Source: a methanogenic archaeon ISO4-H5
GTDB lineage: Archaea > Thermoplasmatota > Thermoplasmata > Methanomassiliicoccales > Methanomethylophilaceae
Assembly (NCBI GenBank): GCA_001560915.1
Contig: CP014214.1
Coordinates: 1,116,001-1,180,000 of the forward strand
Direction: 5' to 3'
DNA: 64,000 nt
The translations under genes were made by a program, and so were the position numbers. Below are positions 1 to 64,000 of the stretch, piece after piece (positions within the stretch are counted from its first letter, which is position 1; every line of letters starts with the position of its first letter). The notes beneath the pieces were generated by a model. The model was not told the DNA's origin. It did not search any database and saw nothing but the letters and a program-made list of their open reading frames with translations.

Positions 1-18
1 ATTCTCCGTCGTACATAC

Positions 19-1200
19 TCAAGCCTTCCTGTTCTTGATGAAATCGTCATAAATCGGTGAGAGTGACCTCATCTTCTCCACCGTGTCCTTCAGAGCATCC
101 GCCGCGTAATCGATCTGCTCCATGGTGGTCTCCTCGGGGATCGTCAGCCTGATGGATCCGTGGGCGGTCTCGTGCGGGAGACCGATTCCCAAAAGGACAT
201 GGGAGGGGTCGAGGGAACCGGAGGCACAGGCGGAACCGGTTGAAACATACACCCCGTTCATCCCGAGTCTCATGAGCATGGATTCTCCCTCGATGAATTC
301 GAAGCTGAAATCCACGTTGTTCGGCAGCCTGTTGGTGCGGTGGCCGTTCAGCCTGGAGTAGGGGATCTCCTTCAGGACGCGGTCGATGAGATGGTCGCGG
401 AGCTTGGTTACCTTCTCCGTGTAAGCGGGGAGCTCGGCGTTGGCAAGACTTGCCGCCTCGCCCATACCGACGATACCCGGAACATTGGAGGTTCCTGCCC
501 TACGGCCTTCCTCCTGCTCTCCGCCGTGCATGAATGAAGGGAGTTTGATTCCCTTGCGGATATAGAGGAAACCTACACCCTTGGGTCCTCCGAACTTGTG
601 ACTGCTGGCACTTAGCATGTCGATGTTCATTTCCTTCACATCGATGGGGATGTGGCAGAATGCCTGCACGGCATCCGTGTGGAAGAGGATCCCGTGCTCG
701 TGAGCGATGGCACCGATCTCCTTCACAGGCTGAATCGAACCGATCTCGTTGTTCGCAGTCATAACAGAGATGAGTACTGTGTCGGGCCTGATGGATTCTT
801 TCAGCTCTTCGAGATTCAGGATACCGTCGGAATCCACACCGACCTTGGTAACAGTGAATCCCCTCTTTTCGAGGTATTGCGCTGTCTCGAGGATGGCATG
901 GTGTTCGATGGCGGAGACGATAAGGTGTTTGCCTTTGTTCTGCAGCATCTCCATGGTGCCGATGAGAGCCCAGTTATCAGATTCGGTACCTCCGGAAGTG
1001 AAATAGATCTCATGAGGGTCGGCGTTGAGACAATCGGCAATCTTCCCCCTTGCCTTTTGGATGGCTGCTCTCGGCGCCCTCGACATCCCGTGGATGCTGG
1101 AGGGATTTGCGTATTCTTCAAGGAAGTAGGGCATCATGGCGTCCAGTGCCTCCTTCCTCATACATGAAGTCGCTGCGTTGTCCAGATATATCTTTTCCAT
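19..1200 (-). CDS. Cysteine desulfurase (NifS/IscS family)
   Basis: PLP-dependent enzyme that takes sulfur from cysteine for Fe-S cluster assembly and thiolation. The N-terminus IYLDNAATS is the family signature, the PLP lysine lies in SSHKFGGPKG and the persulfide cysteine in TGSACASG. At about 393 residues it is full length for the family. I start at the ATG at 1200 because the family usually begins a few residues before YLDNAAT; a GTG four codons upstream at 1212 is possible. An inverted repeat sits just upstream at 1262-1282. The next gene downstream, where an IscU scaffold is often found, lies outside the window. Family assignment is firm; which pathway it serves is inferred. Confidence 0.93.
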   Translation of the reverse strand: MEKIYLDNAATSCMRKEALDAMMPYFLEEYANPSSIHGMSRAPRAAIQKARGKIADCLNADPHEIYFTSGGTESDNWALIGTMEMLQNKGKHLIVSAIEHHAILETAQYLEKRGFTVTKVGVDSDGILNLEELKESIRPDTVLISVMTANNEIGSIQPVKEIGAIAHEHGILFHTDAVQAFCHIPIDVKEMNIDMLSASSHKFGGPKGVGFLYIRKGIKLPSFMHGGEQEEGRRAGTSNVPGIVGMGEAASLANAELPAYTEKVTKLRDHLIDRVLKEIPYSRLNGHRTNRLPNNVDFSFEFIEGESMLMRLGMNGVYVSTGSACASGSLDPSHVLLGIGLPHETAHGSIRLTIPEETTMEQIDYAADALKDTVEKMRSLSPIYDDFIKNRKA

Positions 1201-1261
1201 TTGTCGGTTCACTGTCCTGGTGGTCTTATGTTACCTCATGCCAGGCTGGTATTTAGGTATT

Positions 1262-1282
1262 CCTACCAAGTTAATAGGTAGG
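1262..1282. promoter_or_regulatory. Inverted repeat upstream of cysteine desulfurase
   Basis: CCTACC (1262-1267) and GGTAGG (1277-1282) are separated by nine A/T-rich bases. The repeat lies 60-80 bases before the nifS-like start, next to a TATA-like CCTAAATACC on the minus strand. It could be an operator for an Fe-S or redox-responsive regulator. That role is inferred from position only. Confidence 0.35.
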
Positions 1283-1292
1283 TTTAACTGAG

Positions 1293-1323
1293 GTAAAAAA
1301 AATAAACTGCTCTGACCAAGCAG
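1293..1323 (-). terminator. Hairpin plus T-tract terminator
   Basis: On the minus strand CTGCT and AGCAG pair around a seven-base loop and are followed by a run of T (plus-strand A at 1295-1302). It lies directly after the 72-residue gene and fits an intrinsic archaeal terminator. Confidence 0.6.
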
Positions 1324-1329
1324 AATGAA

Positions 1330-1548
1330 TCACTCGTCGCGCAGAACAAGGTCGTCGGCGGCCTCTTCGGGATCGTCGGCCCAGTCGGGCTTCTCCTCTT
1401 CCTCTTGAGCGGCCTGCGCCTTGTACATCTCACGGATGCTGTACATGATGGCGCCTTTGAAAGCCTCCTCCACGGAGATTCCGAGTGTCTCGGCATAATA
1501 GTTGACCAGAGTCTCCTCTTCCTCATCGAGAGTAATCTTGACTTCCAT
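1330..1548 (-). CDS. Small acidic ribbon-helix-helix-like protein
   Basis: 72 residues. The N-terminus MEVKITLDEEEETLVNYYAE followed by LGISVEEAFKGAIMYSIRE has the pattern of a ribbon-helix-helix domain (short beta strand, then two helices), as in RelB/ParD-type antitoxins and small archaeal regulators. The C-terminal third is strongly acidic (EEEEKPDWADDPEEAADD). No toxin-like gene is adjacent, so antitoxin function is not supported. It lies between the thermosome and the cysteine desulfurase with its own terminator hairpin. Fold assignment is from pattern only. Confidence 0.65.
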   Translation of the reverse strand: MEVKITLDEEEETLVNYYAETLGISVEEAFKGAIMYSIREMYKAQAAQEEEEKPDWADDPEEAADDLVLRDE

Positions 1549-1564
1549 ATCGGCACCTTCACGG

Positions 1565-1590
1565 AAAAGTTGTGGGGGGTTGATCCCCCC
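1565..1590 (-). terminator. Terminator of the thermosome gene
   Basis: GGGGGG (1574-1579) and CCCCCC (1585-1590) form a six-pair stem. On the minus strand a short T-rich stretch (ACAACTTTTCC) follows. It lies just past the end of the thermosome gene. Confidence 0.6.
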
Positions 1591-1607
1591 GGTTAATGTT
1601 TACCCGA

Positions 1608-3230
1608 TCACATCGGGGGCATGCCTGCTGCTCCGCCCTGGGGAGGAACAGGGTTGGAACGCCTGGCGGCGATGACGTCGTCGATCCTGAGGATCATGTT
1701 GGCGACCTCGGTAGCGGAGTTGACTGCCTGGGTCTTGACCCTGAGAGGCTCAAGGACGTTGGCGGTCTTCATGTTCTCAGCCTCTCCGGAGTCGAGGTTG
1801 ATACCCATGTACTGTCCGTTCTTGCCGGTGTGGGCGTGCTTAAGTTTGATGATGACGTCGATGGGGTCGAGACCAGCGTTCTCGGCAAGGGTCCAGGGGA
1901 TGATCTCCATGGCCTTGGCGAACTTCTCGATGGCGAGCTGCTCCCTTCCGCCGACGGTTGCTGCGTATTTGGCAAGCCTGAGTCCGAGTTCGATCTCGGG
2001 TGCTCCTGCACCAGCGACGACCTTTCCGTCCTCGAGGGTGATTCCGACGGTGCGGACTGCATCGTTGATGGCCCTCTCGACTTCCTCGATGACGTGCTCG
2101 GTTCCTCCGCGGATGAAGAGGGTGACTGCCTTGGGGTTCTTACAGCCGGTAATGAAGGACATTCCGTCCTCTCCAATCTGCTTCTCCTCGACGAGTTTTG
2201 CCTTTCCGAGGTCCTTGGCGGTGAGCTCGTCGACGTTTCCGACGATGGTTGCTCCGGTTGCCTTGGCGATGGCCTCGATGTCGGACTCCTTGAGCCTCCT
2301 GTATCCCATGATGCCTGCCTTGGAGAGGTAGTGCTGGACGAGCTCGTCCATTGCTTTGGAAGTGTATACAACGTTGGCTCCGACGGACTTGATCTTGTCG
2401 ACCATGGCCTTCATGGAAGCCTCTTCCTCTGCGAGGAAGTCGTTCATCCTGGAGGGGTCGGTGATCTGGATCTGTGCGTCGATCTCGGTCTTCTTGACCT
2501 CGAGTCCGCAGTTGAAGAGGGCGATCTTGGCGTCCTCCATCTTCCTGGGCATCCTGGAGTGTACAAGCTCCTTGTCGACGACGACTCCCTGAACGATGTA
2601 GGTGTCTCTGATGACTCCTCCGACCTTCTTGGAAATCCTGATGTTCTTGGTGTCGACGCGGCCGTCGTCGCCTGCGACGAACTTAGCTGCCTTGACGATG
2701 AGGTCGGACAGGTGCTTCTTGTCCTCGCTGTCGCCGACTGCCTTTCCGGTAAGGGAGGTGTCTGCGATGATTCCGAGGGTCTTGTCGTTCTTGGCGTCGA
2801 CGGAGATCTCGTCGAGGATCTTGACTGCCTCAGCAGCTGCCATGTTGTATCCTGCGGTGATGACGGTGGGGTGGACGTTGGCGTTGATGAGTTCCTCGGA
2901 CTGTTTGAGGAGCTCTCCGGCGAGGATGACAGAGGTGGTGGTACCGTCACCGCACTCGGTGTCCTGGGTCTTGGCGACCTCAACGACCATCTTGGCGGCG
3001 GGGTGCTGTACGTCGATCTCCTTGAGGATGGTTACTCCGTCGTTGGTGATGACGACATCGCCGATGGAGTTGACCATCATCTTATCCATTCCTTTGGGTC
3101 CAAGGGTGGACCTTACGGACTCTGCGACTGCCTTTGCGGCGTCGATGTTGTTGAACTGTGCTTCTTTGTCTTTGCTTCTCTGAGTTCCCTCTTTGAAGAC
3201 GATGATGGGCTGGTTTCCGTTTCCGTACAT
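1608..3230 (-). CDS. thsA: Thermosome subunit (group II chaperonin)
   Basis: 540 residues, full length. ATP-driven protein folding in a double-ring cytosolic complex. Diagnostic motifs seen: LGPKGMDKMM near residue 44, NDGVTILKEI, and the nucleotide-binding GDGTTTSVILAGELL. The C-terminus ends in a short Gly/Met tail (GGAAGMPPM), as in other thermosomes. Transcribed alone: a terminator follows and an A/T-rich promoter region of about 100 bases precedes it. Long opposite-strand open frames over this gene are codon-bias shadows. Confidence 0.98.
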   Translation of the reverse strand: MYGNGNQPIIVFKEGTQRSKDKEAQFNNIDAAKAVAESVRSTLGPKGMDKMMVNSIGDVVITNDGVTILKEIDVQHPAAKMVVEVAKTQDTECGDGTTTSVILAGELLKQSEELINANVHPTVITAGYNMAAAEAVKILDEISVDAKNDKTLGIIADTSLTGKAVGDSEDKKHLSDLIVKAAKFVAGDDGRVDTKNIRISKKVGGVIRDTYIVQGVVVDKELVHSRMPRKMEDAKIALFNCGLEVKKTEIDAQIQITDPSRMNDFLAEEEASMKAMVDKIKSVGANVVYTSKAMDELVQHYLSKAGIMGYRRLKESDIEAIAKATGATIVGNVDELTAKDLGKAKLVEEKQIGEDGMSFITGCKNPKAVTLFIRGGTEHVIEEVERAINDAVRTVGITLEDGKVVAGAGAPEIELGLRLAKYAATVGGREQLAIEKFAKAMEIIPWTLAENAGLDPIDVIIKLKHAHTGKNGQYMGINLDSGEAENMKTANVLEPLRVKTQAVNSATEVANMILRIDDVIAARRSNPVPPQGGAAGMPPM

Positions 3231-3332
3231 GGATTACACTCCAGTTTTTATGAGATGAGTTATTTTGTTCTTCTATATAAAGTTATTTCAACCATTGGTT
3301 AATTTCGGAAATCTCCAGGCCAATTAAAGTGA

Positions 3333-3359
3333 GAAAAAGAACCCCGCATGCCCTGCGGG
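3333..3359 (-). terminator. Terminator downstream of methyltransferase operon
   Basis: On the minus strand CCCGCA/TGCGGG form a hairpin followed by a T-rich tract (plus-strand GAGAAAAAGA). It is the second of two tandem hairpins after the methyltransferase gene. Confidence 0.55.
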
Positions 3360-3377
3360 AGGGGTAAGTCGTTTGCG

Positions 3378-3394
3378 GGGCCGGAATCCGGCCC
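3378..3394 (-). terminator. G/C-rich hairpin after methyltransferase gene
   Basis: GGGCCGG and CCGGCCC are perfectly complementary around a three-base loop, ten bases past the methyltransferase stop codon. With the hairpin at 3343-3359 it forms a double structure ending the operon. Confidence 0.5.
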
Positions 3395-3403
3395 TGGAGG
3401 GAT

Positions 3404-4432
3404 TCATCCCTTGATGGCCTTCACCAGGGCCCTGATGTTGTCATCCGGGGTTCCGATGGGCACTCCGCATCCTGCCGAGATCACGTTGAATCCGGCGTCG
3501 CGGCTCCTCTTGGCGGCGGCCGCCACGTCCTCGGGGGTTCCCTTGAACAGCGGGAACGCGCATCCGACGTTTCCGACCATGCATCCGCGGTGGTTGGCTA
3601 TCTCGATGGCCTTCTCGGAAGGCACCTTCTCCTCGACGGAGATTCCGTCCACGCCTGTATCGAACATGTAGGGGATGATCGGCGCGGAATCTCCGCAAAT
3701 GTGGAGGATGGTGTGTCCCTTGAGGGATCCGAGACAGTCCTTCACGAACTGACCGGACTGTACGGGGAAATCGCTAGGTGCGAGGATATCGGTCGATGCC
3801 GACGGCTCGGACATCTGCACGACATCCGCTCCGGCGTCCAGGAGGGCCTGTCCGTAGGCCTTGCTGTAGGCGGAGATGGCCTTGGTCCACTTCTGCGCCC
3901 TCTCGGGCTCGGTCCACACCGAGTACACGAGGTTCTCGGTGTTGAGCAGGTGTCCAGTAAGGGTGAACGGTCCAGTGTTTCCACCGACCACGACGTAGTC
4001 CTCTCCGTGGGTCTTCTGCATGATGCTCATGGCCTCAAGAGTGGTCTTGATCCTTCCAGTCTTCAGGAACTCGTCCATGTCGGGGAGATCGTCGGGCTCA
4101 TCGTAGATCTTCTTCATAGGGTTGTAGTTGTAGCGGTGTCCCTTGAGCATGGGCGAGGACTTCTCTGTACCCATGTTGATGGGGCATCCGAAGGCCTCGG
4201 CCTCCTGCGTGAGGCAGAATCCTGCCCTCACCGACTCCAGGCCGAAGTAATCGGCCTGCGCGCATGCCAAAGTGGCCATCTTCTGGGGGTCGGAATGGGC
4301 CTCCGGCCACGATGCACCGCATGCCTTCATCATCCCGATGGTGTCGCAGGTGGTGAAGACAGCCACCGGCGGACGGTCAAGACTCTCCTGCTTGAGCGCC
4401 GCCAACACCCTTTCTCTGCATGACATTGCCAT
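3404..4432 (-). CDS. UroD-fold methylcobamide:CoM methyltransferase (MtaA/MtbA/MtsA-like)
   Basis: 342 residues from the ATG at 4432, which lies five bases after the corrinoid gene's stop. An upstream in-frame start at 4468 would overlap that gene. The family moves a methyl group from a corrinoid protein to coenzyme M through a Zn site of the type H-x-C...C; here the likely ligands are HICGD and the C-terminal SAGCGVP. It starts with the typical RERVLAALKQE..DRPPVAVF. It forms a two-gene operon with the corrinoid protein. No MtxB gene is beside it, which matches the two-component MtsA/MtsB arrangement. The substrate cannot be read from the sequence. Confidence 0.85.
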   Translation of the reverse strand: MAMSCRERVLAALKQESLDRPPVAVFTTCDTIGMMKACGASWPEAHSDPQKMATLACAQADYFGLESVRAGFCLTQEAEAFGCPINMGTEKSSPMLKGHRYNYNPMKKIYDEPDDLPDMDEFLKTGRIKTTLEAMSIMQKTHGEDYVVVGGNTGPFTLTGHLLNTENLVYSVWTEPERAQKWTKAISAYSKAYGQALLDAGADVVQMSEPSASTDILAPSDFPVQSGQFVKDCLGSLKGHTILHICGDSAPIIPYMFDTGVDGISVEEKVPSEKAIEIANHRGCMVGNVGCAFPLFKGTPEDVAAAAKRSRDAGFNVISAGCGVPIGTPDDNIRALVKAIKG

Positions 4433-4437
4433 TTCTA

Positions 4438-5076
4438 TCACACCTTCGAATTCACATAACTGACGCACTGCTGCGCATTCTCGTCCCTGTGGTCCGCACC
4501 GATCTCCTCTGCAAAGGCGTCGGTGGTAGGCGGTCCTCCGATGGTCACGATGACCTTGTCCCTGTAGCCGCTGTTGGCTATCAGTTTCACGGTGGCGGCC
4601 ATGTTGTCCATGGTCGGTGTCATGAGGGTGCTCAGGCAGACGACCTGCGAACCGTCTTCGAGCATCATCTTCTTGAATTCCTCGGGAGGCACGTCCTTTC
4701 CGGCGTCGTGCACCAGGAATCCGGCTGCGGTGAGCATGGTCTTCACAATGTTCTTACCGATATCGTGGACATCACCCTGCACCACGCCGCACAATGCATT
4801 CTTGCTGGTCAGGGATTCGTCCTTGGGGATGGCGGGGATCAGAACGTCCAATCCCTCGTACATGCTGTGCGCTGCGACCAGTACCTGCGGCAGATACATC
4901 TTGCGCTCAGCATAATTGTCTCCTATTACTCCCATCCCGACGACCAAACCTTCGTTGATCGCCCTGACGGGATCCATACCTTCAGAAAGTGCAGTCTCCG
5001 CTGCCTTCTTGGCCCTTGGAGGGTCGCAGGCGACAACGGCGTCGGCCAGCTCTTTCAGAATAGACTTCTCATCCAT
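4438..5076 (-). CDS. Methyltransferase cognate corrinoid protein (MtbC/MttC-like)
   Basis: 212 residues. It carries the methyl group on a cobamide between donor and the CoM methyltransferase. An N-terminal helical cap (about 1-85) precedes a B12-binding Rossmann domain with the base-off motif D-x-H-x-x-G, seen as GDVHDIGKNIV, and later STLMTPTMDNM and TIGGPPTT. It is the first gene of the operon with the UroD-fold methyltransferase. A TATA box at 5169-5178 lies about 95 bases upstream. Length and motifs match the methylamine-type corrinoid proteins better than MtaC. Confidence 0.88.
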   Translation of the reverse strand: MDEKSILKELADAVVACDPPRAKKAAETALSEGMDPVRAINEGLVVGMGVIGDNYAERKMYLPQVLVAAHSMYEGLDVLIPAIPKDESLTSKNALCGVVQGDVHDIGKNIVKTMLTAAGFLVHDAGKDVPPEEFKKMMLEDGSQVVCLSTLMTPTMDNMAATVKLIANSGYRDKVIVTIGGPPTTDAFAEEIGADHRDENAQQCVSYVNSKV

Positions 5077-5168
5077 TGTATTTCCTCCTGAAACGGTTTG
5101 GATGTGGTTGTTGGGCTGGTGTTCCCCAGCGAACCGGTCCTATTCTGCCAATGTTTCCATGGCAGTAG

Positions 5169-5178
5169 TATATATAAA
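5169..5178 (-). promoter_or_regulatory. TATA box for corrinoid/methyltransferase operon
   Basis: TATATATAAA on the plus strand reads as TTTATATATA on the minus strand. It lies in the 170-base gap upstream of the corrinoid gene, on its coding strand, and is the strongest TATA element in that gap. Confidence 0.55.
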
Positions 5179-5206
5179 CAGGTTTCGGTTTTTGGTGAAC
5201 ATGTTA

Positions 5207-5238
5207 GGGGTCGGATGCACAGTTCTGCATCCAACCCC
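5207..5238 (-). terminator. Terminator after MFS transporter gene
   Basis: GGATGCA (5213-5219) pairs with TGCATCC (5226-5232), and flanking GGGT/ACCC bases extend the stem. It lies just after the transporter stop codon and before the corrinoid promoter, so the two units are probably transcribed separately. Confidence 0.55.
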
Positions 5239-5245
5239 AATAGTT

Positions 5246-6547
5246 TCAGGCCCTTTCCTTCTCGACGGAGAGGAAGGCGCAGACGCATGCGACGACCATC
5301 AGGGCAAGAGCCATGAGCCAAACCGTCTGGTACTGTGCCAGCGTCTTGTTGGTTACGATGAATCCAGCAACGGTGATCAGAATCGCACCGCCGGCGAAGG
5401 GGAACAGGTTCAGCGCGGCGGTCGAAGTTCCGGCCATCGCAATTGGATACAGTTCCTTTACCTGTGCATACGAAACGACGAACCATCCGCCGAAGAATCC
5501 GAACAGGAAGTTGATGGCCGCCTGAACGGCGAATCCGTTCATCGAATCGTTACCTGAGGTGGCCCATATGACCGCCCAGATGACAGTATACACCGCGGTA
5601 CCAATAATCAGGACCTTCTTCCTGGATTTGAGGACACGGTCTGACAGCCTTCCGGCCAGGGGACAGCCGAATACCATTCCCACTCCGACCATGGTCAGGA
5701 GCAGTCCCGCATCGCCCTTGGAGAATCCGCAGCAGTTCTGATAGTAGGAACCGGCCTGGGATGCCTGCCAGAGCATGATGGTACCGTACAGGGCGAAGAA
5801 CCATATGGCCAGGGGCCAGAACTTACGGCCGCTGGTGAAGGTCATCTTGAGGGCCTCGACGGTTCCAATCTTGTCAGTGTTCTTCTCGGTGATGGGTTCC
5901 CCGGTCTCCTCGGAGACGATCTCCTCGATGCTGGGGAATTCCTTCTCGCTGGGGAAGTTGCGGACCACGAGGTAACATGCACCGGCGATGGCCGCGGTGA
6001 TGACGGCCAGGACGATGTAGGTCATCTCGATTCCCAGGACATCCATCATGATGACCATCGGGGTCGCGGCAGCGATTCCTCCGACGTTTCCGACAAGCAG
6101 CAGGATACCGCTCATGGTGGCGAACTCGTTCTTACGGAACCAGACAGCCAGCACTTTCATGATGGGGATATAGACAACAGCGGCACCGATACCGATGATG
6201 AACTTACCTGCGATCATCAGGTTGAAGTTGTTGGCCGGCTCCGCCAGGGCACTGAGGATGGATCCGACGGCAATCAGTGCCACGAAGGCAGAGGCTGCGG
6301 TACGGGGACCCAGCTTATCCGTGAGGATTCCGCTGGGGATCTGCATCAGAGTGTATGCGTAAAGGTACGCAGAGGCTAACAGGGCGATGGACGCCGACCC
6401 GACGCCGAAGGCGTCCTGCAGCGTCTGAGAAATGGCACCGCCTGTAGTCCTATGGAAATATACGAAGAAGTACGCCACCGCAAGCACGCCGAATATAGCC
6501 CACCTGTAGCTAAGCATCTTCTTTTTGCTTTGCTCGTCTATGGTCAT
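5246..6547 (-). CDS. MFS transporter near methyl-transfer genes
   Basis: 433 residues with about 12 predicted membrane segments in two blocks around a charged cytoplasmic loop (about 200-235, rich in E/K). The first segment region YFFVYFHRTTGGAISQTLQDAF and the loop after segment 2 (GILTDKLGPRTAA, the MFS motif A) place it in the major facilitator superfamily, near NarK/OPA-type members. Its position between two methyltransferase clusters suggests uptake of a methylated substrate or a related anion; that is inference. Transcribed from its own promoter (TATA-like TTTATAAA at 6607-6614 on the minus strand). Confidence 0.85.
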   Translation of the reverse strand: MTIDEQSKKKMLSYRWAIFGVLAVAYFFVYFHRTTGGAISQTLQDAFGVGSASIALLASAYLYAYTLMQIPSGILTDKLGPRTAASAFVALIAVGSILSALAEPANNFNLMIAGKFIIGIGAAVVYIPIMKVLAVWFRKNEFATMSGILLLVGNVGGIAAATPMVIMMDVLGIEMTYIVLAVITAAIAGACYLVVRNFPSEKEFPSIEEIVSEETGEPITEKNTDKIGTVEALKMTFTSGRKFWPLAIWFFALYGTIMLWQASQAGSYYQNCCGFSKGDAGLLLTMVGVGMVFGCPLAGRLSDRVLKSRKKVLIIGTAVYTVIWAVIWATSGNDSMNGFAVQAAINFLFGFFGGWFVVSYAQVKELYPIAMAGTSTAALNLFPFAGGAILITVAGFIVTNKTLAQYQTVWLMALALMVVACVCAFLSVEKERA

Positions 6548-6902
6548 ATCGAACCACTCCCGGCAGAATAGGATCGACCAACCAATTATTCAATGACCCT
6601 TTGAGTTTATAAATCTGATTTCGAACTCACAACATAATACATCAGATGAGCCAGACATCATTTTTACACTTGTATTCTGACGTAAAAATACACCTGTTAA
6701 GTCGGTTTTTATTGGATACGACTTTGTCAATAACAAAAGGCTACATTGGATACTTAATTGTCCAGACAAAGATAGTATGCCAAATATCGGAACGTTCTGA
6801 TAAACTATGGTTAACAGATATTGGATACATCAAAAGTTCGCATCAAGCCTTATATGTTCTCCAAACAGATGTTAAACCAACCCTTAACAGAGGTGTAAGA
6901 CT
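6548..6902. promoter_or_regulatory. Divergent intergenic region with three ATTGGATAC repeats
   Basis: 355 A/T-rich bases between two divergent units. The nine-mer ATTGGATAC occurs three times in the same orientation, at 6711, 6745 and 6820. A TATA element (CTTATATG, 6849-6856) and a GAGGTG ribosome-binding site (6890-6895) serve the gene at 6903; TTTATAAA at 6607-6614 serves the transporter on the other strand. The repeats may bind a substrate-responsive regulator. A 90-codon open frame here has no family resemblance and I do not call it. Confidence 0.5.
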
Positions 6903-8015
6903 ATGGCTTCAGAAATGACCCCCACGAGGCGTGCCCTCGCATCGGTTCTGGGTGGTCGCAGGGACTATGTCCCCCCGGCCAACCCCCTTGCACAGACTAC
7001 GAAAGACCTTATGGAATGGTGCCACGCCTCATGGCCTAAGGCCCATACCGACTACAAGATGATGGCAGATCTCGCCGCGGCTCCCTGGGAGGTCTGCGGT
7101 ATCGAGGCCGCCAGACCCCAGTTCGATATATCGCTCGAGGCCGAGGTACTCGGGTGCAAACTCGATTGGAACAAGCCCGACAGGCCTCCTGTGACCGGTC
7201 CCGCTTACACTGATCCTAAGGACATAACATGGAAGGACAACTTCTACAAGGAAGGTAGAGCGGCTGTGGTCTGTCAGGCCATCAAGGAGCTGAGGGAAAG
7301 GTACTGCGGCGATCTTCCGATTATCCCCGTCATCACCGCCCCCTTCACGGTAGCCGGGCACATCATGGGAGTCGAGAAACTCGTCATGATGACCGTTACC
7401 GACCCTGAGAAGGCACACGAGGCTATTTCGGCCGCCACTGATTTCTGTATAGAATATGGAAGACAGCAGGTAGCCGCAGGCGCCCACATGCTCTTCCCCG
7501 CCGACCCTTCGGCATCCGGAGACCTGATATCCCCTGAGACTTACAAGGAATTCGTGCTTCCCTACCACAAGAAGTTCGCCACCGGAATCAGCGCACCAAA
7601 GATTCTCCACATGTGCGGACACACGGAGAAGCTGCTGCCCCTCATCAGGGAGAGTCACATGGACTGCTTCTCCTTCGATGCACCTCCGGCATGGTACGTC
7701 AGGCAGGTGCTCGGCAACAAGATGCGCTGCCTCGGTTCTCTCGATGTCATCGACCTGATGCCTAACGGAACCCCGCAGCAGGTGTACGACCGCACCGTCG
7801 AATGCATCAGACAGGGAGTGGATGTGGTCGGAACCGCCTGCGACGTGTCGAACGGTACATCCCTCGACAACCTCAAGGCATACGTGAGGGCCTGTCAGGA
7901 GACCCCCATTCCCGACGAGACCGACATCGACGACTGCGTCCGCGCATACGGAAGGGCCAAGGCAAAGTATCTCAAGTCAATGGGAGACGTCAAGATCGAA
8001 GGAGGTGCGTTCTGA
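6903..8015 (+). CDS. UroD-fold methylcobamide:CoM methyltransferase
   Basis: 370 residues. Same family as the gene at 3404 but clearly diverged. Zn-ligand region HMCGHTEK near residue 238 and a C-terminal cysteine in [15 protein letters not shown]. It overlaps the following corrinoid gene by one base (TGATG) and is followed by RamA, so the operon has the methyl acceptor enzyme, the corrinoid carrier and the corrinoid activator but no MtxB. GAGGTG lies seven bases before the ATG. In MtsA/MtsB the UroD-fold enzyme performs both half reactions on methylthiols, and this locus could work likewise; that is inference. Confidence 0.87.
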
Positions 8016-8833
8016 TGCACATGGACATCATGATGCAGAACGTCGAGAAGATGCGCATCGAGGACCCGGTCAGGTTCAACCGCCTGGTCCAGGAAGGCAT
8101 GGCCATCGAACTCGGCATCATCCAGCCTGCGGGCAGGCTTGAGAAGAGCAAGGAGAAGCTCATCAAGGAGTTCTTCCCCAATGACAAGAAGTATGCTGCG
8201 GTTGCACAGAGCGTACTCGACGGCAAGAGGAAGGAGACCGAGAAACTCGTCAAGGAACTGATAGACGCAGGCAAGGACCCCGTGGACCTGGTCACCAACG
8301 CACTGATGCCCGGCATCACCGTTCAGTGCGAGATGTATGATGCGGGTCTGTCATTCGTTCCGGAGATCCTCATGTCGAACGACGCCATGCAGGGAGGAAT
8401 CAAACTCTGTCAGGACAAGATCGGCAATGTCCCCAGCAAGGCGACCGTGGCATCCTTCGTGGCAGAGGGAGATCTGCACGATATCGGAAAGAACATCTGC
8501 GCTGCCATCCTCCGTGCCAACGGATTCACCGTCATCGACATCGGAAGGGATGTCCCCAAGGACAAGGTCTTACAGGTTGTCAAGGAGAACGGTGTCAAGA
8601 TGGTCTGCGGTTCCACTCTGATGAGTACCACCAAGCCCGGACTCGTAGATACGGCACTGCTGCTGGAGCTCGAGAAGACAGGAGTATCCGTAGCCTGCGG
8701 AGGCGCGGCCGTCTCCAAGGCCTTCGTCGACACCTTCAGGAACGCCATGTACACCAAGTCACCCCTCGAGACCGTCCACACCGTGGACAAGATCATCGGA
8801 GGAGAGACCTGGGAGGACATTAGGAAGAACTGA
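8015..8833 (+). CDS. Corrinoid protein (MtaC/MtsB-like)
   Basis: 272 residues. An N-terminal four-helix cap region (about 60-135) is followed by a B12-binding domain with AEGDLHDIGKNI (D-x-H-x-x-G), DIGRDVPKDKV, GSTLMSTT and ACGGAAVS. This pattern is closest to methanol or methylthiol corrinoid proteins. The start is the ATG overlapping the upstream stop, with GGAGGTG at 8001-8007 as ribosome-binding site. It is translationally coupled to the methyltransferase and lies 14 bases before the RamA gene. The partner that loads it with methyl groups is not in the window. Confidence 0.9.
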   Translation: MHMDIMMQNVEKMRIEDPVRFNRLVQEGMAIELGIIQPAGRLEKSKEKLIKEFFPNDKKYAAVAQSVLDGKRKETEKLVKELIDAGKDPVDLVTNALMPGITVQCEMYDAGLSFVPEILMSNDAMQGGIKLCQDKIGNVPSKATVASFVAEGDLHDIGKNICAAILRANGFTVIDIGRDVPKDKVLQVVKENGVKMVCGSTLMSTTKPGLVDTALLLELEKTGVSVACGGAAVSKAFVDTFRNAMYTKSPLETVHTVDKIIGGETWEDIRKN

Positions 8834-8847
8834 CGGAAGGTAGGGAC

Positions 8848-10422
8848 ATGCCGGAACAGGCGTTGGCCATCGACATCGGGACCAGCGGAATCAGGGCCCA
8901 GTTACTGGACCTTGATTCGCACAAAGTGCTGCGCACATGCATCACCACGAGGAATCCGATCCCCGGTGCCAACATCATGGACCACATGTCCTTCGCAATC
9001 CAGTACGGAGAGGATCTGGCACATTCGCTTATTGCGGATGCCTGCAGACAGCTCATCTCCGCCCTGGAGCCGGAACATCTCGTGCAGATGGCCGTATGCG
9101 GGAACCCCATACAGCTATCGCTCTTCGAGGGGATCGGAATCAGCGACCTTGCCTATGCGGGTGAGAACAAGATCCGCAACGAGGGCATCGTCAGACGCGA
9201 CCGCAGAGGACATGTCGCCGACGGAGGTTTCCTCGGCCTGCCCGGCGTCAAGGTAGCGATACCTCCTGCAGTCCGCCATGAGATCGGAGCCGATGCGTTG
9301 GCGATGATGATCAAATCCGGTTTCCTCGAGGATGATTACTGCATGGTGACCGACTACGGCACCAATGCCGAGATGGCTTTGAAGATCGGAGACAGCATCT
9401 ACACCGGTTCCGCCGCCGCAGGTCCTGCCATGGAAGGGCAGCAGATCAGATGCGGGATGCTGGCGGGCCCGGGCGCCGTAAGCGACCTGGTCCGCACCCC
9501 CCAGGGCTGGCAGACCAGGGTTCTCAACGAATCCCTGCTGACAGAAGACGGACCGCTGGTGAACATCCGGAGCAACATCTCCCGCAACATGGGGAGGAAA
9601 CCTTCGGGAATCACCGGCACCGGCGTGGTGGCCATGGTGTATGCACTGCAGCACGATGACCAGATCACGGAATCGGGGATGAGGAACGATCCGATTAGCA
9701 TCACCCGCGGGATAGAATTCAGTCTGAACGACTACCGCGAATCGGGGAAGGCCATCGGTGCCATCAGGGCGGGACACCTCACCCTGATGCTTACCGCGGG
9801 CATAGACCCGTCGAAGGTCCGTACGATGTACATGGCCGGTGCCTCAGGCACCTATGTCGATCCCGTGAAGGCGAAGGAGGTAGGACTCATAGTCCCCTAC
9901 TGCACCCTCGCCAAACAGGTCGGAAACACTTCATTGGAACTCGCCAAGGACCTTGCCTTCGACCCCGATTATCTCGAGGAACTCAACTCCATGCGCGACA
10001 AACTGCTGACGGACCATACGATGTTCGTCTCCTCGGATATCTTCCGCGACCTCTACACCTACGAATACGGCTACTGGGCAGAGGGGATGCCCCTGTCCAG
10101 GTACAGGAGGGCACTGGAACGCTACGGAGTCGATGGCTATCTCGATCAGAAGGAACCCCCGCGGGTGGACCGCCTCTACGAGAGGGACATCAGGGAGATC
10201 GGGGAATCCCTGTCGGCCCTCGATATCTCCCCTGTCATGACAGCATCCTGGTCATGCAGCAGATGCGGAAAATGCGTCAAGGAATGCCCCGAAAAGGCCC
10301 TCTCCATGGATGACGGGACATTCAGCATCCGCACGGGATACTGCCTGGGGACCGCCTGCCAGAGATGTCAGGATATCTGTCCCCAGCACAGCTACGATTA
10401 CAGTGCCTACCGCCTTTCATGA
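8848..10422 (+). CDS. ramA: RamA-type corrinoid reductive activator
   Basis: 524 residues. ATP-dependent reductase that returns inactive Co(II) corrinoid proteins to Co(I). It begins with an ASKHA-like phosphate motif (AIDIGTSGIRAQLLD), has a central DUF4445-type region (VTDYGTNAEMALK, LAGPGAVSDL) and ends with two ferredoxin-like [4Fe-4S] sites: CSRCGKCVKECP near residue 470 and CLGTACQRCQDICP near 500. Length and order match RamA of Methanosarcina. It is the third gene of the methyl-transfer operon and presumably serves the corrinoid protein at 8015. Its stop overlaps the convergent radical SAM gene by six bases. Confidence 0.92.
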   Translation: MPEQALAIDIGTSGIRAQLLDLDSHKVLRTCITTRNPIPGANIMDHMSFAIQYGEDLAHSLIADACRQLISALEPEHLVQMAVCGNPIQLSLFEGIGISDLAYAGENKIRNEGIVRRDRRGHVADGGFLGLPGVKVAIPPAVRHEIGADALAMMIKSGFLEDDYCMVTDYGTNAEMALKIGDSIYTGSAAAGPAMEGQQIRCGMLAGPGAVSDLVRTPQGWQTRVLNESLLTEDGPLVNIRSNISRNMGRKPSGITGTGVVAMVYALQHDDQITESGMRNDPISITRGIEFSLNDYRESGKAIGAIRAGHLTLMLTAGIDPSKVRTMYMAGASGTYVDPVKAKEVGLIVPYCTLAKQVGNTSLELAKDLAFDPDYLEELNSMRDKLLTDHTMFVSSDIFRDLYTYEYGYWAEGMPLSRYRRALERYGVDGYLDQKEPPRVDRLYERDIREIGESLSALDISPVMTASWSCSRCGKCVKECPEKALSMDDGTFSIRTGYCLGTACQRCQDICPQHSYDYSAYRLS

Positions 10423-11232
10423 GCGGAAGACGTCGCGGACCTCGATCCCTTCACGAATAAGGATCGATCTGATTTTCTCCACCGCCCGGTCGGAACCCCT
10501 TATGTTCATTCTCCCGAGCCTCTCTTCCATGAGAGGACGGAGGTTCAGCGGATCCAATGCGGCACGTTTCACACCGGTATCGGCAATCGCCTGACAGAAT
10601 TCCTCCTCATGGCCTTCGAGATGTCCCAGGATAGGTGCGATGAGTGCGTATGTGTTGATTCCTGCCTCGGTGAGTTCTTTCAGAGCATGGAGACGGGCCT
10701 TGGGAAGTGGTGCACCGGGTTCGCTGATCTTGGACATCCTCTCGTCCAAACCCGTCAACGTGACAGCCACCTGCCCCTCGAAATGGGTAAGGAGTTCCTT
10801 GTCGCGGAGGATGAGGTCTGACTTGGTGTGCATGTGGATCGGATATCCCTTTCCGTCGAGGAATTCCAGGCATTCGCGGGTAAGTCCGAATCTCTTCTCG
10901 GCTGCCTGATAAGGGTCGGTCACGGTTCCGATACCGATAGTGCCAGATAAACCTGGAAGCTCCTTGGCAAGACGTGATACTATGTTTGCTTTGACCTTCA
11001 CCACACGCCAGGTTTTCCACTCGGTATGGGTGACCTCCGGTGCGTAACAGTAGACGCATCCGTGTTCGCATCCACCGTAGGGATTCAGGGAATAATCCAT
11101 CTCTGGAAGTCCCGAAGGAGCCAATGCCTTCTTGCATTGGACCATCTCATACAGCCCGTCCCAAGCATCGGTGTTATCGAACTCGATGAGTCCGCTGTTG
11201 CGGTCCCCTGTCCAAAGGTCCAATCCTCTCAC
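10417..11232 (-). CDS. SPL-family radical SAM protein
   Basis: 271 residues. The [4Fe-4S] site C55-x3-C59-x2-C62 lies in NPYGGCEHGCVYCYAPE, the hallmark of the Rv2578c/spore-photoproduct-lyase-like group. It overlaps the last four bases of the NreA gene, so the two are co-translated. The reaction is unknown for this branch; pairing with a PCNA-binding repair protein suggests DNA or nucleotide damage work, which is inference. Confidence 0.85.
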   Translation of the reverse strand: MRGLDLWTGDRNSGLIEFDNTDAWDGLYEMVQCKKALAPSGLPEMDYSLNPYGGCEHGCVYCYAPEVTHTEWKTWRVVKVKANIVSRLAKELPGLSGTIGIGTVTDPYQAAEKRFGLTRECLEFLDGKGYPIHMHTKSDLILRDKELLTHFEGQVAVTLTGLDERMSKISEPGAPLPKARLHALKELTEAGINTYALIAPILGHLEGHEEEFCQAIADTGVKRAALDPLNLRPLMEERLGRMNIRGSDRAVEKIRSILIREGIEVRDVFRS

Positions 11233-12578
11233 GGATCCTCACTCTCCGGCAGTTCGCTGGGGTCATCGTACAAATTGGTAGCCGAGGGTCCGAAGAAATC
11301 CTCCAGACGCCTCTGCGTGAACCAGTCTGTGAGCACACCTGAATTCCTGATCCATACCTCGCGCTTGAGGTCCATCTTTGATTCGATGAAATCCAAAGCG
11401 GCTTCCATGGTACCGAAACGGAGCGGGGGAGTCCTCAGGGCAGCCCTCACATTCTCCCTTACATTCCAAACGCCTACTGGCATCACATAGCCCTCGTGGG
11501 CCTCGCGGCAGATAACCGCACCCGCAGTACGGTGCTCCCTCTCCAGGAGCTCGTTCACGGCCATGCGGGATGCATAATAACAGCCGCCTATGTGCGCATA
11601 CTCGGTCCTGCTCTCGAAGAACTCGCAATCGCTGATTATCGAAATGTTATCCCCGTCGGGTGTGGGCGGTGCGGGATTCCACGAAGTACCCGGATACCAG
11701 GCCTCGATGAGCTCGAAACGCCATGTCGTAGGCATCATGAGAATCGCCCACCTGTTGTCGAGCTGTTCCCAATAATAGACACGGTAGGTGTCGATCACGG
11801 GATAGAAACGGGTGCGTTTGAGGTAATCCTTACCGATGATGTCATCGACGGCCGTGATACTCCATCTGGTGGGAACGAAACGGCGGTTCTTGTCGATACC
11901 CATGGTTCCGACCGAGAAAGCCTTCTGAATCTCCGAAATCAGAGTTCCGTTGCGGTAAGCCTCGATGACTCCTTTCGTAGCGGTCAGGTCGGTATCGTAG
12001 TAGTTCTTCTCCAGGTTGTGCTCCCAGCGGCCGTTGCTCTTGCGGAGACCCTCCATCCTGGCGGCCGGACCGAAGGGCTGGATGTCATCATCCAAGACGA
12101 TGCGTCCGTGCGGACGTTCCCTGAAGTTGGCTTCCACCGAGACAGGTTTCTCAGTCAGGGCCAGCTCCTGAACATCCGTGACAATCTTCCCCGCCTTCTT
12201 GAAATCGGTGGCGTCTATCCGGTATTTCCCCCTGACCAGGCGGTATCTCATGTCGACGATATCGTCGATGGACTTCCCCACCCACCTCTCGGGCTTGTCC
12301 ATGATTGATGTGTCCCCGAATTCACCGGGAAGGAGGGGTCCGATATCGACTTTGGGATATCCGTACCTCCCGACGAATACGGCGGGAGGGCTGCTGCCGG
12401 CCAGATCCTTCATGTCCGTCAGGGGCATGGATCTGGAGCGGGAATAGAACTTGATCATGAGGGGGCAGCGTTCCTTGCCGCACATCATCTTGGTACCGCG
12501 GCATATAACGCATAAACCGTTCTTCACCACGGGCTTCTCACCCGTAAAATCCTCACTGAAGAACGACGCTCCCGACAT
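11229..12578 (-). CDS. nreA: Archaeal DNA repair protein NreA
   Basis: 449 residues from the ATG at 12578. A longer frame to 12647 adds residues with no family resemblance. An N-terminal Cys-rich site, CVICRGTKMMCGKERCPLM, looks like the Nre zinc finger. Near the C-terminus QRRLEDFF (about residues 422-429) is a textbook PCNA-interacting box, Q-x-x-L-x-x-F-F. NreA is known to bind PCNA and protect against DNA damage in archaea. Operon with the radical SAM protein (four-base overlap). Confidence 0.88.
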   Translation of the reverse strand: MSGASFFSEDFTGEKPVVKNGLCVICRGTKMMCGKERCPLMIKFYSRSRSMPLTDMKDLAGSSPPAVFVGRYGYPKVDIGPLLPGEFGDTSIMDKPERWVGKSIDDIVDMRYRLVRGKYRIDATDFKKAGKIVTDVQELALTEKPVSVEANFRERPHGRIVLDDDIQPFGPAARMEGLRKSNGRWEHNLEKNYYDTDLTATKGVIEAYRNGTLISEIQKAFSVGTMGIDKNRRFVPTRWSITAVDDIIGKDYLKRTRFYPVIDTYRVYYWEQLDNRWAILMMPTTWRFELIEAWYPGTSWNPAPPTPDGDNISIISDCEFFESRTEYAHIGGCYYASRMAVNELLEREHRTAGAVICREAHEGYVMPVGVWNVRENVRAALRTPPLRFGTMEAALDFIESKMDLKREVWIRNSGVLTDWFTQRRLEDFFGPSATNLYDDPSELPESEDP

Positions 12579-12808
12579 AAAATACGCATCGGCAACGTGA
12601 TAATTAAAGAATAGGAAGCATGGACCACTGGCCGAAACCAAGTGCAAGAGGATGGCCTATACTATGTAAGTCGAATTAATTCACTGATATTTAAAAAGTG
12701 GGACGAAAATCAGCTGTTTTCTATAAAAACTACAATTTTTTGTTGATTAATACAAGATAAGTTTATATAGTTGACAAAAAAGAGAGTAATTACTCATTAT
12801 TTTTCGCT

Positions 12809-14323
12809 TCAGATGCGCAGATACTCGACGTTGAGACGCAAACCGAAAGCATTTTCGAAATCTTTGGCGATGGATGACAGTTTCCACTCGACCATACTCA
12901 GGTCCGAATAAGTGGTAATGGTGAGATTTACCGTTCCGTTAAGCAGTTCGGCACGGATCTCGTCCACTGCCCCATCCCTTCCGCGGTCGAGAATGTCTGC
13001 GATCTTGAGGATCATGGCGTACCTGAGGAAATCGGGCACGCTGCGTTTGTCTATCTCTAGCAGGAACCTGCTCCCGGCATTGGGGAACGAACCGTGATGG
13101 AACCTTGTGAGGAGTGCCATCCATTCCAGTTCGGAATTGTCGAATCCTGCGAGATAGGAATTCCTGATGATGGTGTAAGAGAAGACATTGTGTCTCTCGT
13201 AACTGATGAAGGCACCTATGTCATGCAGGCGGGCGGCATAGAGAAGGAGCTCCCTGAGACGCATGGAATCCGGCATGATACCTGCAGAGACGAACTCGCG
13301 GCAGATCATGTCGGAATACCTGATGACCGCTTCCTCATGGCGAGTGTCGCAGCCGCAGCGCACGGCGAGTGCCCTTACTGAGGAGGACCTCACCGAGAAG
13401 TCGGAATGACCGTGCTTCATGAGGTAATCGGTCTTCATGCCTTCTCTCAGACCATTGTGGCTGACCTCGATCCTTTCGATGTCCAAAAGGTCCATCAATG
13501 CCTCGACGACAGAGCCTCCCCCGATAGCGATATCTGCCCTGCTGGCACTTATCTTCGGAAGCTTGCATCTCTCGGCTGCGGTCATGGAGCACAGCTGCCT
13601 CATAAGTGCTTTCAATTCAGTACGGGTGATGACATCCGTATCCATATCGCCGCGTTTGGCTGCACATGCCTCGGCCAGCACCTCCATGGTACCGGATGAA
13701 CCGATAACGCGTTCGAAACCACGGTCGCGGACGGCGGCCACCGTGTGATAGCATTGGGCGGCGACCATTCTCTTAAGGGTCTCGTACTGCTTCGGAGACA
13801 CCTTACCGCTCTGGTCTATGCCGGTGCCGAACGACATGCGGATGGCACCGAGACTGAGACTGTCAAGATACAGATCGTCCTTCCCTTCGGCCAGGGCGAT
13901 CTCCGTACTGCCGCCTCCGACATCGATACAAAGTGTACGTCTGGCACAATCGGGACCGGCCACTCCGAGACGGATCAGTCTTGCTTCCTCCCGGCCGGGA
14001 ATGATCTGCAGACGGATGCCGCATTCGGCCGCCGCCTCCACTAATTCATGGCGGTTGGGGGCCTCCCTGGCGGCACACGTCGCCATTGCTATAATCTCGG
14101 AACAGCCGTTGCTGCGGGCGATTTCCGCGAACTTCGAAAGCACCAGTTTCGCCTTTTCGATAGTGGGTTCGTCCAATCTCCCGGTCTCGTACAGGCTCTT
14201 GCCCATGCGGACGGTCTCCTTGTCATGGAAGATCGGGGTTCCCATGGAACCCTCGTAGAAACGGACCACCAGCATGTGTATGGAGTTGGTGCCCACATCG
14301 ATGAACGCGACGGAATCAGGCAT
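12809..14323 (-). CDS. ppx: Exopolyphosphatase (Ppx/GppA) with C-terminal HD domain
   Basis: 504 residues from the ATG at 14323. Degrades polyphosphate or pppGpp. N-terminal actin-fold signature AFIDVGTNSIHMLVVRF, second phosphate motif CIDVGGGSTEIALAEG near residue 135, and GSSGTMEVLAEAC. The C-terminal region contains the HD metal site LLLYAARLHDIGAFI. Its start overlaps the end of ppk by eight bases, so synthesis and breakdown of polyphosphate are coupled in one operon (order hisD, ppk, ppx). Confidence 0.94.
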   Translation of the reverse strand: MPDSVAFIDVGTNSIHMLVVRFYEGSMGTPIFHDKETVRMGKSLYETGRLDEPTIEKAKLVLSKFAEIARSNGCSEIIAMATCAAREAPNRHELVEAAAECGIRLQIIPGREEARLIRLGVAGPDCARRTLCIDVGGGSTEIALAEGKDDLYLDSLSLGAIRMSFGTGIDQSGKVSPKQYETLKRMVAAQCYHTVAAVRDRGFERVIGSSGTMEVLAEACAAKRGDMDTDVITRTELKALMRQLCSMTAAERCKLPKISASRADIAIGGGSVVEALMDLLDIERIEVSHNGLREGMKTDYLMKHGHSDFSVRSSSVRALAVRCGCDTRHEEAVIRYSDMICREFVSAGIMPDSMRLRELLLYAARLHDIGAFISYERHNVFSYTIIRNSYLAGFDNSELEWMALLTRFHHGSFPNAGSRFLLEIDKRSVPDFLRYAMILKIADILDRGRDGAVDEIRAELLNGTVNLTITTYSDLSMVEWKLSSIAKDFENAFGLRLNVEYLRI

Positions 14324-16394
14324 GCCAGGCACCGATGTTCTCTCTGAACCACTGCTGGGAGCGGAGCTTCTTCTCTCCGGACTTCCTCTTCTTCAGGACA
14401 TAGCTTCCGTCACTCTTGAGGACACGTGCCTTGACGTTGTCCTGCAGGCAGATGTTGAGGATGTTATCCCTTATGGAAGCCATCATATCAGGGTCACGGA
14501 TGGGGAAGAGGACCTCCACGCGGGCGATGAGGTTCCTGGGCATGAGGTCCGAAGAACCGAGGTACATCTTGGGGTCGCCGTCGTTTGCAAAGTAGTAGAT
14601 CCTCGCATGTTCCAGGAAGCGATCCACGATACTGGTAACCGTGATGTTGTCCGATATTCCCTTGATGCCGGGACGGAGACAGCACAGACCCCTGATGTTA
14701 AGGTCGATCTTCACTCCCGCCATGGATGCCTTGTAGAGTTCTGCAATAATATCGGCATCGATCAGACCGTTGGCCTTCATGGCGATGTATGCCTTCCTTC
14801 CATCCTTCTTGTGCTCGGCCTCCCTCCTGATCATCTCGATGAGGGTGCTCTTGAGGGTGAGGGGAGCCACCAGCAGACGGCTGTAGCTGCGGGGTCCGAA
14901 GTAGCCGGTGAGGGCGTTGAAAAGCTCTCCGACATCCTCTCCGATCTCCGGGTCGGAGGTCATGAACGAGATATCCGAGTACTGCTTGGCAGTGTTCTCG
15001 TTGTAGTTTCCTGAGCTCATATGGGTGTATCTGACCAGATGGTCCTTCTCGAGCCTGACCACCTGCAGCAGCTTGGAGTGTACCTTGAGATTAACGGGTC
15101 CGTACACCACATGCACGCCGATCTTCTCCAGTTCCCTGGCGACGGCGATGTTGTTAACCTCGTCGAACTTTGCCCTGAGCTCCATGAGCACAGATACGGC
15201 CTTGCCGTTCTCCTTGGCCCTCATCAGCTGCCTGATAATCTCGGGGTTCTTGCCTATCCTGTAGAGGCATATCTTGATTGACTGGACGTTAGAGTCTTCG
15301 GCGGATTCCTTGAGGAAACGGACCACCACGTCGAATGATTCGTAAGGATGGAAGAAAATCCAGTCCTTCTTCCTGAGGGCGCTGAAGAGGCTCACGCTCT
15401 CGGCGATCTCCGCAGGGATCTCGGGAGTGAAGGGCTTGTTCTTGAGCTCGGGGCGGTTGAGACCTGCGATCTCCCACAAATCGGTGAGCATCATTCCCTT
15501 GTCGGAGGCGCGGGTGACCTGGTTGTCCCTCAGCTTCAGGTTCCTGGCGAATACGTTCGCCAGGTCTGCGGGCATTGTATCCTCTACGACCATCCTCACC
15601 GGGAATCCCACGTCCCTGGAGTCGAGTGCGTCCTCGACGGCAGACATGAGATCGACTGCCTCGTCGATTGTAACTTTGACGTCAGCATTCCTGGTGATGC
15701 GGAACTTGTAGCATCCGAGGACCTCGAGTCCGGGGAAGAGCGATGCGATGTTCTCTTTGATGATGTTCTCCAGGAGGACGAACTGCAGGGTCTTGGCAGG
15801 CGACGGCACCTTGACGAAACGGGGCAGGATGCCTACCGGGACCTTGACCCTCGCATAGAGGACCTCTCCCTCGCGCCTGAGCTTTACTGCCACGTTCAGA
15901 GAGTTATTGGAGATGAACGGGAAGGGATGGGAGATGTCCAGTGCCAGAGGGGTAAGGAGTGGCTGTATCCTCTCTTTGTAGTAGTCGTCGACCCACATCT
16001 TCTGCTTGGGGTCGAGAGCGGATACCGAAAGGATGGAGATGCCCTCCTTTCCGAGTGCAGTCTCCAATTCCGCCCAGCACTCCTCATAGCCGTCGGTGAG
16101 CTCGTTGACCTTGTCGTTAATCATCGAGATGAGCTGATTGCTGTCGGAGAAGGTGTCGGGGCCGATGTTTACCAGACGGTCAACGTCGGCACCCAGGAGA
16201 CCGGGCATGCGGATCATGAAGAACTCGTCCATGTTCCCGTAGCAGATGGCCATGAACTTGACCCTCTCGAGTACAGGGTTGGTGGGGTCCATGGCTTCCT
16301 CCAGACAGCGCCTGTTGAAAGCCAACCAGGATATCTCCCTGTTGATGTACAGACTGCGGTCGTAGAGATCGGTCTCGCCCTTCTTGGACATCAT
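14316..16394 (-). CDS. ppk: Polyphosphate kinase (PPK1)
   Basis: 692 residues, full length. Polymerises the gamma phosphate of ATP. Seen: N-terminal YINREISWLAFNRRCLEEA, the phosphorylated histidine H439 in LKVHSKLLQV, and MSSGNYNENTAKQYSD of the second phospholipase-D-like lobe. It sits between hisD (one base apart) and ppx (overlap). An opposite-strand open frame of about 380 codons covers part of it and is a shadow. Confidence 0.97.
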   Translation of the reverse strand: MMSKKGETDLYDRSLYINREISWLAFNRRCLEEAMDPTNPVLERVKFMAICYGNMDEFFMIRMPGLLGADVDRLVNIGPDTFSDSNQLISMINDKVNELTDGYEECWAELETALGKEGISILSVSALDPKQKMWVDDYYKERIQPLLTPLALDISHPFPFISNNSLNVAVKLRREGEVLYARVKVPVGILPRFVKVPSPAKTLQFVLLENIIKENIASLFPGLEVLGCYKFRITRNADVKVTIDEAVDLMSAVEDALDSRDVGFPVRMVVEDTMPADLANVFARNLKLRDNQVTRASDKGMMLTDLWEIAGLNRPELKNKPFTPEIPAEIAESVSLFSALRKKDWIFFHPYESFDVVVRFLKESAEDSNVQSIKICLYRIGKNPEIIRQLMRAKENGKAVSVLMELRAKFDEVNNIAVARELEKIGVHVVYGPVNLKVHSKLLQVVRLEKDHLVRYTHMSSGNYNENTAKQYSDISFMTSDPEIGEDVGELFNALTGYFGPRSYSRLLVAPLTLKSTLIEMIRREAEHKKDGRKAYIAMKANGLIDADIIAELYKASMAGVKIDLNIRGLCCLRPGIKGISDNITVTSIVDRFLEHARIYYFANDGDPKMYLGSSDLMPRNLIARVEVLFPIRDPDMMASIRDNILNICLQDNVKARVLKSDGSYVLKKRKSGEKKLRSQQWFRENIGAWHA

Positions 16395-16395
16395 A

Positions 16396-17721
16396 TCACT
16401 TCTTGCCGGATTTCTTCTTCTCCTTCTTCTCTTTGCCGAAACGGATGTCCACAGACATTCCGTGGGCGTGGAGGCCCTCGACGCGGGCGAGGGTGGTGAT
16501 GGTGGGGGCCAGGGATTCCAGTCCTTCCTTGGTCAGCATCTGGACGGTGGAGGTCTTGCGGAACATGTTGGCGGTGAGTCCTGAGTAGACCTTGGCGTAT
16601 CCCGAGGTGGGGAGCACATGGTTGGTTCCGGATGCGTAATCACCTGCAGCGATGGGAGTGTAGGGTCCGACGAAGATGGAACCGGCATTCCTGATCTTGG
16701 ACAGTGCGTCCTGGGGGTCCCTGACCTCGATGCAGAGGTGTTCGGGAGCGACTCCGTTCATGGTCTCGATGGCCAGGTCCATGTTCTTGCAGACGATGTA
16801 TCCGGAATTGGCGGTGGATTTGGTGATGATGTCCTTCCTGGGCTCGTCCTTGAGGATGTCCATCATGCATTTCCATACCTTGTCGGGAAGCTCTGGGTCA
16901 TCGGTCACGAGGACGTATGCGGAGGAAGGTCCGTGCTCTCCCTGGGCGATGAGATCAGCTGCCACATACTCGGGGACGGCAGAGGAGTCTGCCAATACCG
17001 CGGCCTCACTGGGACCTGCGGGGAAGTCGATGAGGACCTCCTTCTGGAGCAGGATCTTGGCCTCGGTGACGAACATGTTTCCGGGTCCGACGATCATCTG
17101 TACCTTCTCGATGCTCTCGGTTCCGATCGCCATGGCGGCGATTGCTTGGGAACCTCCGACGGTGTAGATCTCATCGCATCCCGCGATATCGAGTGCTGCT
17201 AGGACTGCAGGCTGCACGGGTGCGGGGGTACAGCAGATGACCTCGTCGACACCTGCGGTCTTGGCGGCCACGACGGTCATGAGTGCGGATGAGGGGTAAG
17301 CTGCGAGTCCTCCGGGGATGTAGCATCCGACCCTGTTCAGGGGCGTGCTCTTGATTCCGAGGGTGATTCCGGGTTCCACTTCGGTGGTCCACATGTCCGG
17401 GGGAAGCTGCATCCTGTGGAAGCGGGAGATGTTGTAGGCGGCGTTCTCCAGCTCGTCAATGACCTCCTGGTCGAGTTTCTCGTAGGCGGCATCGATCTCG
17501 TCGCGGGTGACCTGCAGGTGCTTGAGCTTCACCTTGTCGAACTTCTCGGTGAGTTCGATGAGGGCCTTGTCTCCCTGGGTCTTCACCTGCTCGATGATTC
17601 CCTCGACGATGTCCTTCACCTTGTCGGTCTCGTTCTTCCTGTTGCTGATCCAATACTCTTCGCTGATCTCCTTCCATTTCTCGGGTTCAACGAATTTCTG
17701 CGGTTCTGCATTTTTGGCCAT
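16396..17721 (-). CDS. hisD: Histidinol dehydrogenase
   Basis: 441 residues. Last two steps of histidine synthesis (histidinol to histidine, NAD and Zn dependent). Seen: GCYIPGGLAAYPSSALMTVVAAK, VGPGNMFVTEAK, LIAQGEHGPSSAYVLVT and DYASGTNHVLPTSGYA, which hold the family's metal and active-site residues. A lysine-rich tail (EKKEKKKSGKK) ends the protein. It heads an operon with ppk and ppx; no other his genes are nearby. Confidence 0.97.
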   Translation of the reverse strand: MAKNAEPQKFVEPEKWKEISEEYWISNRKNETDKVKDIVEGIIEQVKTQGDKALIELTEKFDKVKLKHLQVTRDEIDAAYEKLDQEVIDELENAAYNISRFHRMQLPPDMWTTEVEPGITLGIKSTPLNRVGCYIPGGLAAYPSSALMTVVAAKTAGVDEVICCTPAPVQPAVLAALDIAGCDEIYTVGGSQAIAAMAIGTESIEKVQMIVGPGNMFVTEAKILLQKEVLIDFPAGPSEAAVLADSSAVPEYVAADLIAQGEHGPSSAYVLVTDDPELPDKVWKCMMDILKDEPRKDIITKSTANSGYIVCKNMDLAIETMNGVAPEHLCIEVRDPQDALSKIRNAGSIFVGPYTPIAAGDYASGTNHVLPTSGYAKVYSGLTANMFRKTSTVQMLTKEGLESLAPTITTLARVEGLHAHGMSVDIRFGKEKKEKKKSGKK

Positions 17722-17768
17722 GTTCTCCTCTATGCCCCCTTACTTTTAATAGATTCGCCAGCGTGGGA

Positions 17769-17888
17769 GGGTGCGCGCCTGCGCATAATATTACAGGAGG
17801 ATGGCTCAGTGGCCTTTAAAATCACATGTGCCAGCATTTCGAAATAATACCAAAATCTGTGCTGTAATGCTCGTGCGCCCGCACACCC
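17769..17888. repeat. Imperfect inverted repeat flanking a ~120-base segment
   Basis: The left arm at 17769-17796 (begins GGGTGCGCGCC, ends ATTACAG) matches the reverse complement of the right arm at 17862-17888 (begins CTGTAATG, ends CACACCC) with a few mismatches. The unit lies in the divergent hisD/trkA gap and could be a relic of a small inverted-repeat element or a long-range regulatory structure. No target duplication was evident by eye. Confidence 0.35.
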
Positions 17889-17925
17889 ACAACCCTTATT
17901 AAAAGAAAAGACTCTCTCGCGCGTA

Positions 17926-19269
17926 ATGAAGATTGTCATCGTCGGTGGAGGTAACGTCGGTCAGGCCACGGCAAAAGCCGCCCTTTCCGGTAACGACCTG
18001 CACGTGATTGAGAAGGAAGCCAACGTGGCGGAGATTATCAGGAACGCCCTGCCCGTGTCCATCCTCAACGGAGACGCAAGCAACCCCAACACCCTGCGTA
18101 ATGCCATCGAACGTATCTCCCCCGACATGCTCGTATCCGCCGTCAGAGAGGACGGTATCAACATCTTCGTCTGCTCCAACGCCAAACGTTTCCTTCCCAA
18201 GATCCGCACCATCGCATGCATCAGGGACCCCGAGTTCATCGACAAAGACGGTTACGAGGGCGTGGATGTTCTCATCGCACCTGATGACCTCTCATCAGAC
18301 AAGATGATCAAGGTCGCCCTGCTGGAGAACGCGACCAACTACGAGAAACTCAATTTCAAGGACTATTCCCTCACCACGTTCAAGATCGAGAGGGGTCACC
18401 AGATTGTCGGAAAGACGGTCATGAACATCGAACTCCCGCCGGAATGCACCATCGTCTGCATCTACCGCGGGAACAGAGCTATCACAGAAATAGCCACCAC
18501 GGAGATCCATCCCGACGACAGGATCGTCATCTTGGGAACATGGAAGGCCACCGAGGAGTTCAACAAACTCGTAGGTATCAAGAAGGAGGCCAGGGAATTT
18601 ATCATCCTCGGAGCGGGACACCAGGGACTGTCCATCGCCAGGGCCATCGCCGATTCCGGACAGAAGAACTTCGTCAAGATTCTGGACAGCGATGTGAACA
18701 AGTGCCGCGAGGCCTCCAAACAGCTGAAGAAGGCCATCGTCGTCAACGGAAACATCGTCGATCCGCAGTTCCTGCTTTCGGAAAGTATCGACAGGGCGGA
18801 TGCGCTCATCTCGGTCACCGATGCGGACGAGAGGAACCTTCTCGCCTGCATGACAGCGATGAGGTTCGGTATCAGGAAGATCATCTCCCGTTACTCCATC
18901 GAGGAGTATGAGGGCATCTTCAAGTACGCCGGTATCGAATCCGTCGTAGGATACCACAAGATCGTCGCCAACGAGATCATCAGGATTCTCAGGAACAGGT
19001 CCAACACCACCGTCCACGTGATGGAGAACCAGGGAGATTTCTTCATAGGTTTCAAACTGGATAAGGGTTCCCCCATGGCCGGCGAGTACTACGGAGACCT
19101 GGTCATCCCCGAAGGAGTCAACGTCTGTGCGCTGGTCCGCAAAGGAAACATGATCTTCCCCGACCTGCTGACCAAGTTCGAGCTCGGAGACTGGGTGCTT
19201 CTCTACACCCACGAAGTGGAGCCCCTCCAGCTCACCGGTCTGCTCGGCAGCAACGCACCGGAGTACTGA
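17926..19269 (+). CDS. trkA: Trk K+ uptake regulatory subunit TrkA
   Basis: 447 residues. Cytosolic NAD(H)-binding gating ring of the Trk potassium channel. Two RCK halves are visible: KIVIVGGGNVGQATAK at the N-terminus and REFIILGAGHQGLSIARAIADSG near residue 225, each followed by a TrkA-C region. The trkH gene follows after five bases. A TATA-like TTATTAAA lies about 25-30 bases upstream of the ATG. Confidence 0.95.
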   Translation: MKIVIVGGGNVGQATAKAALSGNDLHVIEKEANVAEIIRNALPVSILNGDASNPNTLRNAIERISPDMLVSAVREDGINIFVCSNAKRFLPKIRTIACIRDPEFIDKDGYEGVDVLIAPDDLSSDKMIKVALLENATNYEKLNFKDYSLTTFKIERGHQIVGKTVMNIELPPECTIVCIYRGNRAITEIATTEIHPDDRIVILGTWKATEEFNKLVGIKKEAREFIILGAGHQGLSIARAIADSGQKNFVKILDSDVNKCREASKQLKKAIVVNGNIVDPQFLLSESIDRADALISVTDADERNLLACMTAMRFGIRKIISRYSIEEYEGIFKYAGIESVVGYHKIVANEIIRILRNRSNTTVHVMENQGDFFIGFKLDKGSPMAGEYYGDLVIPEGVNVCALVRKGNMIFPDLLTKFELGDWVLLYTHEVEPLQLTGLLGSNAPEY

Positions 19270-19274
19270 AGGAT

Positions 19275-20834
19275 ATGCTTGAGAGTACGTTGAGAAGAAT
19301 CAAGGCCCTGCAGCGGTGGGACGGCACCACCATCCGTATCCTCGGAATGATCGAGCTGCTGCTGGCCGGGGCTCTCGGCGTCAACGCACTCTTCGCCTTC
19401 GCAATCGGGGAGGATGCATCCTACTTCAGCTACATCTTCCCCATCGTCGGAGGTCTGGGTCTTATCCAGACACTGTTCTTCTCCAGCAGGAATAAGCTAA
19501 GCCCAGCCATGGGTATCCTGCTGATAGCGGTGATGTGGGCGATCTCCTTCGTGGTTGCCTCACTCCCGTTCATCATCTACGGTATGGGCATAACCGATTC
19601 CTTCTTCGAGGGTATCAGCGGATACACCACCACCGGTGCCACCATCGTCGACGACCTGAGGACGATGCCCGACAGCCTCCTCCTGTGGAGAGGAATCATC
19701 CAGTGGACCGGAGGTATCACCGTCCTTATCAGCTTCGCATTCCTGCTGCCCGCCATCGGTATGGGTGCCGCAGGACTCAGCTCCAATGAATTTACCGGCT
19801 CGGATAACGACGGATACAGTCAGAAGATCACGACCGCATCCCTGAATTTCCTCAAGGTTTATGCGTTGCTGACCATCGCAGAGGTCATAGCTCTGATTCT
19901 CTGCGAAGTGACCGCCTTCGATTCTCTCTGCATTGCACTTTCCAACATCCCCACCGGAGGACTGCTTCCCCGGAATGAGAGTATCGCCTGCTACTCTATC
20001 TATGCCCAGGCGGTTACCCTGGTGTTCATGATTCTGGGAGCCACCAACTTCTATCTCGTATTCCGCGCGATGTTCAAGCGCGACCCCCGTGTGTTCAAGA
20101 ACGGCGAGGAGAAGGCCATGCTGGGCTGGTTCGCACTGGTCTCGATCATTATCCTGATTGCGTACATCGCACCTAACCTCAACGGCCTGACCGCAGACCA
20201 ATTGGGAGATTCCGCCTGGAAATCCGTTTACAGTGTGATTTCCTCCGGTACCGGTACCGGATTCGCCATATTCAGCTACTCCCAGCTCTACGGAGCGGGT
20301 AACCTGGCTTTCATCTTCTTCATGCTGATGCTGGTGGAGTTCATGGGAGGTGCCTCCGGTTCTACCGCGGGAGGTATCAAGATCTACCGTATGATGGCCC
20401 TGAAGTCCTACATCACCAACAGTCTGAGGAGGGTTCTCCACCCCAATGCAGTCGTCTCCATCAGGGCCAACGGAAGGAACATAGATGAGGAGGCCATCAA
20501 CAACGCTCTCTCTACAATCTTCCTGTTCATCATCGGAACCCTGGTCGGAGTTGCCATTATCATGGTCTGCGAACCGCACCTGAACCTCCAGGAACAGTTC
20601 GGTGTCACCCTTGCGGCTATCACCAACGCAGGTATCGGACCCCTCGATTCCTACGGTTCCCTTTCCATCATCAGCAAGATCGCGATGTGCTTCATGATGT
20701 GGCTGGGACGTATGGAGATGGTGCTCATCATCGTTCTCTTCACCAGGGCGTTCTGGTCCGATCTCCGCCTCGAGGTCAGCGGTGCCAAGGGACGCGGTCT
20801 CAGATACAAGACCGACAGATACAGGAAGCGCTGA
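19275..20834 (+). CDS. trkH: Trk K+ channel subunit TrkH
   Basis: 519 residues with about ten membrane segments plus P-loops. K+ selectivity-loop sequences include GISGYTTTGATIVDD and ASGSTAGGIKIYRM. It is the membrane pore partner of the preceding TrkA. The C-terminus is basic (RGLRYKTDRYRKR). Eight bases separate it from the downstream exporter gene. Confidence 0.95.
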   Translation: MLESTLRRIKALQRWDGTTIRILGMIELLLAGALGVNALFAFAIGEDASYFSYIFPIVGGLGLIQTLFFSSRNKLSPAMGILLIAVMWAISFVVASLPFIIYGMGITDSFFEGISGYTTTGATIVDDLRTMPDSLLLWRGIIQWTGGITVLISFAFLLPAIGMGAAGLSSNEFTGSDNDGYSQKITTASLNFLKVYALLTIAEVIALILCEVTAFDSLCIALSNIPTGGLLPRNESIACYSIYAQAVTLVFMILGATNFYLVFRAMFKRDPRVFKNGEEKAMLGWFALVSIIILIAYIAPNLNGLTADQLGDSAWKSVYSVISSGTGTGFAIFSYSQLYGAGNLAFIFFMLMLVEFMGGASGSTAGGIKIYRMMALKSYITNSLRRVLHPNAVVSIRANGRNIDEEAINNALSTIFLFIIGTLVGVAIIMVCEPHLNLQEQFGVTLAAITNAGIGPLDSYGSLSIISKIAMCFMMWLGRMEMVLIIVLFTRAFWSDLRLEVSGAKGRGLRYKTDRYRKR

Positions 20835-20842
20835 GTGATTCT

Positions 20843-22030
20843 ATGCTGAGCAAAGGTCCGCTGACGCTATTGATTCTCATAATGAGTATGTTCGGACCGC
20901 TCTCCACGGACATGTACCTGTCCGGACTCCCTCAGATGGTGGAGGACTTCGGTACCAACGAATCAACCATGAACATGTCGCTCTACATGTTCATGCTGGT
21001 GCTTTCGTTCTGCATCCTCTTCCTGGGACCCATCAGCGACAAGTACGGCCGCCGCAACATCCTCGCCGTGACGATGTCTGTATACATCGTATCAAACCTC
21101 GCCTGTATGTTCGTTACGAACGTCTGGGTCTTCATCATCCTGAGGATGATTCAGGCCTTCGGGGGTGCCGGTGCGATGGTCACTTCCTTCGCACTCATCA
21201 AGGATTGTTTCAAGGGTCCGGACAGGGGACGCATCCTGTCTATCGTGGCCGTGCTCGGTATCCTCGGACCCATCCTCTCGCCTGTAATAGGTACGCTGCT
21301 GATCAACACCATGGGATGGCACTCCACCTTCCTGGCCCCCGCTTTAGTGGCCATGATCTGTCTTGCGGCCGGGCTGATGCTCCCCGGCAATCTACCTGTG
21401 GAGAGGCTCAACGGAAACATCGGCGACACCGTGAAGAGGGTCGCCGTGGTCCTGAAGGACAGAGGATTCACCAGATTCCTCATCATGATGACCATCTTCG
21501 TGGCCTCCCAGCTTGCTTACATCTCCGTGTCTTCGTACATCTATCAGGAAAAGTTCGGATTCTCTACCACCGAGTACAGCATGGCCTTGGCAGCTGTCTG
21601 CATCATCAGCTTGGGTGTGTCGCAGGTCATCCTGCGCCTGCACCTGTGCAACCTCAAGAACGTCGCCGCTGTCCTCCTACTGGGAGTTATCAGCACCGTG
21701 ATGATGTTCCTCCTGGCAGAACACAGCTGGATTCTGTTCATGGTTTCCATGATTCCCTGCTGTGCTAGCACCATCATCTGCCGTTCATTCGGATTCGAGA
21801 TCCTGATGAATCATCATCACGGCGACAACGGTTCGGTTTCTTCCGTGCTGAACTTCGGTGCGTTCATCTTCGCATTCTGCGGAATGGTGATCGCCTCCTC
21901 CTTCCCCAGCGACCTTTTCATCTACGGCATCGCAGCAGTGCTGGCACTTTCGTGTTTGGTTTACCTCGCGATGTGGATCGGCCTCAAACGCTCGGGATAT
22001 CCGGTCAGGAATCTGACCGAAGGAATGTGA
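20843..22030 (+). CDS. MFS drug exporter (Bcr/CflA type)
   Basis: 395 residues with about 12 membrane segments. The N-terminal MFGPLSTDMYLSGLPQM is the Bcr/CflA signature (STDMYL), followed by motif A, GPISDKYGRRNILA. I start at the ATG just after the TrkH stop; longer in-frame starts fall inside trkH. Substrate unknown. A shared hairpin terminator follows. Confidence 0.88.
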   Translation: MLSKGPLTLLILIMSMFGPLSTDMYLSGLPQMVEDFGTNESTMNMSLYMFMLVLSFCILFLGPISDKYGRRNILAVTMSVYIVSNLACMFVTNVWVFIILRMIQAFGGAGAMVTSFALIKDCFKGPDRGRILSIVAVLGILGPILSPVIGTLLINTMGWHSTFLAPALVAMICLAAGLMLPGNLPVERLNGNIGDTVKRVAVVLKDRGFTRFLIMMTIFVASQLAYISVSSYIYQEKFGFSTTEYSMALAAVCIISLGVSQVILRLHLCNLKNVAAVLLLGVISTVMMFLLAEHSWILFMVSMIPCCASTIICRSFGFEILMNHHHGDNGSVSSVLNFGAFIFAFCGMVIASSFPSDLFIYGIAAVLALSCLVYLAMWIGLKRSGYPVRNLTEGM

Positions 22031-22036
22031 GAACTA

Positions 22037-22055
22037 TGAGGGGTGTAACCCCTCA
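22037..22055. terminator. Bidirectional hairpin terminator
   Basis: TGAGGGG and CCCCTCA pair perfectly around TGTAA in the short gap between two convergent genes, so the stem can serve both. Confidence 0.6.
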
Positions 22056-22063
22056 GTGTAGTT

Positions 22064-22897
22064 TCAGTTGTCTTTGCAGACAGCGAGGATCCTGAAGACT
22101 GCAGGGCTTCCGGGCTCAATCTCGTTGATGGCTCCGGCTGCGATCTTCGCTTCCCAATAGGAACCTTTCTCGGCGAAGCAGAGGCCGATGGTCTCCAGGG
22201 CGCCGAGGTGCTTGTTCTCCAGCTTGAGGGCCTTGGAGGAGAATGCTCCTCCCGCGGTGGTGTTGCCGTCGAGCCACTGGTAGAAGGCCATGAGTGCATA
22301 TCCGTCGGCGGTCTTCTCCTTGAGACGCTCCTTGGCGTACTTGGCGGCTTCCTTGGTCCTTCCGGCAAGGACGAGCGCGGAAATGTAGCACCTTCCGGCA
22401 CGGTAGCTGGTGCTTCCGCTCAGAATCTCCTGTGCAAGAGCGATGGCCTTGTCGTGCTTGCCCATGGAACCGAGGACCTGGACCTTCAGAACACGGTCGG
22501 GCTCGGTGAGTTCGGACATGGCTCCGAGGGATGCGAGGGCATCCTCGTACCTGTTGGTTCCGTGGAAGACCGCTGCACGGGCACGGTGCACCTTGTCGCT
22601 GGCGGGCATGTCGGAGAGGATCTTGCCGACATCCTTGAGGCATCCGAGGGAGATGAGACCCTGGACCACCTGGTATTTGGCGTCGTCCTCCTCAGGGACG
22701 TGGGACATGATGACGGGGATGATTGCCTGGAAGTCCTTGTCGTCACCGATGGTGAGAAGCATGGAGGCACAGGTCAGGAGGGTCATGGGATCATCCTGGT
22801 TGCGGGAGGCCAGTTCCATGATCTGGGGTCCGGCATCCTCGTTCTTGCCTTCTTTGATCGTTTTCCTGATTGCCTCGAGGGCTTCAGTGTTATCCAT
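22064..22897 (-). CDS. TPR-like helical repeat protein
   Basis: 277 residues made of successive Ala/Leu-rich helix pairs, for example DKVHRARAAVFHGTNRYEDA and SYRAGRCYISALVLAGRTKEA, spaced as in tetratricopeptide repeats. No signal peptide or catalytic motif. It is divergent from the repeat-rich gene at 22968 with a 70-base shared promoter region; the pair may act together. Function unknown. Confidence 0.8.
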   Translation of the reverse strand: MDNTEALEAIRKTIKEGKNEDAGPQIMELASRNQDDPMTLLTCASMLLTIGDDKDFQAIIPVIMSHVPEEDDAKYQVVQGLISLGCLKDVGKILSDMPASDKVHRARAAVFHGTNRYEDALASLGAMSELTEPDRVLKVQVLGSMGKHDKAIALAQEILSGSTSYRAGRCYISALVLAGRTKEAAKYAKERLKEKTADGYALMAFYQWLDGNTTAGGAFSSKALKLENKHLGALETIGLCFAEKGSYWEAKIAAGAINEIEPGSPAVFRILAVCKDN

Positions 22898-22967
22898 GCC
22901 TTGGGAGAACCTGTTGCCCTATTTAAGCCGTCAACCTCTTTTATAGGGGTGCGGCGTTCTCCTCCGC

Positions 22968-24341
22968 ATGGATGACTCCGACCCCTATCGCGGCACCAAC
23001 CCGTGGTCATTGGCAAGATACCTCAGGAACAGCTGCTCCCGCTGCCCCGTCTGCAGGAAGGAATGCGACTTCGAGGTCAGCTTCGACAAGGAAGAGGAAG
23101 TCATACGCATGTCCTCCGACTGCCCTGACTGCGGTAAGACTGCCTTGGTCCCATATGTGACCGAGGAAGGGGACATTGCAATTGAGACCGTCGAGGGTTC
23201 TGCATACGAACCCGATCAGGGATGCTTCGAGATCCTCTCCCGCGGTCCTGCGGATCCCTCGGGAGCGTCTCCCGAAAGACTCGAGGAGCTGTCCAGTCTC
23301 GCCAAGGGATGGGCAGATACCAGGCGCAGACATGCGTCTGCCGAACTGGGGAAGGGCATCGCCACAGAGTACCGTTCCAACCTTGGAAAAGAGGGTTGGG
23401 AGGATGCCAAAGACAGATGTCTGGCACAATGCAGTTCCACTGCCAATGTCCTTATCGAATCGAACCTCACCAAGGATGCCCTGGAGCTCTTCAACGAGTT
23501 CCTTCCGCTGACAGAGGGCAACTCCTCGGGAGCCGCTTTCGCATTCATCCTCAACCGTTCCTTCGCCCTGTTCAGCGAGGGCGACACCAAGGAATCCACC
23601 TCGTCCGTCAGGGAGGTCATCACCGCCCTCGACCGCATGAAGTCGGAGAACCGCCTCCCTGCCGACGACCCCTTCATCCGTTCCCGCGCCTACGAGGCAT
23701 TGGGAGTACTCCTGTCGGCCAAGAACGACAAGACGGGATCAATGAAGGCCATGAAGAAGGCGTTCGAGGATTCGCTCGGAGTGTTGTCATCGAAGGTCAC
23801 CGAGGAAGGACTCACGTGGATGAACCGCTGCTCCAGGGAATACGCGTTCGCTTGCTTCCAGGCGGACATGAAGAAACGCAGCATGGAAGCCCTGAAGGAT
23901 GCCGTCAAATTCTGCGTGCAGTACCGCGACAGGTATCCCCACGCATATGCCGAGGCACTCCTCGAGAGGGCGATGTTCATCTCCGATTCAGGTGCGGAAC
24001 TCCCGCCCTACATGAGGTCGGACATGGACACCGCGATCGAGATGCTTTCCAAACCCGGAAGCGACGGACACCGCGGAGCTCTGCTCCCCGTAGCGTATTT
24101 CTACCGTTCGATGACCGGTTCCGACAAGGAGAAACTAGATTCGGCTGATCTGGAGACTGCTTACGGACTACTCCGCGACGGAACCGAGCAGGGAAAACTC
24201 CCTGACGGCGTGTTCACTTCTGTTGTGGACACCTACATCACATATCTCGATGCCAACGATTCGGACAGAGCTTCAGCGGTACGCGGAGAGCTGGCGGAGA
24301 TGGGAATCATGGTCCGTCCCCCGCCCATGAAGAAGAACTGA
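22968..24341 (+). CDS. Zinc-ribbon protein with helical repeats, unknown function
   Basis: 457 residues. The N-terminus carries two CxxC knuckles, CSRCPVCRKEC (about 23-33) and CPDCGK (about 55), like a zinc ribbon. The remaining 380 residues are helical with TPR-like spacing (SRAYEALGVLLSAKNDKTGS, YAEALLERAMFISDSG). No catalytic motif is visible. Head-to-head with the TPR-like gene at 22064. Confidence 0.8.
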   Translation: MDDSDPYRGTNPWSLARYLRNSCSRCPVCRKECDFEVSFDKEEEVIRMSSDCPDCGKTALVPYVTEEGDIAIETVEGSAYEPDQGCFEILSRGPADPSGASPERLEELSSLAKGWADTRRRHASAELGKGIATEYRSNLGKEGWEDAKDRCLAQCSSTANVLIESNLTKDALELFNEFLPLTEGNSSGAAFAFILNRSFALFSEGDTKESTSSVREVITALDRMKSENRLPADDPFIRSRAYEALGVLLSAKNDKTGSMKAMKKAFEDSLGVLSSKVTEEGLTWMNRCSREYAFACFQADMKKRSMEALKDAVKFCVQYRDRYPHAYAEALLERAMFISDSGAELPPYMRSDMDTAIEMLSKPGSDGHRGALLPVAYFYRSMTGSDKEKLDSADLETAYGLLRDGTEQGKLPDGVFTSVVDTYITYLDANDSDRASAVRGELAEMGIMVRPPPMKKN

Positions 24342-24446
24342 TCATTCTTCGGAATCCGTCGGATTTCTATACATCATGTTCCAAATTGAACATATTTTCA
24401 ATCACTTCTAAATAGGTTCATCGCGGTTTCGTATACAGAGGGAACC

Positions 24447-25490
24447 ATGCTTACCAAGATCGCGGTTCAGGGACTTTTCAATGAGCTTGATTATGAGATA
24501 CCTTTGATAGACGGGCATCTGACATTCATCCATGCCCAGAACGGATTCGGAAAATCCACCCTCATGAGGCTCGTGTACAACATCCTTCAGGGAAATCTGG
24601 AGGATGTGCGCGTGGTCCCCTTCGAGAGATTGGATCTCGTATTCGACGACCAATCGAATCTCATCGTCGAGAACCGCAACCAGGAACTCACCATTCTCAT
24701 GTCCAAGAACAGGCTGGAGGAACCCGTTGATGCGGATGACCTCCCCTCCCTGCTGGGAAGCCTGTACATCGGCCCCGAGAGGATGTACCTCTCGGACGGC
24801 ATGGGCAACCTGAAGCCTTCCATCGATGTCTACATGAAGGAACTCTCGGACAGCATCCGCAGGGCGATCGCCGACAGCGAGGTCGTCCCCAAGTCGGAGG
24901 ACTCCAAGAAGTACACCGATGCCGAACTCGACGAGATCTTCAAGAACGCCGAGGCCAAGATCAACTTCATCAGACAGGCCGGTTTCCAACCCTCCATCCC
25001 CTCCGGATTCCGCTTCCCCCCGAGCAGGTTCGACATCAGCGACAACCACGAGAAATACAAAGCTCTGGCACTTACGCTCAAGGCTTACACTGATACATAC
25101 TATCACTTCGCCGAGAGCATAGTTGTTTACTTGGATATCGTGAACACCCTGTTCGTCAACAAGACCGTGGAGATCAACGACAAGGGATTCCCCCAGGCCA
25201 GGATGGACCGCAGCGGTACCGTCATCCCCATCTCCAAGTTCTCCTCCGGAGAGAAGCAGATCCTCATCATGTTCTACCTCCTGCTGTTCAAGGCGGGGAC
25301 CGATTCCCTGGTCATCATGGACGAACCCGAGGTGTCACTCCATGTTTCGTGGCAGCAGCAGATCGGGAAGTTCGTCAGCGATGTGGCCCGCATAAGGAAC
25401 CTGCAGGTCATCATCTCCACCCACTCGCCTTCCGTCATCCACGACGACTGGGACAAGACAGTGGAACTCTCCAGCACCCGCACAGACTGA
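24447..25490 (+). CDS. AAA/SMC-like ATPase, AriA-like (PARIS)
   Basis: 347 residues. Complete ABC/SMC-type ATP site: Walker A NGFGKST (32-38), signature KFSSGEKQ (264-271), Walker B SLVIMDEPEVSLH (D292, E293) and the switch histidine in ISTHSPS (H326). The gene is followed after seven bases by a DUF4435/TOPRIM-like gene. This order matches AriA (AAA_15) and AriB (DUF4435) of the PARIS anti-phage system, where the ATPase cage senses phage anti-restriction proteins and releases the nuclease. It is somewhat short for AriA. An OLD-like or other overcoming pair is the alternative. Confidence 0.72.
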   Translation: MLTKIAVQGLFNELDYEIPLIDGHLTFIHAQNGFGKSTLMRLVYNILQGNLEDVRVVPFERLDLVFDDQSNLIVENRNQELTILMSKNRLEEPVDADDLPSLLGSLYIGPERMYLSDGMGNLKPSIDVYMKELSDSIRRAIADSEVVPKSEDSKKYTDAELDEIFKNAEAKINFIRQAGFQPSIPSGFRFPPSRFDISDNHEKYKALALTLKAYTDTYYHFAESIVVYLDIVNTLFVNKTVEINDKGFPQARMDRSGTVIPISKFSSGEKQILIMFYLLLFKAGTDSLVIMDEPEVSLHVSWQQQIGKFVSDVARIRNLQVIISTHSPSVIHDDWDKTVELSSTRTD

Positions 25491-25497
25491 TGTTAAC

Positions 25498-26349
25498 ATG
25501 ATAGACCAGCTCAGCTCGTCCGACATCGCCAACGAAGTCTCCATGATGCGTTCGGCGTTCAAAGGCACGGTCCTAGTGGTGGAAGGGGTCAGCGACAGCC
25601 GCCTCTATGGGAAATTCATCGACAGGGAGAACGTGAGGATCATCATCGCACACTCCAAGAATAATGTAATGCAATCCGTTAATCTTCTCCGCGACAAACG
25701 CAAGGACAATGCGGTCCTTGGAATCATAGACAGGGACATGGACGCTCTTTTGGGGAGGAAACGTTCCCCACCGCTGTTCCCCACCGATAAAAGGGATCTC
25801 GAATCCACCATACTGGCATCGCCTGCGTTCGATGCGGTCATGGCGGAATATGGGGACAATGATAAAGTCCGCAACTTCGAGAAACGCCACGGTCCGATCA
25901 GGGACTGCCTTGTAAGGGCTGCCAGTCCGGTCGGTCTGCTGATGTTCATCTCCTACCGGAAAGGGATGAACCTCAGTTTCAAGGACCTGGACTTCACATT
26001 CTTCGTGAATCCCCATGCACTCACCACCGACCTGTCCAAACTCGTTGCCCATGTTTACTCTGTCAGCATGGGGCAGAGGTATCAGCGCGGTGCGGTCGTC
26101 GATATGCTTGTGGATTTGATCAAGGACTTCGGCGATTCGTGGGACGTGACCCGCGGACATGATGCAGTTACGGTTCTCAAACTCGCACTCAGGACCTCGC
26201 TGGGAGCATACAATTCCAAAGGACTTACCGACGGGGAATTGGGCGGTGCGCTCCGTCTAGCCTACTCGAGAGGAGCATTCGAATCCACTCAGCTGTACCG
26301 TGCCACCTGGGATTGGTGCAGAGAGAACGGACTGAAATTGTGGTCTTGA
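25498..26349 (+). CDS. DUF4435/TOPRIM-like nuclease, AriB-like (PARIS)
   Basis: 283 residues. A TOPRIM-type acidic site is visible: VLVVEGVSDSRLYGKF (E29, D33) and GIIDRDMD (D78, D80, D82), the pattern of the DUF4435 family. In PARIS this subunit is the toxic effector that cuts a host tRNA after release by AriA. It is coupled to the ATPase at 24447 and shares its promoter. Function is inferred from family and gene pairing. Confidence 0.72.
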   Translation: MIDQLSSSDIANEVSMMRSAFKGTVLVVEGVSDSRLYGKFIDRENVRIIIAHSKNNVMQSVNLLRDKRKDNAVLGIIDRDMDALLGRKRSPPLFPTDKRDLESTILASPAFDAVMAEYGDNDKVRNFEKRHGPIRDCLVRAASPVGLLMFISYRKGMNLSFKDLDFTFFVNPHALTTDLSKLVAHVYSVSMGQRYQRGAVVDMLVDLIKDFGDSWDVTRGHDAVTVLKLALRTSLGAYNSKGLTDGELGGALRLAYSRGAFESTQLYRATWDWCRENGLKLWS

Positions 26350-26420
26350 CAGGCGTTAAGAATTAACAGTGCTGGCACATCGCCAATCCTTAAATATTTC
26401 GGTGCGGGTCAACGTTAACT

Positions 26421-26753
26421 ATGGTTGAGCTTGACCTGCTTTGGGTTGTGGCCGCTGGACTCAGCGAACCGATATGGATGGTCTCACTGAAGAAGTACAA
26501 CGACTCCAAGAACATACTGTGGGGAGCCGTGGTACTGGCATTCATGTTCATCGGGCCCACCTGTCTTTCCATGGCAACCAGAGGCACCATTCAGGTCAGC
26601 ATCGCATATTCCGTATGGGTGAGCATCGGCGCCGCTATGGTGACCATCATCGGAGTATTGTTCTACAAGGATCCGCTCGACAAACAGACCGTCGCCTTCC
26701 TCCTGATGATCGTCACAGGTGTGGTAGGCTTAGATCTCATAACGGGGGCCTGA
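26421..26753 (+). CDS. SMR-family transporter subunit A
   Basis: 110 residues, four membrane segments, with the conserved proton-coupling glutamate (E16 in AAGLSEPIWMV). The TATA-like CTTAAATATT lies about 28 bases before the ATG, so the mRNA may be leaderless. It is immediately followed by a second SMR gene, the arrangement of heterodimeric pumps such as EbrAB/YkkCD. No guanidine riboswitch was recognised upstream. Confidence 0.85.
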   Translation: MVELDLLWVVAAGLSEPIWMVSLKKYNDSKNILWGAVVLAFMFIGPTCLSMATRGTIQVSIAYSVWVSIGAAMVTIIGVLFYKDPLDKQTVAFLLMIVTGVVGLDLITGA

Positions 26754-26755
26754 AG

Positions 26756-27106
26756 ATGAACAAAGGATGGATCTGGGTCATCATCGGCGGAATCGTCGAG
26801 GCTGTGTATACCACCTTCATGGGTCTGGCAAACGGCATGACCGATCTGCTCTATTCGGCACTGGGATTCGGGCTTAGCATCGTCGGAACCCTGCTGCTGA
26901 ATCAGGGTCTGAAGGCAGGACTCGCCATGGGTGCGAGTTATGCCGTTTGGGTCGGAGTGGGTGTCGCAGGTGCAGCCGTGGCGGATATCTTCGTGTTCTC
27001 CAACGGCCTCAGCATCCTCGGATACTTCTTCGTAGCCTTGGTATTGGGCGGAGTCGTGGGACTCAATCTGAAGAGCGATACCAGAACACCGGAGACGGCT
27101 GATTAA
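26756..27106 (+). CDS. SMR-family transporter subunit B
   Basis: 116 residues with four membrane segments and E15 in IIGGIVEAVYTTF. It starts two bases after the stop of the first SMR gene. The pair probably forms an antiparallel heterodimer exporting small cations; substrate unknown. The C-terminus is polar (KSDTRTPETAD). Confidence 0.87.
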   Translation: MNKGWIWVIIGGIVEAVYTTFMGLANGMTDLLYSALGFGLSIVGTLLLNQGLKAGLAMGASYAVWVGVGVAGAAVADIFVFSNGLSILGYFFVALVLGGVVGLNLKSDTRTPETAD

Positions 27107-27159
27107 GGATTGCCACATCCTCGAAAAACGTTATATCTGGACACTGTGAGTAAGGTATT

Positions 27160-27303
27160 ATGGCAGAGCTCAATCCGAACTGCAACTGCCCCAAGACCGC
27201 ATGCCCCAGGCACGGAAACTGCATGGAGTGCGTTGAATTCCACAAGTCAGAAGGGAAGAAGATCCCCTTCTGCCTCAGGTTTATGGTCGAGGGACCCAAT
27301 TAA
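27160..27303 (+). CDS. 47-residue Cys-rich small protein
   Basis: Begins MAELNPNCNCPKTACPRHGN and has six cysteines (C8, C10, C15, C21, C24, C38) with the pattern CxC-x4-C-x5-CxxC-x13-C, suggesting a zinc or Fe-S knuckle. A TATA-like GTTATATC lies about 24-31 bases before the ATG, consistent with a leaderless transcript, and the stop is TAA. It sits alone between the SMR pair and xseB. Function unknown. Confidence 0.7.
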   Translation: MAELNPNCNCPKTACPRHGNCMECVEFHKSEGKKIPFCLRFMVEGPN

Positions 27304-27336
27304 AACCGGGTGGCAGGGAATGCCGCCCTTTCCTTT

Positions 27337-27591
27337 TCACTCTAACTCAGTGAAATCTTCCTTCTTGGTGCCGGAGGCAGTCTCCATAATGGCCTGCACC
27401 TTGCGGTCGCTCTCGTCGAGGATTTTCCTGCAGTGTTCGCGCAAGGCGACGGCATTCTCGTAAACCTTCAGGCTCTCGTCGAGATCGAGGTTCCCTCCCT
27501 CGAGTTTCTTGACCAATTCCTCGAGCATGCTCATGCTCTCTTCGAAACTCAGTTTCTCGACATCTAATTTTCCGGTCTCTGCGTCACTCAT
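27337..27591 (-). CDS. xseB: Exodeoxyribonuclease VII small subunit
   Basis: 84 residues. Contains the XseB core LSFEESMSMLEELVKKLEGG followed by LDLDESLKVYENAVALREHC. Overlaps the end of xseA by four bases. The complex degrades single-stranded DNA. Confidence 0.93.
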   Translation of the reverse strand: MSDAETGKLDVEKLSFEESMSMLEELVKKLEGGNLDLDESLKVYENAVALREHCRKILDESDRKVQAIMETASGTKKEDFTELE

Positions 27592-28919
27592 TGCAATTCC
27601 TCCTTCTCAACTATGTCTGCGAGGGCCTTTCCGTCCCTCATCCTTACTGTAATTCTAGATCCTACAGCCAATCCCTTGACCGAGGTGACGGCCTGCCCGT
27701 CGGGGCCGGCCACGAAGCTGTATCCCCTGTCCAGGACCTTGTAGGGGCTCAGTGCATCCAATCTGGCAGCCAGGGTCTGTTCTTTATGGTCCTTGGTAAC
27801 TAAAATGGCCTTCATACCGGGTTCGATTCTGCCGAACACCCTGTCCGATTGGTTCCTCTTGTTGGAGACCATCGCCTTCAGGGCGGGTTCCGAACGGTTC
27901 TCGACCGACAGGAACCTCTTGTGCATCTCGGAAACGGTATCCTTCACCGCCGCGGATGCCCTGGAGGACAGATCGTCCAGTTTCATTCCGAGGTATTCCA
28001 CCTTCTCCTGTGCCCTGGCAGGAGACAGCTTTCCGTCCACGGCCACGAACCTGCCCCTCATGTGCTCTATGACCGAGGACAGGGCCTTGTTCATCCTGAC
28101 CGTCAGATCGCTAAACTGACGCATAATCTCGGTCTTGTTCCTCACCGCTAACTCGGCAGCTGCGGTAGGCGTAGCAGCACGTTTATCCGCTACGAAATCC
28201 GCCAGGGTGAAATCGGTCTCGTGTCCCACCGAGGAGATGACAGGGACCTTGGATGCTGCGATTGCTCTGACCACGGGTTCCTCGTTGAATGCCCACAGAT
28301 CTTCCAGAGAACCTCCTCCGCGTCCGACGATGATGACGTCGACGCCCTGCCTGTTCAGCAGCTCTATTCCTGCGACGATGGACTTGGCGGCACCTTCTCC
28401 CTGCACCTGTGCAGGTGCGAGGAGGATATCCGCGGGGAACAGCCTCTTGGTGGTGGTCAGGATATCGTGGATGACTGCTCCCGTGGGGGAGGTGACCACA
28501 CCGATGACCTTCGGGTACTGGGGGATGGGGCGCTTGCGGGCGCTCTCGAAAAGACCTTCGGCCTCCAGCTTCTTCTTCAGTGCCTCGTACTTCAGGTAGA
28601 GGTCGCCGATACCGGAGCGCTTCATGGATTCCACGATGAACTGGTAGGAACCGCGCTCCACATACATGTCGAGATGACCGTAGGCCTCGATCTTCTGGGA
28701 GTCCCCTGGTTCGAAGTCAATGCGTGCTCTGGCACTTTTGAACATGACTGCCCGGATCTCGCTCCCGGCATCCTTGATGGTGAAGTAGGAATGGCCGGAG
28801 GTGTAGAGTTTGAAATTGGAGATCTCGCCGATTACCCATATATCCTTCAGACCCGGCGTCGAGCCGAAAAGCTCCTTGACGCGGGTGTTCAGTTCGGTTA
28901 CGGTGACTCTCTCCGACAT
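27588..28919 (-). CDS. xseA: Exodeoxyribonuclease VII large subunit
   Basis: 443 residues, full length. N-terminal OB-fold (WVIGEISNFKLYTSGHSYF), the catalytic core GVVTSPTGAVIHDILTTTKRLFP and DVIIVGRGGGSLEDLWAFNEE, and VISSVGHETDFTLADFVAD. The helical arm follows before a C-terminal beta tail. Co-transcribed with xseB. Bacterial in origin but common in these methanogens. Confidence 0.96.
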   Translation of the reverse strand: MSERVTVTELNTRVKELFGSTPGLKDIWVIGEISNFKLYTSGHSYFTIKDAGSEIRAVMFKSARARIDFEPGDSQKIEAYGHLDMYVERGSYQFIVESMKRSGIGDLYLKYEALKKKLEAEGLFESARKRPIPQYPKVIGVVTSPTGAVIHDILTTTKRLFPADILLAPAQVQGEGAAKSIVAGIELLNRQGVDVIIVGRGGGSLEDLWAFNEEPVVRAIAASKVPVISSVGHETDFTLADFVADKRAATPTAAAELAVRNKTEIMRQFSDLTVRMNKALSSVIEHMRGRFVAVDGKLSPARAQEKVEYLGMKLDDLSSRASAAVKDTVSEMHKRFLSVENRSEPALKAMVSNKRNQSDRVFGRIEPGMKAILVTKDHKEQTLAARLDALSPYKVLDRGYSFVAGPDGQAVTSVKGLAVGSRITVRMRDGKALADIVEKEELQ

Positions 28920-29058
28920 CCTGTGGGGGTACTCGATACCAATACAAAAACGCTAGCGAGTTATGTTTCACGGGGCGCAAATGAAAGTCATGGATGCGGA
29001 CCCGTTGACAAACTCCCGTTAAGATAATTCATATAATCCAGCGTTCTCTTTTCGGCAC

Positions 29059-29496
29059 ATGGACAGGTCGGAAGCCGAGAAACTCGTATCGGAAGACTGC
29101 AGACAATACCTTGACAACATCGTCGACATGCTGAACGCTCCGTTCTTCAGGGACAACGGCATGGAAGCGGTGAGGATCTCCCTGGACGGTGTGGAAATCA
29201 GGAAGAAGGTAGTCCCATCCGACCGCAACAGCAACGGATTCTGGCACGGAGGAATCATCTACGGGGTGATGGACCATACGTTCGCCATCCTCACCAATAT
29301 CGAAGGACACGCGGTGGGACAGAATTCCAACATCAATTTCTACCGTCCCGGCAGGGGTGACTGCATCGTGGCGAAAGCAAAGTTCATCAACGTCTCCCGT
29401 TCCCTGTACCACGTGTACATCGAGGCCTTCGACGGAGAGAAACTCGTGGCGTCTGGGATATCCACTGCGTTCAGGCTGCAGGATGTGCATTCCTGA
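29059..29496 (+). CDS. PaaI-like hotdog-fold thioesterase
   Basis: 145 residues. The stretch NGFWHGGIIYGVMDHTFAIL is the hotdog catalytic helix region with the acid residue, followed by NINFYRPGRGDCIVAKAKF. This pattern is typical of PaaI/YbgC-type acyl-CoA thioesterases. Single gene, divergent from xseA. Substrate unknown. Confidence 0.85.
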   Translation: MDRSEAEKLVSEDCRQYLDNIVDMLNAPFFRDNGMEAVRISLDGVEIRKKVVPSDRNSNGFWHGGIIYGVMDHTFAILTNIEGHAVGQNSNINFYRPGRGDCIVAKAKFINVSRSLYHVYIEAFDGEKLVASGISTAFRLQDVHS

Positions 29497-29593
29497 AATG
29501 CAGATTCAATGAGTCTTCAAGAATAGACGTATGCCGAGTTTACAGTTTTGTTATTGTGACAAAGTTTATCCTTGTCTCCGGCGATGATATCAT

Positions 29594-29754
29594 TCAATTG
29601 GCCAACTTATCCTGAGCATCAGGGCTATGAACTTCAGGAACAGCCTTCCTCTCGCCCTTTCCACGTTCCCGGTACGGGAACGCCCTCCGTCCAGGTCGTT
29701 CTTGTACACGTCGAAGGCCTTCTCCACCCAATCCCTCACATCATAGGAGGTCAT
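29594..29754 (-). pseudogene. C-terminal remnant of an IS1634/IS4-like transposase
   Basis: The minus strand encodes about 53 codons: RDWVEKAFDVYKNDLDGG, then GRLFLKFIALMLRI and a TGA stop. The pattern (V/E-K-F-D-x-x-K-N ... GRLF-x-F-I-A-L) is the C-terminal DDE-domain end of IS1634-like transposases. The catalytic N-terminal part is missing and a different gene begins upstream. It lies at the left edge of the CRISPR-Cas island and marks an old insertion. Confidence 0.7.
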
Positions 29755-29787
29755 CGAGATGTTCTGGCCGGAGTGATTCCGTATCCC

Positions 29788-30273
29788 TCATTCCAGCTTC
29801 AGGACCGCCGTGACCGACGGCCTGTCCAGCATCTCCGCTATCTCCGATTCGGTCATTCCAACGATCCTTCCCAGCCTGGTGAAGTCGTAGGCGTTGTCGC
29901 CGAAGTACAGGCAGATCTGAATCCCCCTGTACAGCACGATGTCCCCCGGTCCGACCTCCGTCCAGGTGTCGTTCCTCACTACGGATCTTTCCATACTGCC
30001 GGTCTGCTCGAAACCCCCGTATCTCTCCATGGGAACGGTGAGCGTGTCCCTGGCGAAGGCCTTGACCGCATTCACGGAGGGGTTGTCCTCCCATTCCACG
30101 TCTATCCTCTTACCGTCGACGGTCAGTACAAGGTCCATGGCGTACACCTCCGGGCCGGCGTCGGGGGCATCGTTCCCGTTCGGGGAATCCCCGTCCTGAA
30201 CGAGGAAAACGCAGATCCCTGCGCATATTGCAAGGGCGGCGACTGCCGCTATCGCTATGACTGTCCGGTCCAC
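29788..30273 (-). CDS. Membrane-anchored cyclophilin-like-fold protein
   Basis: 161 residues. One N-terminal hydrophobic segment (IAIAAVAALAICAGICVFLV), then an acidic linker and a soluble domain with DGKRIDVEWEDNPSVNAVKA, GDIVLYRGIQICLYFG and YDFTRLGRIVG. This is the pattern of the Cyclophil_like family (beta barrel, no proven isomerase activity). No lipobox is clear, so it is probably anchored by its N-terminus outside the cell. It overlies nothing else and borders the transposase remnant. Confidence 0.7.
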   Translation of the reverse strand: MDRTVIAIAAVAALAICAGICVFLVQDGDSPNGNDAPDAGPEVYAMDLVLTVDGKRIDVEWEDNPSVNAVKAFARDTLTVPMERYGGFEQTGSMERSVVRNDTWTEVGPGDIVLYRGIQICLYFGDNAYDFTRLGRIVGMTESEIAEMLDRPSVTAVLKLE

Positions 30274-30380
30274 AGAAGGTCAACGGGTTGCGGATATATA
30301 ACCGGTCGTTGGTCCGTTCTGGCCCACTGAAAATCAGAAAGAACCAATTTTGTTAATAGGAAAAAATAACAAGCTAGCGG

Positions 30381-30388
30381 TTTAATAC
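30381..30388 (+). promoter_or_regulatory. TATA box of the cas operon
   Basis: TTTAATAC lies 22-29 bases before the ATG at 30410, with no Shine-Dalgarno sequence between. The spacing predicts a leaderless cas3 transcript. Confidence 0.45.
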
Positions 30389-30409
30389 TCTTAACTGCAT
30401 TTTTACACG

Positions 30410-32905
30410 ATGCAGAATGGTGATGTGGATTCCGGTGAAGACCTTGTGCCCTTGAACCTTTGGGGCAAATAGGATGATATCTGCCACCTTCTTGAGTATC
30501 ACATGATTGATACTGCTTCTGTGTGCACGGCGTTTCTCAAAAATGATTCTAAAACGAGATTCGCGCTCGTAGACACCTTGGGCGTATCCGAAGATAAAAC
30601 GATCGTACTGATGGAGTTCCTATGCGCCATCCATGACATTGGAAAAGTAAACTCGAAATTCCAATCCCTGGAAGACAGTATGATTAGGTACCGTCACGAT
30701 ATCGGGGGATATCTTGTGCTGACTCGTCATCTGATGCAACGGATAGAGCCGTTGTTTACTACATCTCCCCCAATCGACCGTAAACTCAAATCAAATCTCC
30801 GTACACTCCTCAGGTGTGCGGCGATGCATCACGGCAGTCCGAAGGGGTGGAGCAATGAAGAATATGAGGAATCTTTCCCACTGATGTTCGATGAGCAATC
30901 ACTGTCTGCATCGGAAACGGTACTAAGTCATATCGTGAAACTCATGCATCTCGGGGAGGATGTATTCGCCCATATTCTCGAATCTGAAGGGTTCAAAGAA
31001 TTCTCTACCTTAGCTGCAGGCGTTATAACTCTCTGCGACTGGATTGCTTCTGGAGAATTCAATTACTGCTCCGAACCTATGCCGTTGGAACTGTACAGAT
31101 CACGTTCAATAGCCCATGCGAATTAGTTATTCGCAGAAGATTGCCTCCATATAGAGAAAAAACCTGCTATAAAACCCGAATTTGAAGAGGTGTTCGGATT
31201 CAGACCCACACCAATCCAGCACACCTTGGCGAATATCGCAGCAGATTCTGCAAAGATGATCATAGTAGAAGATGCCACGGGTGCGGGGAAGACTGAAGCG
31301 TCATTGATCTATGCCCTGAACTGCTTATCCGAGACGGAAACCACGGGTATCACTTTCGCATTGCCAACTCGTTCCACATCCAATCTTATGTTCCTCAGGA
31401 TGAATTCCTATGCAGACAGCATCCTTTCCGAAAACAACTCGGTGACTCTCCAACACGGTACATCCAAAACATTCCTTCAGACCGAAGGGCTTGAACCGGA
31501 ACACTCCTGGGTCTGCGGTAAAAACAAAGCTCTCTTTGCGAACATCTCCGTGTGCACTGTGGACCAGGCACTCAGTGCTGTAATTCCGACAAGGTACCAG
31601 CCGTTGAAGTTGATTTCTCTGCTCCGTCACGTGGTAATCATTGACGAAGTGCACGCTTATGACCCCTACATGTTCAGACTGCTGTGCAGTTTGGTCCAGT
31701 ATTGCAAGTTGTATTCTATACCTCTCGTACTGCTCTCTGCTACAATCCCCTCGCGGATGAGAAAAAAGCTGATAGAAGCATACGGTTCAGAACATACAGA
31801 ACTCCGTGGGGAATATCCTTTGATTACGGTATGCTCCGGTAAAGAAGTATCACAGATTCCATGCGAGTGCTCCACCAGATCCATCCGGGAAATCCAATTA
31901 CGCTATGTGTCGGACGAGAACCTTGTTAAGAAGGAGCTCACAGATTTAGCAAAACTGGGATATCGGGTATGTTGGATCCGTAACACCGTAGACGATGCTA
32001 TCGAAGCATTCGATAATATCCCCGATGGCGAGTACGAGAAACTTCTCGTACACTCCAGATTTACGGTGCAGGACAGGACCGACATAGAACATCATCTCAT
32101 TGACCTATGCGGAAAAAAGAGCAAACCGAAAGGCCTTATTGTAATCAGCACGCAAGTAGTAGAACAATCCCTCGACATTGAATTCGAGAGGGTATATTCA
32201 GACCTTGCACCGGTGGATTCCCTGATTCAACGCATGGGTCGTGACCAGCGCTTCTGTGATTCTCCAATCCCTTGTGAATTTGTGGTCCACGGACCGCCTC
32301 TGAACAAGGAAATTGATGAAAACTGGTATTCGGATTATTTCACCCGCGCTGGATATGTTTACACGGATCACTGCATGCTGTATAACACAGCCTTGCTGAT
32401 GTCCAGACCTAAAATATCCATTCCCGCAGATTACCGTGAATTCATCGAATTTGCTTATTCCGAACCTGATGAAAACAGCCCGTTCCTGGAGAATCATCGT
32501 AAATTCAGAGAATCCTGTTCAGCATCCGTTTCGAATTCTCAACGCGTGATTCTGGATCCTGATTTGGGGTACGGAAACTCGCTTTCCGAGGAGTTCACCG
32601 ATAATCAATGGGATGCCATCGAAAAGGCTACCACCCGTGAAACCGACGATCGTACTGTACAGTGTTTACTGATGGTTGAAGGTGAGAACGGCCCCGCACC
32701 GATCTCCGGTTCTTTGGAAACCAGCCTTATAACACTTAAAAAGAAATACGTCCCTTCGCCGGAAACGGATGATTGCCTTTATTACGGCAAATGGAAATTC
32801 ATCGGAAAACTGAAGTTAGACCTAGTTTCGGATGGCAAAGGAAACCAGTACTGGGTAGCTCCGGGAATCAGATACTCAAGGAGGAAAGGTGCAGAGTATG
32901 TTTAA
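30410..32905 (+). CDS. cas3: Type I-E Cas3 helicase-nuclease with two in-frame UAG codons (predicted Pyl)
   Basis: 831 codons if UAG is sense. TAG occurs in frame at codon 21 (30470-30472) and codon 239 (31124-31126); otherwise the frame is open. The N-terminus before the first TAG, VPLNLWGK, and the sequence after it, DDICHLLEYHMIDTASV, align together with Cas3 (WGK...IHLLIYHCLDVAAVA in E. coli), so the TAG is inside conserved sequence. HD nuclease: H31, H75-D76 in CAIHDIGK, then MHHG. Helicase: DATGAGKTEA (K294), DEVH box (412-415), LLSATIP, QRMGRDQR. The second TAG is in the helical linker between HD and helicase. Reading UAG as a stop would leave only fragments. Overlaps the cas8e start. 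Alternative: a decaying gene, but both breaks are TAG and no frameshift or other stop is present. Confidence 0.87.
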
Positions 32906-34418
32906 CTTGATAAATGAACAATGGATCCGGGTAATCTGTAAATCCGGAAAAACACGCAAAATCGCGCCGTGGGAGATATCCGACAAAACGGATCCTCCTG
33001 TAAAACTAGCGTTTGCCCGCCCAGACTTCAATTCTGCGGTCACCCAGTTCCTGATCGGGCTTGTTCAGACAACTTATCCTTTGAAAGACGATGATGCCTG
33101 GCTGGACGTACTTGAGACCCCGATCTCAGCAGAGGAGCTCAAAAAGAGTATGGGCGCAGTGACTCAGTATTTCGAACTGAGCGGTTCAGAACATTCCTTC
33201 ATGCAGGAAAAAGGTCTGGCTACCCCGAAGAACGCCAAAGATATCCTTTCCATCCTGCTGACGACTCCCGGTGAAAACACACTTAAGCAAAACAAAGACT
33301 TTTTCATAAAGCGTACAGGTTCACGCGGCTGTTTATGTAAATCGTGCACCGCCGCTGCAATATATACACTTCAAGCACTTGCGCCAGTAGGCGGTGCAGG
33401 ATACAGATGCTCAATCCGCGGATCAAGCCCGTTGACCACCATGGTCGAGGGACCGGATCTCTATTCAACCGTGTTGCTGAACGTGCTTCCCACAAACCAT
33501 GTTCAAAACACAAACGCCAACAAACAGGTTTTCCCGTGGGCTCTCGGAAAGGTAGCATCACTGCCGCCTTCGGACAACAATTGGAATATGGTATACTGGA
33601 CCACAGAACGCAGAATCGAACTTGGAGAGGAAATCGATGGGATCTGTTCGATATGCGGTGAAGAAACCAGAGGTTTTGCTTCCTATCATGAATTAAACAA
33701 TGGCACCGAATACAAATCCTGGGAACACCCTCTGTGTCCATATTATCTCAAGAAGGATGAATTGATTCCAGCGCCTGTAAAAGAGGACATCAATCATCTC
33801 AACCAATGGACATACATGGTGTATGAAGATGTTTCTGAAACTGTACCTGCGAAAAGCATCCGTCATCTTCATTCTAACAGGACAGATATCCAAGAGATCC
33901 TGGGAGAGAATCAATTCAGAATCTGGATTTCCGGATATCAGAACAAGCAGGCTTTGCCTATTTCCTGGAAAGAGATGCACCAGCCGATTCTGCTCGACTA
34001 CTCCGATAAAGAAAAGGCTTCGTTCATGCTCACTATTCGCAAGACTATTGCCCTCGTCATGATGGGTTACTCGGATATGCAGCAAGCATTCAACAGACTT
34101 CTGGGGAAGAGGGTCTCGGACAACTCAGAGAAAAAACAGGGTCTACCTCAGAGTAAACCTGTGCCCCCTACCATTGCAGAGGAATATTGGAACCGTTGCG
34201 ACATGATGTTCAGACAACATCTGTCGGAAATGGAACATGCTGAATTGGATACGTTCCTGACAGAACGCATGGAGGATTTGAAAAAGATAGTACTGCAGAT
34301 TGTTGACGGCTACTCGGATACCCTTCCACTCGATTATTATTCCAATGTGGTCGAGGCCAGAAGGATCGTAATAAAGAGGATGTCCGTAAAATCAATGAGC
34401 GAGAGGATTAAGAAATGA
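32898..34418 (+). CDS. cas8e: Cascade large subunit Cas8e (Cse1/CasA)
   Basis: 506 residues from the ATG at 32898; a GTG at 32889 has better spacing to AGGAGG and is possible. Begins MFNLINEQWIRVICKSGK, the Cse1 N-terminus (LIDxxWIPV). Other family features: CLCKSCTAAAIYTLQALAPVGGAGYRCSIRG and a CSICGE knuckle. In type I-E this subunit recognises the PAM and recruits Cas3. Overlaps cas3 by eight bases and cse2 by four. Lower G+C than genes outside the island. Confidence 0.92.
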   Translation: MFNLINEQWIRVICKSGKTRKIAPWEISDKTDPPVKLAFARPDFNSAVTQFLIGLVQTTYPLKDDDAWLDVLETPISAEELKKSMGAVTQYFELSGSEHSFMQEKGLATPKNAKDILSILLTTPGENTLKQNKDFFIKRTGSRGCLCKSCTAAAIYTLQALAPVGGAGYRCSIRGSSPLTTMVEGPDLYSTVLLNVLPTNHVQNTNANKQVFPWALGKVASLPPSDNNWNMVYWTTERRIELGEEIDGICSICGEETRGFASYHELNNGTEYKSWEHPLCPYYLKKDELIPAPVKEDINHLNQWTYMVYEDVSETVPAKSIRHLHSNRTDIQEILGENQFRIWISGYQNKQALPISWKEMHQPILLDYSDKEKASFMLTIRKTIALVMMGYSDMQQAFNRLLGKRVSDNSEKKQGLPQSKPVPPTIAEEYWNRCDMMFRQHLSEMEHAELDTFLTERMEDLKKIVLQIVDGYSDTLPLDYYSNVVEARRIVIKRMSVKSMSERIKK

Positions 34419-34894
34419 CAGAAAACAAAAAGGATTTCGGAGAAGAGGTCTATTCCTGGTGGATTAAACTCCAAAAGGAACCGGGCGATCTTGCCAGACT
34501 CAGACGTCAGTCTGATGCCCTGGGCATAGAAAGCATAGGCTGTTTCTATGATCTGATTTCAGCCGTTGGCTATGTTCAGACAGATACGCTGGCATACATT
34601 GCGATGGCGATTTCTCATGTAGACGTAAACTCGCAGAAAAGTGCTGCGACCTTAATGGGGAAGAAACAGTCCAATTCCGACCATACCGTATCTGAGCTGA
34701 GATTCAACAAACTCATCTCATTGGATCTTGCTGATGCATCGAGAGAACTTGTGAGGATCCTCCCTCTCATCGACTCTGCCGCCGATGTCCGCAGCATGGC
34801 TACCGATCTCCGTTACTGGGACTCGGACAAACAGATTTCAAAGAAAAAATGGTTAAACGACTACTACACAGCAAACAGGAAGGAAACACAATGA
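34415..34894 (+). CDS. cse2: Cascade small subunit Cse2 (Cas11e)
   Basis: 159 residues. Helical protein with WWIKLQKEPGDLARLRRQSD and LRFNKLISLDLADASRELVRI, which match Cse2. It forms the belly of Cascade and contacts the target strand. ATGA-type overlaps join it to cas8e and cas7e. Confidence 0.88.
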   Translation: MTENKKDFGEEVYSWWIKLQKEPGDLARLRRQSDALGIESIGCFYDLISAVGYVQTDTLAYIAMAISHVDVNSQKSAATLMGKKQSNSDHTVSELRFNKLISLDLADASRELVRILPLIDSAADVRSMATDLRYWDSDKQISKKKWLNDYYTANRKETQ

Positions 34895-35982
34895 AATACA
34901 TACAGATTCACGAACTCGTATCGTACCCGGCAGCAAATCTTAACAGAGACGACCTCGGAAGGCCCAAAACCGTCAAAATCGGCGACAGTACCAGGCTTAG
35001 AGTCTCTTCGCAGAGCCTTAAGAGGGCCTGGAGGACCAGCAAGGTCATGAATGATGCGTTCCCCGTAATGGGCATCCGCACCAAGAAGCTCTCGGAAACC
35101 GTGGAAGCAGCCCTTGTTTCCGGCGTATCCCTTGCGGATTTCCTCGCTGGAAAGAATGTTGCCACCCGCCAACCTGTCAGCAAAGACATTGCAAAGAAGT
35201 ACGGAAAGGCAATCGACGATCTGTTCAGAGATACTAAGACCGCAGAGGATGCTGATTCTGACAATGGTGACGAGGGTAAGGCAAAAAAGAAACAGATTTT
35301 CCACTACTCGGATGCAGAACTGAAAAAAGTCGATGCAATTATGGAAGCTGTTTCCAAAGGAGAGAAACCCGAGATGAAGGACCTTCTCACTAACTCTTCC
35401 TTCCCCGTGGATATAGCTATGTTCGGAAGAATGGTTGCCAACGACAAGAGTTTCGACTGCGAAGCAGCTGTACAGGTCGCACACTCCTTCACTGTTCACA
35501 AAGCAATCGTAGAGGAGGACTATTTCACTGCAGTCGACGACCTCAACGATGAAGATGAGTCCGGAGCTGGACATCTCGGCGAAACCAGTTTTGGAGCGGG
35601 ATTGTTCTATAACTACATCTGCATCGATTTCGAACTATTGGTCAAGAACCTCGGATCCGAAGAACTTGCCCATACTGCAGTAAAGAAATTACTCGAGGCC
35701 TCTGCCACAGTTTCCCCCACCGGAAAACAGAACTCCTTCGCATCCAGGGCTTATGCCTCATTTGTCATGATTGAGAAAGGAGACAAACAGCCCAGGTCCC
35801 TTGCATCCGCATTCCTCAAGCCTGTCCGCGGTGATGACCTCCTGGCCGAGTCCATCAAAGCAATCAAGACCACCCAGGAGAACATGAACAAAGTCTTCGG
35901 GGAATGCTATGACGCCTGCTATGTCATGGATGTCTCCGCCGGAGAAGGATCCATGAATGAAGCTGGTGCCTTCCTTGACTGA
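34891..35982 (+). CDS. cas7e: Cascade backbone subunit Cas7e (CasC/Cse4)
   Basis: 363 residues from the ATG at 34891, preceded by AGGAAAC. A longer frame reaches into cse2 but lacks family sequence. Starts with IQIHELVSYPAANLNRDDLGRPKTV and RLRVSSQSLKRAWR, the Cas7e hallmark. Six copies coat the crRNA in Cascade. C-terminal G-x-G region present. Confidence 0.94.
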   Translation: MKYIQIHELVSYPAANLNRDDLGRPKTVKIGDSTRLRVSSQSLKRAWRTSKVMNDAFPVMGIRTKKLSETVEAALVSGVSLADFLAGKNVATRQPVSKDIAKKYGKAIDDLFRDTKTAEDADSDNGDEGKAKKKQIFHYSDAELKKVDAIMEAVSKGEKPEMKDLLTNSSFPVDIAMFGRMVANDKSFDCEAAVQVAHSFTVHKAIVEEDYFTAVDDLNDEDESGAGHLGETSFGAGLFYNYICIDFELLVKNLGSEELAHTAVKKLLEASATVSPTGKQNSFASRAYASFVMIEKGDKQPRSLASAFLKPVRGDDLLAESIKAIKTTQENMNKVFGECYDACYVMDVSAGEGSMNEAGAFLD

Positions 35983-36724
35983 ATCTGATGTCAAAGAATG
36001 TTTGATATTCCACATAGCGGGCCCGATGTGCAGCTGGGGTGAGTCGTCAGTAGGAAACTACCGGCCCACCTCCAGCCACCCTACCAAATCCGCTGTGGCG
36101 GGAATACTTGCCGCATCTCTAGGTATAGACAGGAATGATTCCGAAAGACAATCGAGCCTGTACTCCGATTACCAATACATCGTGGTCAGCACGGGTCAGG
36201 AAACAGAATTGATTGATTTCTCAACCGTCGAAAGTTCAGAAGAACCCAATGAAGAGAGATCGATTCTACCGCCCCGTTCTAGGGAATTGAACCGCGATAA
36301 ACGCAATACAATCCTAGTGGATCGCAGATACATCTGCAATGGATACTACTCTGTGATTGTTATTCCCGAGGGCACGCCGAGATACGGACTTAGAGAACTC
36401 AAGGATGCTTTGGAACATCCGCATTACGTTCCTTATCTCGGACGCAAATCCTGTCCTCTGGCGTATCCGATGTGTCCTTCCGTGGAAAAGCTGGATAATC
36501 TCAAGACAATCATCCTTAGTAAATCCCATATCCCGTTCAAATCAGACATGTTCTCTGATGCAGGTTATCCGAGAGAACCCGGCGCGCTCAGTGTGTTCTC
36601 CACCTGCAGACTGGATTCCCTGGGGGGATATACTCAGCATATCCGCCGTGACAACAACCCGGATCGCAGATCCTGGCAATTCTATGACAGATATGAGTAT
36701 GAATACCAGGTGGTGACTGAATGA
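35957..36724 (+). CDS. cas5e: Cascade subunit Cas5e (CasD)
   Basis: 255 residues. IFHIAGPMCSWGESSVGNYRPTSSHPTKSAVAGILAASLGI is the Cas5 N-terminus. It binds the 5' handle of the crRNA. The ATG at 35957 overlaps cas7e by 26 bases; a TTG about 15 codons later is an alternative start. Overlaps cas6e by four bases. Confidence 0.92.
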   Translation: MKLVPSLTESDVKECLIFHIAGPMCSWGESSVGNYRPTSSHPTKSAVAGILAASLGIDRNDSERQSSLYSDYQYIVVSTGQETELIDFSTVESSEEPNEERSILPPRSRELNRDKRNTILVDRRYICNGYYSVIVIPEGTPRYGLRELKDALEHPHYVPYLGRKSCPLAYPMCPSVEKLDNLKTIILSKSHIPFKSDMFSDAGYPREPGALSVFSTCRLDSLGGYTQHIRRDNNPDRRSWQFYDRYEYEYQVVTE

Positions 36725-37380
36725 GCCATTACTTCAGCAGGATTGCCCTTACCCCCGAAGGGGTGGATTACAAAATCCGTATGATGAGCCACCACAGCTA
36801 CGATCTCCACAAGGAGATGTGGAACCTATTCCCGGGAGAACCGGATGCCGACCGTAGTTTCCTTTATTCGATAATGGATGATGGAAAAACCGTACTGATG
36901 GTATCTGAACGTGAACCGGTGTTCAACAACTATTGGAGCGTGGAATCCAAATCCTATGATCCTGTGATTTCCGAGGGAGACTCTTTCAGATTCCGTATTT
37001 GTGCCAATCCGACTGTCGCGAACAGCGTTAAAGGAAAACATCAGAGACATGATGTAGTCATGAACCTCAAACGCAAAATGCGTGAAGAGGGTGTGGAACT
37101 GTCCCAGAATGAAATCGTACAGAGAGCTGTAACCGAATGGATGGTTAGAAAAGCAGGGCTCAATGGATTCTCCGTTGACGAGAACAGCCTATTGATCCAC
37201 AGCTATGAGAAGAATGAAACTTTCAAACAGCAGAACGGAAAGAAAATCGTTTTCTCGACCGCTACAATCGAAGGGAGTCTCACAGTAAAAGACAAAGATA
37301 AATTCAGAAAAGCTCTGTTCTGCGGGATAGGTTCTGCTAAAGGATTCGGCTGCGGAATGCTCATGATCAGACGTATATGA
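36721..37380 (+). CDS. cas6e: crRNA endonuclease Cas6e (CasE)
   Basis: 219 residues. N-terminus HYFSRIALTPEG and SHHSYDLHKEMWNLFPG match Cas6e (histidine of the catalytic region followed by W-x-L/F-F). The C-terminal glycine-rich loop GIGSAKGFGCGMLMI matches the G-x-G-x-x-x-G-x-G-L/M end. It cuts the hairpin in each repeat. Overlaps the Cas1/Cas2 remnant by four bases. Confidence 0.94.
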   Translation: MSHYFSRIALTPEGVDYKIRMMSHHSYDLHKEMWNLFPGEPDADRSFLYSIMDDGKTVLMVSEREPVFNNYWSVESKSYDPVISEGDSFRFRICANPTVANSVKGKHQRHDVVMNLKRKMREEGVELSQNEIVQRAVTEWMVRKAGLNGFSVDENSLLIHSYEKNETFKQQNGKKIVFSTATIEGSLTVKDKDKFRKALFCGIGSAKGFGCGMLMIRRI

Positions 37381-37874
37381 GCTGGATTGAACCAGTAAAC
37401 ATTCCTCTAAAGGATCGAAGCAGTTACATCTACATCGAACATTGCATCATTGATGTCCGTAACAGCGCTTTCGTAATGCAGGATTTAGAAGGGAACACGT
37501 TCGGTGCACCGCTAGGTATACTGGCCGGCCTCATGTTGGGGCCTGGAACATCTGTTACACATGCTGCTGTAAAACTGGCTGCCGATGTGCATTGCCTTCT
37601 GCTCTGGGTTGGAGAGAACGGGGTCAGGATATATTCAGCTGGTATGCCTGGAGGTAACGGGTGCGACCGCCTGTTGATGCAGTCCAAACATGCTTCAAAA
37701 CCGCCTGCATTTATCTGGAAGATTGTAACGGAAAACATCGGCAAAGGTTCTGCGGTTCTGATCTGTTCTACAACAAAATCAGAATTCGGTTTCGAAATCG
37801 AGATTTGCGGGGAACCGCAACGGGTTTTGGATGAAATCGATGGAATAAAGGTACTTAAACATAGATTCGTTTGA
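37377..37874 (+). pseudogene. Cas1e-Cas2e deletion chimera (adaptation genes collapsed)
   Basis: 165 codons, open frame. Residues 1 to about 105 are the N-terminal domain of Cas1e: IPLKDRSSYIYIEH, LGPGTSVTHAAVKLAADV, LLLWVGENGVRIYSAG and PGGNGCDRLLMQSK. From about residue 112, FIWKIVTENIGKGSAVLICS, then TKSEFGFEIEICGEP and LDEIDGIKVLKHRFV are the C-terminal half of Cas2e. The Cas1 catalytic domain (the positions of E141, H208 and D221 in E. coli) and the first half of Cas2 are absent. A single in-frame deletion of several hundred bases with ends near 37689-37715 explains it. The product cannot integrate spacers. No other cas1 or cas2 lies in the window. Confidence 0.88.
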
Positions 37875-37879
37875 CCTTC

Positions 37880-37887
37880 TATATATT
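37880..37887 (+). promoter_or_regulatory. TATA-like element before the CRISPR array
   Basis: TATATATT lies in the only 20 bases between the Cas1/Cas2 remnant and the first repeat. A start site about 25 bases downstream would fall inside repeat 1. There is no space for a usual leader. Confidence 0.4.
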
Positions 37888-37894
37888 TTCAACA

Positions 37895-40057
37895 GAGTTC
37901 CCCATATGCGTGGGGATGAACCGGTTTTCCAAACGATGATCGATCTACTTACATTGAGTTCCCCATATGCGTGGGGATGAACCGAAACCCGTCTCAAAAG
38001 CCAAGAAACCCGTCAAGAATTCCCCACATGCGTGGGGATGAACCGAGAATGAGAACACCTTGTGATGCTGGATTCGTGAGTTCCCCACATGCATGGGGAT
38101 GAACCGATTGTGGAATACATCGACTCGTATATGCCCAAGAGTTCCCCACACATGTGGGGATGAACCGAACGTCCTGCACCTGCTCTACGAACTTCCTTCA
38201 AGTTCCCCACACATGTGGGGATGAACCATCTCTCTCCAAAACGAAACCGTCACAGCTCACGAGTTCCCCACATGCGTGGGGATGAACCGCTCTGAGGGAG
38301 TTAAAGTCTCCAGGGAGGCCGGAGTTCCCCACGCATATGGGGATGAACCGGAAGTGGGAATGTGAGCCGTAATTGGGTTGCTGAGTTCCCCACGCATGTG
38401 GGGATGAACCGAAGACCCAGGTGAGAGTACCGGGTGGACTCGTGAGTTCCCCACGTATGTGGGGATGAACCGCAGATCGCAGACTACGGTGACACCATCC
38501 AGTTAAGTTCCCCACTCATGTGGGGATGAACCGTCATGCGTCGCAGTGCTTACCATCTCATCATGGAGTTCCCCATGCATATGGGGATGAACCGAGAATC
38601 CCAAACCGAAGAAAACCGAAGTCAAAGAGTTCCCCACGCATGTGGGGATGAACCGAATGATGGCAGAGGAGAACGGACGTCCTATTTGAGTTCCCCACGC
38701 ATGTGGGGATGAACCGTAATACACGCCAAACATAAGAAGTCCGACACCATGTTCCCCACAAATATGGGGATGAACCGGCGTCCGAAGGAGAGGACCACAT
38801 CAGGGCCATGAGTTCCCCACGCATGTGGGGATGAACCGGAAAAATACGGGAAGAAATTTGCAATGCAAGTGAGTTCCCCACGCATGTGGGGATGAACCTA
38901 TCTGCATGAAGGTGCTGAACATCCGGCCCATGAGTTCCCCACGCATATGGGGATGAACCGCAGATCAGGCGCACCTTCATCAGCCCCGATGAGAGTTCCC
39001 CACGCATGTGGGGATGAACCGATTCGGCTTGTTCAGAAAGCGAATCCAAATATGAGTTCCCCACGCATATGGGGATGAATCGAAGACCGCAATCTACACC
39101 GCAGGCGCATATGTGAGTTCCCCACGCATGTGGGGATGAACCGGTCAAGGGCGAGGGCCTAAAATTCGCCTACCTGAGTTCCCCACGCATGTGGGGATGA
39201 ACCGCACGCCACCACCTCCGGAGACGCCTGGTCCGAGAGTTCCCCACGCATATGGGGATGAACCGGGAAAGTAAGGAGATCGTGAAAAGGTATCTGGGGG
39301 TTCCCCACGCATGTGGGGATGAACCGATGACGGAGATACTCTCCAGGAGAGGTACTCCGAGTTCCCCACGTAGGTGGGGATGAACCGTAGCCGTTGAACC
39401 ATGTGATGGTGTTGCAGGCGAGTTCCCCACGTAGGTGGGGATGAACCGGGAATTGAAAACGTAAGGCAGGGTTACGGATCGGGTTCCCCACGTAGGTGGG
39501 GATGAACCGGTCTTGTACTGTCCCTCGAACGGTTCGATGTGAAGTTCCCCACGCATGTGGGGAGGAACCGATATTGATTCCGAGCTTGCTGTATGCGGTG
39601 CCAAGTTCCCCACGTATATGGGGATGAACCGACTGGTGTCAGGGTACAGACCTCTCACGCAACGGGTTCCCCACGTAGGTGGGGATGAACCGCACAGACT
39701 GTGAAAGCCATCATCCGTGAGCGCGAGTTCCCCACATGCGTGGGGATGAACCGGCCGCTAGCCAGCACCCTCCCCAGACCGCTTAGAGTTCCCCACTCCT
39801 GTGGGGATGAACCGTCGTGTGTGGCAGTAGAAACCATTTCGTCATGGTGTTCCCCACACAGGTGGGGATGAACCTTAATGGCCGAAACCCCAATGTCCGG
39901 TACGCGGGAGTTCCCCACGTATGTGAGAATGAATCGCCTCGCAGCACCCCCTATAACAGGGGGCCATGGGTTCCCCACGTATGTGGAGATGGGTCGAACC
40001 CGAGTCCACGCTTACACTGAGCAAGGATGAGTTCCCCACTCATATAGGGGCACAATG
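37895..40057 (+). CRISPR. Type I-E CRISPR array, 36 repeats and 35 spacers
   Basis: 29-base repeats (GAGTTCCCCA-N6-TGGGGATGAACCG) alternate with 32-base spacers at a strict 61-base period; only spacer 34 is 31 bases. The stem CCCCA/TGGGG and the 5' handle ATGAACCG match the I-E crRNA orientation, so transcription is on the plus strand. The last three repeats (39908, 39968, 40029) are degenerate, placing the old end on the right and the leader end next to the cas genes. The six bases between the stem arms vary strongly among repeats. Spacers 11 (38534-38565) and 32 (39815-39846) derive from the same protein-coding site. Many apparent ORFs across the array are artefacts of the repeat. Confidence 0.98.
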
Positions 40058-40174
40058 TTACTTACAATCGATTCTCGGCGCCACGATCGCCATAACCTTC
40101 CTTCCCCCGCGTTCTCTGTCGAACCTCGGGGGATAATCCGTATCGAAGGAAATCTTCACGTCGGAGCACTCCAT
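40058..40174 (-). CDS. 38-residue ORF, possibly a decayed paralogue
   Basis: Begins MECSDVKISFDTDYPPRFD and ends KVMAIVAPRIDCK, then TAA against the last degenerate repeat. A related sequence (CSEVKIFFDKDYSLRFGR) is encoded at 40702-40797 on the same strand, so a short gene seems to have been duplicated around the 152-residue gene. It may be only a fragment. Function unknown. Confidence 0.35.
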   Translation of the reverse strand: MECSDVKISFDTDYPPRFDRERGGRKVMAIVAPRIDCK

Positions 40175-40226
40175 GAATTATCTTAGGATTCTCAAACGGC
40201 ACGATTATGCCCTAAATACCGACCAA

Positions 40227-40685
40227 TCAGCATCCTTCTCTGAAATATTGGCGGTACTCCTCATGCGTATATGGAATCCCGGGGCGCGACAGATCCATCA
40301 TTTTGTCAAGGCATTTTATGAAATACTCATGGGCCTCCTCGTCCATATCCGCCATGGCCCAGTGATTCCAGTAACGCCAGTATGAAAGGAGATGATTGCC
40401 CAGGGTATGCAGATCGATGTTATCGAACAATTCCCTCTGGGCTTCTTCCTTAGTCAGGGATTTCTCTTTCATGAGAGATTCGAGCCGGTCACGATATCTC
40501 TCATCGCTATCCACCTCAAAACCCAACGCCTCTAAATCTTCACAGAAATAGAATGTCAGATAGAATTTGGGATCTATCATCGAACGCGCCTGGAAGAGAA
40601 GTTTCCATTTTTGGGCCGTGCTGTAGACGTCGACGTAATACCTGAGACGCTGTTCCCGTGGTGGATGACCTTCCAGAAACTCCAT
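40227..40685 (-). CDS. Hypothetical protein, 152 residues
   Basis: An AGGA ribosome-binding site lies a few bases before the ATG. The sequence is helical and charged, rich in aromatic residues (YWRYWNHWAMADMDEEAHEY). No family recognised. It lies between two related short sequences at the distal end of the CRISPR array, in a low-G+C decayed zone. Confidence 0.5.
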   Translation of the reverse strand: MEFLEGHPPREQRLRYYVDVYSTAQKWKLLFQARSMIDPKFYLTFYFCEDLEALGFEVDSDERYRDRLESLMKEKSLTKEEAQRELFDNIDLHTLGNHLLSYWRYWNHWAMADMDEEAHEYFIKCLDKMMDLSRPGIPYTHEEYRQYFREGC

Positions 40686-40701
40686 GTTTTCCTATCTTTG
40701 G

Positions 40702-40797
40702 CTAGATAATTATACCTTCCTGGGTTACGCAGGGGGCTCTTCCGAACCTCAGAGAATAATCCTTGTCGAAGAATATCTTCACCTCTGAGCACACTAG
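40702..40797 (-). pseudogene. Diverged partial copy of the 38-residue ORF
   Basis: Encodes VCSEVKIFFDKDYSLRFGR then diverges and ends at a TAG, the only TAG that ends an open frame I examined. Similarity to the ORF at 40058-40174 covers about 20 codons. Its upstream continuation to about 40920 shows no recognisable family. Confidence 0.35.
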
Positions 40798-40954
40798 AAT
40801 AGATTGCATATCCTCAACAATTCGCCCACCTGATATCTGTTCTCTAATCCGAGACCTATCGCAAATAAATGCAGAATCAAACCAATGCCCTTTTATTATA
40901 TGAGCAAATACAAAGCCCATCGCCCGAGTTCTTAACCATTCGTACCGGGTGCTA

Positions 40955-40998
40955 GGCCGCTCCAGACGTTCTCAAGTCGTCTGTATGTCGGAGCGGCC
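40955..40998. other. Strong two-part hairpin in a 435-base non-coding gap
   Basis: GGCCGCTCC (40955-40963) pairs with GGAGCGGCC (40990-40998), and inside it AGACG (40964-40968) pairs with CGTCT (40978-40982), with a seven-base bulge (GTATGTC) on the 3' side only. It could be a small structured RNA or a terminator of the right edge of the island. The rest of 40798-41120 holds only an A/T-rich promoter-like stretch. Confidence 0.45.
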
Positions 40999-41120
40999 GA
41001 ACAATTATTCTCGGATTTTGAGAAAACATACTCCTTCCGATTATGGAATTCTGCAATTTGTCTACAAATCCCCTTTATAGTAAATCTTCAGTCACTCTTC
41101 ACACGCGGGAGAAACGTAAC

Positions 41121-41456
41121 ATGTGTCCACAGATCCAAGAACTCACAATGGTCGCCTCGGTAGGAAAGAACTTCGCCAATGTCTACGTATCCGAGAGCTT
41201 CGAGGAAGTGGACCGCACCGTGGTCACCGTTTATCTCGAAGCCAACGGCGTCGAGTACAAGCATTTCACTTTTGTCCTAGGCAAAGGCAAGACCCGTGTC
41301 ACCTTGACCGAGCTCGGTGAAGGCAAATACAACTGCTACGCAATCCAGTTCGCCGGCGAGGAGAAGGCCGAATCCAAGATCTCCTTCGAGATCAGCGGTT
41401 CTGACAACATCGTCGAGATGCTCGGCGAGATCCGGGACAATCTCAAGAAACTGTGA
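41121..41456 (+). CDS. Conserved-looking beta-rich protein of unknown function
   Basis: 111 residues from the ATG at 41121, preceded by GGGAG. Alternating hydrophobic pattern (RTVVTVYLEANGVEYKHFTFVLG, then TRVTLTELGEGKYNCYAIQFAG) suggests a beta-sandwich, with a short amphipathic C-terminus (IVEMLGEIRDNLKKL). No family recognised. It lies 34 bases before the MarR gene and may be regulated with it. Confidence 0.65.
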   Translation: MCPQIQELTMVASVGKNFANVYVSESFEEVDRTVVTVYLEANGVEYKHFTFVLGKGKTRVTLTELGEGKYNCYAIQFAGEEKAESKISFEISGSDNIVEMLGEIRDNLKKL

Positions 41457-41467
41457 AATAATTCTAT

Positions 41468-41490
41468 GTTATCAGTGTTAAACTGATAAC
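41468..41490. promoter_or_regulatory. Palindromic operator before MarR gene
   Basis: GTTATCAGT and ACTGATAAC are perfect nine-base inverted repeats around GTTAA, ending directly at the ATG of the MarR-family gene. This is the usual layout of an autoregulatory operator. Confidence 0.7.
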
Positions 41491-41946
41491 ATGACAGAGT
41501 CCCGGGAAGTCAGCGAAGAGGAATACCTACGTCTGATGCTCTATATCCCGGACAAGATCCGCAAGTGCATCGATGCCCTGGCATCCGACCATTTTTCAGA
41601 CCCGGACATGAAGCCTTACTTCGTATCGTACATCACGAGGCTGCATGCGCTGGACGGTGCCACTCAGAAGGACCTCAAGGCCGTCATACCTTTTGATAAA
41701 TCGCGTATCTCCGTGGTCATCCACCAGCTCATCGACAAGGGATATGTGTACAACGACGGCGAGGGCAGGAACAGTTCCCTGCATCTGACCGAGAAGGGCG
41801 AGGCCGCCTATCCCTCATGCTGCAGCTTCCTTCAGCGCCTGTCGGAGGAACTCTTCAGGATATCTCCCTGCGACCCCAAGGTGAGGCAGGCCAACATCGA
41901 TTTCGATGCGCACATGGACAGACTCCTCGAGAAGTACCGCCAGTGA
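41491..41946 (+). CDS. MarR-family transcriptional regulator
   Basis: 151 residues. Winged-helix region: ATQKDLKAVIPFDKSRISVVIHQLIDKGYVYNDGEGRNSSLHLTEKG, with recognition helix SRISVVIHQLIDKG and wing GRNSSLHLT, flanked by dimerisation helices. The perfect palindrome abutting its start suggests autorepression. The likely target is itself and perhaps the 111-residue gene. Its stop is two bases from the convergent antiporter gene. Confidence 0.88.
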   Translation: MTESREVSEEEYLRLMLYIPDKIRKCIDALASDHFSDPDMKPYFVSYITRLHALDGATQKDLKAVIPFDKSRISVVIHQLIDKGYVYNDGEGRNSSLHLTEKGEAAYPSCCSFLQRLSEELFRISPCDPKVRQANIDFDAHMDRLLEKYRQ

Positions 41947-41948
41947 GC

Positions 41949-42905
41949 TCATATCGCGAGCGAAGGCACCGCGATCATTATCGCAAGGTATGCAACGTAG
42001 ATTCCCAGCAGGACGAATGCCGAAGGCCTGCTGATCTGGTTCTTCCATTTGATCATGGCGAACATGCACAGTGAGATCAGGATCATCACGGGGATGTGGA
42101 AATACAGTACTGATTCCGAGACGGGAATCTTGGCGACGACCGCTCCTATTCCCAGCACCGCGCAGGCATTGAAGATGTTGCTGCCTACGATGTTTGCAAC
42201 AGCGAGATCGTTCTCTCCGCGGGATGCCGCGATGAGGCAGATACATATCTCAGGCAGAGAGGTTCCGATGGCCACGATGATGAGTCCCACCAGCAGGTCG
42301 GAGATTCCGATTATATGGGCGAGCTCCACCGCACCGTCGACGAAGAACCTCGCTCCGAAATACAGGAGGATGAGTCCGACTGCGATGAGTGCAATGAGTA
42401 TGGGATAACCCTGGGTGGAACCCTCCTCCACTTCCGAGGTGTATACTTCCTGTCCCTCGGTGTTGTCCTTCTTGGCACGGTAGATGACGTACAGGAAAAT
42501 GATAAGAGCAGCGATCAGGCCGATTCCGACCCACAGCGACAGGATGTTCAGCGCTGCCAGGATGAAAACTGCGAACGAGGTGATGATCATCATGGCGACC
42601 TCCATCCTCATGGTGTCGTACTTGGCGGCGAGAGGACATACGATGGCAGCCAGAGCGATAGCGATTCCTATGTTCACTATGTTGCTTCCGAGCACATTAC
42701 CCAGAATGATCGCGGGAGTGTTCGCGCTGACCACGGATGTCACCATCTCCGGAGCCGAGGATCCGAAGGCGACCACGGTGAGTCCTACCACAAACGGGGC
42801 CACGCCGAGACGGAGTGCGAGGTTCTTAGCGCCTTTGACAAGCCAATCAGAACCAAAATAAAGCATCACTATACCGAGAGGTATTCCCAGCAGTACCCAT
42901 TCCAT
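41949..42905 (-). CDS. Na+/Ca2+ (cation/proton) antiporter, YrbG family
   Basis: 318 residues, about ten membrane segments. The two inverted alpha repeats are visible: VVAFGSSAPEMVTSVVSANTP and VAIGTSLPEICICLIAASRGE followed by GSNIFNACAVLG. An acidic central loop (TEGQEVYTSEVEEGS) separates the halves. It probably exports Ca2+. Confidence 0.92.
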   Translation of the reverse strand: MEWVLLGIPLGIVMLYFGSDWLVKGAKNLALRLGVAPFVVGLTVVAFGSSAPEMVTSVVSANTPAIILGNVLGSNIVNIGIAIALAAIVCPLAAKYDTMRMEVAMMIITSFAVFILAALNILSLWVGIGLIAALIIFLYVIYRAKKDNTEGQEVYTSEVEEGSTQGYPILIALIAVGLILLYFGARFFVDGAVELAHIIGISDLLVGLIIVAIGTSLPEICICLIAASRGENDLAVANIVGSNIFNACAVLGIGAVVAKIPVSESVLYFHIPVMILISLCMFAMIKWKNQISRPSAFVLLGIYVAYLAIMIAVPSLAI

Positions 42906-42990
42906 GCGTGGGCAATGTTGGAGCTGTTTATACTTTTTTTGTTATAGGGGATAGTATCAAAAACCATGAACCGATGGCGTGACAGATACG

Positions 42991-44748
42991 ATGCTGATCA
43001 AAGCCCAGTCCGTCACCAAATCCTTCGGCCCCTTGAAAGTCCTCACGGATGTGAGTCTGCAGATCAACGAGGGGGACCGCATCGGCCTGGTGGGAGCCAA
43101 CGGAGCGGGGAAATCCACCTTCCTGAAGATCCTCCTCGGAGAGGAGAAGGAAGATACGGGCGAGATCGTCCGCAGGACCGATAAGATCGGCTATATGCAG
43201 CAGTTCAACGACCTTCCCGAGGACAAGACGGTCAGGGAGGTTTTGGAAGAATCGTTCTCCTACGTCGAGAACCTGAAGAGGAGGATGCAGGAGATCGACG
43301 ACATCATGACCGTCGGAGGGGACATCGACTGGAACGCCCTCGCCGAGGAGAGCGCCGAGCTCCAGAGCAAGATGGACCAGTTCAACGGCGAGGTCGGCGA
43401 CCGCCTGCTGGATATACTGAGAAAGGTCAACTTCCCGGAGGACGGACTCGACAGGCAGATCGGCACCCTCTCCGGAGGCGAGAAATCCAAGATCGTCATG
43501 GCCAGGACCGCCGTTCAGGTCGGCGACTGCGACGTCATCTTCATGGACGAGCCCACTTCCCATCTGGACATCGGCACCATAGAATGGATGGAACGTTCTA
43601 TATTATCATCAAAATGCGCGGTCGTCATCGTGAGCCACGACCGTTACTTCCTGGACCGCATCGCCCTCAGGGTGCTGGAGATCGAGAACGGGAAATCCAC
43701 CGAGTACAAGGGCAATTATTCCCAATACGTGGAGAAGAAGAACATCTCCATCGAGCGCCAGATGAAGGAGTACGAGAGGTACGCCAGCGCCAAGAAGAAG
43801 CAGGAGGATCTCATCGAGGCGATGTTCCACGACTCCCGCAGGTACATGGCCACCTACAAGACCCGCAAGATGATGGCCTCCAAGATCGAGGAGAAGGAGC
43901 GCCCGGAGGAGCAGAAGGAGATCAGCATGAAGCTCACCGCCGCCCAGAAATCCGGCAAGAACGTGATCATCGCCGAGGATATGTCGATAGAAAGGGGCGG
44001 CAAGACCATCCTCTCCGGTGTGAACCTCGACATTCAGAAAGGCGACAAGATCGGTATCTTCGGAGTCAACGGGGCAGGGAAATCAACCCTCCTTAAGGCC
44101 CTCCTCGGAGAGCTGCCGGTCAAAGGAAACCTGTGGGTCGCACCCGGTGCCAAGATCGGTTACTACTCTCAGGAACATGAAGGATTAGACCTCGGCCTCA
44201 CGGCAGAGGAACAGCTCCTGATCACCATCGGGCCCGACAAGAAAGCTGAAGCACGCAACCGTCTGGCACAGTTCCTTATCACCGGAGAGAACGCCACCAA
44301 CAAGATGTCCTCCCTCTCCGGAGGACAGAGGGCGAGAGTTGCGTTGTGCGTCATGATGTGCGGCGACACCAACCTCCTCATCCTTGACGAGCCCACCAAC
44401 TACGTCGACATCCCCTCCAAGCACATGATGGAGCAGGCCCTTTCGGAATACGATGGAGTAGTCATCACCGTTACCCACGACAGGTTCTTCCTGGACAACG
44501 TCTGCAACAAGGTCATCGAGGTTGCCAATGGAAAAGCGATATGCCACAACGGCAACTACTCCGACGTCAAAGGGGCACCGGAACCCGTCAAGATGGCCGA
44601 GAAGGGCCAGATGTACAGAGTGGTGGAACCTTTCACCAACTGGACCACCCGCAAGAAGTACGCCAAGGGCGACAGAATCTCCATCACGCCTTCGGAGATG
44701 CCCGGTTTCCAGGACGCTCTCGACAAGGGCAAGATTAGGAAGAGCTGA
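42991..44748 (+). CDS. ABC-F family ATPase
   Basis: 585 residues from the ATG at 42991; a GTG at 42979 is also possible. Two ABC domains without membrane segments: Walker A GANGAGKST (35-43) with LSGGEKSKIVMART and FMDEPTSHLD, then GVNGAGKST with SLSGGQRARVALC and LDEPTNYVD. The charged linker (YERYASAKKKQEDLIEAMF) between them is the ABC-F P-site tRNA motif. These proteins act on ribosomes. Antibiotic resistance or translation relief cannot be distinguished here. Confidence 0.92.
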   Translation: MLIKAQSVTKSFGPLKVLTDVSLQINEGDRIGLVGANGAGKSTFLKILLGEEKEDTGEIVRRTDKIGYMQQFNDLPEDKTVREVLEESFSYVENLKRRMQEIDDIMTVGGDIDWNALAEESAELQSKMDQFNGEVGDRLLDILRKVNFPEDGLDRQIGTLSGGEKSKIVMARTAVQVGDCDVIFMDEPTSHLDIGTIEWMERSILSSKCAVVIVSHDRYFLDRIALRVLEIENGKSTEYKGNYSQYVEKKNISIERQMKEYERYASAKKKQEDLIEAMFHDSRRYMATYKTRKMMASKIEEKERPEEQKEISMKLTAAQKSGKNVIIAEDMSIERGGKTILSGVNLDIQKGDKIGIFGVNGAGKSTLLKALLGELPVKGNLWVAPGAKIGYYSQEHEGLDLGLTAEEQLLITIGPDKKAEARNRLAQFLITGENATNKMSSLSGGQRARVALCVMMCGDTNLLILDEPTNYVDIPSKHMMEQALSEYDGVVITVTHDRFFLDNVCNKVIEVANGKAICHNGNYSDVKGAPEPVKMAEKGQMYRVVEPFTNWTTRKKYAKGDRISITPSEMPGFQDALDKGKIRKS

Positions 44749-44799
44749 CCCATCCCCTTTATAGAGGACATAACATTACGAGACTATCCCTGTGATATT

Positions 44800-45390
44800 A
44801 TGTGGTATGTGGTTGACGGCATGGACGGCTGCGGCAAATCGAGTGCCGCTTCGTGCATCACCGCAAAGCTGGAATCCGAAGGACGCAGGGTCCTGGAGCT
44901 CACCCATCCCAACAGGGGCACGAAGATCGGCCGGAAGGAAGCCGAGTACCTTCTGCAGGACGGCAAGTACGCCAAGATCATGGCCACGCTCATGTACATC
45001 TTCGATGTCATACATTCCATCCGCCTCATGAAGAAAGCAAAGAAGACGAACGAGTACGACGACTTCGTCTTTGTCAGGTACATCATGGCGGTATCATACC
45101 TTCCGAAACCCCTGGCGAAACTCGCATACAAGTTCTTCGAGATCGTCTTCCCCACACCCGACGTCAAGATATTCGTAGATGTCACCGGCCCTACCGCGAT
45201 GGCCCGCATCAACTCCCGCGGAGAGGAGCTTGAGACCTTCGAGACGGAGGATCAGCTCACCAAGACCCGTGAGAAGATGCTTATGTTCATTCCAAAGGGA
45301 TGGCACCTGATCGACAACAACGGAGACTTCGAGAATACGAAGACCCAGATACTAGAAGTCCTTGACGAGGTGAAGCATGGCGATCCATGA
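44800..45390 (+). CDS. Thymidylate-kinase-like nucleotide kinase
   Basis: 196 residues. P-loop DGMDGCGKSS (6-15) as in dTMP kinases, followed by a helical middle part and FVDVTGPTAMARINSRGEELETFE, a lid-like region. The DR(Y/S) motif seen in true Tmk reads VRYIMA, so the substrate may differ. It overlaps the next membrane gene by 14 bases. Confidence 0.75.
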   Translation: MWYVVDGMDGCGKSSAASCITAKLESEGRRVLELTHPNRGTKIGRKEAEYLLQDGKYAKIMATLMYIFDVIHSIRLMKKAKKTNEYDDFVFVRYIMAVSYLPKPLAKLAYKFFEIVFPTPDVKIFVDVTGPTAMARINSRGEELETFETEDQLTKTREKMLMFIPKGWHLIDNNGDFENTKTQILEVLDEVKHGDP

Positions 45391-46000
45391 TCCCACACAT
45401 CTTTTCGACGGCCACATCTCGGATAAGACCCGCGACCGCGCGAAGATCATCTCGGCTCTCACCCAGCCACAGTTCGCATCTATCGTTCTATTTGCCATCG
45501 TGTGTCTGGTATGCACTTCCGTAACCGAATACCTGGTCATCTACGGCATAAGCGTGTTCTTCGGATGCATTTTCCCCATCATCGAAGTACTCTACTACTC
45601 CAAGAAGTTCCATAACGACGACGGCGATGTTGTCAGACGCGAAGACCGTTTCGCTCCACTGCTGCTTGGTACATTTTCATACGTTCTAGGAGTGCTGGCA
45701 CTGTGGCTTGTGCATGCGCCTAACCTCATCTTCGTGCTGTTCATCTGCTATGCGGCGGTGACCTTCGCCATCACAATCATAACCAACTGGTGGAAGATCA
45801 GCATCCACGCCTGCGGCATGATCGGCCCCGGCATGGCCATCACCTACGCCTTCTTCCCGTGGGGACTCATCGTGTTCGCCACCGTGCCCTTCATCTGCTG
45901 GTCCAGGTACGTCCTGAGGAAGCACACCCCTGCCCAGATGGCCGGAGGAATCATCGTCGGATTCGTCATCACCGCTTTCATCTTCTGCCAGATGTTGTGA
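45377..46000 (+). CDS. PAP2-like membrane phosphatase
   Basis: 207 residues, about six membrane segments. KISIHACG and, near the C-terminus, SRYVLRKHTPAQMAGGIIVG match the second and third phosphatase motifs of the PAP2 superfamily (S-R-x5-H-T). Probably a lipid phosphatase. Coupled to the kinase-like gene upstream. Confidence 0.75.
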   Translation: MAIHDPTHLFDGHISDKTRDRAKIISALTQPQFASIVLFAIVCLVCTSVTEYLVIYGISVFFGCIFPIIEVLYYSKKFHNDDGDVVRREDRFAPLLLGTFSYVLGVLALWLVHAPNLIFVLFICYAAVTFAITIITNWWKISIHACGMIGPGMAITYAFFPWGLIVFATVPFICWSRYVLRKHTPAQMAGGIIVGFVITAFIFCQML

Positions 46001-46168
46001 AACCGCAGAAAGGATTCGCATGCACCCTTGTCCCGAACATTAGCGAGACTTCATTAACTCCTTAACTAAATCGTACACTTTGTAATAGAACATATTGGTT
46101 TATACATCCAAAATGAAAAATATTGCTATTAAAATTTGTTAAAGGATAAGGAATCGGATGAACATAAA

Positions 46169-46381
46169 ATGGAAAACAATCAATTTTGGATTATGATCTT
46201 GGTCGTTGGCGGGCTCCTTATTCTTGCCAATGCTATTTTATGCTTCGTTGCAGGCGGAATTGTATCTAATCATTCTCTGAGTGCAAGATTCAACCTCGGT
46301 GGAATTTGCCTATTTGTAGTATTGATTCTTTTCATCGGCACGACAGTCATAAAGATAGTGCAAGTGAGAAAAAAGATCTAA
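46169..46381 (+). CDS. Small two-segment membrane protein
   Basis: 70 residues from the ATG at 46169; a TTG at 46136 is in frame. Two hydrophobic segments, WIMILVVGGLLILANAILCF and LGGICLFVVLILFIGTTVI, and a basic C-terminus (VRKKI). A/T-rich codons unlike its neighbours suggest recent acquisition. No family recognised. Confidence 0.55.
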   Translation: MENNQFWIMILVVGGLLILANAILCFVAGGIVSNHSLSARFNLGGICLFVVLILFIGTTVIKIVQVRKKI

Positions 46382-46734
46382 GGGCATGCATAGACAGATC
46401 TAGGTTTCACTTACTTCACTCAAAACCTTCGACCACTGAAGGTCACATAGAACAAAAAATAGTCAGGAGCCTAATATCTCGATGTAATCCTCTAAACATC
46501 GTTTCAACTCTAATGGATGACTGTGTTGAATGAGTCCTAGTTCAGCATCACTTCACCTCTCCAGAAAAATCTCCCAGGGGATATCGTATAGCGAATGTCC
46601 CTATTACATCTGAGACTCATCCCTCCGAATAGTCTTCTTGCACGTAGCCCCGAACTGTTCTTGAAACGAGAAGAATGCGTTTACAATCCGAAAATACCGA
46701 TAAACAATTAATAACGCGCGTGATTAAGGGTGTT
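46382..46734. other. 353-base non-coding or decayed stretch
   Basis: No frame longer than a few dozen codons carries recognisable family sequence, and stops occur in all frames. The last 60 bases before 46735 are A/T-rich and probably hold the promoter of the dikinase operon. Confidence 0.4.
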
Positions 46735-49353
46735 ATGGTATCAGGAACACCCCGCCCGGTAGTACAGCTGAATTCGTCCGACCTCGGAATAGAACTTGTC
46801 GGAGGCAAAGGAGTAAACATCGCAAAGATGATCTCCAACGGATTCAACGTACCGCCCGCGTTCGCTGTCACCGTCGATGCATATGAGATGTTCCTCGACC
46901 GCAACGGCCTGAGAGACCGCATCTCCGAGATTCTTGACAAGACCGATTTCGATGACGACGCATCCCTCAACGCATCCTCCGAGGAAATCCGCGGCCTGTT
47001 CCTGAACGCGGAGATCGGGGATGAGGAGTTAGTGGATTTGAAGAAGGCACGCGGAGAGCTCATCGGCGAGTATTTCGCCGTCCGTTCATCCGCGGTCGCC
47101 GAGGATTTGGCGGATGCAAGCTTCGCGGGACAGCAGGACACTTACCTGAATGTGCAGAGGCACGAGGTCATCCGCATGATCCTGACCTGCTGGGCCTCCT
47201 ACTGGAACGCCCGCGCCATGAAATACCGCCATGACGCATCTAAAGACCATCTCTCATCTGGAATGGCCGTCGTGGTCCAGAAGATGGTCAAATCGGAGAT
47301 CAGCGGAGTCATGTTCACCTCCGACCCCGTATCGGGAACCGAAAGGGTCATCATCGAAGCCTCCTGGGGACTGGGCGAATCAATCGTGTCGGGACTTGTC
47401 ACCCCCGACAGCTACCTCCTCACCAAACCCGCACTCGAGGTGGAGGATTTCACCGTCAACGTCAAAGAGAAGGGATACTACCTGATAGACGGGAAGGATC
47501 AGCTCATCGATCTGCCCAAGGAGAAGGCTGAGGCGCGCTGTGCGGACGATTCCATCCTGAAGATGATCGGAGAGCAGGGTCTCGCCCTGGAAAAGCACTT
47601 CGGATGCCCTCAGGATGTGGAATGGGGTGTCGAAGACGGACAGGTGTACATCCTCCAATCCAGGAACATCACCACCCTTCCCGATTCCTGCGAGAAAGAT
47701 GATATCCTGTGGTCCAGAGGTTACGGGGACGAGTACTGGGCAGATGCCACCACACCCATGTTCTACACGGTCATGGGCAGGATGCTCACCGACTACGTCA
47801 ATCACGAAGGAGCGCACATGATGGGTTACAAGGACCTGGAATCCGGACCCCTCACCAAGCTTCACAAATCAAGGGTGTACTTCTCCGCCACCGTTCTGGA
47901 GAGGATCTTCGCCCACTATCCCAAATTCATACGCTCGAGGGAACTCCTCGAATACTTCCCTGCCAAGGAGCAGGAGAGGATCGCCGCCTACGGCAACGAT
48001 TACTACGGAACCGTCAAGTCCCAGATATGTCTTTTATTCAGGGACAGGGACGGTATGATCTGGAAGACCGACAAGGTCTACAGGAAGTGGGCGGAGGGAT
48101 TCCTGGAACTCTGTAAGGAGTTCGACGCGAACGATCTCACCAAGATCTCCGATGCGGAACTAGCCGACTGGTACTACCGCATTCAGAAGGGTTCCACCAA
48201 GCACTATCAGCTCATCCGTTACGGAATGGTATCCCATTCCATCATGACCAACCTCCTGGTCAAGAACTGGTGCGCCAAATGGCTGAAGGACGACGGTACG
48301 ATCTACGCAGGACTGATGTCCGCACCCGAGGACAACAAGACGGTGGAGACCAACAAGGGCTTCTCAGACATGGGTAAGGCCCTCAGGGACGACCCCGCCA
48401 CCCTGGAGAAGGCGGAGAGCATGCCTGCGAAAGAGTTCGTCCAGTGGCTGCAGACCTCCGACTCACCCTTCAAGGAAGCATACAACTCATTCATCAAGGA
48501 ATTCGGCCACAGGTCCGGCACCAGGGAGCTCAACGCCCTCAGGTGGGCGGAAGATCCCGAGTACATCATGGGCGTGGCCATACAGATGGCCAAGGGAGAC
48601 TCCGACCTCAGGGAGGAGTTCGACCACAGCGTCGAGCGCAGGAAGGCCACCGAAGAAGAGGTCCGCTCCAAGCTCGGCTTCTTCAAGAGGTTCCTGCTGT
48701 TCAAGGTCCTCGGCTATGCACGCACTTACCTAACATTCAGGGAGAACCAGAGGTTCTACCTCGACCACATGATGTACAGGAACAGGCTCATCTTCCTCGA
48801 AGAGGGCAGGAGGCTCTGCGAGAAGGGCCTCATCGACGAACCCGACGACATATTCTTCCTGGAGGACACCGAGGCAATCGGCATCCTGCAGGGTAAGGAG
48901 ATGCCTGACATCAGGAACGTGATTGCACCCCGCAAGGCGGAGTTCATGAAGTACCGCGACAGACTGCCTCCGAAGTTCCTGCTCAACGGAGAGGACTTCG
49001 ACGACGAACCCATCTCCCACGGGGCCACCCTGGTAGGTGCGGCATCCAGTCCCGGCAACTACACCGGACGCATCAGGGTCATCATGGACGTGAGGGATCT
49101 GGGACAGGTGGAGAAAGGAGAGATCCTGGTCACCAGCAACACCGACCCCGGATGGACCGTGGTCTTCTCCAAACTGGGAGGACTCATCACCGAGACGGGA
49201 GGAATCCTCTGCCATGGAGCGGTCATCTCACGCGAATACCGCATCCCCGCGGTAACCGCCGTCAAATCGGCAACTACCATCCTTAAGACCGGAGACATGG
49301 TTTCCATAAACGGAAGCAAAGGAGAGGTAACAATCCTGGAGGAACAAGAATGA
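46735..49353 (+). CDS. PEP-utilising dikinase, rifampicin-phosphotransferase-like
   Basis: 872 residues from the ATG at 46735. An ATP-grasp domain like the PPDK N-terminus (about 1-320): GGKGVNIAKMISNGFNVPPAFAVT, FAVRSSAVAEDLADASFAGQQDT and DVEWGVEDGQVYILQSRNIT. A middle helical domain follows, then a swivelling phosphohistidine domain with GGILCHGAVISREYRIPAV (H827). It ends there without the PEP-binding barrel of PEP synthase, the layout of rifampicin phosphotransferase (Rph). The acceptor is unknown. ATGA overlap with the next gene. Confidence 0.82.
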   Translation: MVSGTPRPVVQLNSSDLGIELVGGKGVNIAKMISNGFNVPPAFAVTVDAYEMFLDRNGLRDRISEILDKTDFDDDASLNASSEEIRGLFLNAEIGDEELVDLKKARGELIGEYFAVRSSAVAEDLADASFAGQQDTYLNVQRHEVIRMILTCWASYWNARAMKYRHDASKDHLSSGMAVVVQKMVKSEISGVMFTSDPVSGTERVIIEASWGLGESIVSGLVTPDSYLLTKPALEVEDFTVNVKEKGYYLIDGKDQLIDLPKEKAEARCADDSILKMIGEQGLALEKHFGCPQDVEWGVEDGQVYILQSRNITTLPDSCEKDDILWSRGYGDEYWADATTPMFYTVMGRMLTDYVNHEGAHMMGYKDLESGPLTKLHKSRVYFSATVLERIFAHYPKFIRSRELLEYFPAKEQERIAAYGNDYYGTVKSQICLLFRDRDGMIWKTDKVYRKWAEGFLELCKEFDANDLTKISDAELADWYYRIQKGSTKHYQLIRYGMVSHSIMTNLLVKNWCAKWLKDDGTIYAGLMSAPEDNKTVETNKGFSDMGKALRDDPATLEKAESMPAKEFVQWLQTSDSPFKEAYNSFIKEFGHRSGTRELNALRWAEDPEYIMGVAIQMAKGDSDLREEFDHSVERRKATEEEVRSKLGFFKRFLLFKVLGYARTYLTFRENQRFYLDHMMYRNRLIFLEEGRRLCEKGLIDEPDDIFFLEDTEAIGILQGKEMPDIRNVIAPRKAEFMKYRDRLPPKFLLNGEDFDDEPISHGATLVGAASSPGNYTGRIRVIMDVRDLGQVEKGEILVTSNTDPGWTVVFSKLGGLITETGGILCHGAVISREYRIPAVTAVKSATTILKTGDMVSINGSKGEVTILEEQE

Positions 49354-50222
49354 ACGACAACCCCGAATGGAACGAGAGCTATTACTTCAACCTGCACGAC
49401 CACTCCAACGGAGTGACCGTGTTCATGAGGATCGGCAACAAACCCAACAAGAACGAGAAATCGATCTTCCTGTTCGTCATCGAGAAGAACAGGGTCTGCG
49501 GAATGAGGAACGCGATCCCCTGTGATGATGACAAGACCTCCTGCTGCGGCCTCAGATTCGCTCTGGAGGATAAGGTCTGGCACATCACCTATAACGGCCC
49601 CCTCTTCGACACCGCTTCGGAGAAACCGGTCCCCCTGATGTCCTCCATGGATCTCCGCTGGACACCCGTCAACCCCGAGATGGATTACCGCGACTGCGTC
49701 GACGCCCACGGCACCGCACTGTCCGCCAGCACCGCCTCCGAGCACTATGAGCAGTTCGGAGTGGTATCAGGCAAACTGACCGTCGGAGACGCCGACTACG
49801 ACATCTCCGCCACCGGAGAACGCGACAAGAGCGTCGGAGTGCGCGACTGGGGAGCGTCCAAGATGTGGATGTGGCTGAACTCGGTCTACGGCACCGATGT
49901 GGGATTCAACGCGACCAAACTCTGCACCGCATTCGGCGATGTGGATGCGGGATTCTACGGAACGGCGGAATCCAACGACCCCGTCGTCAAGATCGATATT
50001 GATGTCCACTACGACGGAAACATGCCTACCGGTTACGACATGACCATGCACGGCAAGAGCGGGAAGGCATACGAGGTGAAAGCCAAGATCCTCGGCAAGG
50101 CCGTCCTCCCCATGCAGGGAAGCAAGGACATGCTCCTCATCGAGACCATCTCCGAGACCGTCATGGACGGCCGCACCGGATACGGAATCGCGGAGTTCCT
50201 CATCCCTGCTCAGAAGCAGTAA
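49350..50222 (+). CDS. Lipocalin-like/AttH-like protein linked to dikinase
   Basis: 290 residues, beta-rich, no signal peptide. It begins NPEWNESYYFNLHDHSNGVTVFMRIG and contains GERDKSVGVRDWGASKMWMWL and GYGIAEFLI, the pattern of DUF7064/7065 two-barrel proteins related to AttH/CrtC. Overlaps the dikinase stop by four bases, so the two act together, perhaps binding the small hydrophobic acceptor. That is inference. Confidence 0.68.
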   Translation: MNDNPEWNESYYFNLHDHSNGVTVFMRIGNKPNKNEKSIFLFVIEKNRVCGMRNAIPCDDDKTSCCGLRFALEDKVWHITYNGPLFDTASEKPVPLMSSMDLRWTPVNPEMDYRDCVDAHGTALSASTASEHYEQFGVVSGKLTVGDADYDISATGERDKSVGVRDWGASKMWMWLNSVYGTDVGFNATKLCTAFGDVDAGFYGTAESNDPVVKIDIDVHYDGNMPTGYDMTMHGKSGKAYEVKAKILGKAVLPMQGSKDMLLIETISETVMDGRTGYGIAEFLIPAQKQ

Positions 50223-50235
50223 AGTCATTCCAACG

Positions 50236-50261
50236 CCGGGGCTCTCCCCGGCCCTATTTTT
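50236..50261 (+). terminator. Hairpin plus T-run terminator
   Basis: GCCGGGG/CCCCGGC around CTCT, followed by five T (50257-50261). It ends the dikinase operon and may also serve the convergent gene. Confidence 0.7.
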
Positions 50262-50271
50262 CTAGCAAAAC

Positions 50272-50979
50272 TCAAAGACCCAGAAGTACCAGGACTACGG
50301 CTATGCAGACGGGGATTACGATGTTGTCCAAGTCTCCAGGCACGACCGCTTCCGCAACGGAAGCGATGATTCCGGCAAGAGCGGCATAACCCACTGCTGC
50401 CACAGCAGTCACATAGGGGACGCGGGACACAGGGATCATTCCTTGGGAAACGAGCCATCCGTAGTAGGCTATGATAATCAGGGATACGATGAAGGTGGCG
50501 AAGAACACTGCCAAGCTGCCTTCGGCGGATTTCCCGTTGATGATCTTGTGCTTACCGAACTTCCTGCCGATGACACTGCCGAAGCCGTCGCCGCGGGTCA
50601 TGGCAACGATTGCTATAGTAGCGGCAAGCCAATGGTCGAAGAAGAATGCCACCATTACGATGATGGTCATCACGTAGAGGAACAGTCCGTAGCGGTGACC
50701 CATGTCGCTGGTGATAGCACCGAGCTTGGAATCCGATACAGGATTGCCGGGGAACATGGCCAGGAACAGGATGATCTCGAAAGGTATCGCGAAGAACACC
50801 AGCATGATCCAGTTAGCCGTGAAGGCCCACCATACATAGATAAAGGCTCCCACACCGATGTGAACGATCTTGCGGACATCCCAGTTCCATCCTTTCTTCT
50901 GAACGAACTGACTGAGACCCAATGCGGCCGCAATGATGAGGTAAACGAGAATCAATGCAATGATGTCCTGGGTCTCCAT
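50272..50979 (-). CDS. Dolichol-kinase/CTP-dependent lipid kinase-like membrane protein
   Basis: 235 residues, about seven membrane segments. WDVRKIVHIGVGAFIYVWW near the N-terminus and GDGFGSVIGRKFGKHKIINGKSAEGSLAVF form the SEC59/VTE6/CdsA-related signature (GDxxAS-x-G-x-x-G..K-x-x-x-GK-S-x-E-G). It probably phosphorylates a polyprenol or isoprenoid alcohol for archaeal lipid or glycan synthesis. Confidence 0.82.
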   Translation of the reverse strand: METQDIIALILVYLIIAAALGLSQFVQKKGWNWDVRKIVHIGVGAFIYVWWAFTANWIMLVFFAIPFEIILFLAMFPGNPVSDSKLGAITSDMGHRYGLFLYVMTIIVMVAFFFDHWLAATIAIVAMTRGDGFGSVIGRKFGKHKIINGKSAEGSLAVFFATFIVSLIIIAYYGWLVSQGMIPVSRVPYVTAVAAVGYAALAGIIASVAEAVVPGDLDNIVIPVCIAVVLVLLGL

Positions 50980-51062
50980 GTTACACGTCCTTAACGCTAA
51001 TATCTCGGGACATGGTCCCCAGGTTCATATAACCTATCCTCGGGGAGCATCATAAAAAGGGG

Positions 51063-51081
51063 CCCCCTGGTCATCCGGGGG
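51063..51081 (-). terminator. G/C-rich hairpin downstream of small membrane gene
   Basis: CCCCC (51063-51067) and GGGGG (51077-51081) pair around a nine-base loop 20 bases after the stop of the 91-residue gene. Confidence 0.45.
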
Positions 51082-51100
51082 TAAGAGGTTTATGTGAATT

Positions 51101-51376
51101 TCACTTCTTTTCCATCTCACGGTCGACTTCGGTGACATCGCCGAGAGTCATACTGCTGTACTCATGGGATTTGTCCTTCTTCGTGAAGAAGAAGATGGTG
51201 CCGGAGATGAGGTAGATTATCGCCAGACCGAATCCGAGTACGAGGACTATGACCACGATTAGAGCCACGATGGTCTCGAGGAGATTTGTGTACCAAGCGT
51301 ATATAAGCGCGGCCAGTAGCGCGATGAGCACCACAACGGCCGCGATTGCATAGCCGTCTTCCTTGGACATGTTCAT
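51101..51376 (-). CDS. Small two-segment membrane protein
   Basis: 91 residues. Two hydrophobic segments (YAIAAVVVLIALLAALIYAW and TIVALIVVIVLVLGFGLAII) followed by a charged tail (TKKDKSHEYSS ... EVDREMEKK). Its start overlaps the AIM24 stop by one base, so the genes are coupled. Function unknown. Confidence 0.75.
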   Translation of the reverse strand: MNMSKEDGYAIAAVVVLIALLAALIYAWYTNLLETIVALIVVIVLVLGFGLAIIYLISGTIFFFTKKDKSHEYSSMTLGDVTEVDREMEKK

Positions 51377-52053
51377 CAGTTCTGCTGGTTGGGCAGGAAG
51401 GGAGCCAGGGCCAGAGCCAGGTCGGAAATGGTCATGGACTGGATGACAACTTTTCCGGGACCGGTCAGAGTGGTCACGAACAGTCCTTCGCCGCTGAAGA
51501 GTGCGTTCTTGATTCCGGTGGATGCGATATCGTATTTGACGCCTTCCTGCCAGGCAACTGCGTTGGCAGTGGAGACCTTGAGAACCTGTCCGGGCTGAAG
51601 GTCGATGACGTTGAAATCTCCGCAGGCGTGGATGAATGCCATTCCGGTTCCGGAAAGCTTCTGGAGGATGAGTCCCTCTCCGCCGAAGAAGATGGAACCG
51701 AGCTTCTTCTGGAAGGCCATGTCGAGATTAACAGTCTTCTCGCTGCAGAGGTATGCGGTCTTCTGACAGAGCCAAGCTCCTTTTCCTACATCGATATCGA
51801 GGATTTTTCCGGGTGCGTTTCCTGCAAGGCTGACGGTTCCGGGACCGTTGGCGGCGGTGTAGTTGACAAGCATGAAGGAGGATCCGGAAAGGGACCTCTT
51901 GAGTCCGGAAAGGAATCCGCCCTCCATCTTGGAAGCCATGGTTACATTGCCGGACATGGTGACCATTGCGCCGGCCTGAGACTGTAAAGTCTCTCCGGGC
52001 TCGATCTCGGCGTTCACGAACTGAAGGTTGCTACCGGTAATAGTGTATTTCAT
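51376..52053 (-). CDS. AIM24/TIGR00266-family protein
   Basis: 225 residues, beta-rich. EPGETLQSQAGAMVTMSGNV, SSFMLVNYTAANGPGTVSLAG and ILDIDVGKGAWLCQKTAYLCS are typical of the AIM24 family of unknown function (mitochondrial biogenesis in yeast, membrane-related in prokaryotes). First gene of a two-gene operon with the 91-residue membrane protein. Confidence 0.88.
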   Translation of the reverse strand: MKYTITGSNLQFVNAEIEPGETLQSQAGAMVTMSGNVTMASKMEGGFLSGLKRSLSGSSFMLVNYTAANGPGTVSLAGNAPGKILDIDVGKGAWLCQKTAYLCSEKTVNLDMAFQKKLGSIFFGGEGLILQKLSGTGMAFIHACGDFNVIDLQPGQVLKVSTANAVAWQEGVKYDIASTGIKNALFSGEGLFVTTLTGPGKVVIQSMTISDLALALAPFLPNQQN

Positions 52054-52114
52054 GCACCCTAAATCGGGATATTGCTTTAAAAAGCTTGATACGAAAAAGT
52101 ACAGCTAAGAAGGA

Positions 52115-52130
52115 CTCCCCCGAAGGGGAG
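52115..52130 (-). terminator. UUCG-tetraloop terminator hairpin
   Basis: On the minus strand CTCCCC-TTCG-GGGGAG forms a six-pair stem closed by a stable UUCG loop, just past the stop of the gene at 52161. The same stem and loop occur after the paralogue at 52927. Confidence 0.65.
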
Positions 52131-52160
52131 TAAGAGGTTTCAGTGACTGTCCTTAGGGAT

Positions 52161-52778
52161 TCACATTCCAAACTTGGCCTTGACATCGCTGTCAAGGAGG
52201 CCCATGAACATGAAGACTCCGATGATCATCATGCAGATTCCGATGGGGATGGTGATGATACCGAAGAGGGCGATGACACCACCGATGATGGTGAGGAGGA
52301 ACAGGATGAGGAGGATGATCCAAACGATCTTGTCCACGACAGAGTCCTTTCCGTCGGTGATCTTCTTGTAGAGGAAGAATGCGATAACACCGATGATAAT
52401 GTCGATTACTCCGTTTGCGAGGAGAGCGTTGTTGAAGAAGCCGCCGATGATCTCGAAGACTCCGCCAACGATGCGCACCATTGCGAAGACCTTGACGAAC
52501 TCGCAGATGATGTCGAATTTGTCGTTGAGTGCTCCGCCGCTTACGCCGAGTTTGTCACTGATTACGTTAGATCCGGTCTGACCCCTGACCCTCTGTGCGA
52601 AGGCAAGGTAGAGGAATCCTCCGATGAAGGTTCCCACTGCTACGATGATGTTGGCGACCTGAATGTCGCTTCCATCGACAACCTCCCAGATCATGGTGAC
52701 GATGGCCATCACGATGGAGACAATGGCAAGGATGAGCAGTGCGAGACCGGCATGGTCCTGGTTATCAAAGAATGCCAT
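52161..52778 (-). CDS. Multi-pass membrane protein, tandem paralogue 1
   Basis: 205 residues from the ATG at 52778; longer frames run into the intergenic region. About six hydrophobic segments. Starts MAFFDNQDHAGLALLILAIV and contains KITDGKDSVVDKIVWIILLI, matching the neighbour's KINDGQESLGDKIIWIVLVV. The repeated xGKDSxxDKIxWI motif and the end (VKAKFGM / VRDQFGI) show that the two genes are tandem duplicates. Function unknown. Confidence 0.8.
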   Translation of the reverse strand: MAFFDNQDHAGLALLILAIVSIVMAIVTMIWEVVDGSDIQVANIIVAVGTFIGGFLYLAFAQRVRGQTGSNVISDKLGVSGGALNDKFDIICEFVKVFAMVRIVGGVFEIIGGFFNNALLANGVIDIIIGVIAFFLYKKITDGKDSVVDKIVWIILLILFLLTIIGGVIALFGIITIPIGICMMIIGVFMFMGLLDSDVKAKFGM

Positions 52779-52895
52779 GCCCACTTGATGTAAAAATCTG
52801 CTATTAATACATTTTTCAGAATTTGTAAAAAAAATCAATATGCGTTGATACACAGAAGGTGTCCAACGAAAAAAAAACGAGAAAGAAAAGTGATT

Positions 52896-52911
52896 CTCCC
52901 CCGAAGGGGAG
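52896..52911 (-). terminator. UUCG-tetraloop terminator hairpin (second copy)
   Basis: On the minus strand CTCCCC-TTCG-GGGGAG, followed by a T-rich tract (plus-strand A-run at 52869-52877). It ends the gene at 52927 and duplicates the hairpin at 52115, so the terminator was copied with the gene. Confidence 0.68.
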
Positions 52912-52926
52912 AAAGGAAGTTTTAGC

Positions 52927-53532
52927 TCAGATTCCGAACTGGTCGCGGACGTTGATGACGTAGACCAGGAGGAGGAGGTAGAGGATACCCTCGATGATGG
53001 ATGCAATAGCTGCGATGATTGCAGATCCGAGGATTCCGATTCCGCCGATGACTCCACCGATGAATCCGAGGAGGAAGATGACGACGAGGACGATCCAGAT
53101 GATCTTGTCGCCGAGGGACTCCTGTCCATCGTTGATCTTCTTGTTGGCCCAGGTAAGGATCAGGAAGATGAGGATACCGACGATGACCTCGACTGCTCCG
53201 TTTGCCCACTCAGTGGCAATGAAGTAACCGATTCCGCCGATGATACCAGAAACAAGGCTGGCGTATGCAACAGCTGCGATGAAGGAGCTGATGACCTGGA
53301 ACTTGGAGTAGGATCCACCTTTGATGTCCTTTCCGAGCTTGAAGTAAACGATAGCTGCGATAAGAGCACCGACTCCGATGATTGCGTATCCGATCTTAGT
53401 GTTGGTTTCCCAATCTTTTGCGTAGTCCATCACGAAGGGACCGATGATGGAGAGGATTCCGGCGATAATCATGATGATTCCGCCGATCCAGAGCAGGAGA
53501 CCTGCGTTTTTGGTGTCGTCAAAGAATGACAT
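52927..53532 (-). CDS. Multi-pass membrane protein, tandem paralogue 2
   Basis: 201 residues, about six hydrophobic segments. Begins MSFFDDTKNAGLLLWIGGII; paralogous to the gene at 52161 over its whole length. It has its own promoter: the upstream region has a TATA-like TATATA on the minus strand (53554-53560). Function unknown. Confidence 0.8.
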   Translation of the reverse strand: MSFFDDTKNAGLLLWIGGIIMIIAGILSIIGPFVMDYAKDWETNTKIGYAIIGVGALIAAIVYFKLGKDIKGGSYSKFQVISSFIAAVAYASLVSGIIGGIGYFIATEWANGAVEVIVGILIFLILTWANKKINDGQESLGDKIIWIVLVVIFLLGFIGGVIGGIGILGSAIIAAIASIIEGILYLLLLVYVINVRDQFGI

Positions 53533-53693
53533 ACTGGATAATCGTTACGCCAGTATATATAGGATTCTATAAGAAAGGACTATTCTTTATAAACGAATCT
53601 GTCTGCGGGACCAATCAATTCGGATATCCCAGCATAACTTTTTACAAGCCAACCTTATGTTGGATAAATGGTTTTGAAGTTTAAAAGTAATAA

Positions 53694-53840
53694 TCACTTT
53701 TTCTTCTTCATCTTTTTCTCGAGCTTCTCGAGTTTCCTTTTGGCTTCGGAATCGCCTGCATCGGCCTTCTTCTGAAGCTCTGCGGCTTCGGCCTTGTCCT
53801 GCTGAGCCTTCTTGGTCAGCTGTTTCTTGCTCATAGGCAT
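53694..53840 (-). CDS. 48-residue lysine-rich small protein
   Basis: MPMSKKQLTKKAQQDKAEA at the start and LEKLEKKMKKKK at the end; over a third of residues are Lys or Glu and the whole is predicted helical. A GAGG ribosome-binding site precedes the ATG at 53840; the ATG at 53834 is the alternative start. The stop is TGA. Possibly a nucleic-acid or ribosome-associated helix; no family recognised. Confidence 0.6.
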   Translation of the reverse strand: MPMSKKQLTKKAQQDKAEAAELQKKADAGDSEAKRKLEKLEKKMKKKK

Positions 53841-53970
53841 GATATTTTCCTCGACCGTGAGTGTTCTTATCCCTATATACGGGTTTTTGAAATTGTTAAC
53901 CCAATTTCTGTCACCGAAGAAGAACCTAAATGGTAGTATTCCATAGTGTCAATGTTTCGGAGGGGACATA

Positions 53971-56031
53971 TTGGAAAAAGAACGCGCGGCCAGATTCGAT
54001 TCCGTATTCGTCCCTTCGTCCAATTTCCCAGAACAGTCGGCCAGGGTGGCTGAGGGTACCGCTTCCGATCCATATTACCTGCCTTCCCGGTACAGGAATC
54101 CCGATTTCTCGGTCCTCACCGAAGGCCAGATCGCATTCTACAGATTCTGGAAGGAGTCGTTCTTCGAGGCCAATCATATACGGGCGGATGTCGGCTATGT
54201 CAACCTGTTGGCGTCGGAATTTCTGTGCTCCGACCTGTCCCCGATCAAGCTCAAACAGCAACTGCTGGCACTGTATGATTTCTGCTCCGAAGACCCTCTC
54301 GGAAAGAAGGATGTATCCGCAGCTGTATTCGACCTCTGCGTCTCCGAAGACCTCACACTCCCGATCATCGACTACTGCGGGAATCCCGGTATGAACGAGG
54401 TCGCCGCCGCAGAAGCTTTCTCTTCCCCTCCGTCCTATGTGTCAGCAGCATTCATAAGAATATTCAGCCCCGATTTCGCTGCAGACCTCACCGGAGCATT
54501 CAATTCCGCCATACACGACCTCGACCAGCTGCTCATATCCGAAGAAGGCATAGGATTCGCAGAGGTCTACGGCAGCGGCATCCGCACATTCAGACGCCGC
54601 CTTTTCGCAGATAGACCCTTCATGAACGGCAGGACCGTCGTGATAGAGGTGCCCGCATTGGATATCGGGGGCCGTTTCGGCGATGCTGTGCGTGCTGTGT
54701 GCGATCTGGTCGCAGATAAGAAACCCAAAGATGGAGTGCTTCCCGCATACTTCGTTCCAAGCGGAGAGCCCGCTGAGCCGGAATTCAGAAGTTCGCATGT
54801 TTACAGGGTCAGAGAATCCCCCTACGGAAGGATGCGTATGTTCTTCGGCAGCGAACCCATCCCCAACGGATTCCGCAAGGAGATGGAGAAACACTGGGAG
54901 GAATACAGCAACAAACCCTGCAAATACATACCGTCCGGGACTTCGAGGGCACTCTATTCCGAGATGGATGCCTCGCAGTATGCCTACTTCCGCTACTGGA
55001 AGAACGAGGTCCGCGAGGGCAGGTACCCAGAAACCGATAACGGCTATGTGTGGTTATTCGCCAACGAACAGATCTCCGATTTCCGCAACAGGCAGGAGGT
55101 CTATCGCCGTCTGTGCGGAATGTGCCAGGCATACGAATCCACCGAACACGGACTGCTCCACAGACTGTGCTTCGAATATGCCGTTCTGTTCAATCTGCCG
55201 GTCAGATTCGCAACTACTACACATGACGAAAGCGCTGCTGCCGTTCTGATGGAAGCGGTGAGGGGCGGTTCCGCAGAGGTTCTCCCCTACTGTTTCATCA
55301 CAGCTGCCGATGCTCCCGTCCCCTGGGCGAGGGCCTTCGACGACAGATGCTGCAGGATTGCGTGCGAAGCTCTCAAAGAGATTTCCCGCAGACTCAAGAC
55401 TGCAGGTTTCTCATTGGAGGGTATCGGAGGTCTGAAGACCTCTCCTCGCAAGATCGGCATATTCGGCGGTACCGGGATCGGACACTCGTTGGGCCCCTTT
55501 GCATGGGCGGACCTCCCTGTTATCGAATCGGACGGACGTTTCGAAGAACTTCTCAGATTCCTGATCTCCGAGACCTCCGAACGCGTCCACAGGAAGAAGG
55601 GTAACGACAGGAACAAAGGAGGATTCATCCTCGAGGGAATCGACTGCGGAAAGATTGTGGAGGAATGCATCTCCCGCAGGAGGTCCTCCGGTACGGTGAG
55701 ATCCTACGAAAGATTGGACCTTGATGCGATTGCCAAAGCAGAGAACGATCTTGAGGAAGTCACCCGCATAATGTCCACTGAGGAGGAAACCGAAAAGGAG
55801 ACCCCTGCCGAGACCGCCCCGGGATCAGCGGAGGGATGGTTCGGATTCTTCTCCTCCCTCACCGAAGAAGAGGGCAACTATCTCCGCTCGGCATTGAAAG
55901 GAAGGCCCGGACACGACGGTTCCGTCGAGGACTCGATTAACGGCAAGGCACTCGATGCCATCGGCGATACTGTCATCGAGGGCGGGGAGATAGTGGAAGA
56001 CTACCGTTCAGACCTGGAGGAGGGACTGTGA
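53971..56031 (+). CDS. TerB-N/TerB-C-type protein 1 of putative DNA-processing operon
   Basis: 686 residues from a TTG start, chosen because GGAGGGG lies five bases before it. Two TerB-N-like modules: LTEGQIAFYRFWKESFF with DVGYVNLLASEFL (about 49-85) and DASQYAYFRYWKNEVREGRY with NGYVWLFANEQI (about 330-370). A C-terminal TerB-C-like part (about 580-686) has LDLDAIAKAENDLEEVT and LTEEEGNYLRSALKG, ending INGKALDAIGDTVIEGGEIVEDY. Central TerB domain absent. First gene of a four-gene operon with four-base overlaps. TerB-N/C proteins are known next to helicases and ATPases in predicted stress or defence systems. Confidence 0.75.
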   Translation: MEKERAARFDSVFVPSSNFPEQSARVAEGTASDPYYLPSRYRNPDFSVLTEGQIAFYRFWKESFFEANHIRADVGYVNLLASEFLCSDLSPIKLKQQLLALYDFCSEDPLGKKDVSAAVFDLCVSEDLTLPIIDYCGNPGMNEVAAAEAFSSPPSYVSAAFIRIFSPDFAADLTGAFNSAIHDLDQLLISEEGIGFAEVYGSGIRTFRRRLFADRPFMNGRTVVIEVPALDIGGRFGDAVRAVCDLVADKKPKDGVLPAYFVPSGEPAEPEFRSSHVYRVRESPYGRMRMFFGSEPIPNGFRKEMEKHWEEYSNKPCKYIPSGTSRALYSEMDASQYAYFRYWKNEVREGRYPETDNGYVWLFANEQISDFRNRQEVYRRLCGMCQAYESTEHGLLHRLCFEYAVLFNLPVRFATTTHDESAAAVLMEAVRGGSAEVLPYCFITAADAPVPWARAFDDRCCRIACEALKEISRRLKTAGFSLEGIGGLKTSPRKIGIFGGTGIGHSLGPFAWADLPVIESDGRFEELLRFLISETSERVHRKKGNDRNKGGFILEGIDCGKIVEECISRRRSSGTVRSYERLDLDAIAKAENDLEEVTRIMSTEEETEKETPAETAPGSAEGWFGFFSSLTEEEGNYLRSALKGRPGHDGSVEDSINGKALDAIGDTVIEGGEIVEDYRSDLEEGL

Positions 56032-58118
56032 GCGACAGATTCTCGGAGCAGAGGTCGAAACTCACCGACGAACTGCCCCGCTATGCAGGACAGACCGCTC
56101 CCGAATGCAAAGCGGTAGGCATAACCCTCAGATACCCCGTGTACACGGATCTGACCGCGGACCAGCTCGAATATTACCTGTATTGGAGGAGCACCCTCGG
56201 CACCCCCGATTTCAAGAGAGCCGCCGAAGGTTACACCTGGTTGCTGGTCAGCGAACTCCTCAACACCGAACCGGGTAAGGTAGCAATACTCTGCTCCCAG
56301 ACCGGAAGGGACGGCTCCCCACTGTATCAGAACCTGTTGGGTACCGCCGTCGAATGCGCCATGGCCTTCGGCACCGACCTTCCCTCCTTCGTTCTGTGGA
56401 TGGCCTATGTAAAGGAATGCGATTTCCTCTCGAGGGCGTTCTGCCATCCAGTCTCCGACATCCCTCCCGATGCACTGACCGACTATGTCCCGGATGTCAT
56501 GCTGAGGATAAAGGACAGGATCGCCTTCGCACGTTTCGCGGGAACGGTATTGCGGGAATACGATGAAATTCTGATCAAGAAGACCGGGCGCAACCTCAGG
56601 CAGACATACCTCAGACCCAAGAAGCAATCCCTGCTTCCGTTCGCCCAATACGCCCATCTCGGAAAGAAGACCCCTGTGGAGAAGATAGTGTGGTCGCCCT
56701 TCGATGATTCCGTGAAGGATCTTGCCAATCTCCTCTGCGACGTGTTCTCCGGCAGGCCTGTCCCCAGGACCACCGTGCTTCCTCTGAAGGAGCAGCTCCT
56801 GTCCGTTGCCGAACGCGTCAAGGAATCGAAAGAGTACACCGATGGTGTAGATCCGTTCTCCAAACCGGAAGGCATCAGATATCGCAGATTCGGAAGTGCC
56901 AGCACCTCATTGGGACCCTCGTGTCTCCGCGACCCGAATGCCGGCACGTCCAAGACCCGCTGCACCATGGGAGATATCCTTACTTTCTCCGCCATGCCCC
57001 ATAAAGGTCCGGTCGGTTTCGTCACCTCGGACCTTGAGCATCCCTCTTACAACGACCTCTCCCGGGATCAGTTCGCTTACTATCTCTATTGGAGGGACAT
57101 GTTCAGGGAGGGCAGATGCCTTGACACCGACACCGGGTACGTGAACCTGTATCTCACCGAGCTCATCAACACCGACAAGGGAGAAGCCACCTCCGGGATC
57201 ATCCGCAGACTCCTCGATGCCTACGGCGATTGCGAAGGAAGTCTGATAGGCACCACGCTGATGGACCACGCCCTCTGCAACGGACAGCCGTTCACGGACT
57301 ACCGTGTCTGCATGGATCGTTATGTAGTGAACGCGTGGGCGGAGACCTTCATAAAGGGTACCAACACCGTTCCCCTCGACGATACCCTGTTCAGCATGAT
57401 GAGGTCCGGTTCCATAGGCGTGAGGTACATCGGGAGATCCGCCCTCACCGAACCCATCGGGCGCGCACTGCAAAGGATACTCACCCAATTATCCTCTACT
57501 CGGGATCCTGCCCAGACCTTCGGTGCCGAACGCGTCACCGTGAAGAGGGGACTCTACTTCGGATTCGATTACCTCAGGGGAAGCCCCGAATGCAAGATAT
57601 CGTACAGCAATTTCATCGGCAACAGGAAGTTCACCCGTTTTGTGGACAAGGTCTTCCAGTATGCTGTTTCACTGCAGGGGCGCAGCGATGATACCAAGAG
57701 ACCGCCCTTCACTTTCGCGGGCATCAACTGCGCCCAGATAATCGCGGAGGAGCTGTCCTCTTGGAAAGCTACCGCCGAGAAGACGGAGATCAGACTGGAC
57801 TCCGAGGCCATCGAGGATGCGGAATCCGATCTCAGGGCTGTTACCGACCTGATGAAGGTGTCCTTGGACGGCGAAGATGCCGAGGAACCCGTGCAGACCG
57901 TATCTGCCGGGACTGACGACCCGTGGGAGGCATTCGCCGCCTCTCTGACGGATGAAGAGAAGGAATACGTCAGGAAGGTCCTGGAAGGGGAGACGTCCGC
58001 CCGTCCCGGGATCGAGGATGCGGTCAACGGCAAGGCCCTGACGCACGTGGGCGATACGGTTTTAGAGGATGGAAGACCTGTTGAGGATTATTTGGATGAG
58101 CTCAGAAGGATGATGTGA
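56028..58118 (+). CDS. TerB-N/TerB-C-type protein 2 (paralogue)
   Basis: 696 residues from a GTG overlapping the upstream stop. Same architecture as its neighbour: DLTADQLEYYLYWRSTLG (about 40) and DLSRDQFAYYLYWRDMFREG with TGYVNLYLTELIN (about 342-375), then a TerB-C end (about 590-696) with LTDEEKEYVRKVLEG and VNGKALTHVGDTVLEDGRPVEDY. The two proteins are diverged tandem duplicates, each with an internal duplication. They may form a heteromeric scaffold for the ATPase and helicase that follow. Confidence 0.75.
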   Translation: MSDRFSEQRSKLTDELPRYAGQTAPECKAVGITLRYPVYTDLTADQLEYYLYWRSTLGTPDFKRAAEGYTWLLVSELLNTEPGKVAILCSQTGRDGSPLYQNLLGTAVECAMAFGTDLPSFVLWMAYVKECDFLSRAFCHPVSDIPPDALTDYVPDVMLRIKDRIAFARFAGTVLREYDEILIKKTGRNLRQTYLRPKKQSLLPFAQYAHLGKKTPVEKIVWSPFDDSVKDLANLLCDVFSGRPVPRTTVLPLKEQLLSVAERVKESKEYTDGVDPFSKPEGIRYRRFGSASTSLGPSCLRDPNAGTSKTRCTMGDILTFSAMPHKGPVGFVTSDLEHPSYNDLSRDQFAYYLYWRDMFREGRCLDTDTGYVNLYLTELINTDKGEATSGIIRRLLDAYGDCEGSLIGTTLMDHALCNGQPFTDYRVCMDRYVVNAWAETFIKGTNTVPLDDTLFSMMRSGSIGVRYIGRSALTEPIGRALQRILTQLSSTRDPAQTFGAERVTVKRGLYFGFDYLRGSPECKISYSNFIGNRKFTRFVDKVFQYAVSLQGRSDDTKRPPFTFAGINCAQIIAEELSSWKATAEKTEIRLDSEAIEDAESDLRAVTDLMKVSLDGEDAEEPVQTVSAGTDDPWEAFAASLTDEEKEYVRKVLEGETSARPGIEDAVNGKALTHVGDTVLEDGRPVEDYLDELRRMM

Positions 58119-59398
58119 TGGTTGCAAACGTACCCAAGAGGACATTGAACACGCTTATGAACGCGATTTCCTCCGGAGTTGTCCCCCGCAGAGGATTGGA
58201 GTACATCGCGGTCGGAAGGAAGAAGGAGACTCAGACCTTCGTCAACGATCTGGAGGAAACAGCCGAGGGAGGGGGTGCGTTCCGCTTCATCTCCGGCCGT
58301 TTCGGTAACGGTAAGAGTTTCATGACCCAGATGGTCAGGAACTATGCCATGGACAAGGGTTTCGTGGTGATGGATGCCGACCTCGCCATCAACCGCAGGA
58401 TCACCGGTTCCAAGGGAGAGGGTGTGAACACCTACCGCGAACTGGTGAAGAACACCGCCTACCGCACCCGTCCCGAGGGAGGTGCCATCGAGCCCATCCT
58501 GCAGGAGTGGTCCGAAAAGCTCTGCGAGGAGCTCGGCGGAAGGGATGCCGCCGATTTGGAAGCAATCAGGCACATCGTGAGGAAGAAGACCTCGGGCATG
58601 TCGAGCATGCAGTACTACCGGGACTTCGCGGCCGTCCTCTCACAGTACGTGTACGGATACCTCACCGATCAGGAGGACGATCCCTCCATCAGATGGCTCA
58701 AAGGCGAGTACGACCTCAAGAGCAACGTGAGGAAGGACCTGGGAGTAAGCACACTCATCGATGACTCCGATTGGTATGAAGTCATCAAACTATGGACGGA
58801 GCTCTTCGTCACTCTCGGTTACAAGGGACTTGTCGTCTTCCTCGACGAGGCTGTCGTTCTCTACAAACTCCAGAACAAGGTCTCCCGCTCCAACAACTAC
58901 GAGCGTCTCCTTACCATGTTCAACGACATCATGCAGGGGAAGTCCTCTCACTTATCAATATACGTCTGCGGAACCCCCGAGTTCATTCAGGACCCCAACA
59001 GGGGACTTTACAGTTACGAAGCTCTCAAATCCCGTCTGGTCTCCGGACGCTACGAGAACGGGTACGACAATTACCTCGGGCCCGTCATCAACCTCAGACC
59101 TCTTTCCAATGAGGAGATCTTCGTCCTGCTGAGGACAGTGAAAGGACTCCATGAGCAGAGATACGGATACACCTCGGAGATCGACGACAGGAAGCTGGAG
59201 ATCTACCTCAAGACTGTGCTCTCCAGCAGTGTTTCATCTTCCATGCTCACTCCCAGGGAGATCACCAGGGACCTCATCAGCCTCCTGGATACCCTGCACC
59301 AGAATCCCCAGGCGACCTTCGAACAGTTAGTGCAGGGGAGGAAGGTGGCGAACGACCGCAATCCAGACGAGGATATCATCGAGGACCTCGACGTATGA
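58118..59398 (+). CDS. BrxD-like ATP-binding protein (DUF2791)
   Basis: 427 residues. Begins with RTLNTLMNAISSGVVPRRGLEYIAVGR, the conserved start of DUF2791/BrxD proteins (arginine-rich approach, then the P-loop). Walker A ISGRFGNGKSFM (K66); Walker B GLVVFLDEAVVLYK near residue 245; sensor-like IYVCGTPEF. BrxD with the helicase BrxHI occurs in type 2 BREX loci. Here the partners are TerB-type proteins and no pglX, pglZ or brxC is present. ATGA overlap with the helicase gene. Confidence 0.82.
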   Translation: MVANVPKRTLNTLMNAISSGVVPRRGLEYIAVGRKKETQTFVNDLEETAEGGGAFRFISGRFGNGKSFMTQMVRNYAMDKGFVVMDADLAINRRITGSKGEGVNTYRELVKNTAYRTRPEGGAIEPILQEWSEKLCEELGGRDAADLEAIRHIVRKKTSGMSSMQYYRDFAAVLSQYVYGYLTDQEDDPSIRWLKGEYDLKSNVRKDLGVSTLIDDSDWYEVIKLWTELFVTLGYKGLVVFLDEAVVLYKLQNKVSRSNNYERLLTMFNDIMQGKSSHLSIYVCGTPEFIQDPNRGLYSYEALKSRLVSGRYENGYDNYLGPVINLRPLSNEEIFVLLRTVKGLHEQRYGYTSEIDDRKLEIYLKTVLSSSVSSSMLTPREITRDLISLLDTLHQNPQATFEQLVQGRKVANDRNPDEDIIEDLDV

Positions 59399-61533
59399 GC
59401 GACCTTTTCGCCGACCTGCCCTGGTTCCTCAAGGAATACGTTCACAGCAACAGGTGGAGTTCCTTCAGGAGCATACAGACCGAGACCTATGAACTCATCA
59501 GGAACAGGGATTCCCATATCCTGATATCGGCGGGTACATCCTCGGGAAAGACGGAAGCTGCGCTATTCCCTGTCATTTCCTCTCTCTACACGGATCCTCC
59601 CGCAGGGATAGGTGCATTGTACATCGGTCCCCTCAAGGCCCTCATCGACGACCAGTTCGAAAGGGCCGACTATCTCCTGAGGGATTCCGGCATCAGGGTG
59701 ACGGGATGGCACGGGGATGTGAGTCAGAGTGCCAAGAAGAAGCTGTTCGCCGATCCCTCGGGGATACTGCAGATCACTCCCGAGTCACTGCAGAACATCA
59801 TCTCGAACCATCCGGATCAACTGGTCCCAATGTTCGCCTCGCTGAGGTTCGTAATCATAGATGAAGTACATGCATTCATGAGCTCCGACAGAGGGTTACA
59901 ATTGCTGTGCTGCCTGGAGACCATCGAGCGCATAACCAAATGCAAACCGAGACGTCTGGGTCTTTCGGCTACGGTTTCTGATCCAGCGCCTTTCTGCGAG
60001 TGGCTCTCCGCATCCACTGGTGTACCTACGGAACCGGTGACCGACGGAAGCATCGGGGACCGCGAACTCGAAATCAGGTACAACCTGTTCCCCACCCCAC
60101 AGGAGGAACAGGGCATCCCCCGCAAGAAGGCCGTCACCGCCTACTACAGGAGACTCTACTCCGACATCAAGGGAAGGAACTGCATCGTGTTCACCAATAG
60201 CAGGGATTCCGCCGAGAAGACCTCGCATTCACTCATGAAGATGGCCGAGCTCAACAACCGCCCCGGTACCGTGTTCATCCACCATGGGAGCGTGTCCCGC
60301 GAACTGAGGGCGGAGGCGGAGAAAGCGCTCAAATCCGACAGCGGGAAGAAATCGGTGGTCGCCACGGTCACCCTCGAACTCGGTATCGACGTGGGGAACC
60401 TGGACCGTATCATACAGGTCGGTGCTCCCTACACATGTTCGAGCATGGTGCAGAGGATGGGCCGTTCGGGACGCAGGGGAGGGTCGCAGAACATGGTCAT
60501 CTACTGCAACGACGACCTCTCACGCTATTGGGCCGAGACAGACGGGATCTCCATGGATACGGTCAGATGCATCGCCATGGCCGAACTCGTGCTTAAGGAC
60601 CATTGGGTAGAAACCCCGTCAGTCCCCAGCCACCCTTACGGATTGTTATTCCATCAGACCCTGCAGTATCTCAAACCCGGATTGGGTGCGAAATTCGCCG
60701 AACTGGCCGAGAACGTCCTCTCCATGTATCCGTTCAGGAACATCAGCAGAGATGATTACAAGACCCTCATCAGGAGCATGGTATCGAGTACCTTCCTGGA
60801 ACGGATGGAAGACGGCACATACCTGATTGGTACCAAAGGAGAGAGAATGGCCTTCCACCGGGATTTCTGTTCCGTGTTCACGGTCGGTAAGGAATTCGAG
60901 ATCAAATTCGAAGGCAAATCCATAGGTTCCATACAGCAGATCCCCTCTCCGGGAGAGCTCATTCAGCTTGCCGGCAGGGTGTGGGAGGTCACCGAAGTCG
61001 ATATGAAAGACTACCACGCGGATGTCATAGAATCCGACGGAACCGTGAACACCCCCTGGACTTCCGGAATTCCGGGATTGGATACCCGCATCCTGAAGAA
61101 GATGAAGGAGGTCCTGGTGACGAACGACGACTATCCCTACATAGACCAATCCGCCAGGGATTGCCTCAGGCAGTGCCGTTCGGCAGGATATCTGCAGGGA
61201 GTGGGTTCCACCTTCGTGGACAGGTCCAACGGATACCGTATCTATCCCTGGCTGGGGAGCAGACAGTTCGACACTCTCAGGAGGATACTGCAGCAGGTAG
61301 ATGGTATCAAGGGCATGCGCAGCAGGCAGCCCTATTACATCGACGTTGCCACGGATCTGTCGGAATCCGAGATAAGGTCGGAGGTCAGGAACATCCTGCG
61401 CAGCCGCAGCGGTATCTCCCTGGTGGTGGAATCTGACGACCTCCGCATAGGGAAGTACGACGAATACGTCCCGGAGTCGCTGCTGATAAAGCAGTTCGTG
61501 GCTGACGAGATAGATACGGATTTCGACCTGTGA
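59395..61533 (+). CDS. BrxHI/Lhr-like superfamily 2 helicase
   Basis: 712 residues. Motif I SAGTSSGKTEAA (K52), Ia GPLKALIDDQ, II DEVH (156-159), III LGLSATVSD, IV-V region SVVATVTLELGIDVGNLD, and VI QRMGRSGRRGG. The core plus winged-helix C-terminal part resembles Lhr-core, and the length matches BrxHI. Last gene of the TerB/BrxD operon; stops exactly where the convergent gene ends. Confidence 0.87.
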   Translation: MSDLFADLPWFLKEYVHSNRWSSFRSIQTETYELIRNRDSHILISAGTSSGKTEAALFPVISSLYTDPPAGIGALYIGPLKALIDDQFERADYLLRDSGIRVTGWHGDVSQSAKKKLFADPSGILQITPESLQNIISNHPDQLVPMFASLRFVIIDEVHAFMSSDRGLQLLCCLETIERITKCKPRRLGLSATVSDPAPFCEWLSASTGVPTEPVTDGSIGDRELEIRYNLFPTPQEEQGIPRKKAVTAYYRRLYSDIKGRNCIVFTNSRDSAEKTSHSLMKMAELNNRPGTVFIHHGSVSRELRAEAEKALKSDSGKKSVVATVTLELGIDVGNLDRIIQVGAPYTCSSMVQRMGRSGRRGGSQNMVIYCNDDLSRYWAETDGISMDTVRCIAMAELVLKDHWVETPSVPSHPYGLLFHQTLQYLKPGLGAKFAELAENVLSMYPFRNISRDDYKTLIRSMVSSTFLERMEDGTYLIGTKGERMAFHRDFCSVFTVGKEFEIKFEGKSIGSIQQIPSPGELIQLAGRVWEVTEVDMKDYHADVIESDGTVNTPWTSGIPGLDTRILKKMKEVLVTNDDYPYIDQSARDCLRQCRSAGYLQGVGSTFVDRSNGYRIYPWLGSRQFDTLRRILQQVDGIKGMRSRQPYYIDVATDLSESEIRSEVRNILRSRSGISLVVESDDLRIGKYDEYVPESLLIKQFVADEIDTDFDL

Positions 61534-62409
61534 TCAGGCTTCTTCCTTCGTCTCAACAGGGGCAGCATCGCCCACCAGCAGGTCGATGTAGGCGTTGAGT
61601 TCATTGAGGACTTCTCTGACCCTCTTCTTCTGCTTCAGACGGCCGGAGGTTCCGGCGGACATGGTCAGCTGAAGAGCATTGCTGAGATGTTCCAGAAGGT
61701 CTACCCTGTCATTGGTCCTGCGCTCTTTGATGGCCTCGATCCGCTCGTGGGAGAGAGTAGCTACCTTCCTCTCCAGAAGGATGGCGAGGTTGGTGAACAG
61801 GGTGTTGATGATGTAGCAGAAGGTACCGCCCATCTTGGGCTTCACGGTGCCTTCGTACCTGTTGCCTTTGAAACCGTAACAGAGCTGGGAGGCCTGCTTT
61901 CCGAGCCTTTCCACCTCTCCGCATTTCTCGGCCGCTTCCTTTATGTCGGAGACGAAACGCAGGTAACCGAGGATGGAATATGCGCCTGCGATGAAGGTGT
62001 AAGTCACGGTCTCCGGTCCGGGCTGGCTGTCCAGGTTCTCCTTGACATGATAGAATACTTCGGTACTGAGAAGAGGTCTCCACTTGTCGCCGTGTTTGAC
62101 GACTGCCTCCGCATCAACCTCGGCGATCATGTGGGAGGGGATGAGCTGTCCCTGGACCGCTCCTTCCTGCATCTTTGCGATAACGGTGTCGAAGATGTCC
62201 TTGCGGAGCTTATCGAGCAGCTTGGTGGTGTCCTCGTCGTAACGGTCGATTGCTCCGAGCCAATAGGTGACCGCATGGGGGAGGTCGCTGTCCCTGGCGC
62301 TCTCGAATCCCTTTTCGGCCCACAGATGCCAGTTGGCGTCATCCGCTACGGCGGGCTGCCAGGGGGTCTCAGGCTCTGCTTCCTTGTTCTTCTTTCCGAA
62401 TAATCCCAT
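61534..62409 (-). CDS. Hypothetical helical protein
   Basis: 291 residues. A short basic N-terminus (MGLFGKKNKEAEPETPW), then mostly helices: NWHLWAEKGFESARDSDLPHA looks TPR-like. The C-terminal part is also helical (SNALQLTMSAGTSGRLKQKKR). It starts ten bases after the DEAD helicase gene on the same strand, so they are probably co-transcribed. No family recognised. Confidence 0.75.
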   Translation of the reverse strand: MGLFGKKNKEAEPETPWQPAVADDANWHLWAEKGFESARDSDLPHAVTYWLGAIDRYDEDTTKLLDKLRKDIFDTVIAKMQEGAVQGQLIPSHMIAEVDAEAVVKHGDKWRPLLSTEVFYHVKENLDSQPGPETVTYTFIAGAYSILGYLRFVSDIKEAAEKCGEVERLGKQASQLCYGFKGNRYEGTVKPKMGGTFCYIINTLFTNLAILLERKVATLSHERIEAIKERRTNDRVDLLEHLSNALQLTMSAGTSGRLKQKKRVREVLNELNAYIDLLVGDAAPVETKEEA

Positions 62410-62418
62410 CCTCTCACC

Positions 62419-64000
62419 TCAGTACTTTCCGCGTCCGCGCTTGGGGGTGTCGCGGTTAGAAGGGTATCTCTTCTTGGGGGTATCACGATTTGATGGATAT
62501 CTCTTTGGGGTGTCGCGGTTCGATTCGTAGCGCTTGGGACGGTCGGAATGCTCCCTGGGGCGATCTCCGAAGTCCCTCCTGGGCCTGTCCTCTCCGTCGA
62601 ACCTGGGCTTCCTGTCGCCGTAGTCTCTCCTCGGACGGTCCCCGAAGTCCCTTCTCGGACGGTCACCGTAATCGCGTCTGGGTCTGTCCCCGTAATCCCT
62701 GCGGGGACGATCATCGTATTCACGCCTGGGGCGCTCGGAGTATTCCCTGCGGGGCCTGTCCTCTCCGTCGAACCTGGGCCTCCTGTCATCGTAATCGCGC
62801 CTGGGGCGGTCTCCGAAGTCGCGCCTCGGCCTGTCGCCGTAGTCTCTCCTCGGATGGTCTCCGAAGTCCCTTCTCGGACGGTCGCCGTAATCGCGTCTGG
62901 GTCTGTCTCCGTAATCCCTGCGGGGACGGTATCCGTCGCCGTGGCGGTCGGAAGGACGGTCATGGAATTCCCTGCGGAGATATCCGCGGTCCCCGAAGTC
63001 CCTCCTGGGCCTGTCGCCGTAGTCCCTGCGGACCCTGTCGCGGTATCCGCCCTCGCGGCGTCCGTATCCGCGGGATTCCCTGGGGCGCCTCTCCTCCACG
63101 GTATCATCGAACTCCTCGATCTCGGCGTCGTCCTCGGCGTCAGCCTCTTCGGACTCCTCCTGACGCTTCTTCTCGTAGTTCTTGTAGCGGTTCTCCCTGC
63201 GCCTGTCGAAGGTGTCCTCCTCTTCGTGGTATCTCTTCTTCTCGGGTGCGGGGGATATGGTCACGGGTTTGCCGTTGTACTCGCAGCCGGACATGTTCTC
63301 GAGAACGTAATCGGAGTGGTCGAGGGATACCTCCACGAAAGAGACGTCGTCCTTGAGACCGACCTTGCCGATGGCGTCCTCGGGAAGGTTGGCACGCTGC
63401 CTTATGAAGTCGGCGATATCGCTGCGCTTGACCCCGTCCGCCTTGCCGAGGCTGATCTCGAGGGTGGCGAATCCCTCCCTCTCCGTGCTTCCGGACTTGG
63501 CCTGGCTGTTGTTCCTGTGTTTCTCGACCTTCATCTTCCTTTCCTTCTTCGGACGTTCCCTGAATACCATCTCGTGTACGGCGTCGATGGGCTCGAGGCC
63601 GTCTGGTGTGATCTTCTCCATCTCGGTGTCGGCTTCCTCCTCGCACATGCGCACGAGCTTCCTGTCGCGGGGGTTTACCAGCGAAACCGAGATTCCTTCC
63701 TTCCCCGCCCTTCCGGTCCTGCCTATCCTGTGCAGGTAGGTCTCCGGATCGATGGGTAGGTCATAATTAATGACGAGGTCCACGTCCCTGACGTCGAGAC
63801 CCCTGGCGGCCACGTCGGTGGCCAGTAATGTGAGTATGTGGTTGTCCCTGAAGTCGCCGATGACCCTCTCCCTCAGCTTCTGGGGCATGTCTCCGTGTAA
63901 GGTTCCCACCTTCACTCCCTCGGCCTTCAGTTCCTGATATATTTCGTCGACCATGGATTTGGTGGCGAAGAAGACGATGGTCTTGGGGGTTCCCTTCTCC
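62419..64000 (-). CDS. DEAD-box RNA helicase with DbpA-like domain and Arg/Asp/Gly-rich tail (partial)
   Basis: The 5' part lies beyond the window. Visible: helicase lobe 2 (TIVFFATKSMVDEIY, GTLHGDMPQKLRERV, LLATDVAARGLDVRDVDLVINYD, HRIGRTGRAGKEG), then a DbpA-type RNA-binding domain (SDIADFIRQRANLPEDAIGK ... GCEYNGKPVTISP). A roughly 250-residue tail follows, built from repeats of DRPRRDYGD/DRPRRDFGD and ending in repeats of SNRDTPK. Such tails bind RNA and promote condensates. Long open frames on the opposite strand come from the tail's repeats. Confidence 0.92.
   Translation of the reverse strand, partial: EKGTPKTIVFFATKSMVDEIYQELKAEGVKVGTLHGDMPQKLRERVIGDFRDNHILTLLATDVAARGLDVRDVDLVINYDLPIDPETYLHRIGRTGRAGKEGISVSLVNPRDRKLVRMCEEEADTEMEKITPDGLEPIDAVHEMVFRERPKKERKMKVEKHRNNSQAKSGSTEREGFATLEISLGKADGVKRSDIADFIRQRANLPEDAIGKVGLKDDVSFVEVSLDHSDYVLENMSGCEYNGKPVTISPAPEKKRYHEEEDTFDRRRENRYKNYEKKRQEESEEADAEDDAEIEEFDDTVEERRPRESRGYGRREGGYRDRVRRDYGDRPRRDFGDRGYLRREFHDRPSDRHGDGYRPRRDYGDRPRRDYGDRPRRDFGDHPRRDYGDRPRRDFGDRPRRDYDDRRPRFDGEDRPRREYSERPRREYDDRPRRDYGDRPRRDYGDRPRRDFGDRPRRDYGDRKPRFDGEDRPRRDFGDRPREHSDRPKRYESNRDTPKRYPSNRDTPKKRYPSNRDTPKRGRGKY

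What the first reader, a model, noticed from the sequence alone, without database searches (positions are those of the whole stretch)
38534..39846. Two spacers hit the same viral protein site with only synonymous differences
Reverse complements of spacers 11 (38534-38565) and 32 (39815-39846) both encode HDEMVSTATH in the same frame and the same register. They differ at nine of 32 bases and every difference is synonymous, including AGC versus TCT for serine. This shows two independent captures from diverged relatives of one virus or plasmid at exactly the same protospacer, implying a conserved PAM and strong constraint on that peptide. It also shows that the spacers match a real coding gene on a named strand.
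Basis: seen in the sequence. Interest (0 to 1): 0.85.

Follow-up and report, generated by a model that had tools for sequence, protein, structure and literature searches.

The report
Two CRISPR spacers, one viral site
A rumen methane-producing archaeon stored the same spot of a probably viral gene twice in its CRISPR memory, taken from two distantly related versions of that gene; this is real, but related archaea show the same kind of repeat capture, and the virus itself has not been found.

Summary
Spacers 11 and 32 of the 35-spacer type I-E array of methanogen ISO4-H5 match at 23 of 32 bases in the same register. All nine differences are synonymous if the minus strand encodes HDEMVSTATH. Nine random changes keep a peptide in 2 of 200,000 trials. 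Seven of the nine codons that could vary do vary, so the donors were deeply diverged homologues, not strains. Duplication and drift inside the array is excluded.

I could not find the target gene in IMG/VR, GTDB species genomes or 389 genomes of the phylum. The PAM, viral origin and function of the peptide therefore remain inferred. The strand rests mainly on one serine codon.

Among 532 spacers in 14 type I-E arrays of the order there are six same-register diverged pairs, all within one array, and none among 127,736 between-array pairs. A relative's spacer hits three diverged viral capsid genes at one conserved site. About one pair per 2,250 is roughly what PAM-limited random capture from one virus lineage would give, so no hotspot is required.

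Adaptation is dead here: cas1 and cas2 are fused by a deletion. Of these arrays, only this one has hypervariable, partly inverted repeat loops.

The parts
38534..38565 (-). Spacer 11 (the newer of the two, nearer the leader); minus strand encodes HDEMVSTATH
39815..39846 (-). Spacer 32 (the older, near the trailer end); minus strand encodes HDEMVSTATH with nine synonymous differences
38505..38533 (+). Repeat ahead of spacer 11; last base G (38533) corresponds to the PAM-derived base of type I-E
   Evidence: rule for the last repeat base from PMC10011333
39786..39814 (+). Repeat ahead of spacer 32; last base G (39814)
   Evidence: PMC10011333
37895..40057 (+). CRISPR array, 36 repeats and 35 spacers, repeat GAGTTCCCCACGCATGTGGGGATGAACCG; last three repeats degenerate
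   Evidence: published as the only CRISPR region of ISO4-H5 (PMC5011839)
37875..37894 (+). Short leader (20 bp, CTTCTATA motif shared with G096, G097, G078)
30503..32905 (+). Cas3 (HD 30503-31126, helicase 31190-32905) joined by reading one in-frame TAG, a candidate pyrrolysine codon
   Evidence: TAG in cas3 reported in PMC5011839
32889..34418 (+). Cse1 (Cas8e), large subunit of the type I-E effector
   Evidence: PF09481 E 1.7e-63
34415..34894 (+). Cse2
   Evidence: PF09485 E 7.8e-11
34849..35982 (+). Cas7 (Cse4)
   Evidence: PF09344 E 1.2e-94
35957..36724 (+). Cas5
   Evidence: PF09704 E 3.1e-28
36721..37380 (+). Cas6e
   Evidence: PF08798 E 1.5e-43
37377..37874 (+). In-frame fusion of the Cas1e N-terminus (model 3-105 of 269) to the Cas2e C-terminus (model 41-86 of 87): remnant of a deletion that removed the Cas1 C-terminal domain and the start of Cas2

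Best explanation
A lineage of ISO4-H5 met two deeply diverged members of one family of mobile element (most likely viruses of Methanomethylophilaceae) at different times, while its type I-E system could still adapt. Each time Cas1-Cas2 took the same PAM-flanked 33-bp site out of a conserved gene. The codons around the site kept the peptide HDEMVSTATH, and probably the PAM, while third positions changed. The second capture (spacer 11) restored a match that the old spacer 32 had lost at nine positions. Choice of the same site needs no more than random choice among a limited number of PAM sites in one virus lineage. Later a deletion fused cas1 to cas2 and froze the record. Shown: the homologous site, the same register, the synonymous pattern, and the loss of complete cas1 and cas2. 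Inferred: viral nature, PAM, coding strand, timing, and that the second capture restored protection.
For: Nine of nine differences synonymous, chance 2 in 200,000. Same register, 23 of 32 bases, next best pair 17. Same pattern in other type I-E arrays of the order: G037 spacers 26/47 (28/32, DVLCFIPETL, synonymous only) and 11/13 (29/32), G035 49/74 (27/32, RHRLTQSSEA, synonymous only), G043 3/18 (30/32), G125 14/46 (8 of 10 residues); all offset 0, all within one array, none among 127,736 between-array pairs. The PAM-derived base is identical in all four pairs where it varies. Direct model case: spacer 2 of G090 hits the start of the major capsid gene in three diverged IMG/VR contigs at 30, 28 and 26 of 32 bases in the same place. 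Complete cas1 and a separate cas2 exist in the nearest relatives G078, G096 and G097, while ISO4-H5 has only the fusion.
Against: No target sequence was found anywhere searched. IMG/VR yielded only three contigs of the one viral family that spacers of this host family were seen to hit, so absence is weak evidence. The two donors could be paralogues in one element.
Confidence: 0.82

Rival explanations
1. Both spacers came from one element that carries two diverged copies of the gene, or a repeated domain, captured once each.
For: The same peptide with saturated silent sites would also fit old paralogues. No target genome is known to exclude it.
Against: Paralogues so old at silent sites rarely keep 10 of 10 residues (inference). 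Spacers 11 and 32 lie 21 units apart, so the captures were separated in time. Most pairs in relatives are closer (27-30 of 32), as expected of virus relatives.
Confidence: 0.1
2. The site belongs to a plus-strand gene encoding SCVAV(L/E)TISS, with one residue change, rather than to HDEMVSTATH on the minus strand. (A variant of the best explanation that changes only the strand and peptide.)
For: Frame 0 of both strands shares third-codon positions in a 32-nt spacer, so six third-position changes are silent on both strands.
Against: It needs a radical Leu/Glu change by three base changes in an otherwise unchanged peptide, and only 8 of 64 codons there would by luck keep the minus peptide. The two IMG/VR hits to the plus peptide are no more than chance would give.
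Confidence: 0.1
3. One spacer was duplicated within the array and the copies then drifted.
For: An exact spacer duplication does occur in G090 (16 and 20). The repeat loops of this array are very variable.
Against: Unselected drift would not give nine silent and no replacement changes (2 in 200,000). At the rate seen in the repeat loops the chance of no first or second position change is about 3e-6.
Confidence: 0.01
4. The site is a true capture hotspot, or recapture was steered to it by priming from the older spacer. (An added mechanism on top of the best explanation.)
For: Six recaptures at offset 0 in 5 of 14 arrays. Mismatches at positions 6, 18 and 24 fall on crRNA bases that type I-E does not read (general knowledge of Cascade structure), so spacer 32 may still have primed.
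Against: The rate, 1 in about 2,250 pairs, is of the order given by random choice among roughly 1,250-5,000 PAM sites of a 20-40 kb virus. Priming is known to give several new spacers from the strand of the priming site (PMC10011333), not specifically the same site.
Confidence: 0.12

Closest known systems
Type I-E CRISPR-Cas (E. coli type) and its spacer acquisition rules (PMC10011333)
   Same: 29-nt repeat, 32-nt spacer, last repeat base from the PAM, Cse1-Cse2-Cas7-Cas5-Cas6e operon ahead of the array
   Different: cas1 and cas2 reduced to a fused remnant, cas3 with an in-frame TAG, repeat loops hypervariable
Near-identical spacer pair sp59/sp63 and diverged smacovirus protospacers of Ca. 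Methanomassiliicoccus intestinalis (PMC6336856)
   Same: Same order of archaea; two almost identical spacers in one genome, and the same protospacer present at various identities across related viruses
   Different: There the virus behind many spacers is known and the effector is a hybrid of type I-A and I-B (PMC4153887); here the two copies are far more diverged (23 of 32) and the target is unknown
Type I-E arrays of relatives G035, G037, G043 and G125 (this study)
   Same: Diverged same-register spacer pairs within one array
   Different: Those arrays have intact cas1 and uniform repeat loops

Membership tests
Type I-E CRISPR-Cas | Cse1 (Cas8e) and Cse2 present with Cas7, Cas5, Cas6e | tested here: met
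Type I-E CRISPR-Cas | 29-nt repeat with stem and about 32-nt spacers, 61-bp period | tested here: met
Type I-E CRISPR-Cas | Cas3 with HD and helicase domains | tested here: met
   Both domains present, joined in one protein only if one TAG is read through
Type I-E CRISPR-Cas | Complete Cas1 and Cas2 (needed for adaptation, not for interference) | tested here: not met
   Only a Cas1 N-terminus fused to a Cas2 C-terminus; no other Cas1 in the genome. The locus is therefore a type I-E locus that has lost adaptation.
Repeat capture of one protospacer from diverged relatives of an element | Two spacers in the same register with homologous, non-identical sequence | tested here: met
Repeat capture of one protospacer from diverged relatives of an element | Protospacers found in two related elements with the same PAM | tested here: inconclusive
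   No target found for this pair; one conserved site in three related viral contigs was seen for spacer 2 of G090 only, with ACT, GAT and AAT ahead of it

The most novel reading that the evidence does not exclude
Recapture at one protospacer is not random: the older, mismatched spacer, or a property of the site, steers Cas1-Cas2 back to exactly the same place, so that arrays update a memory in situ. This may be favoured where third-codon positions coincide with the crRNA bases that are not read.
Probability: 0.1. Interest if true: 0.65.

Novelty: new member of a known kind. Interest (0 to 1): 0.36.

Why it matters
Pairs of spacers with only silent differences show, without any viral genome, that a strain met diverged members of one element family. 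They also name a conserved peptide (HDEMVSTATH) by which an unsampled rumen archaeal virus could be recognised. Peptide-level comparison of spacers finds pairs that base-level comparison would easily miss. Because adaptation is lost, the ISO4-H5 array is a frozen record of past encounters.

Tried and rejected
Exact and relaxed peptide patterns in IMG/VR gave nothing. The plus-strand pattern gave two hits, no more than chance. GTDB genome contigs gave nine hits in unrelated bacterial reading frames. The order (147 genomes, 2 mismatches) and phylum (389 genomes, 3 mismatches) gave only the array itself. blastn of spacer 11 against phage records gave chance hits only. DVLCFIPETL of G037 was not found in IMG/VR, and in the family only in its own array. 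Terminase relatives (84 loci, 0.98 Mb) showed no match to ISO4-H5 spacers above a reversed control; a pattern search with 3 mismatches of 11 whole viral records also failed. Regions around integrases of ISO4-H5 held no hit for any of the 532 spacers. phmmer of the padded peptide against the PDB gave nothing. I first suspected a lost leader in ISO4-H5, but relatives with intact cas1 have similarly short leaders.

Full report
What the window is. The window is bases 1,116,001-1,180,000 of a single 1,937,883-base contig. Its array position matches the published array of methanogenic archaeon ISO4-H5, a ruminal member of the Methanomassiliicoccales (genome 1,937,882 bp, one CRISPR region at 1,153,894-1,155,995; PMC5011839). 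The identification rests on these matching numbers.

Spacers 11 and 32 are at the stated coordinates, differ at nine of 32 bases in the same register, and both give HDEMVSTATH on the minus strand with silent differences only. Of the 595 pairs in the array the next best shares 17 bases, and the next best by peptide shares 5 residues. Nine random changes keep some peptide in 2 of 200,000 trials. Seven of the nine differences fall on positions divisible by three (p = 0.006); the other two belong to the AGC/TCT serine pair. Seven of the nine codons that could vary do vary, so the silent sites are close to saturated and the donors were deeply diverged.

A caution on strand. In a 32-nt spacer, frame 0 of the two strands shares its third positions. 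The plus strand therefore also reads nearly unchanged (SCVAV L/E TISS). The minus strand is preferred because it needs no residue change, and only 8 of 64 codons at positions 16-18 would keep its peptide by luck. I put the minus strand at about 90% (judgement).

It is not a single oddity. I collected 14 type I-E arrays of the order (532 spacers, 13,510 within-array pairs). Six pairs are diverged copies in the same register: ISO4-H5 11/32, G037 11/13 and 26/47, G035 49/74, G043 3/18, and G125 14/46. The last is the weakest, at 8 of 10 residues. All are within one array; none occurs among the 127,736 between-array pairs. One further pair, G096 1/8, overlaps with a shift of five bases. In the four pairs of relatives where the PAM-derived base varies, both members have T. 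In ISO4-H5 both have G, which is nearly uninformative because 33 of 36 repeats end in G. The rate, about one per 2,250 pairs, is of the order that random choice among 1,250-5,000 PAM sites of a 20-40 kb virus lineage would give, if most spacers of an array came from one lineage. No hotspot is required.

A direct example in relatives. A terminase from a genome of the same family (G092) led to three related IMG/VR contigs (L029, L030, L031). Spacer 2 of G090 matches the first codons of their major capsid genes at 26, 30 and 28 of 32 bases, and spacer 7 of G090 and spacer 14 of G083 hit contigs of the same group. Reversed spacers gave nothing above 24 of 32. The bases ahead of these protospacers are ACT, GAT, AAC, AAT and AAT. 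The gene was called major capsid from its sequence and its place after terminase and portal-like genes; it was not run against a family library. This shows that tailed viruses of this host family carry one protospacer in several diverged versions. It does not show that such a virus is the target here. A capsid profile found only these three contigs in IMG/VR, so the absence of the ISO4-H5 target says little.

The target remains unknown. All failed searches are listed under tried and rejected. The function of the peptide is therefore not assigned.

The system can no longer adapt. The gene after cas6e (37377-37874) is an in-frame fusion of the first ~105 residues of Cas1e to the last ~46 of Cas2e. 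No other Cas1 was found in the genome. The nearest relatives by Cas7 (57-74% identity), Cas6e (50-56%) and repeat sequence are G078, G096 and G097 in another genus, which have complete cas1 and a separate cas2. Both captures therefore predate the deletion. Effector genes appear complete, and cas3 is continuous if one TAG is read as pyrrolysine, as reported (PMC5011839). Interference may still work; this was not tested.

Most likely history (inference). An early capture gave spacer 32. Later a relative with the same residues but different codons mismatched it at position 3 of the seed and at several other places. A new capture of the same site gave spacer 11. Then the adaptation genes were lost. 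Whether spacer 32 primed the second capture cannot be told.

Known or new. Repeated capture of one site is known in kind: in the same order PMC6336856 reports the near-identical spacer pair sp59/sp63 and protospacers at graded identity across smacoviruses. The present case is a more diverged and cleaner example. I score it as a new member of a known kind.

A side finding. The repeat loops of this array vary at 54 of 198 places while the flanking stem and handle vary at 2 of 627, and several loops are exact reverse complements of others. (The script printed 3 of 627; the table gives 2.) The 13 other arrays have uniform loops apart from their oldest ends. Because spacers 11 and 32 show no replacement changes, this is not general decay of the array; a process limited to the hairpin tip, or recombination with an array of the other orientation, is more likely.

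Noticed in passing
37895-40057: Repeat loops (repeat positions 11-16) vary in 54 of 198 places over 33 repeats, while positions 4-10 and 17-28 vary in 2 of 627. Some loops are exact reverse complements of each other (ACGCATGT/ACATGCGT, ACGCATAT/ATATGCGT), as if the hairpin tip had been flipped. The 13 other arrays have uniform loops apart from their oldest ends, though relatives G078 and G096 differ by exactly this flip.
   Followed up: partly
37377-37874: Cas1-Cas2 in-frame deletion fusion, not mentioned in the passages of the genome paper that were read.
   Followed up: yes
31124-31126: In-frame TAG between the HD and helicase parts of Cas3, a candidate pyrrolysine codon (reported for this gene in PMC5011839).
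   Followed up: partly
L123 (G090), spacers 16 and 20: Exact duplicate spacers in the array of G090, a sign of segment duplication within an array.
   Followed up: no
L122 (G096), spacers 1 and 8: Two spacers match at 22 of 27 bases with a shift of five, the only shifted overlap seen in 14 arrays.
   Followed up: no
L029, L030, L031: Three IMG/VR contigs with terminase and an HK97-like capsid gene, hit by spacers of G090 and G083: likely viruses of Methanomethylophilaceae.
   Followed up: partly

What the first reader, a model, noticed from the sequence alone, without database searches (positions are those of the whole stretch)
53971..61533. Four-gene TerB-N/C x2 + BrxD + BrxHI operon, a candidate defence or DNA-processing system
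The genes overlap by four bases or one base throughout, so they are made together. BrxD-like ATPase and BrxHI-like helicase are BREX type 2 components, but no methyltransferase, PglZ or BrxC homologue is present. Instead two large TerB-N/TerB-C-type proteins are joined to them. TerB-associated helicase/ATPase sets have been predicted from genome context as stress or DNA-processing systems, but I know of no archaeal example with this exact make-up.
Basis: partly seen in the sequence, partly recalled or inferred. Interest (0 to 1): 0.85.

Follow-up and report, generated by a model that had tools for sequence, protein, structure and literature searches.

The report
Archaeal Shango with two sensor genes
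A gut methane-making archaeon carries a version of Shango, a known bacterial anti-virus gene set, with two copies of its most variable gene; related archaea often keep the conserved motor genes while that variable gene changes far faster, which suggests it is the part that recognises or triggers on invaders.

Summary
The four-gene operon is real (53971-61533, +). It is not a new BREX-like system. It is Shango (SngA-SngB-SngC), with SngA present twice: A-A-B-C. All three PADLOC Shango models match (SngA 1e-27 and 5e-41, SngB 1e-148, SngC 3e-194) and beat BrxD and BrxHI. The locus belongs to an archaea-only Shango branch found in three Methanomethylophilaceae genera: 42 of 147 genomes in the order have some SngB, and one genus has it in 31 of 31.

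Three things go beyond the textbook system. (1) These SngA proteins carry a duplicated TerB_N-type module and no detectable TerB domain. (2) Six loci have two SngA genes, from at least two separate additions. (3) Evolution is steeply graded: between species of one genus, SngB differs by 0.39 substitutions/site, SngC 0.70, SngA 2.2 (neighbouring HtpG 0.29). Bacterial Shango shows the same order.

Best reading: SngB-SngC is a conserved ATPase-helicase engine, and SngA the fast-changing recognition or trigger subunit, stacked twice here. That role is inferred, not shown; dN/dS gives no sign of positive selection. New variant of a known kind.

The parts
53959..53965 (+). Shine-Dalgarno-like GGAGGGG before the operon
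   Evidence: read in sequence
53971..56031 (+). sngA1 (distal SngA, 686 aa): TerB_N-type module x2 + TerB_C
   Evidence: PADLOC SngA 1.2e-27; TerB_N 2e-4, TerB_C 2e-4; profile hit 617 bits; AlphaFold model pLDDT 82, pTM 0.48
56028..58118 (+). sngA2 (SngA next to sngB, 696 aa)
   Evidence: PADLOC SngA 5.3e-41; TerB_N 1e-14; AlphaFold model pLDDT 87.5, pTM 0.74
56085..56927 (+). TerB_N-type module 1 of SngA2 (residues 20-300)
   Evidence: hhalign with module 2: E 4e-46 over 252 columns
57000..57797 (+). TerB_N-type module 2 of SngA2 (residues 325-590)
57795..58112 (+). TerB_C region of SngA2, the most conserved part of SngA (N667, D676, Y688 invariant)
58115..59398 (+). sngB, BrxC/BrxD-family ATPase, 427 aa (or from ATG 58118)
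   Evidence: PADLOC SngB 1.3e-148; BrxD only 7.5e-44; below NCBIfam BREX_BrxD cut-off, 149 vs 350 bits
58295..58318 (+). SngB Walker A GRFGNGKS
   Evidence: read in sequence
58829..58852 (+). SngB Walker B LVVFLDEA
   Evidence: read in sequence
59395..61533 (+). sngC, SF2 helicase of the BrxHI/Lhr type, 712 aa
   Evidence: PADLOC SngC 3.5e-194 (645 bits); BrxHI 413 bits
59533..59553 (+). SngC helicase motif I GTSSGKT
   Evidence: read in sequence
59860..59871 (+). SngC helicase motif II DEVH
   Evidence: read in sequence

Best explanation
The operon is a lineage-specific archaeal form of the Shango anti-virus system, with gene order sngA1-sngA2-sngB-sngC. SngB (P-loop ATPase) and SngC (SF2 helicase) form the conserved engine that is loaded on, and remodels or unwinds, invading or abnormal DNA. 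The SngA proteins are the exchangeable recognition or trigger subunits. Their conserved TerB_C end (and TerB_N cores) would dock on SngB/SngC, while the rest of each TerB_N-type module changes quickly and meets the invader's DNA, protein or structure. Carrying two divergent SngA genes would give one engine two input specificities. Shown here: family identity, operon structure, intact ATPase and helicase motifs, SngA module duplication, the rate gradient, the near-fixed presence in one genus, and separate additions of a second SngA. Inferred: antiviral role in this host (from experiments on bacterial homologues), complex formation, SngA as specificity subunit, DNA as the substrate.
For: Family: PADLOC SngA/SngB/SngC all best hits, in the correct A-B-C order; bacterial Shango loci show the same order. 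Own clade: archaeal SngB is one clade (97/93), separate from bacterial SngB and from bacterial-type copies in the same archaeal genera. Presence: 42/147 genomes of the order, 3 of 30 genera; SngB and SngC-type helicase each 31/31 in genus g9; 3/6 in g12. Rate gradient, Kimura medians in g9: SngB 0.39, SngC 0.70, SngA 2.16, HtpG 0.29; bacteria: identity 59/45/31 and 88/70/53 % for B/C/A. SngA conservation sits in the TerB_N motifs and the C-terminus, column identity about 0.33-0.52 against 0.17-0.25 elsewhere. Module duplication: hhalign E 4e-46. Two-SngA loci: window, L041, L035, L039, L047, L048; the tree shows separate additions. Some loci lie beside defence genes: type I-E cas (L047, L057), a type IV restriction enzyme (L051), MADS/Lamassu-like proteins (L040, L034). 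Antiphage activity of bacterial Shango: PMC10250203.
Against: No antiviral test exists for an archaeal copy. SngA dN/dS is below 1 in every pair tested (0.05-0.46), so positive selection is not shown; relaxed constraint or simple replacement could give the same gradient. Many g9 loci lie among metabolic genes, not in defence islands. A universal presence in one genus is unusual for a defence system. No nuclease domain was found, so how DNA would be destroyed is open.
Confidence: 0.5

Rival explanations
1. Shango-family system, but SngA is the effector or the target of viral inhibitors, not the recogniser: it evolves fast to escape anti-Shango proteins, and the second copy is a backup or decoy.
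For: The same rate gradient and copy number variation would follow.
Against: No catalytic motif seen in SngA; no Foldseek or PDB sequence match to any enzyme. Duplicated modules fit a binding role better (inference).
Confidence: 0.2
2. A domesticated, housekeeping DNA-processing or stress system in these methanogens that descends from Shango.
For: 31 of 31 genomes in genus g9 have it; often among metabolic genes such as htpG, aminotransferase and GHMP kinase; SngB evolves at nearly core-gene pace.
Against: Absent from 27 of 30 genera in the order and from about half of the genomes of the two other genera. Alleles follow RpoB only weakly (Mantel rho 0.28 for SngB; L049/L036 RpoB 0.07 but SngA 2.3). 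SngA turnover is far above that of the neighbouring core genes measured. Some loci sit beside CRISPR or restriction genes.
Confidence: 0.2
3. A reduced BREX type 2 system or BREX relative.
For: SngB matches PF10923; SngC matches BrxHI at 5e-124.
Against: BrxD model scores 149 bits against a 350-bit cut-off, SngB 494; SngC 645 vs BrxHI 413 bits; no PglZ, PglX, BrxC; the TerB proteins are SngA.
Confidence: 0.03

Closest known systems
Shango (SngABC), E. coli and Pseudomonas aeruginosa PA14
   Same: Gene order A-B-C, SngB ATPase and SngC helicase of constant size, TerB_N and TerB_C in SngA, steep SngA divergence (PMC10250203)
   Different: Two SngA genes; TerB_N-type module duplicated within each SngA; no detectable TerB (PF05099) domain; separate archaeal clade
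BREX type 2 BrxD and BrxHI
   Same: Same ATPase and helicase superfamilies; SngC, BrxHI, DruE and DpdJ form one potential helicase clade (PMC12278908)
   Different: No PglX, PglZ or BrxC; scores far below BrxD cut-off and lower than SngC
Orphan SngA'-SngB' pair beside the mtmB/pyl cluster in five g9 genomes
   Same: SngB' is the sister clade of archaeal SngB (100/99); SngA' keeps TerB_C
   Different: No SngC beside it; SngA' only about 370-450 aa without a recognised TerB_N

Membership tests
Shango | SngB-type ATPase (PDLC03959) | tested here: met
   1.3e-148, 494 bits, full length; better than BrxD
Shango | SngC-type SF2 helicase (PDLC03960) | tested here: met
   3.5e-194, 645 bits, full length; motifs I and II present
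Shango | SngA protein (PDLC03958) directly upstream of sngB | tested here: met
   two copies, 1.2e-27 and 5.3e-41; order A-A-B-C
Shango | TerB (PF05099) domain inside SngA | tested here: not met
   no PF05099 hit in either SngA, while proteobacterial SngA has it; a profile of bacterial TerB does not align (1.9 %). Paenibacillus SngA, a full Shango by the three PADLOC models, also gives no PF05099 hit, so this feature does not define the family; I file by the three gene models and gene order
Shango | antiphage activity | not testable with these tools
   shown only for bacterial systems (PMC10250203)
BREX type 2 | BrxD by NCBIfam NF033438 | tested here: not met
   148.6 bits against cut-off 350
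BREX type 2 | PglX, PglZ, BrxC present in the locus | tested here: not met
   none among the four operon genes or the flanking genes scanned

The most novel reading that the evidence does not exclude
SngA is an interchangeable specificity subunit, so Shango is a modular immune engine (conserved ATPase-helicase plus swappable and stackable TerB_N-based recognisers), and these methanogens run two recognisers on one engine as a core immune system of the lineage.
Probability: 0.3. Interest if true: 0.75.

Novelty: new variant of a known kind. Interest (0 to 1): 0.5.

Why it matters
Shango's mechanism is listed as unknown (PMC12926258). The graded evolution of its three genes, seen in both archaea and bacteria, points to SngA as the part facing the invader and makes this directly testable by SngA swaps. 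It would also mark a TerB_N-type module, which finds no structural match in the PDB, as a recognition domain, and show that a genus of gut methanogens has a near-fixed non-CRISPR defence. That bears on any plan to use viruses against methane-producing archaea.

Tried and rejected
BREX membership: rejected on model scores. Foldseek of both SngA models against PDB, and of SngA2 against viral structures: no match with E <= 0.001. PDB sequence search for SngA and SngB: nothing. Positive selection on SngA: NG86 dN/dS below 1 in all pairs, synonymous sites near saturation in most. Strict vertical inheritance: only weak agreement with RpoB, and one core gene is a thin baseline. Empty site in relatives of the same genus: the flanking genes are too diverged to call it. 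SngB in sequenced phages: none. A protein family shared upstream of two Shango loci is only a P-type cation ATPase.

Full report
OBSERVATION. The four ORFs are present at the stated coordinates, on one strand, with 4-base overlaps; sngB may start one codon later with a 1-base overlap. A strong Shine-Dalgarno-like site precedes the TTG start. The next gene downstream is convergent and abuts SngC without a gap. The window lies in a complete 1,937,883-bp genome. The published genome of the ovine-rumen methanogen ISO4-H5 has 1,937,882 bp, and its reported CRISPR array position (1,153,894-1,155,995) falls where the window has its array. I therefore take the host to be ISO4-H5.

IDENTITY. The PADLOC models for Shango match all four proteins: SngA 1.2e-27 and 5.3e-41, SngB 1.3e-148, SngC 3.5e-194. 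BrxD reaches only 7.5e-44 and is far below NCBI's cut-off (148.6 vs 350 bits); BrxHI scores 413 bits against 645 for SngC. Shango is a three-gene antiphage system with TerB-like, ATPase and helicase proteins (PMC10250203). Bacterial loci show one SngA of variable size (505-1267 aa) followed by SngB (about 435 aa) and SngC (about 725 aa). The window has the same order with two SngA genes.

DISTRIBUTION. Of 147 genomes of the order, 42 have SngB, in 3 of 30 genera. In genus g9 all 31 genomes have SngB and an SngC-type helicase match; one of them (G084) has only the bacterial type, and in G088 the SngC gene is cut by a contig end, so its match is to a more distant helicase. Genus g12 has 3 of 6. 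In the host's own genus 8 of 14 genomes have SngB, two of which (G034, G039) carry the bacterial type. A sample of 293 genomes of the phylum gave matches only in genera g1 and g9. In the SngB tree the archaeal type is one clade (97/93). The bacterial-type copies in the same archaeal genera nest with Treponema and Clostridia, which fits recent transfer.

ANATOMY. SngB keeps Walker A (GRFGNGKS) and Walker B (LVVFLDEA); SngC keeps GTSSGKT and DEVH. Each full-length archaeal SngA carries two copies of an approximately 250-residue TerB_N-type module (hhalign E 4e-46 between the halves) followed by TerB_C. Genus g12 and L036 have one module. The TerB domain (PF05099) found in proteobacterial SngA is not detectable here. 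AlphaFold gives a confident fold for SngA2 (pLDDT 87.5, pTM 0.74) without a PDB or viral structural match.

EVOLUTION. Among g9 loci the median Kimura distances are SngB 0.39, SngC 0.70, SngA 2.16, with HtpG, a neighbouring core gene, at 0.29. Within the host genus, SngB identity of 79 % goes with SngC 70 % and SngA 43 % (medians). The same order appears in bacteria (59/45/31 %). SngA conservation is confined to the TerB_N motifs and the C-terminal region. Six loci have two SngA genes. In the SngA tree the members of a pair are not sisters in the window/L041 or in L035/L039/L048, but are close in L047, so a second SngA was added more than once. dN/dS is below 1 throughout, so an arms race is suggested, not demonstrated. 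Allele distances follow RpoB only weakly (rho 0.28, 0.51, 0.38 for B, C, A): the locus is kept but its alleles do not simply follow the species.

CONTEXT. The window holds a type I-E CRISPR-Cas locus about 14 kb upstream. In two g9 genomes Shango directly borders type I-E cas genes; others border a type IV restriction enzyme or MADS/Lamassu-like genes. Many others lie between metabolic genes. No statistical test of defence association was made.

CONCLUSION. It is a lineage-specific, double-SngA form of Shango. The most likely working is a conserved ATPase-helicase engine (SngB, SngC) with SngA as fast-changing trigger or recogniser. My own estimates: family identity about 0.95, antiviral function about 0.75, SngA as specificity subunit about 0.4-0.5.

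Noticed in passing
window 37377-37874: One ORF joins the N-terminal part of Cas1e (residues 9-109) to the C-terminal part of Cas2 (113-161): the CRISPR adaptation genes look fused by an internal deletion.
   Followed up: partly
window 37890-40050: CRISPR array with 61-nt period whose repeats differ strongly from one another, with some paired changes in the hairpin; fits a long-frozen array behind the broken cas1-cas2.
   Followed up: partly
window 30503-32905: cas3 appears as an HD ORF and a helicase ORF; the ISO4-H5 paper reports an in-frame amber (pyrrolysine) codon in this cas3.
   Followed up: no
L025-L029 (e.g. L028:377-2777): Five g9 genomes carry a second SngA'-SngB' pair without SngC beside it, at a fixed place next to the monomethylamine methyltransferase/pyrrolysine cluster; sister clade of archaeal SngB.
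   Followed up: partly
L022, L023, L024: Bacterial-type Shango in three related archaeal genomes, nested with Treponema ruminis and Clostridia: likely recent inter-domain transfer.
   Followed up: partly
window 52161-53532: Two paralogous small membrane proteins in tandem upstream, partly conserved beside Shango in the genus.
   Followed up: no
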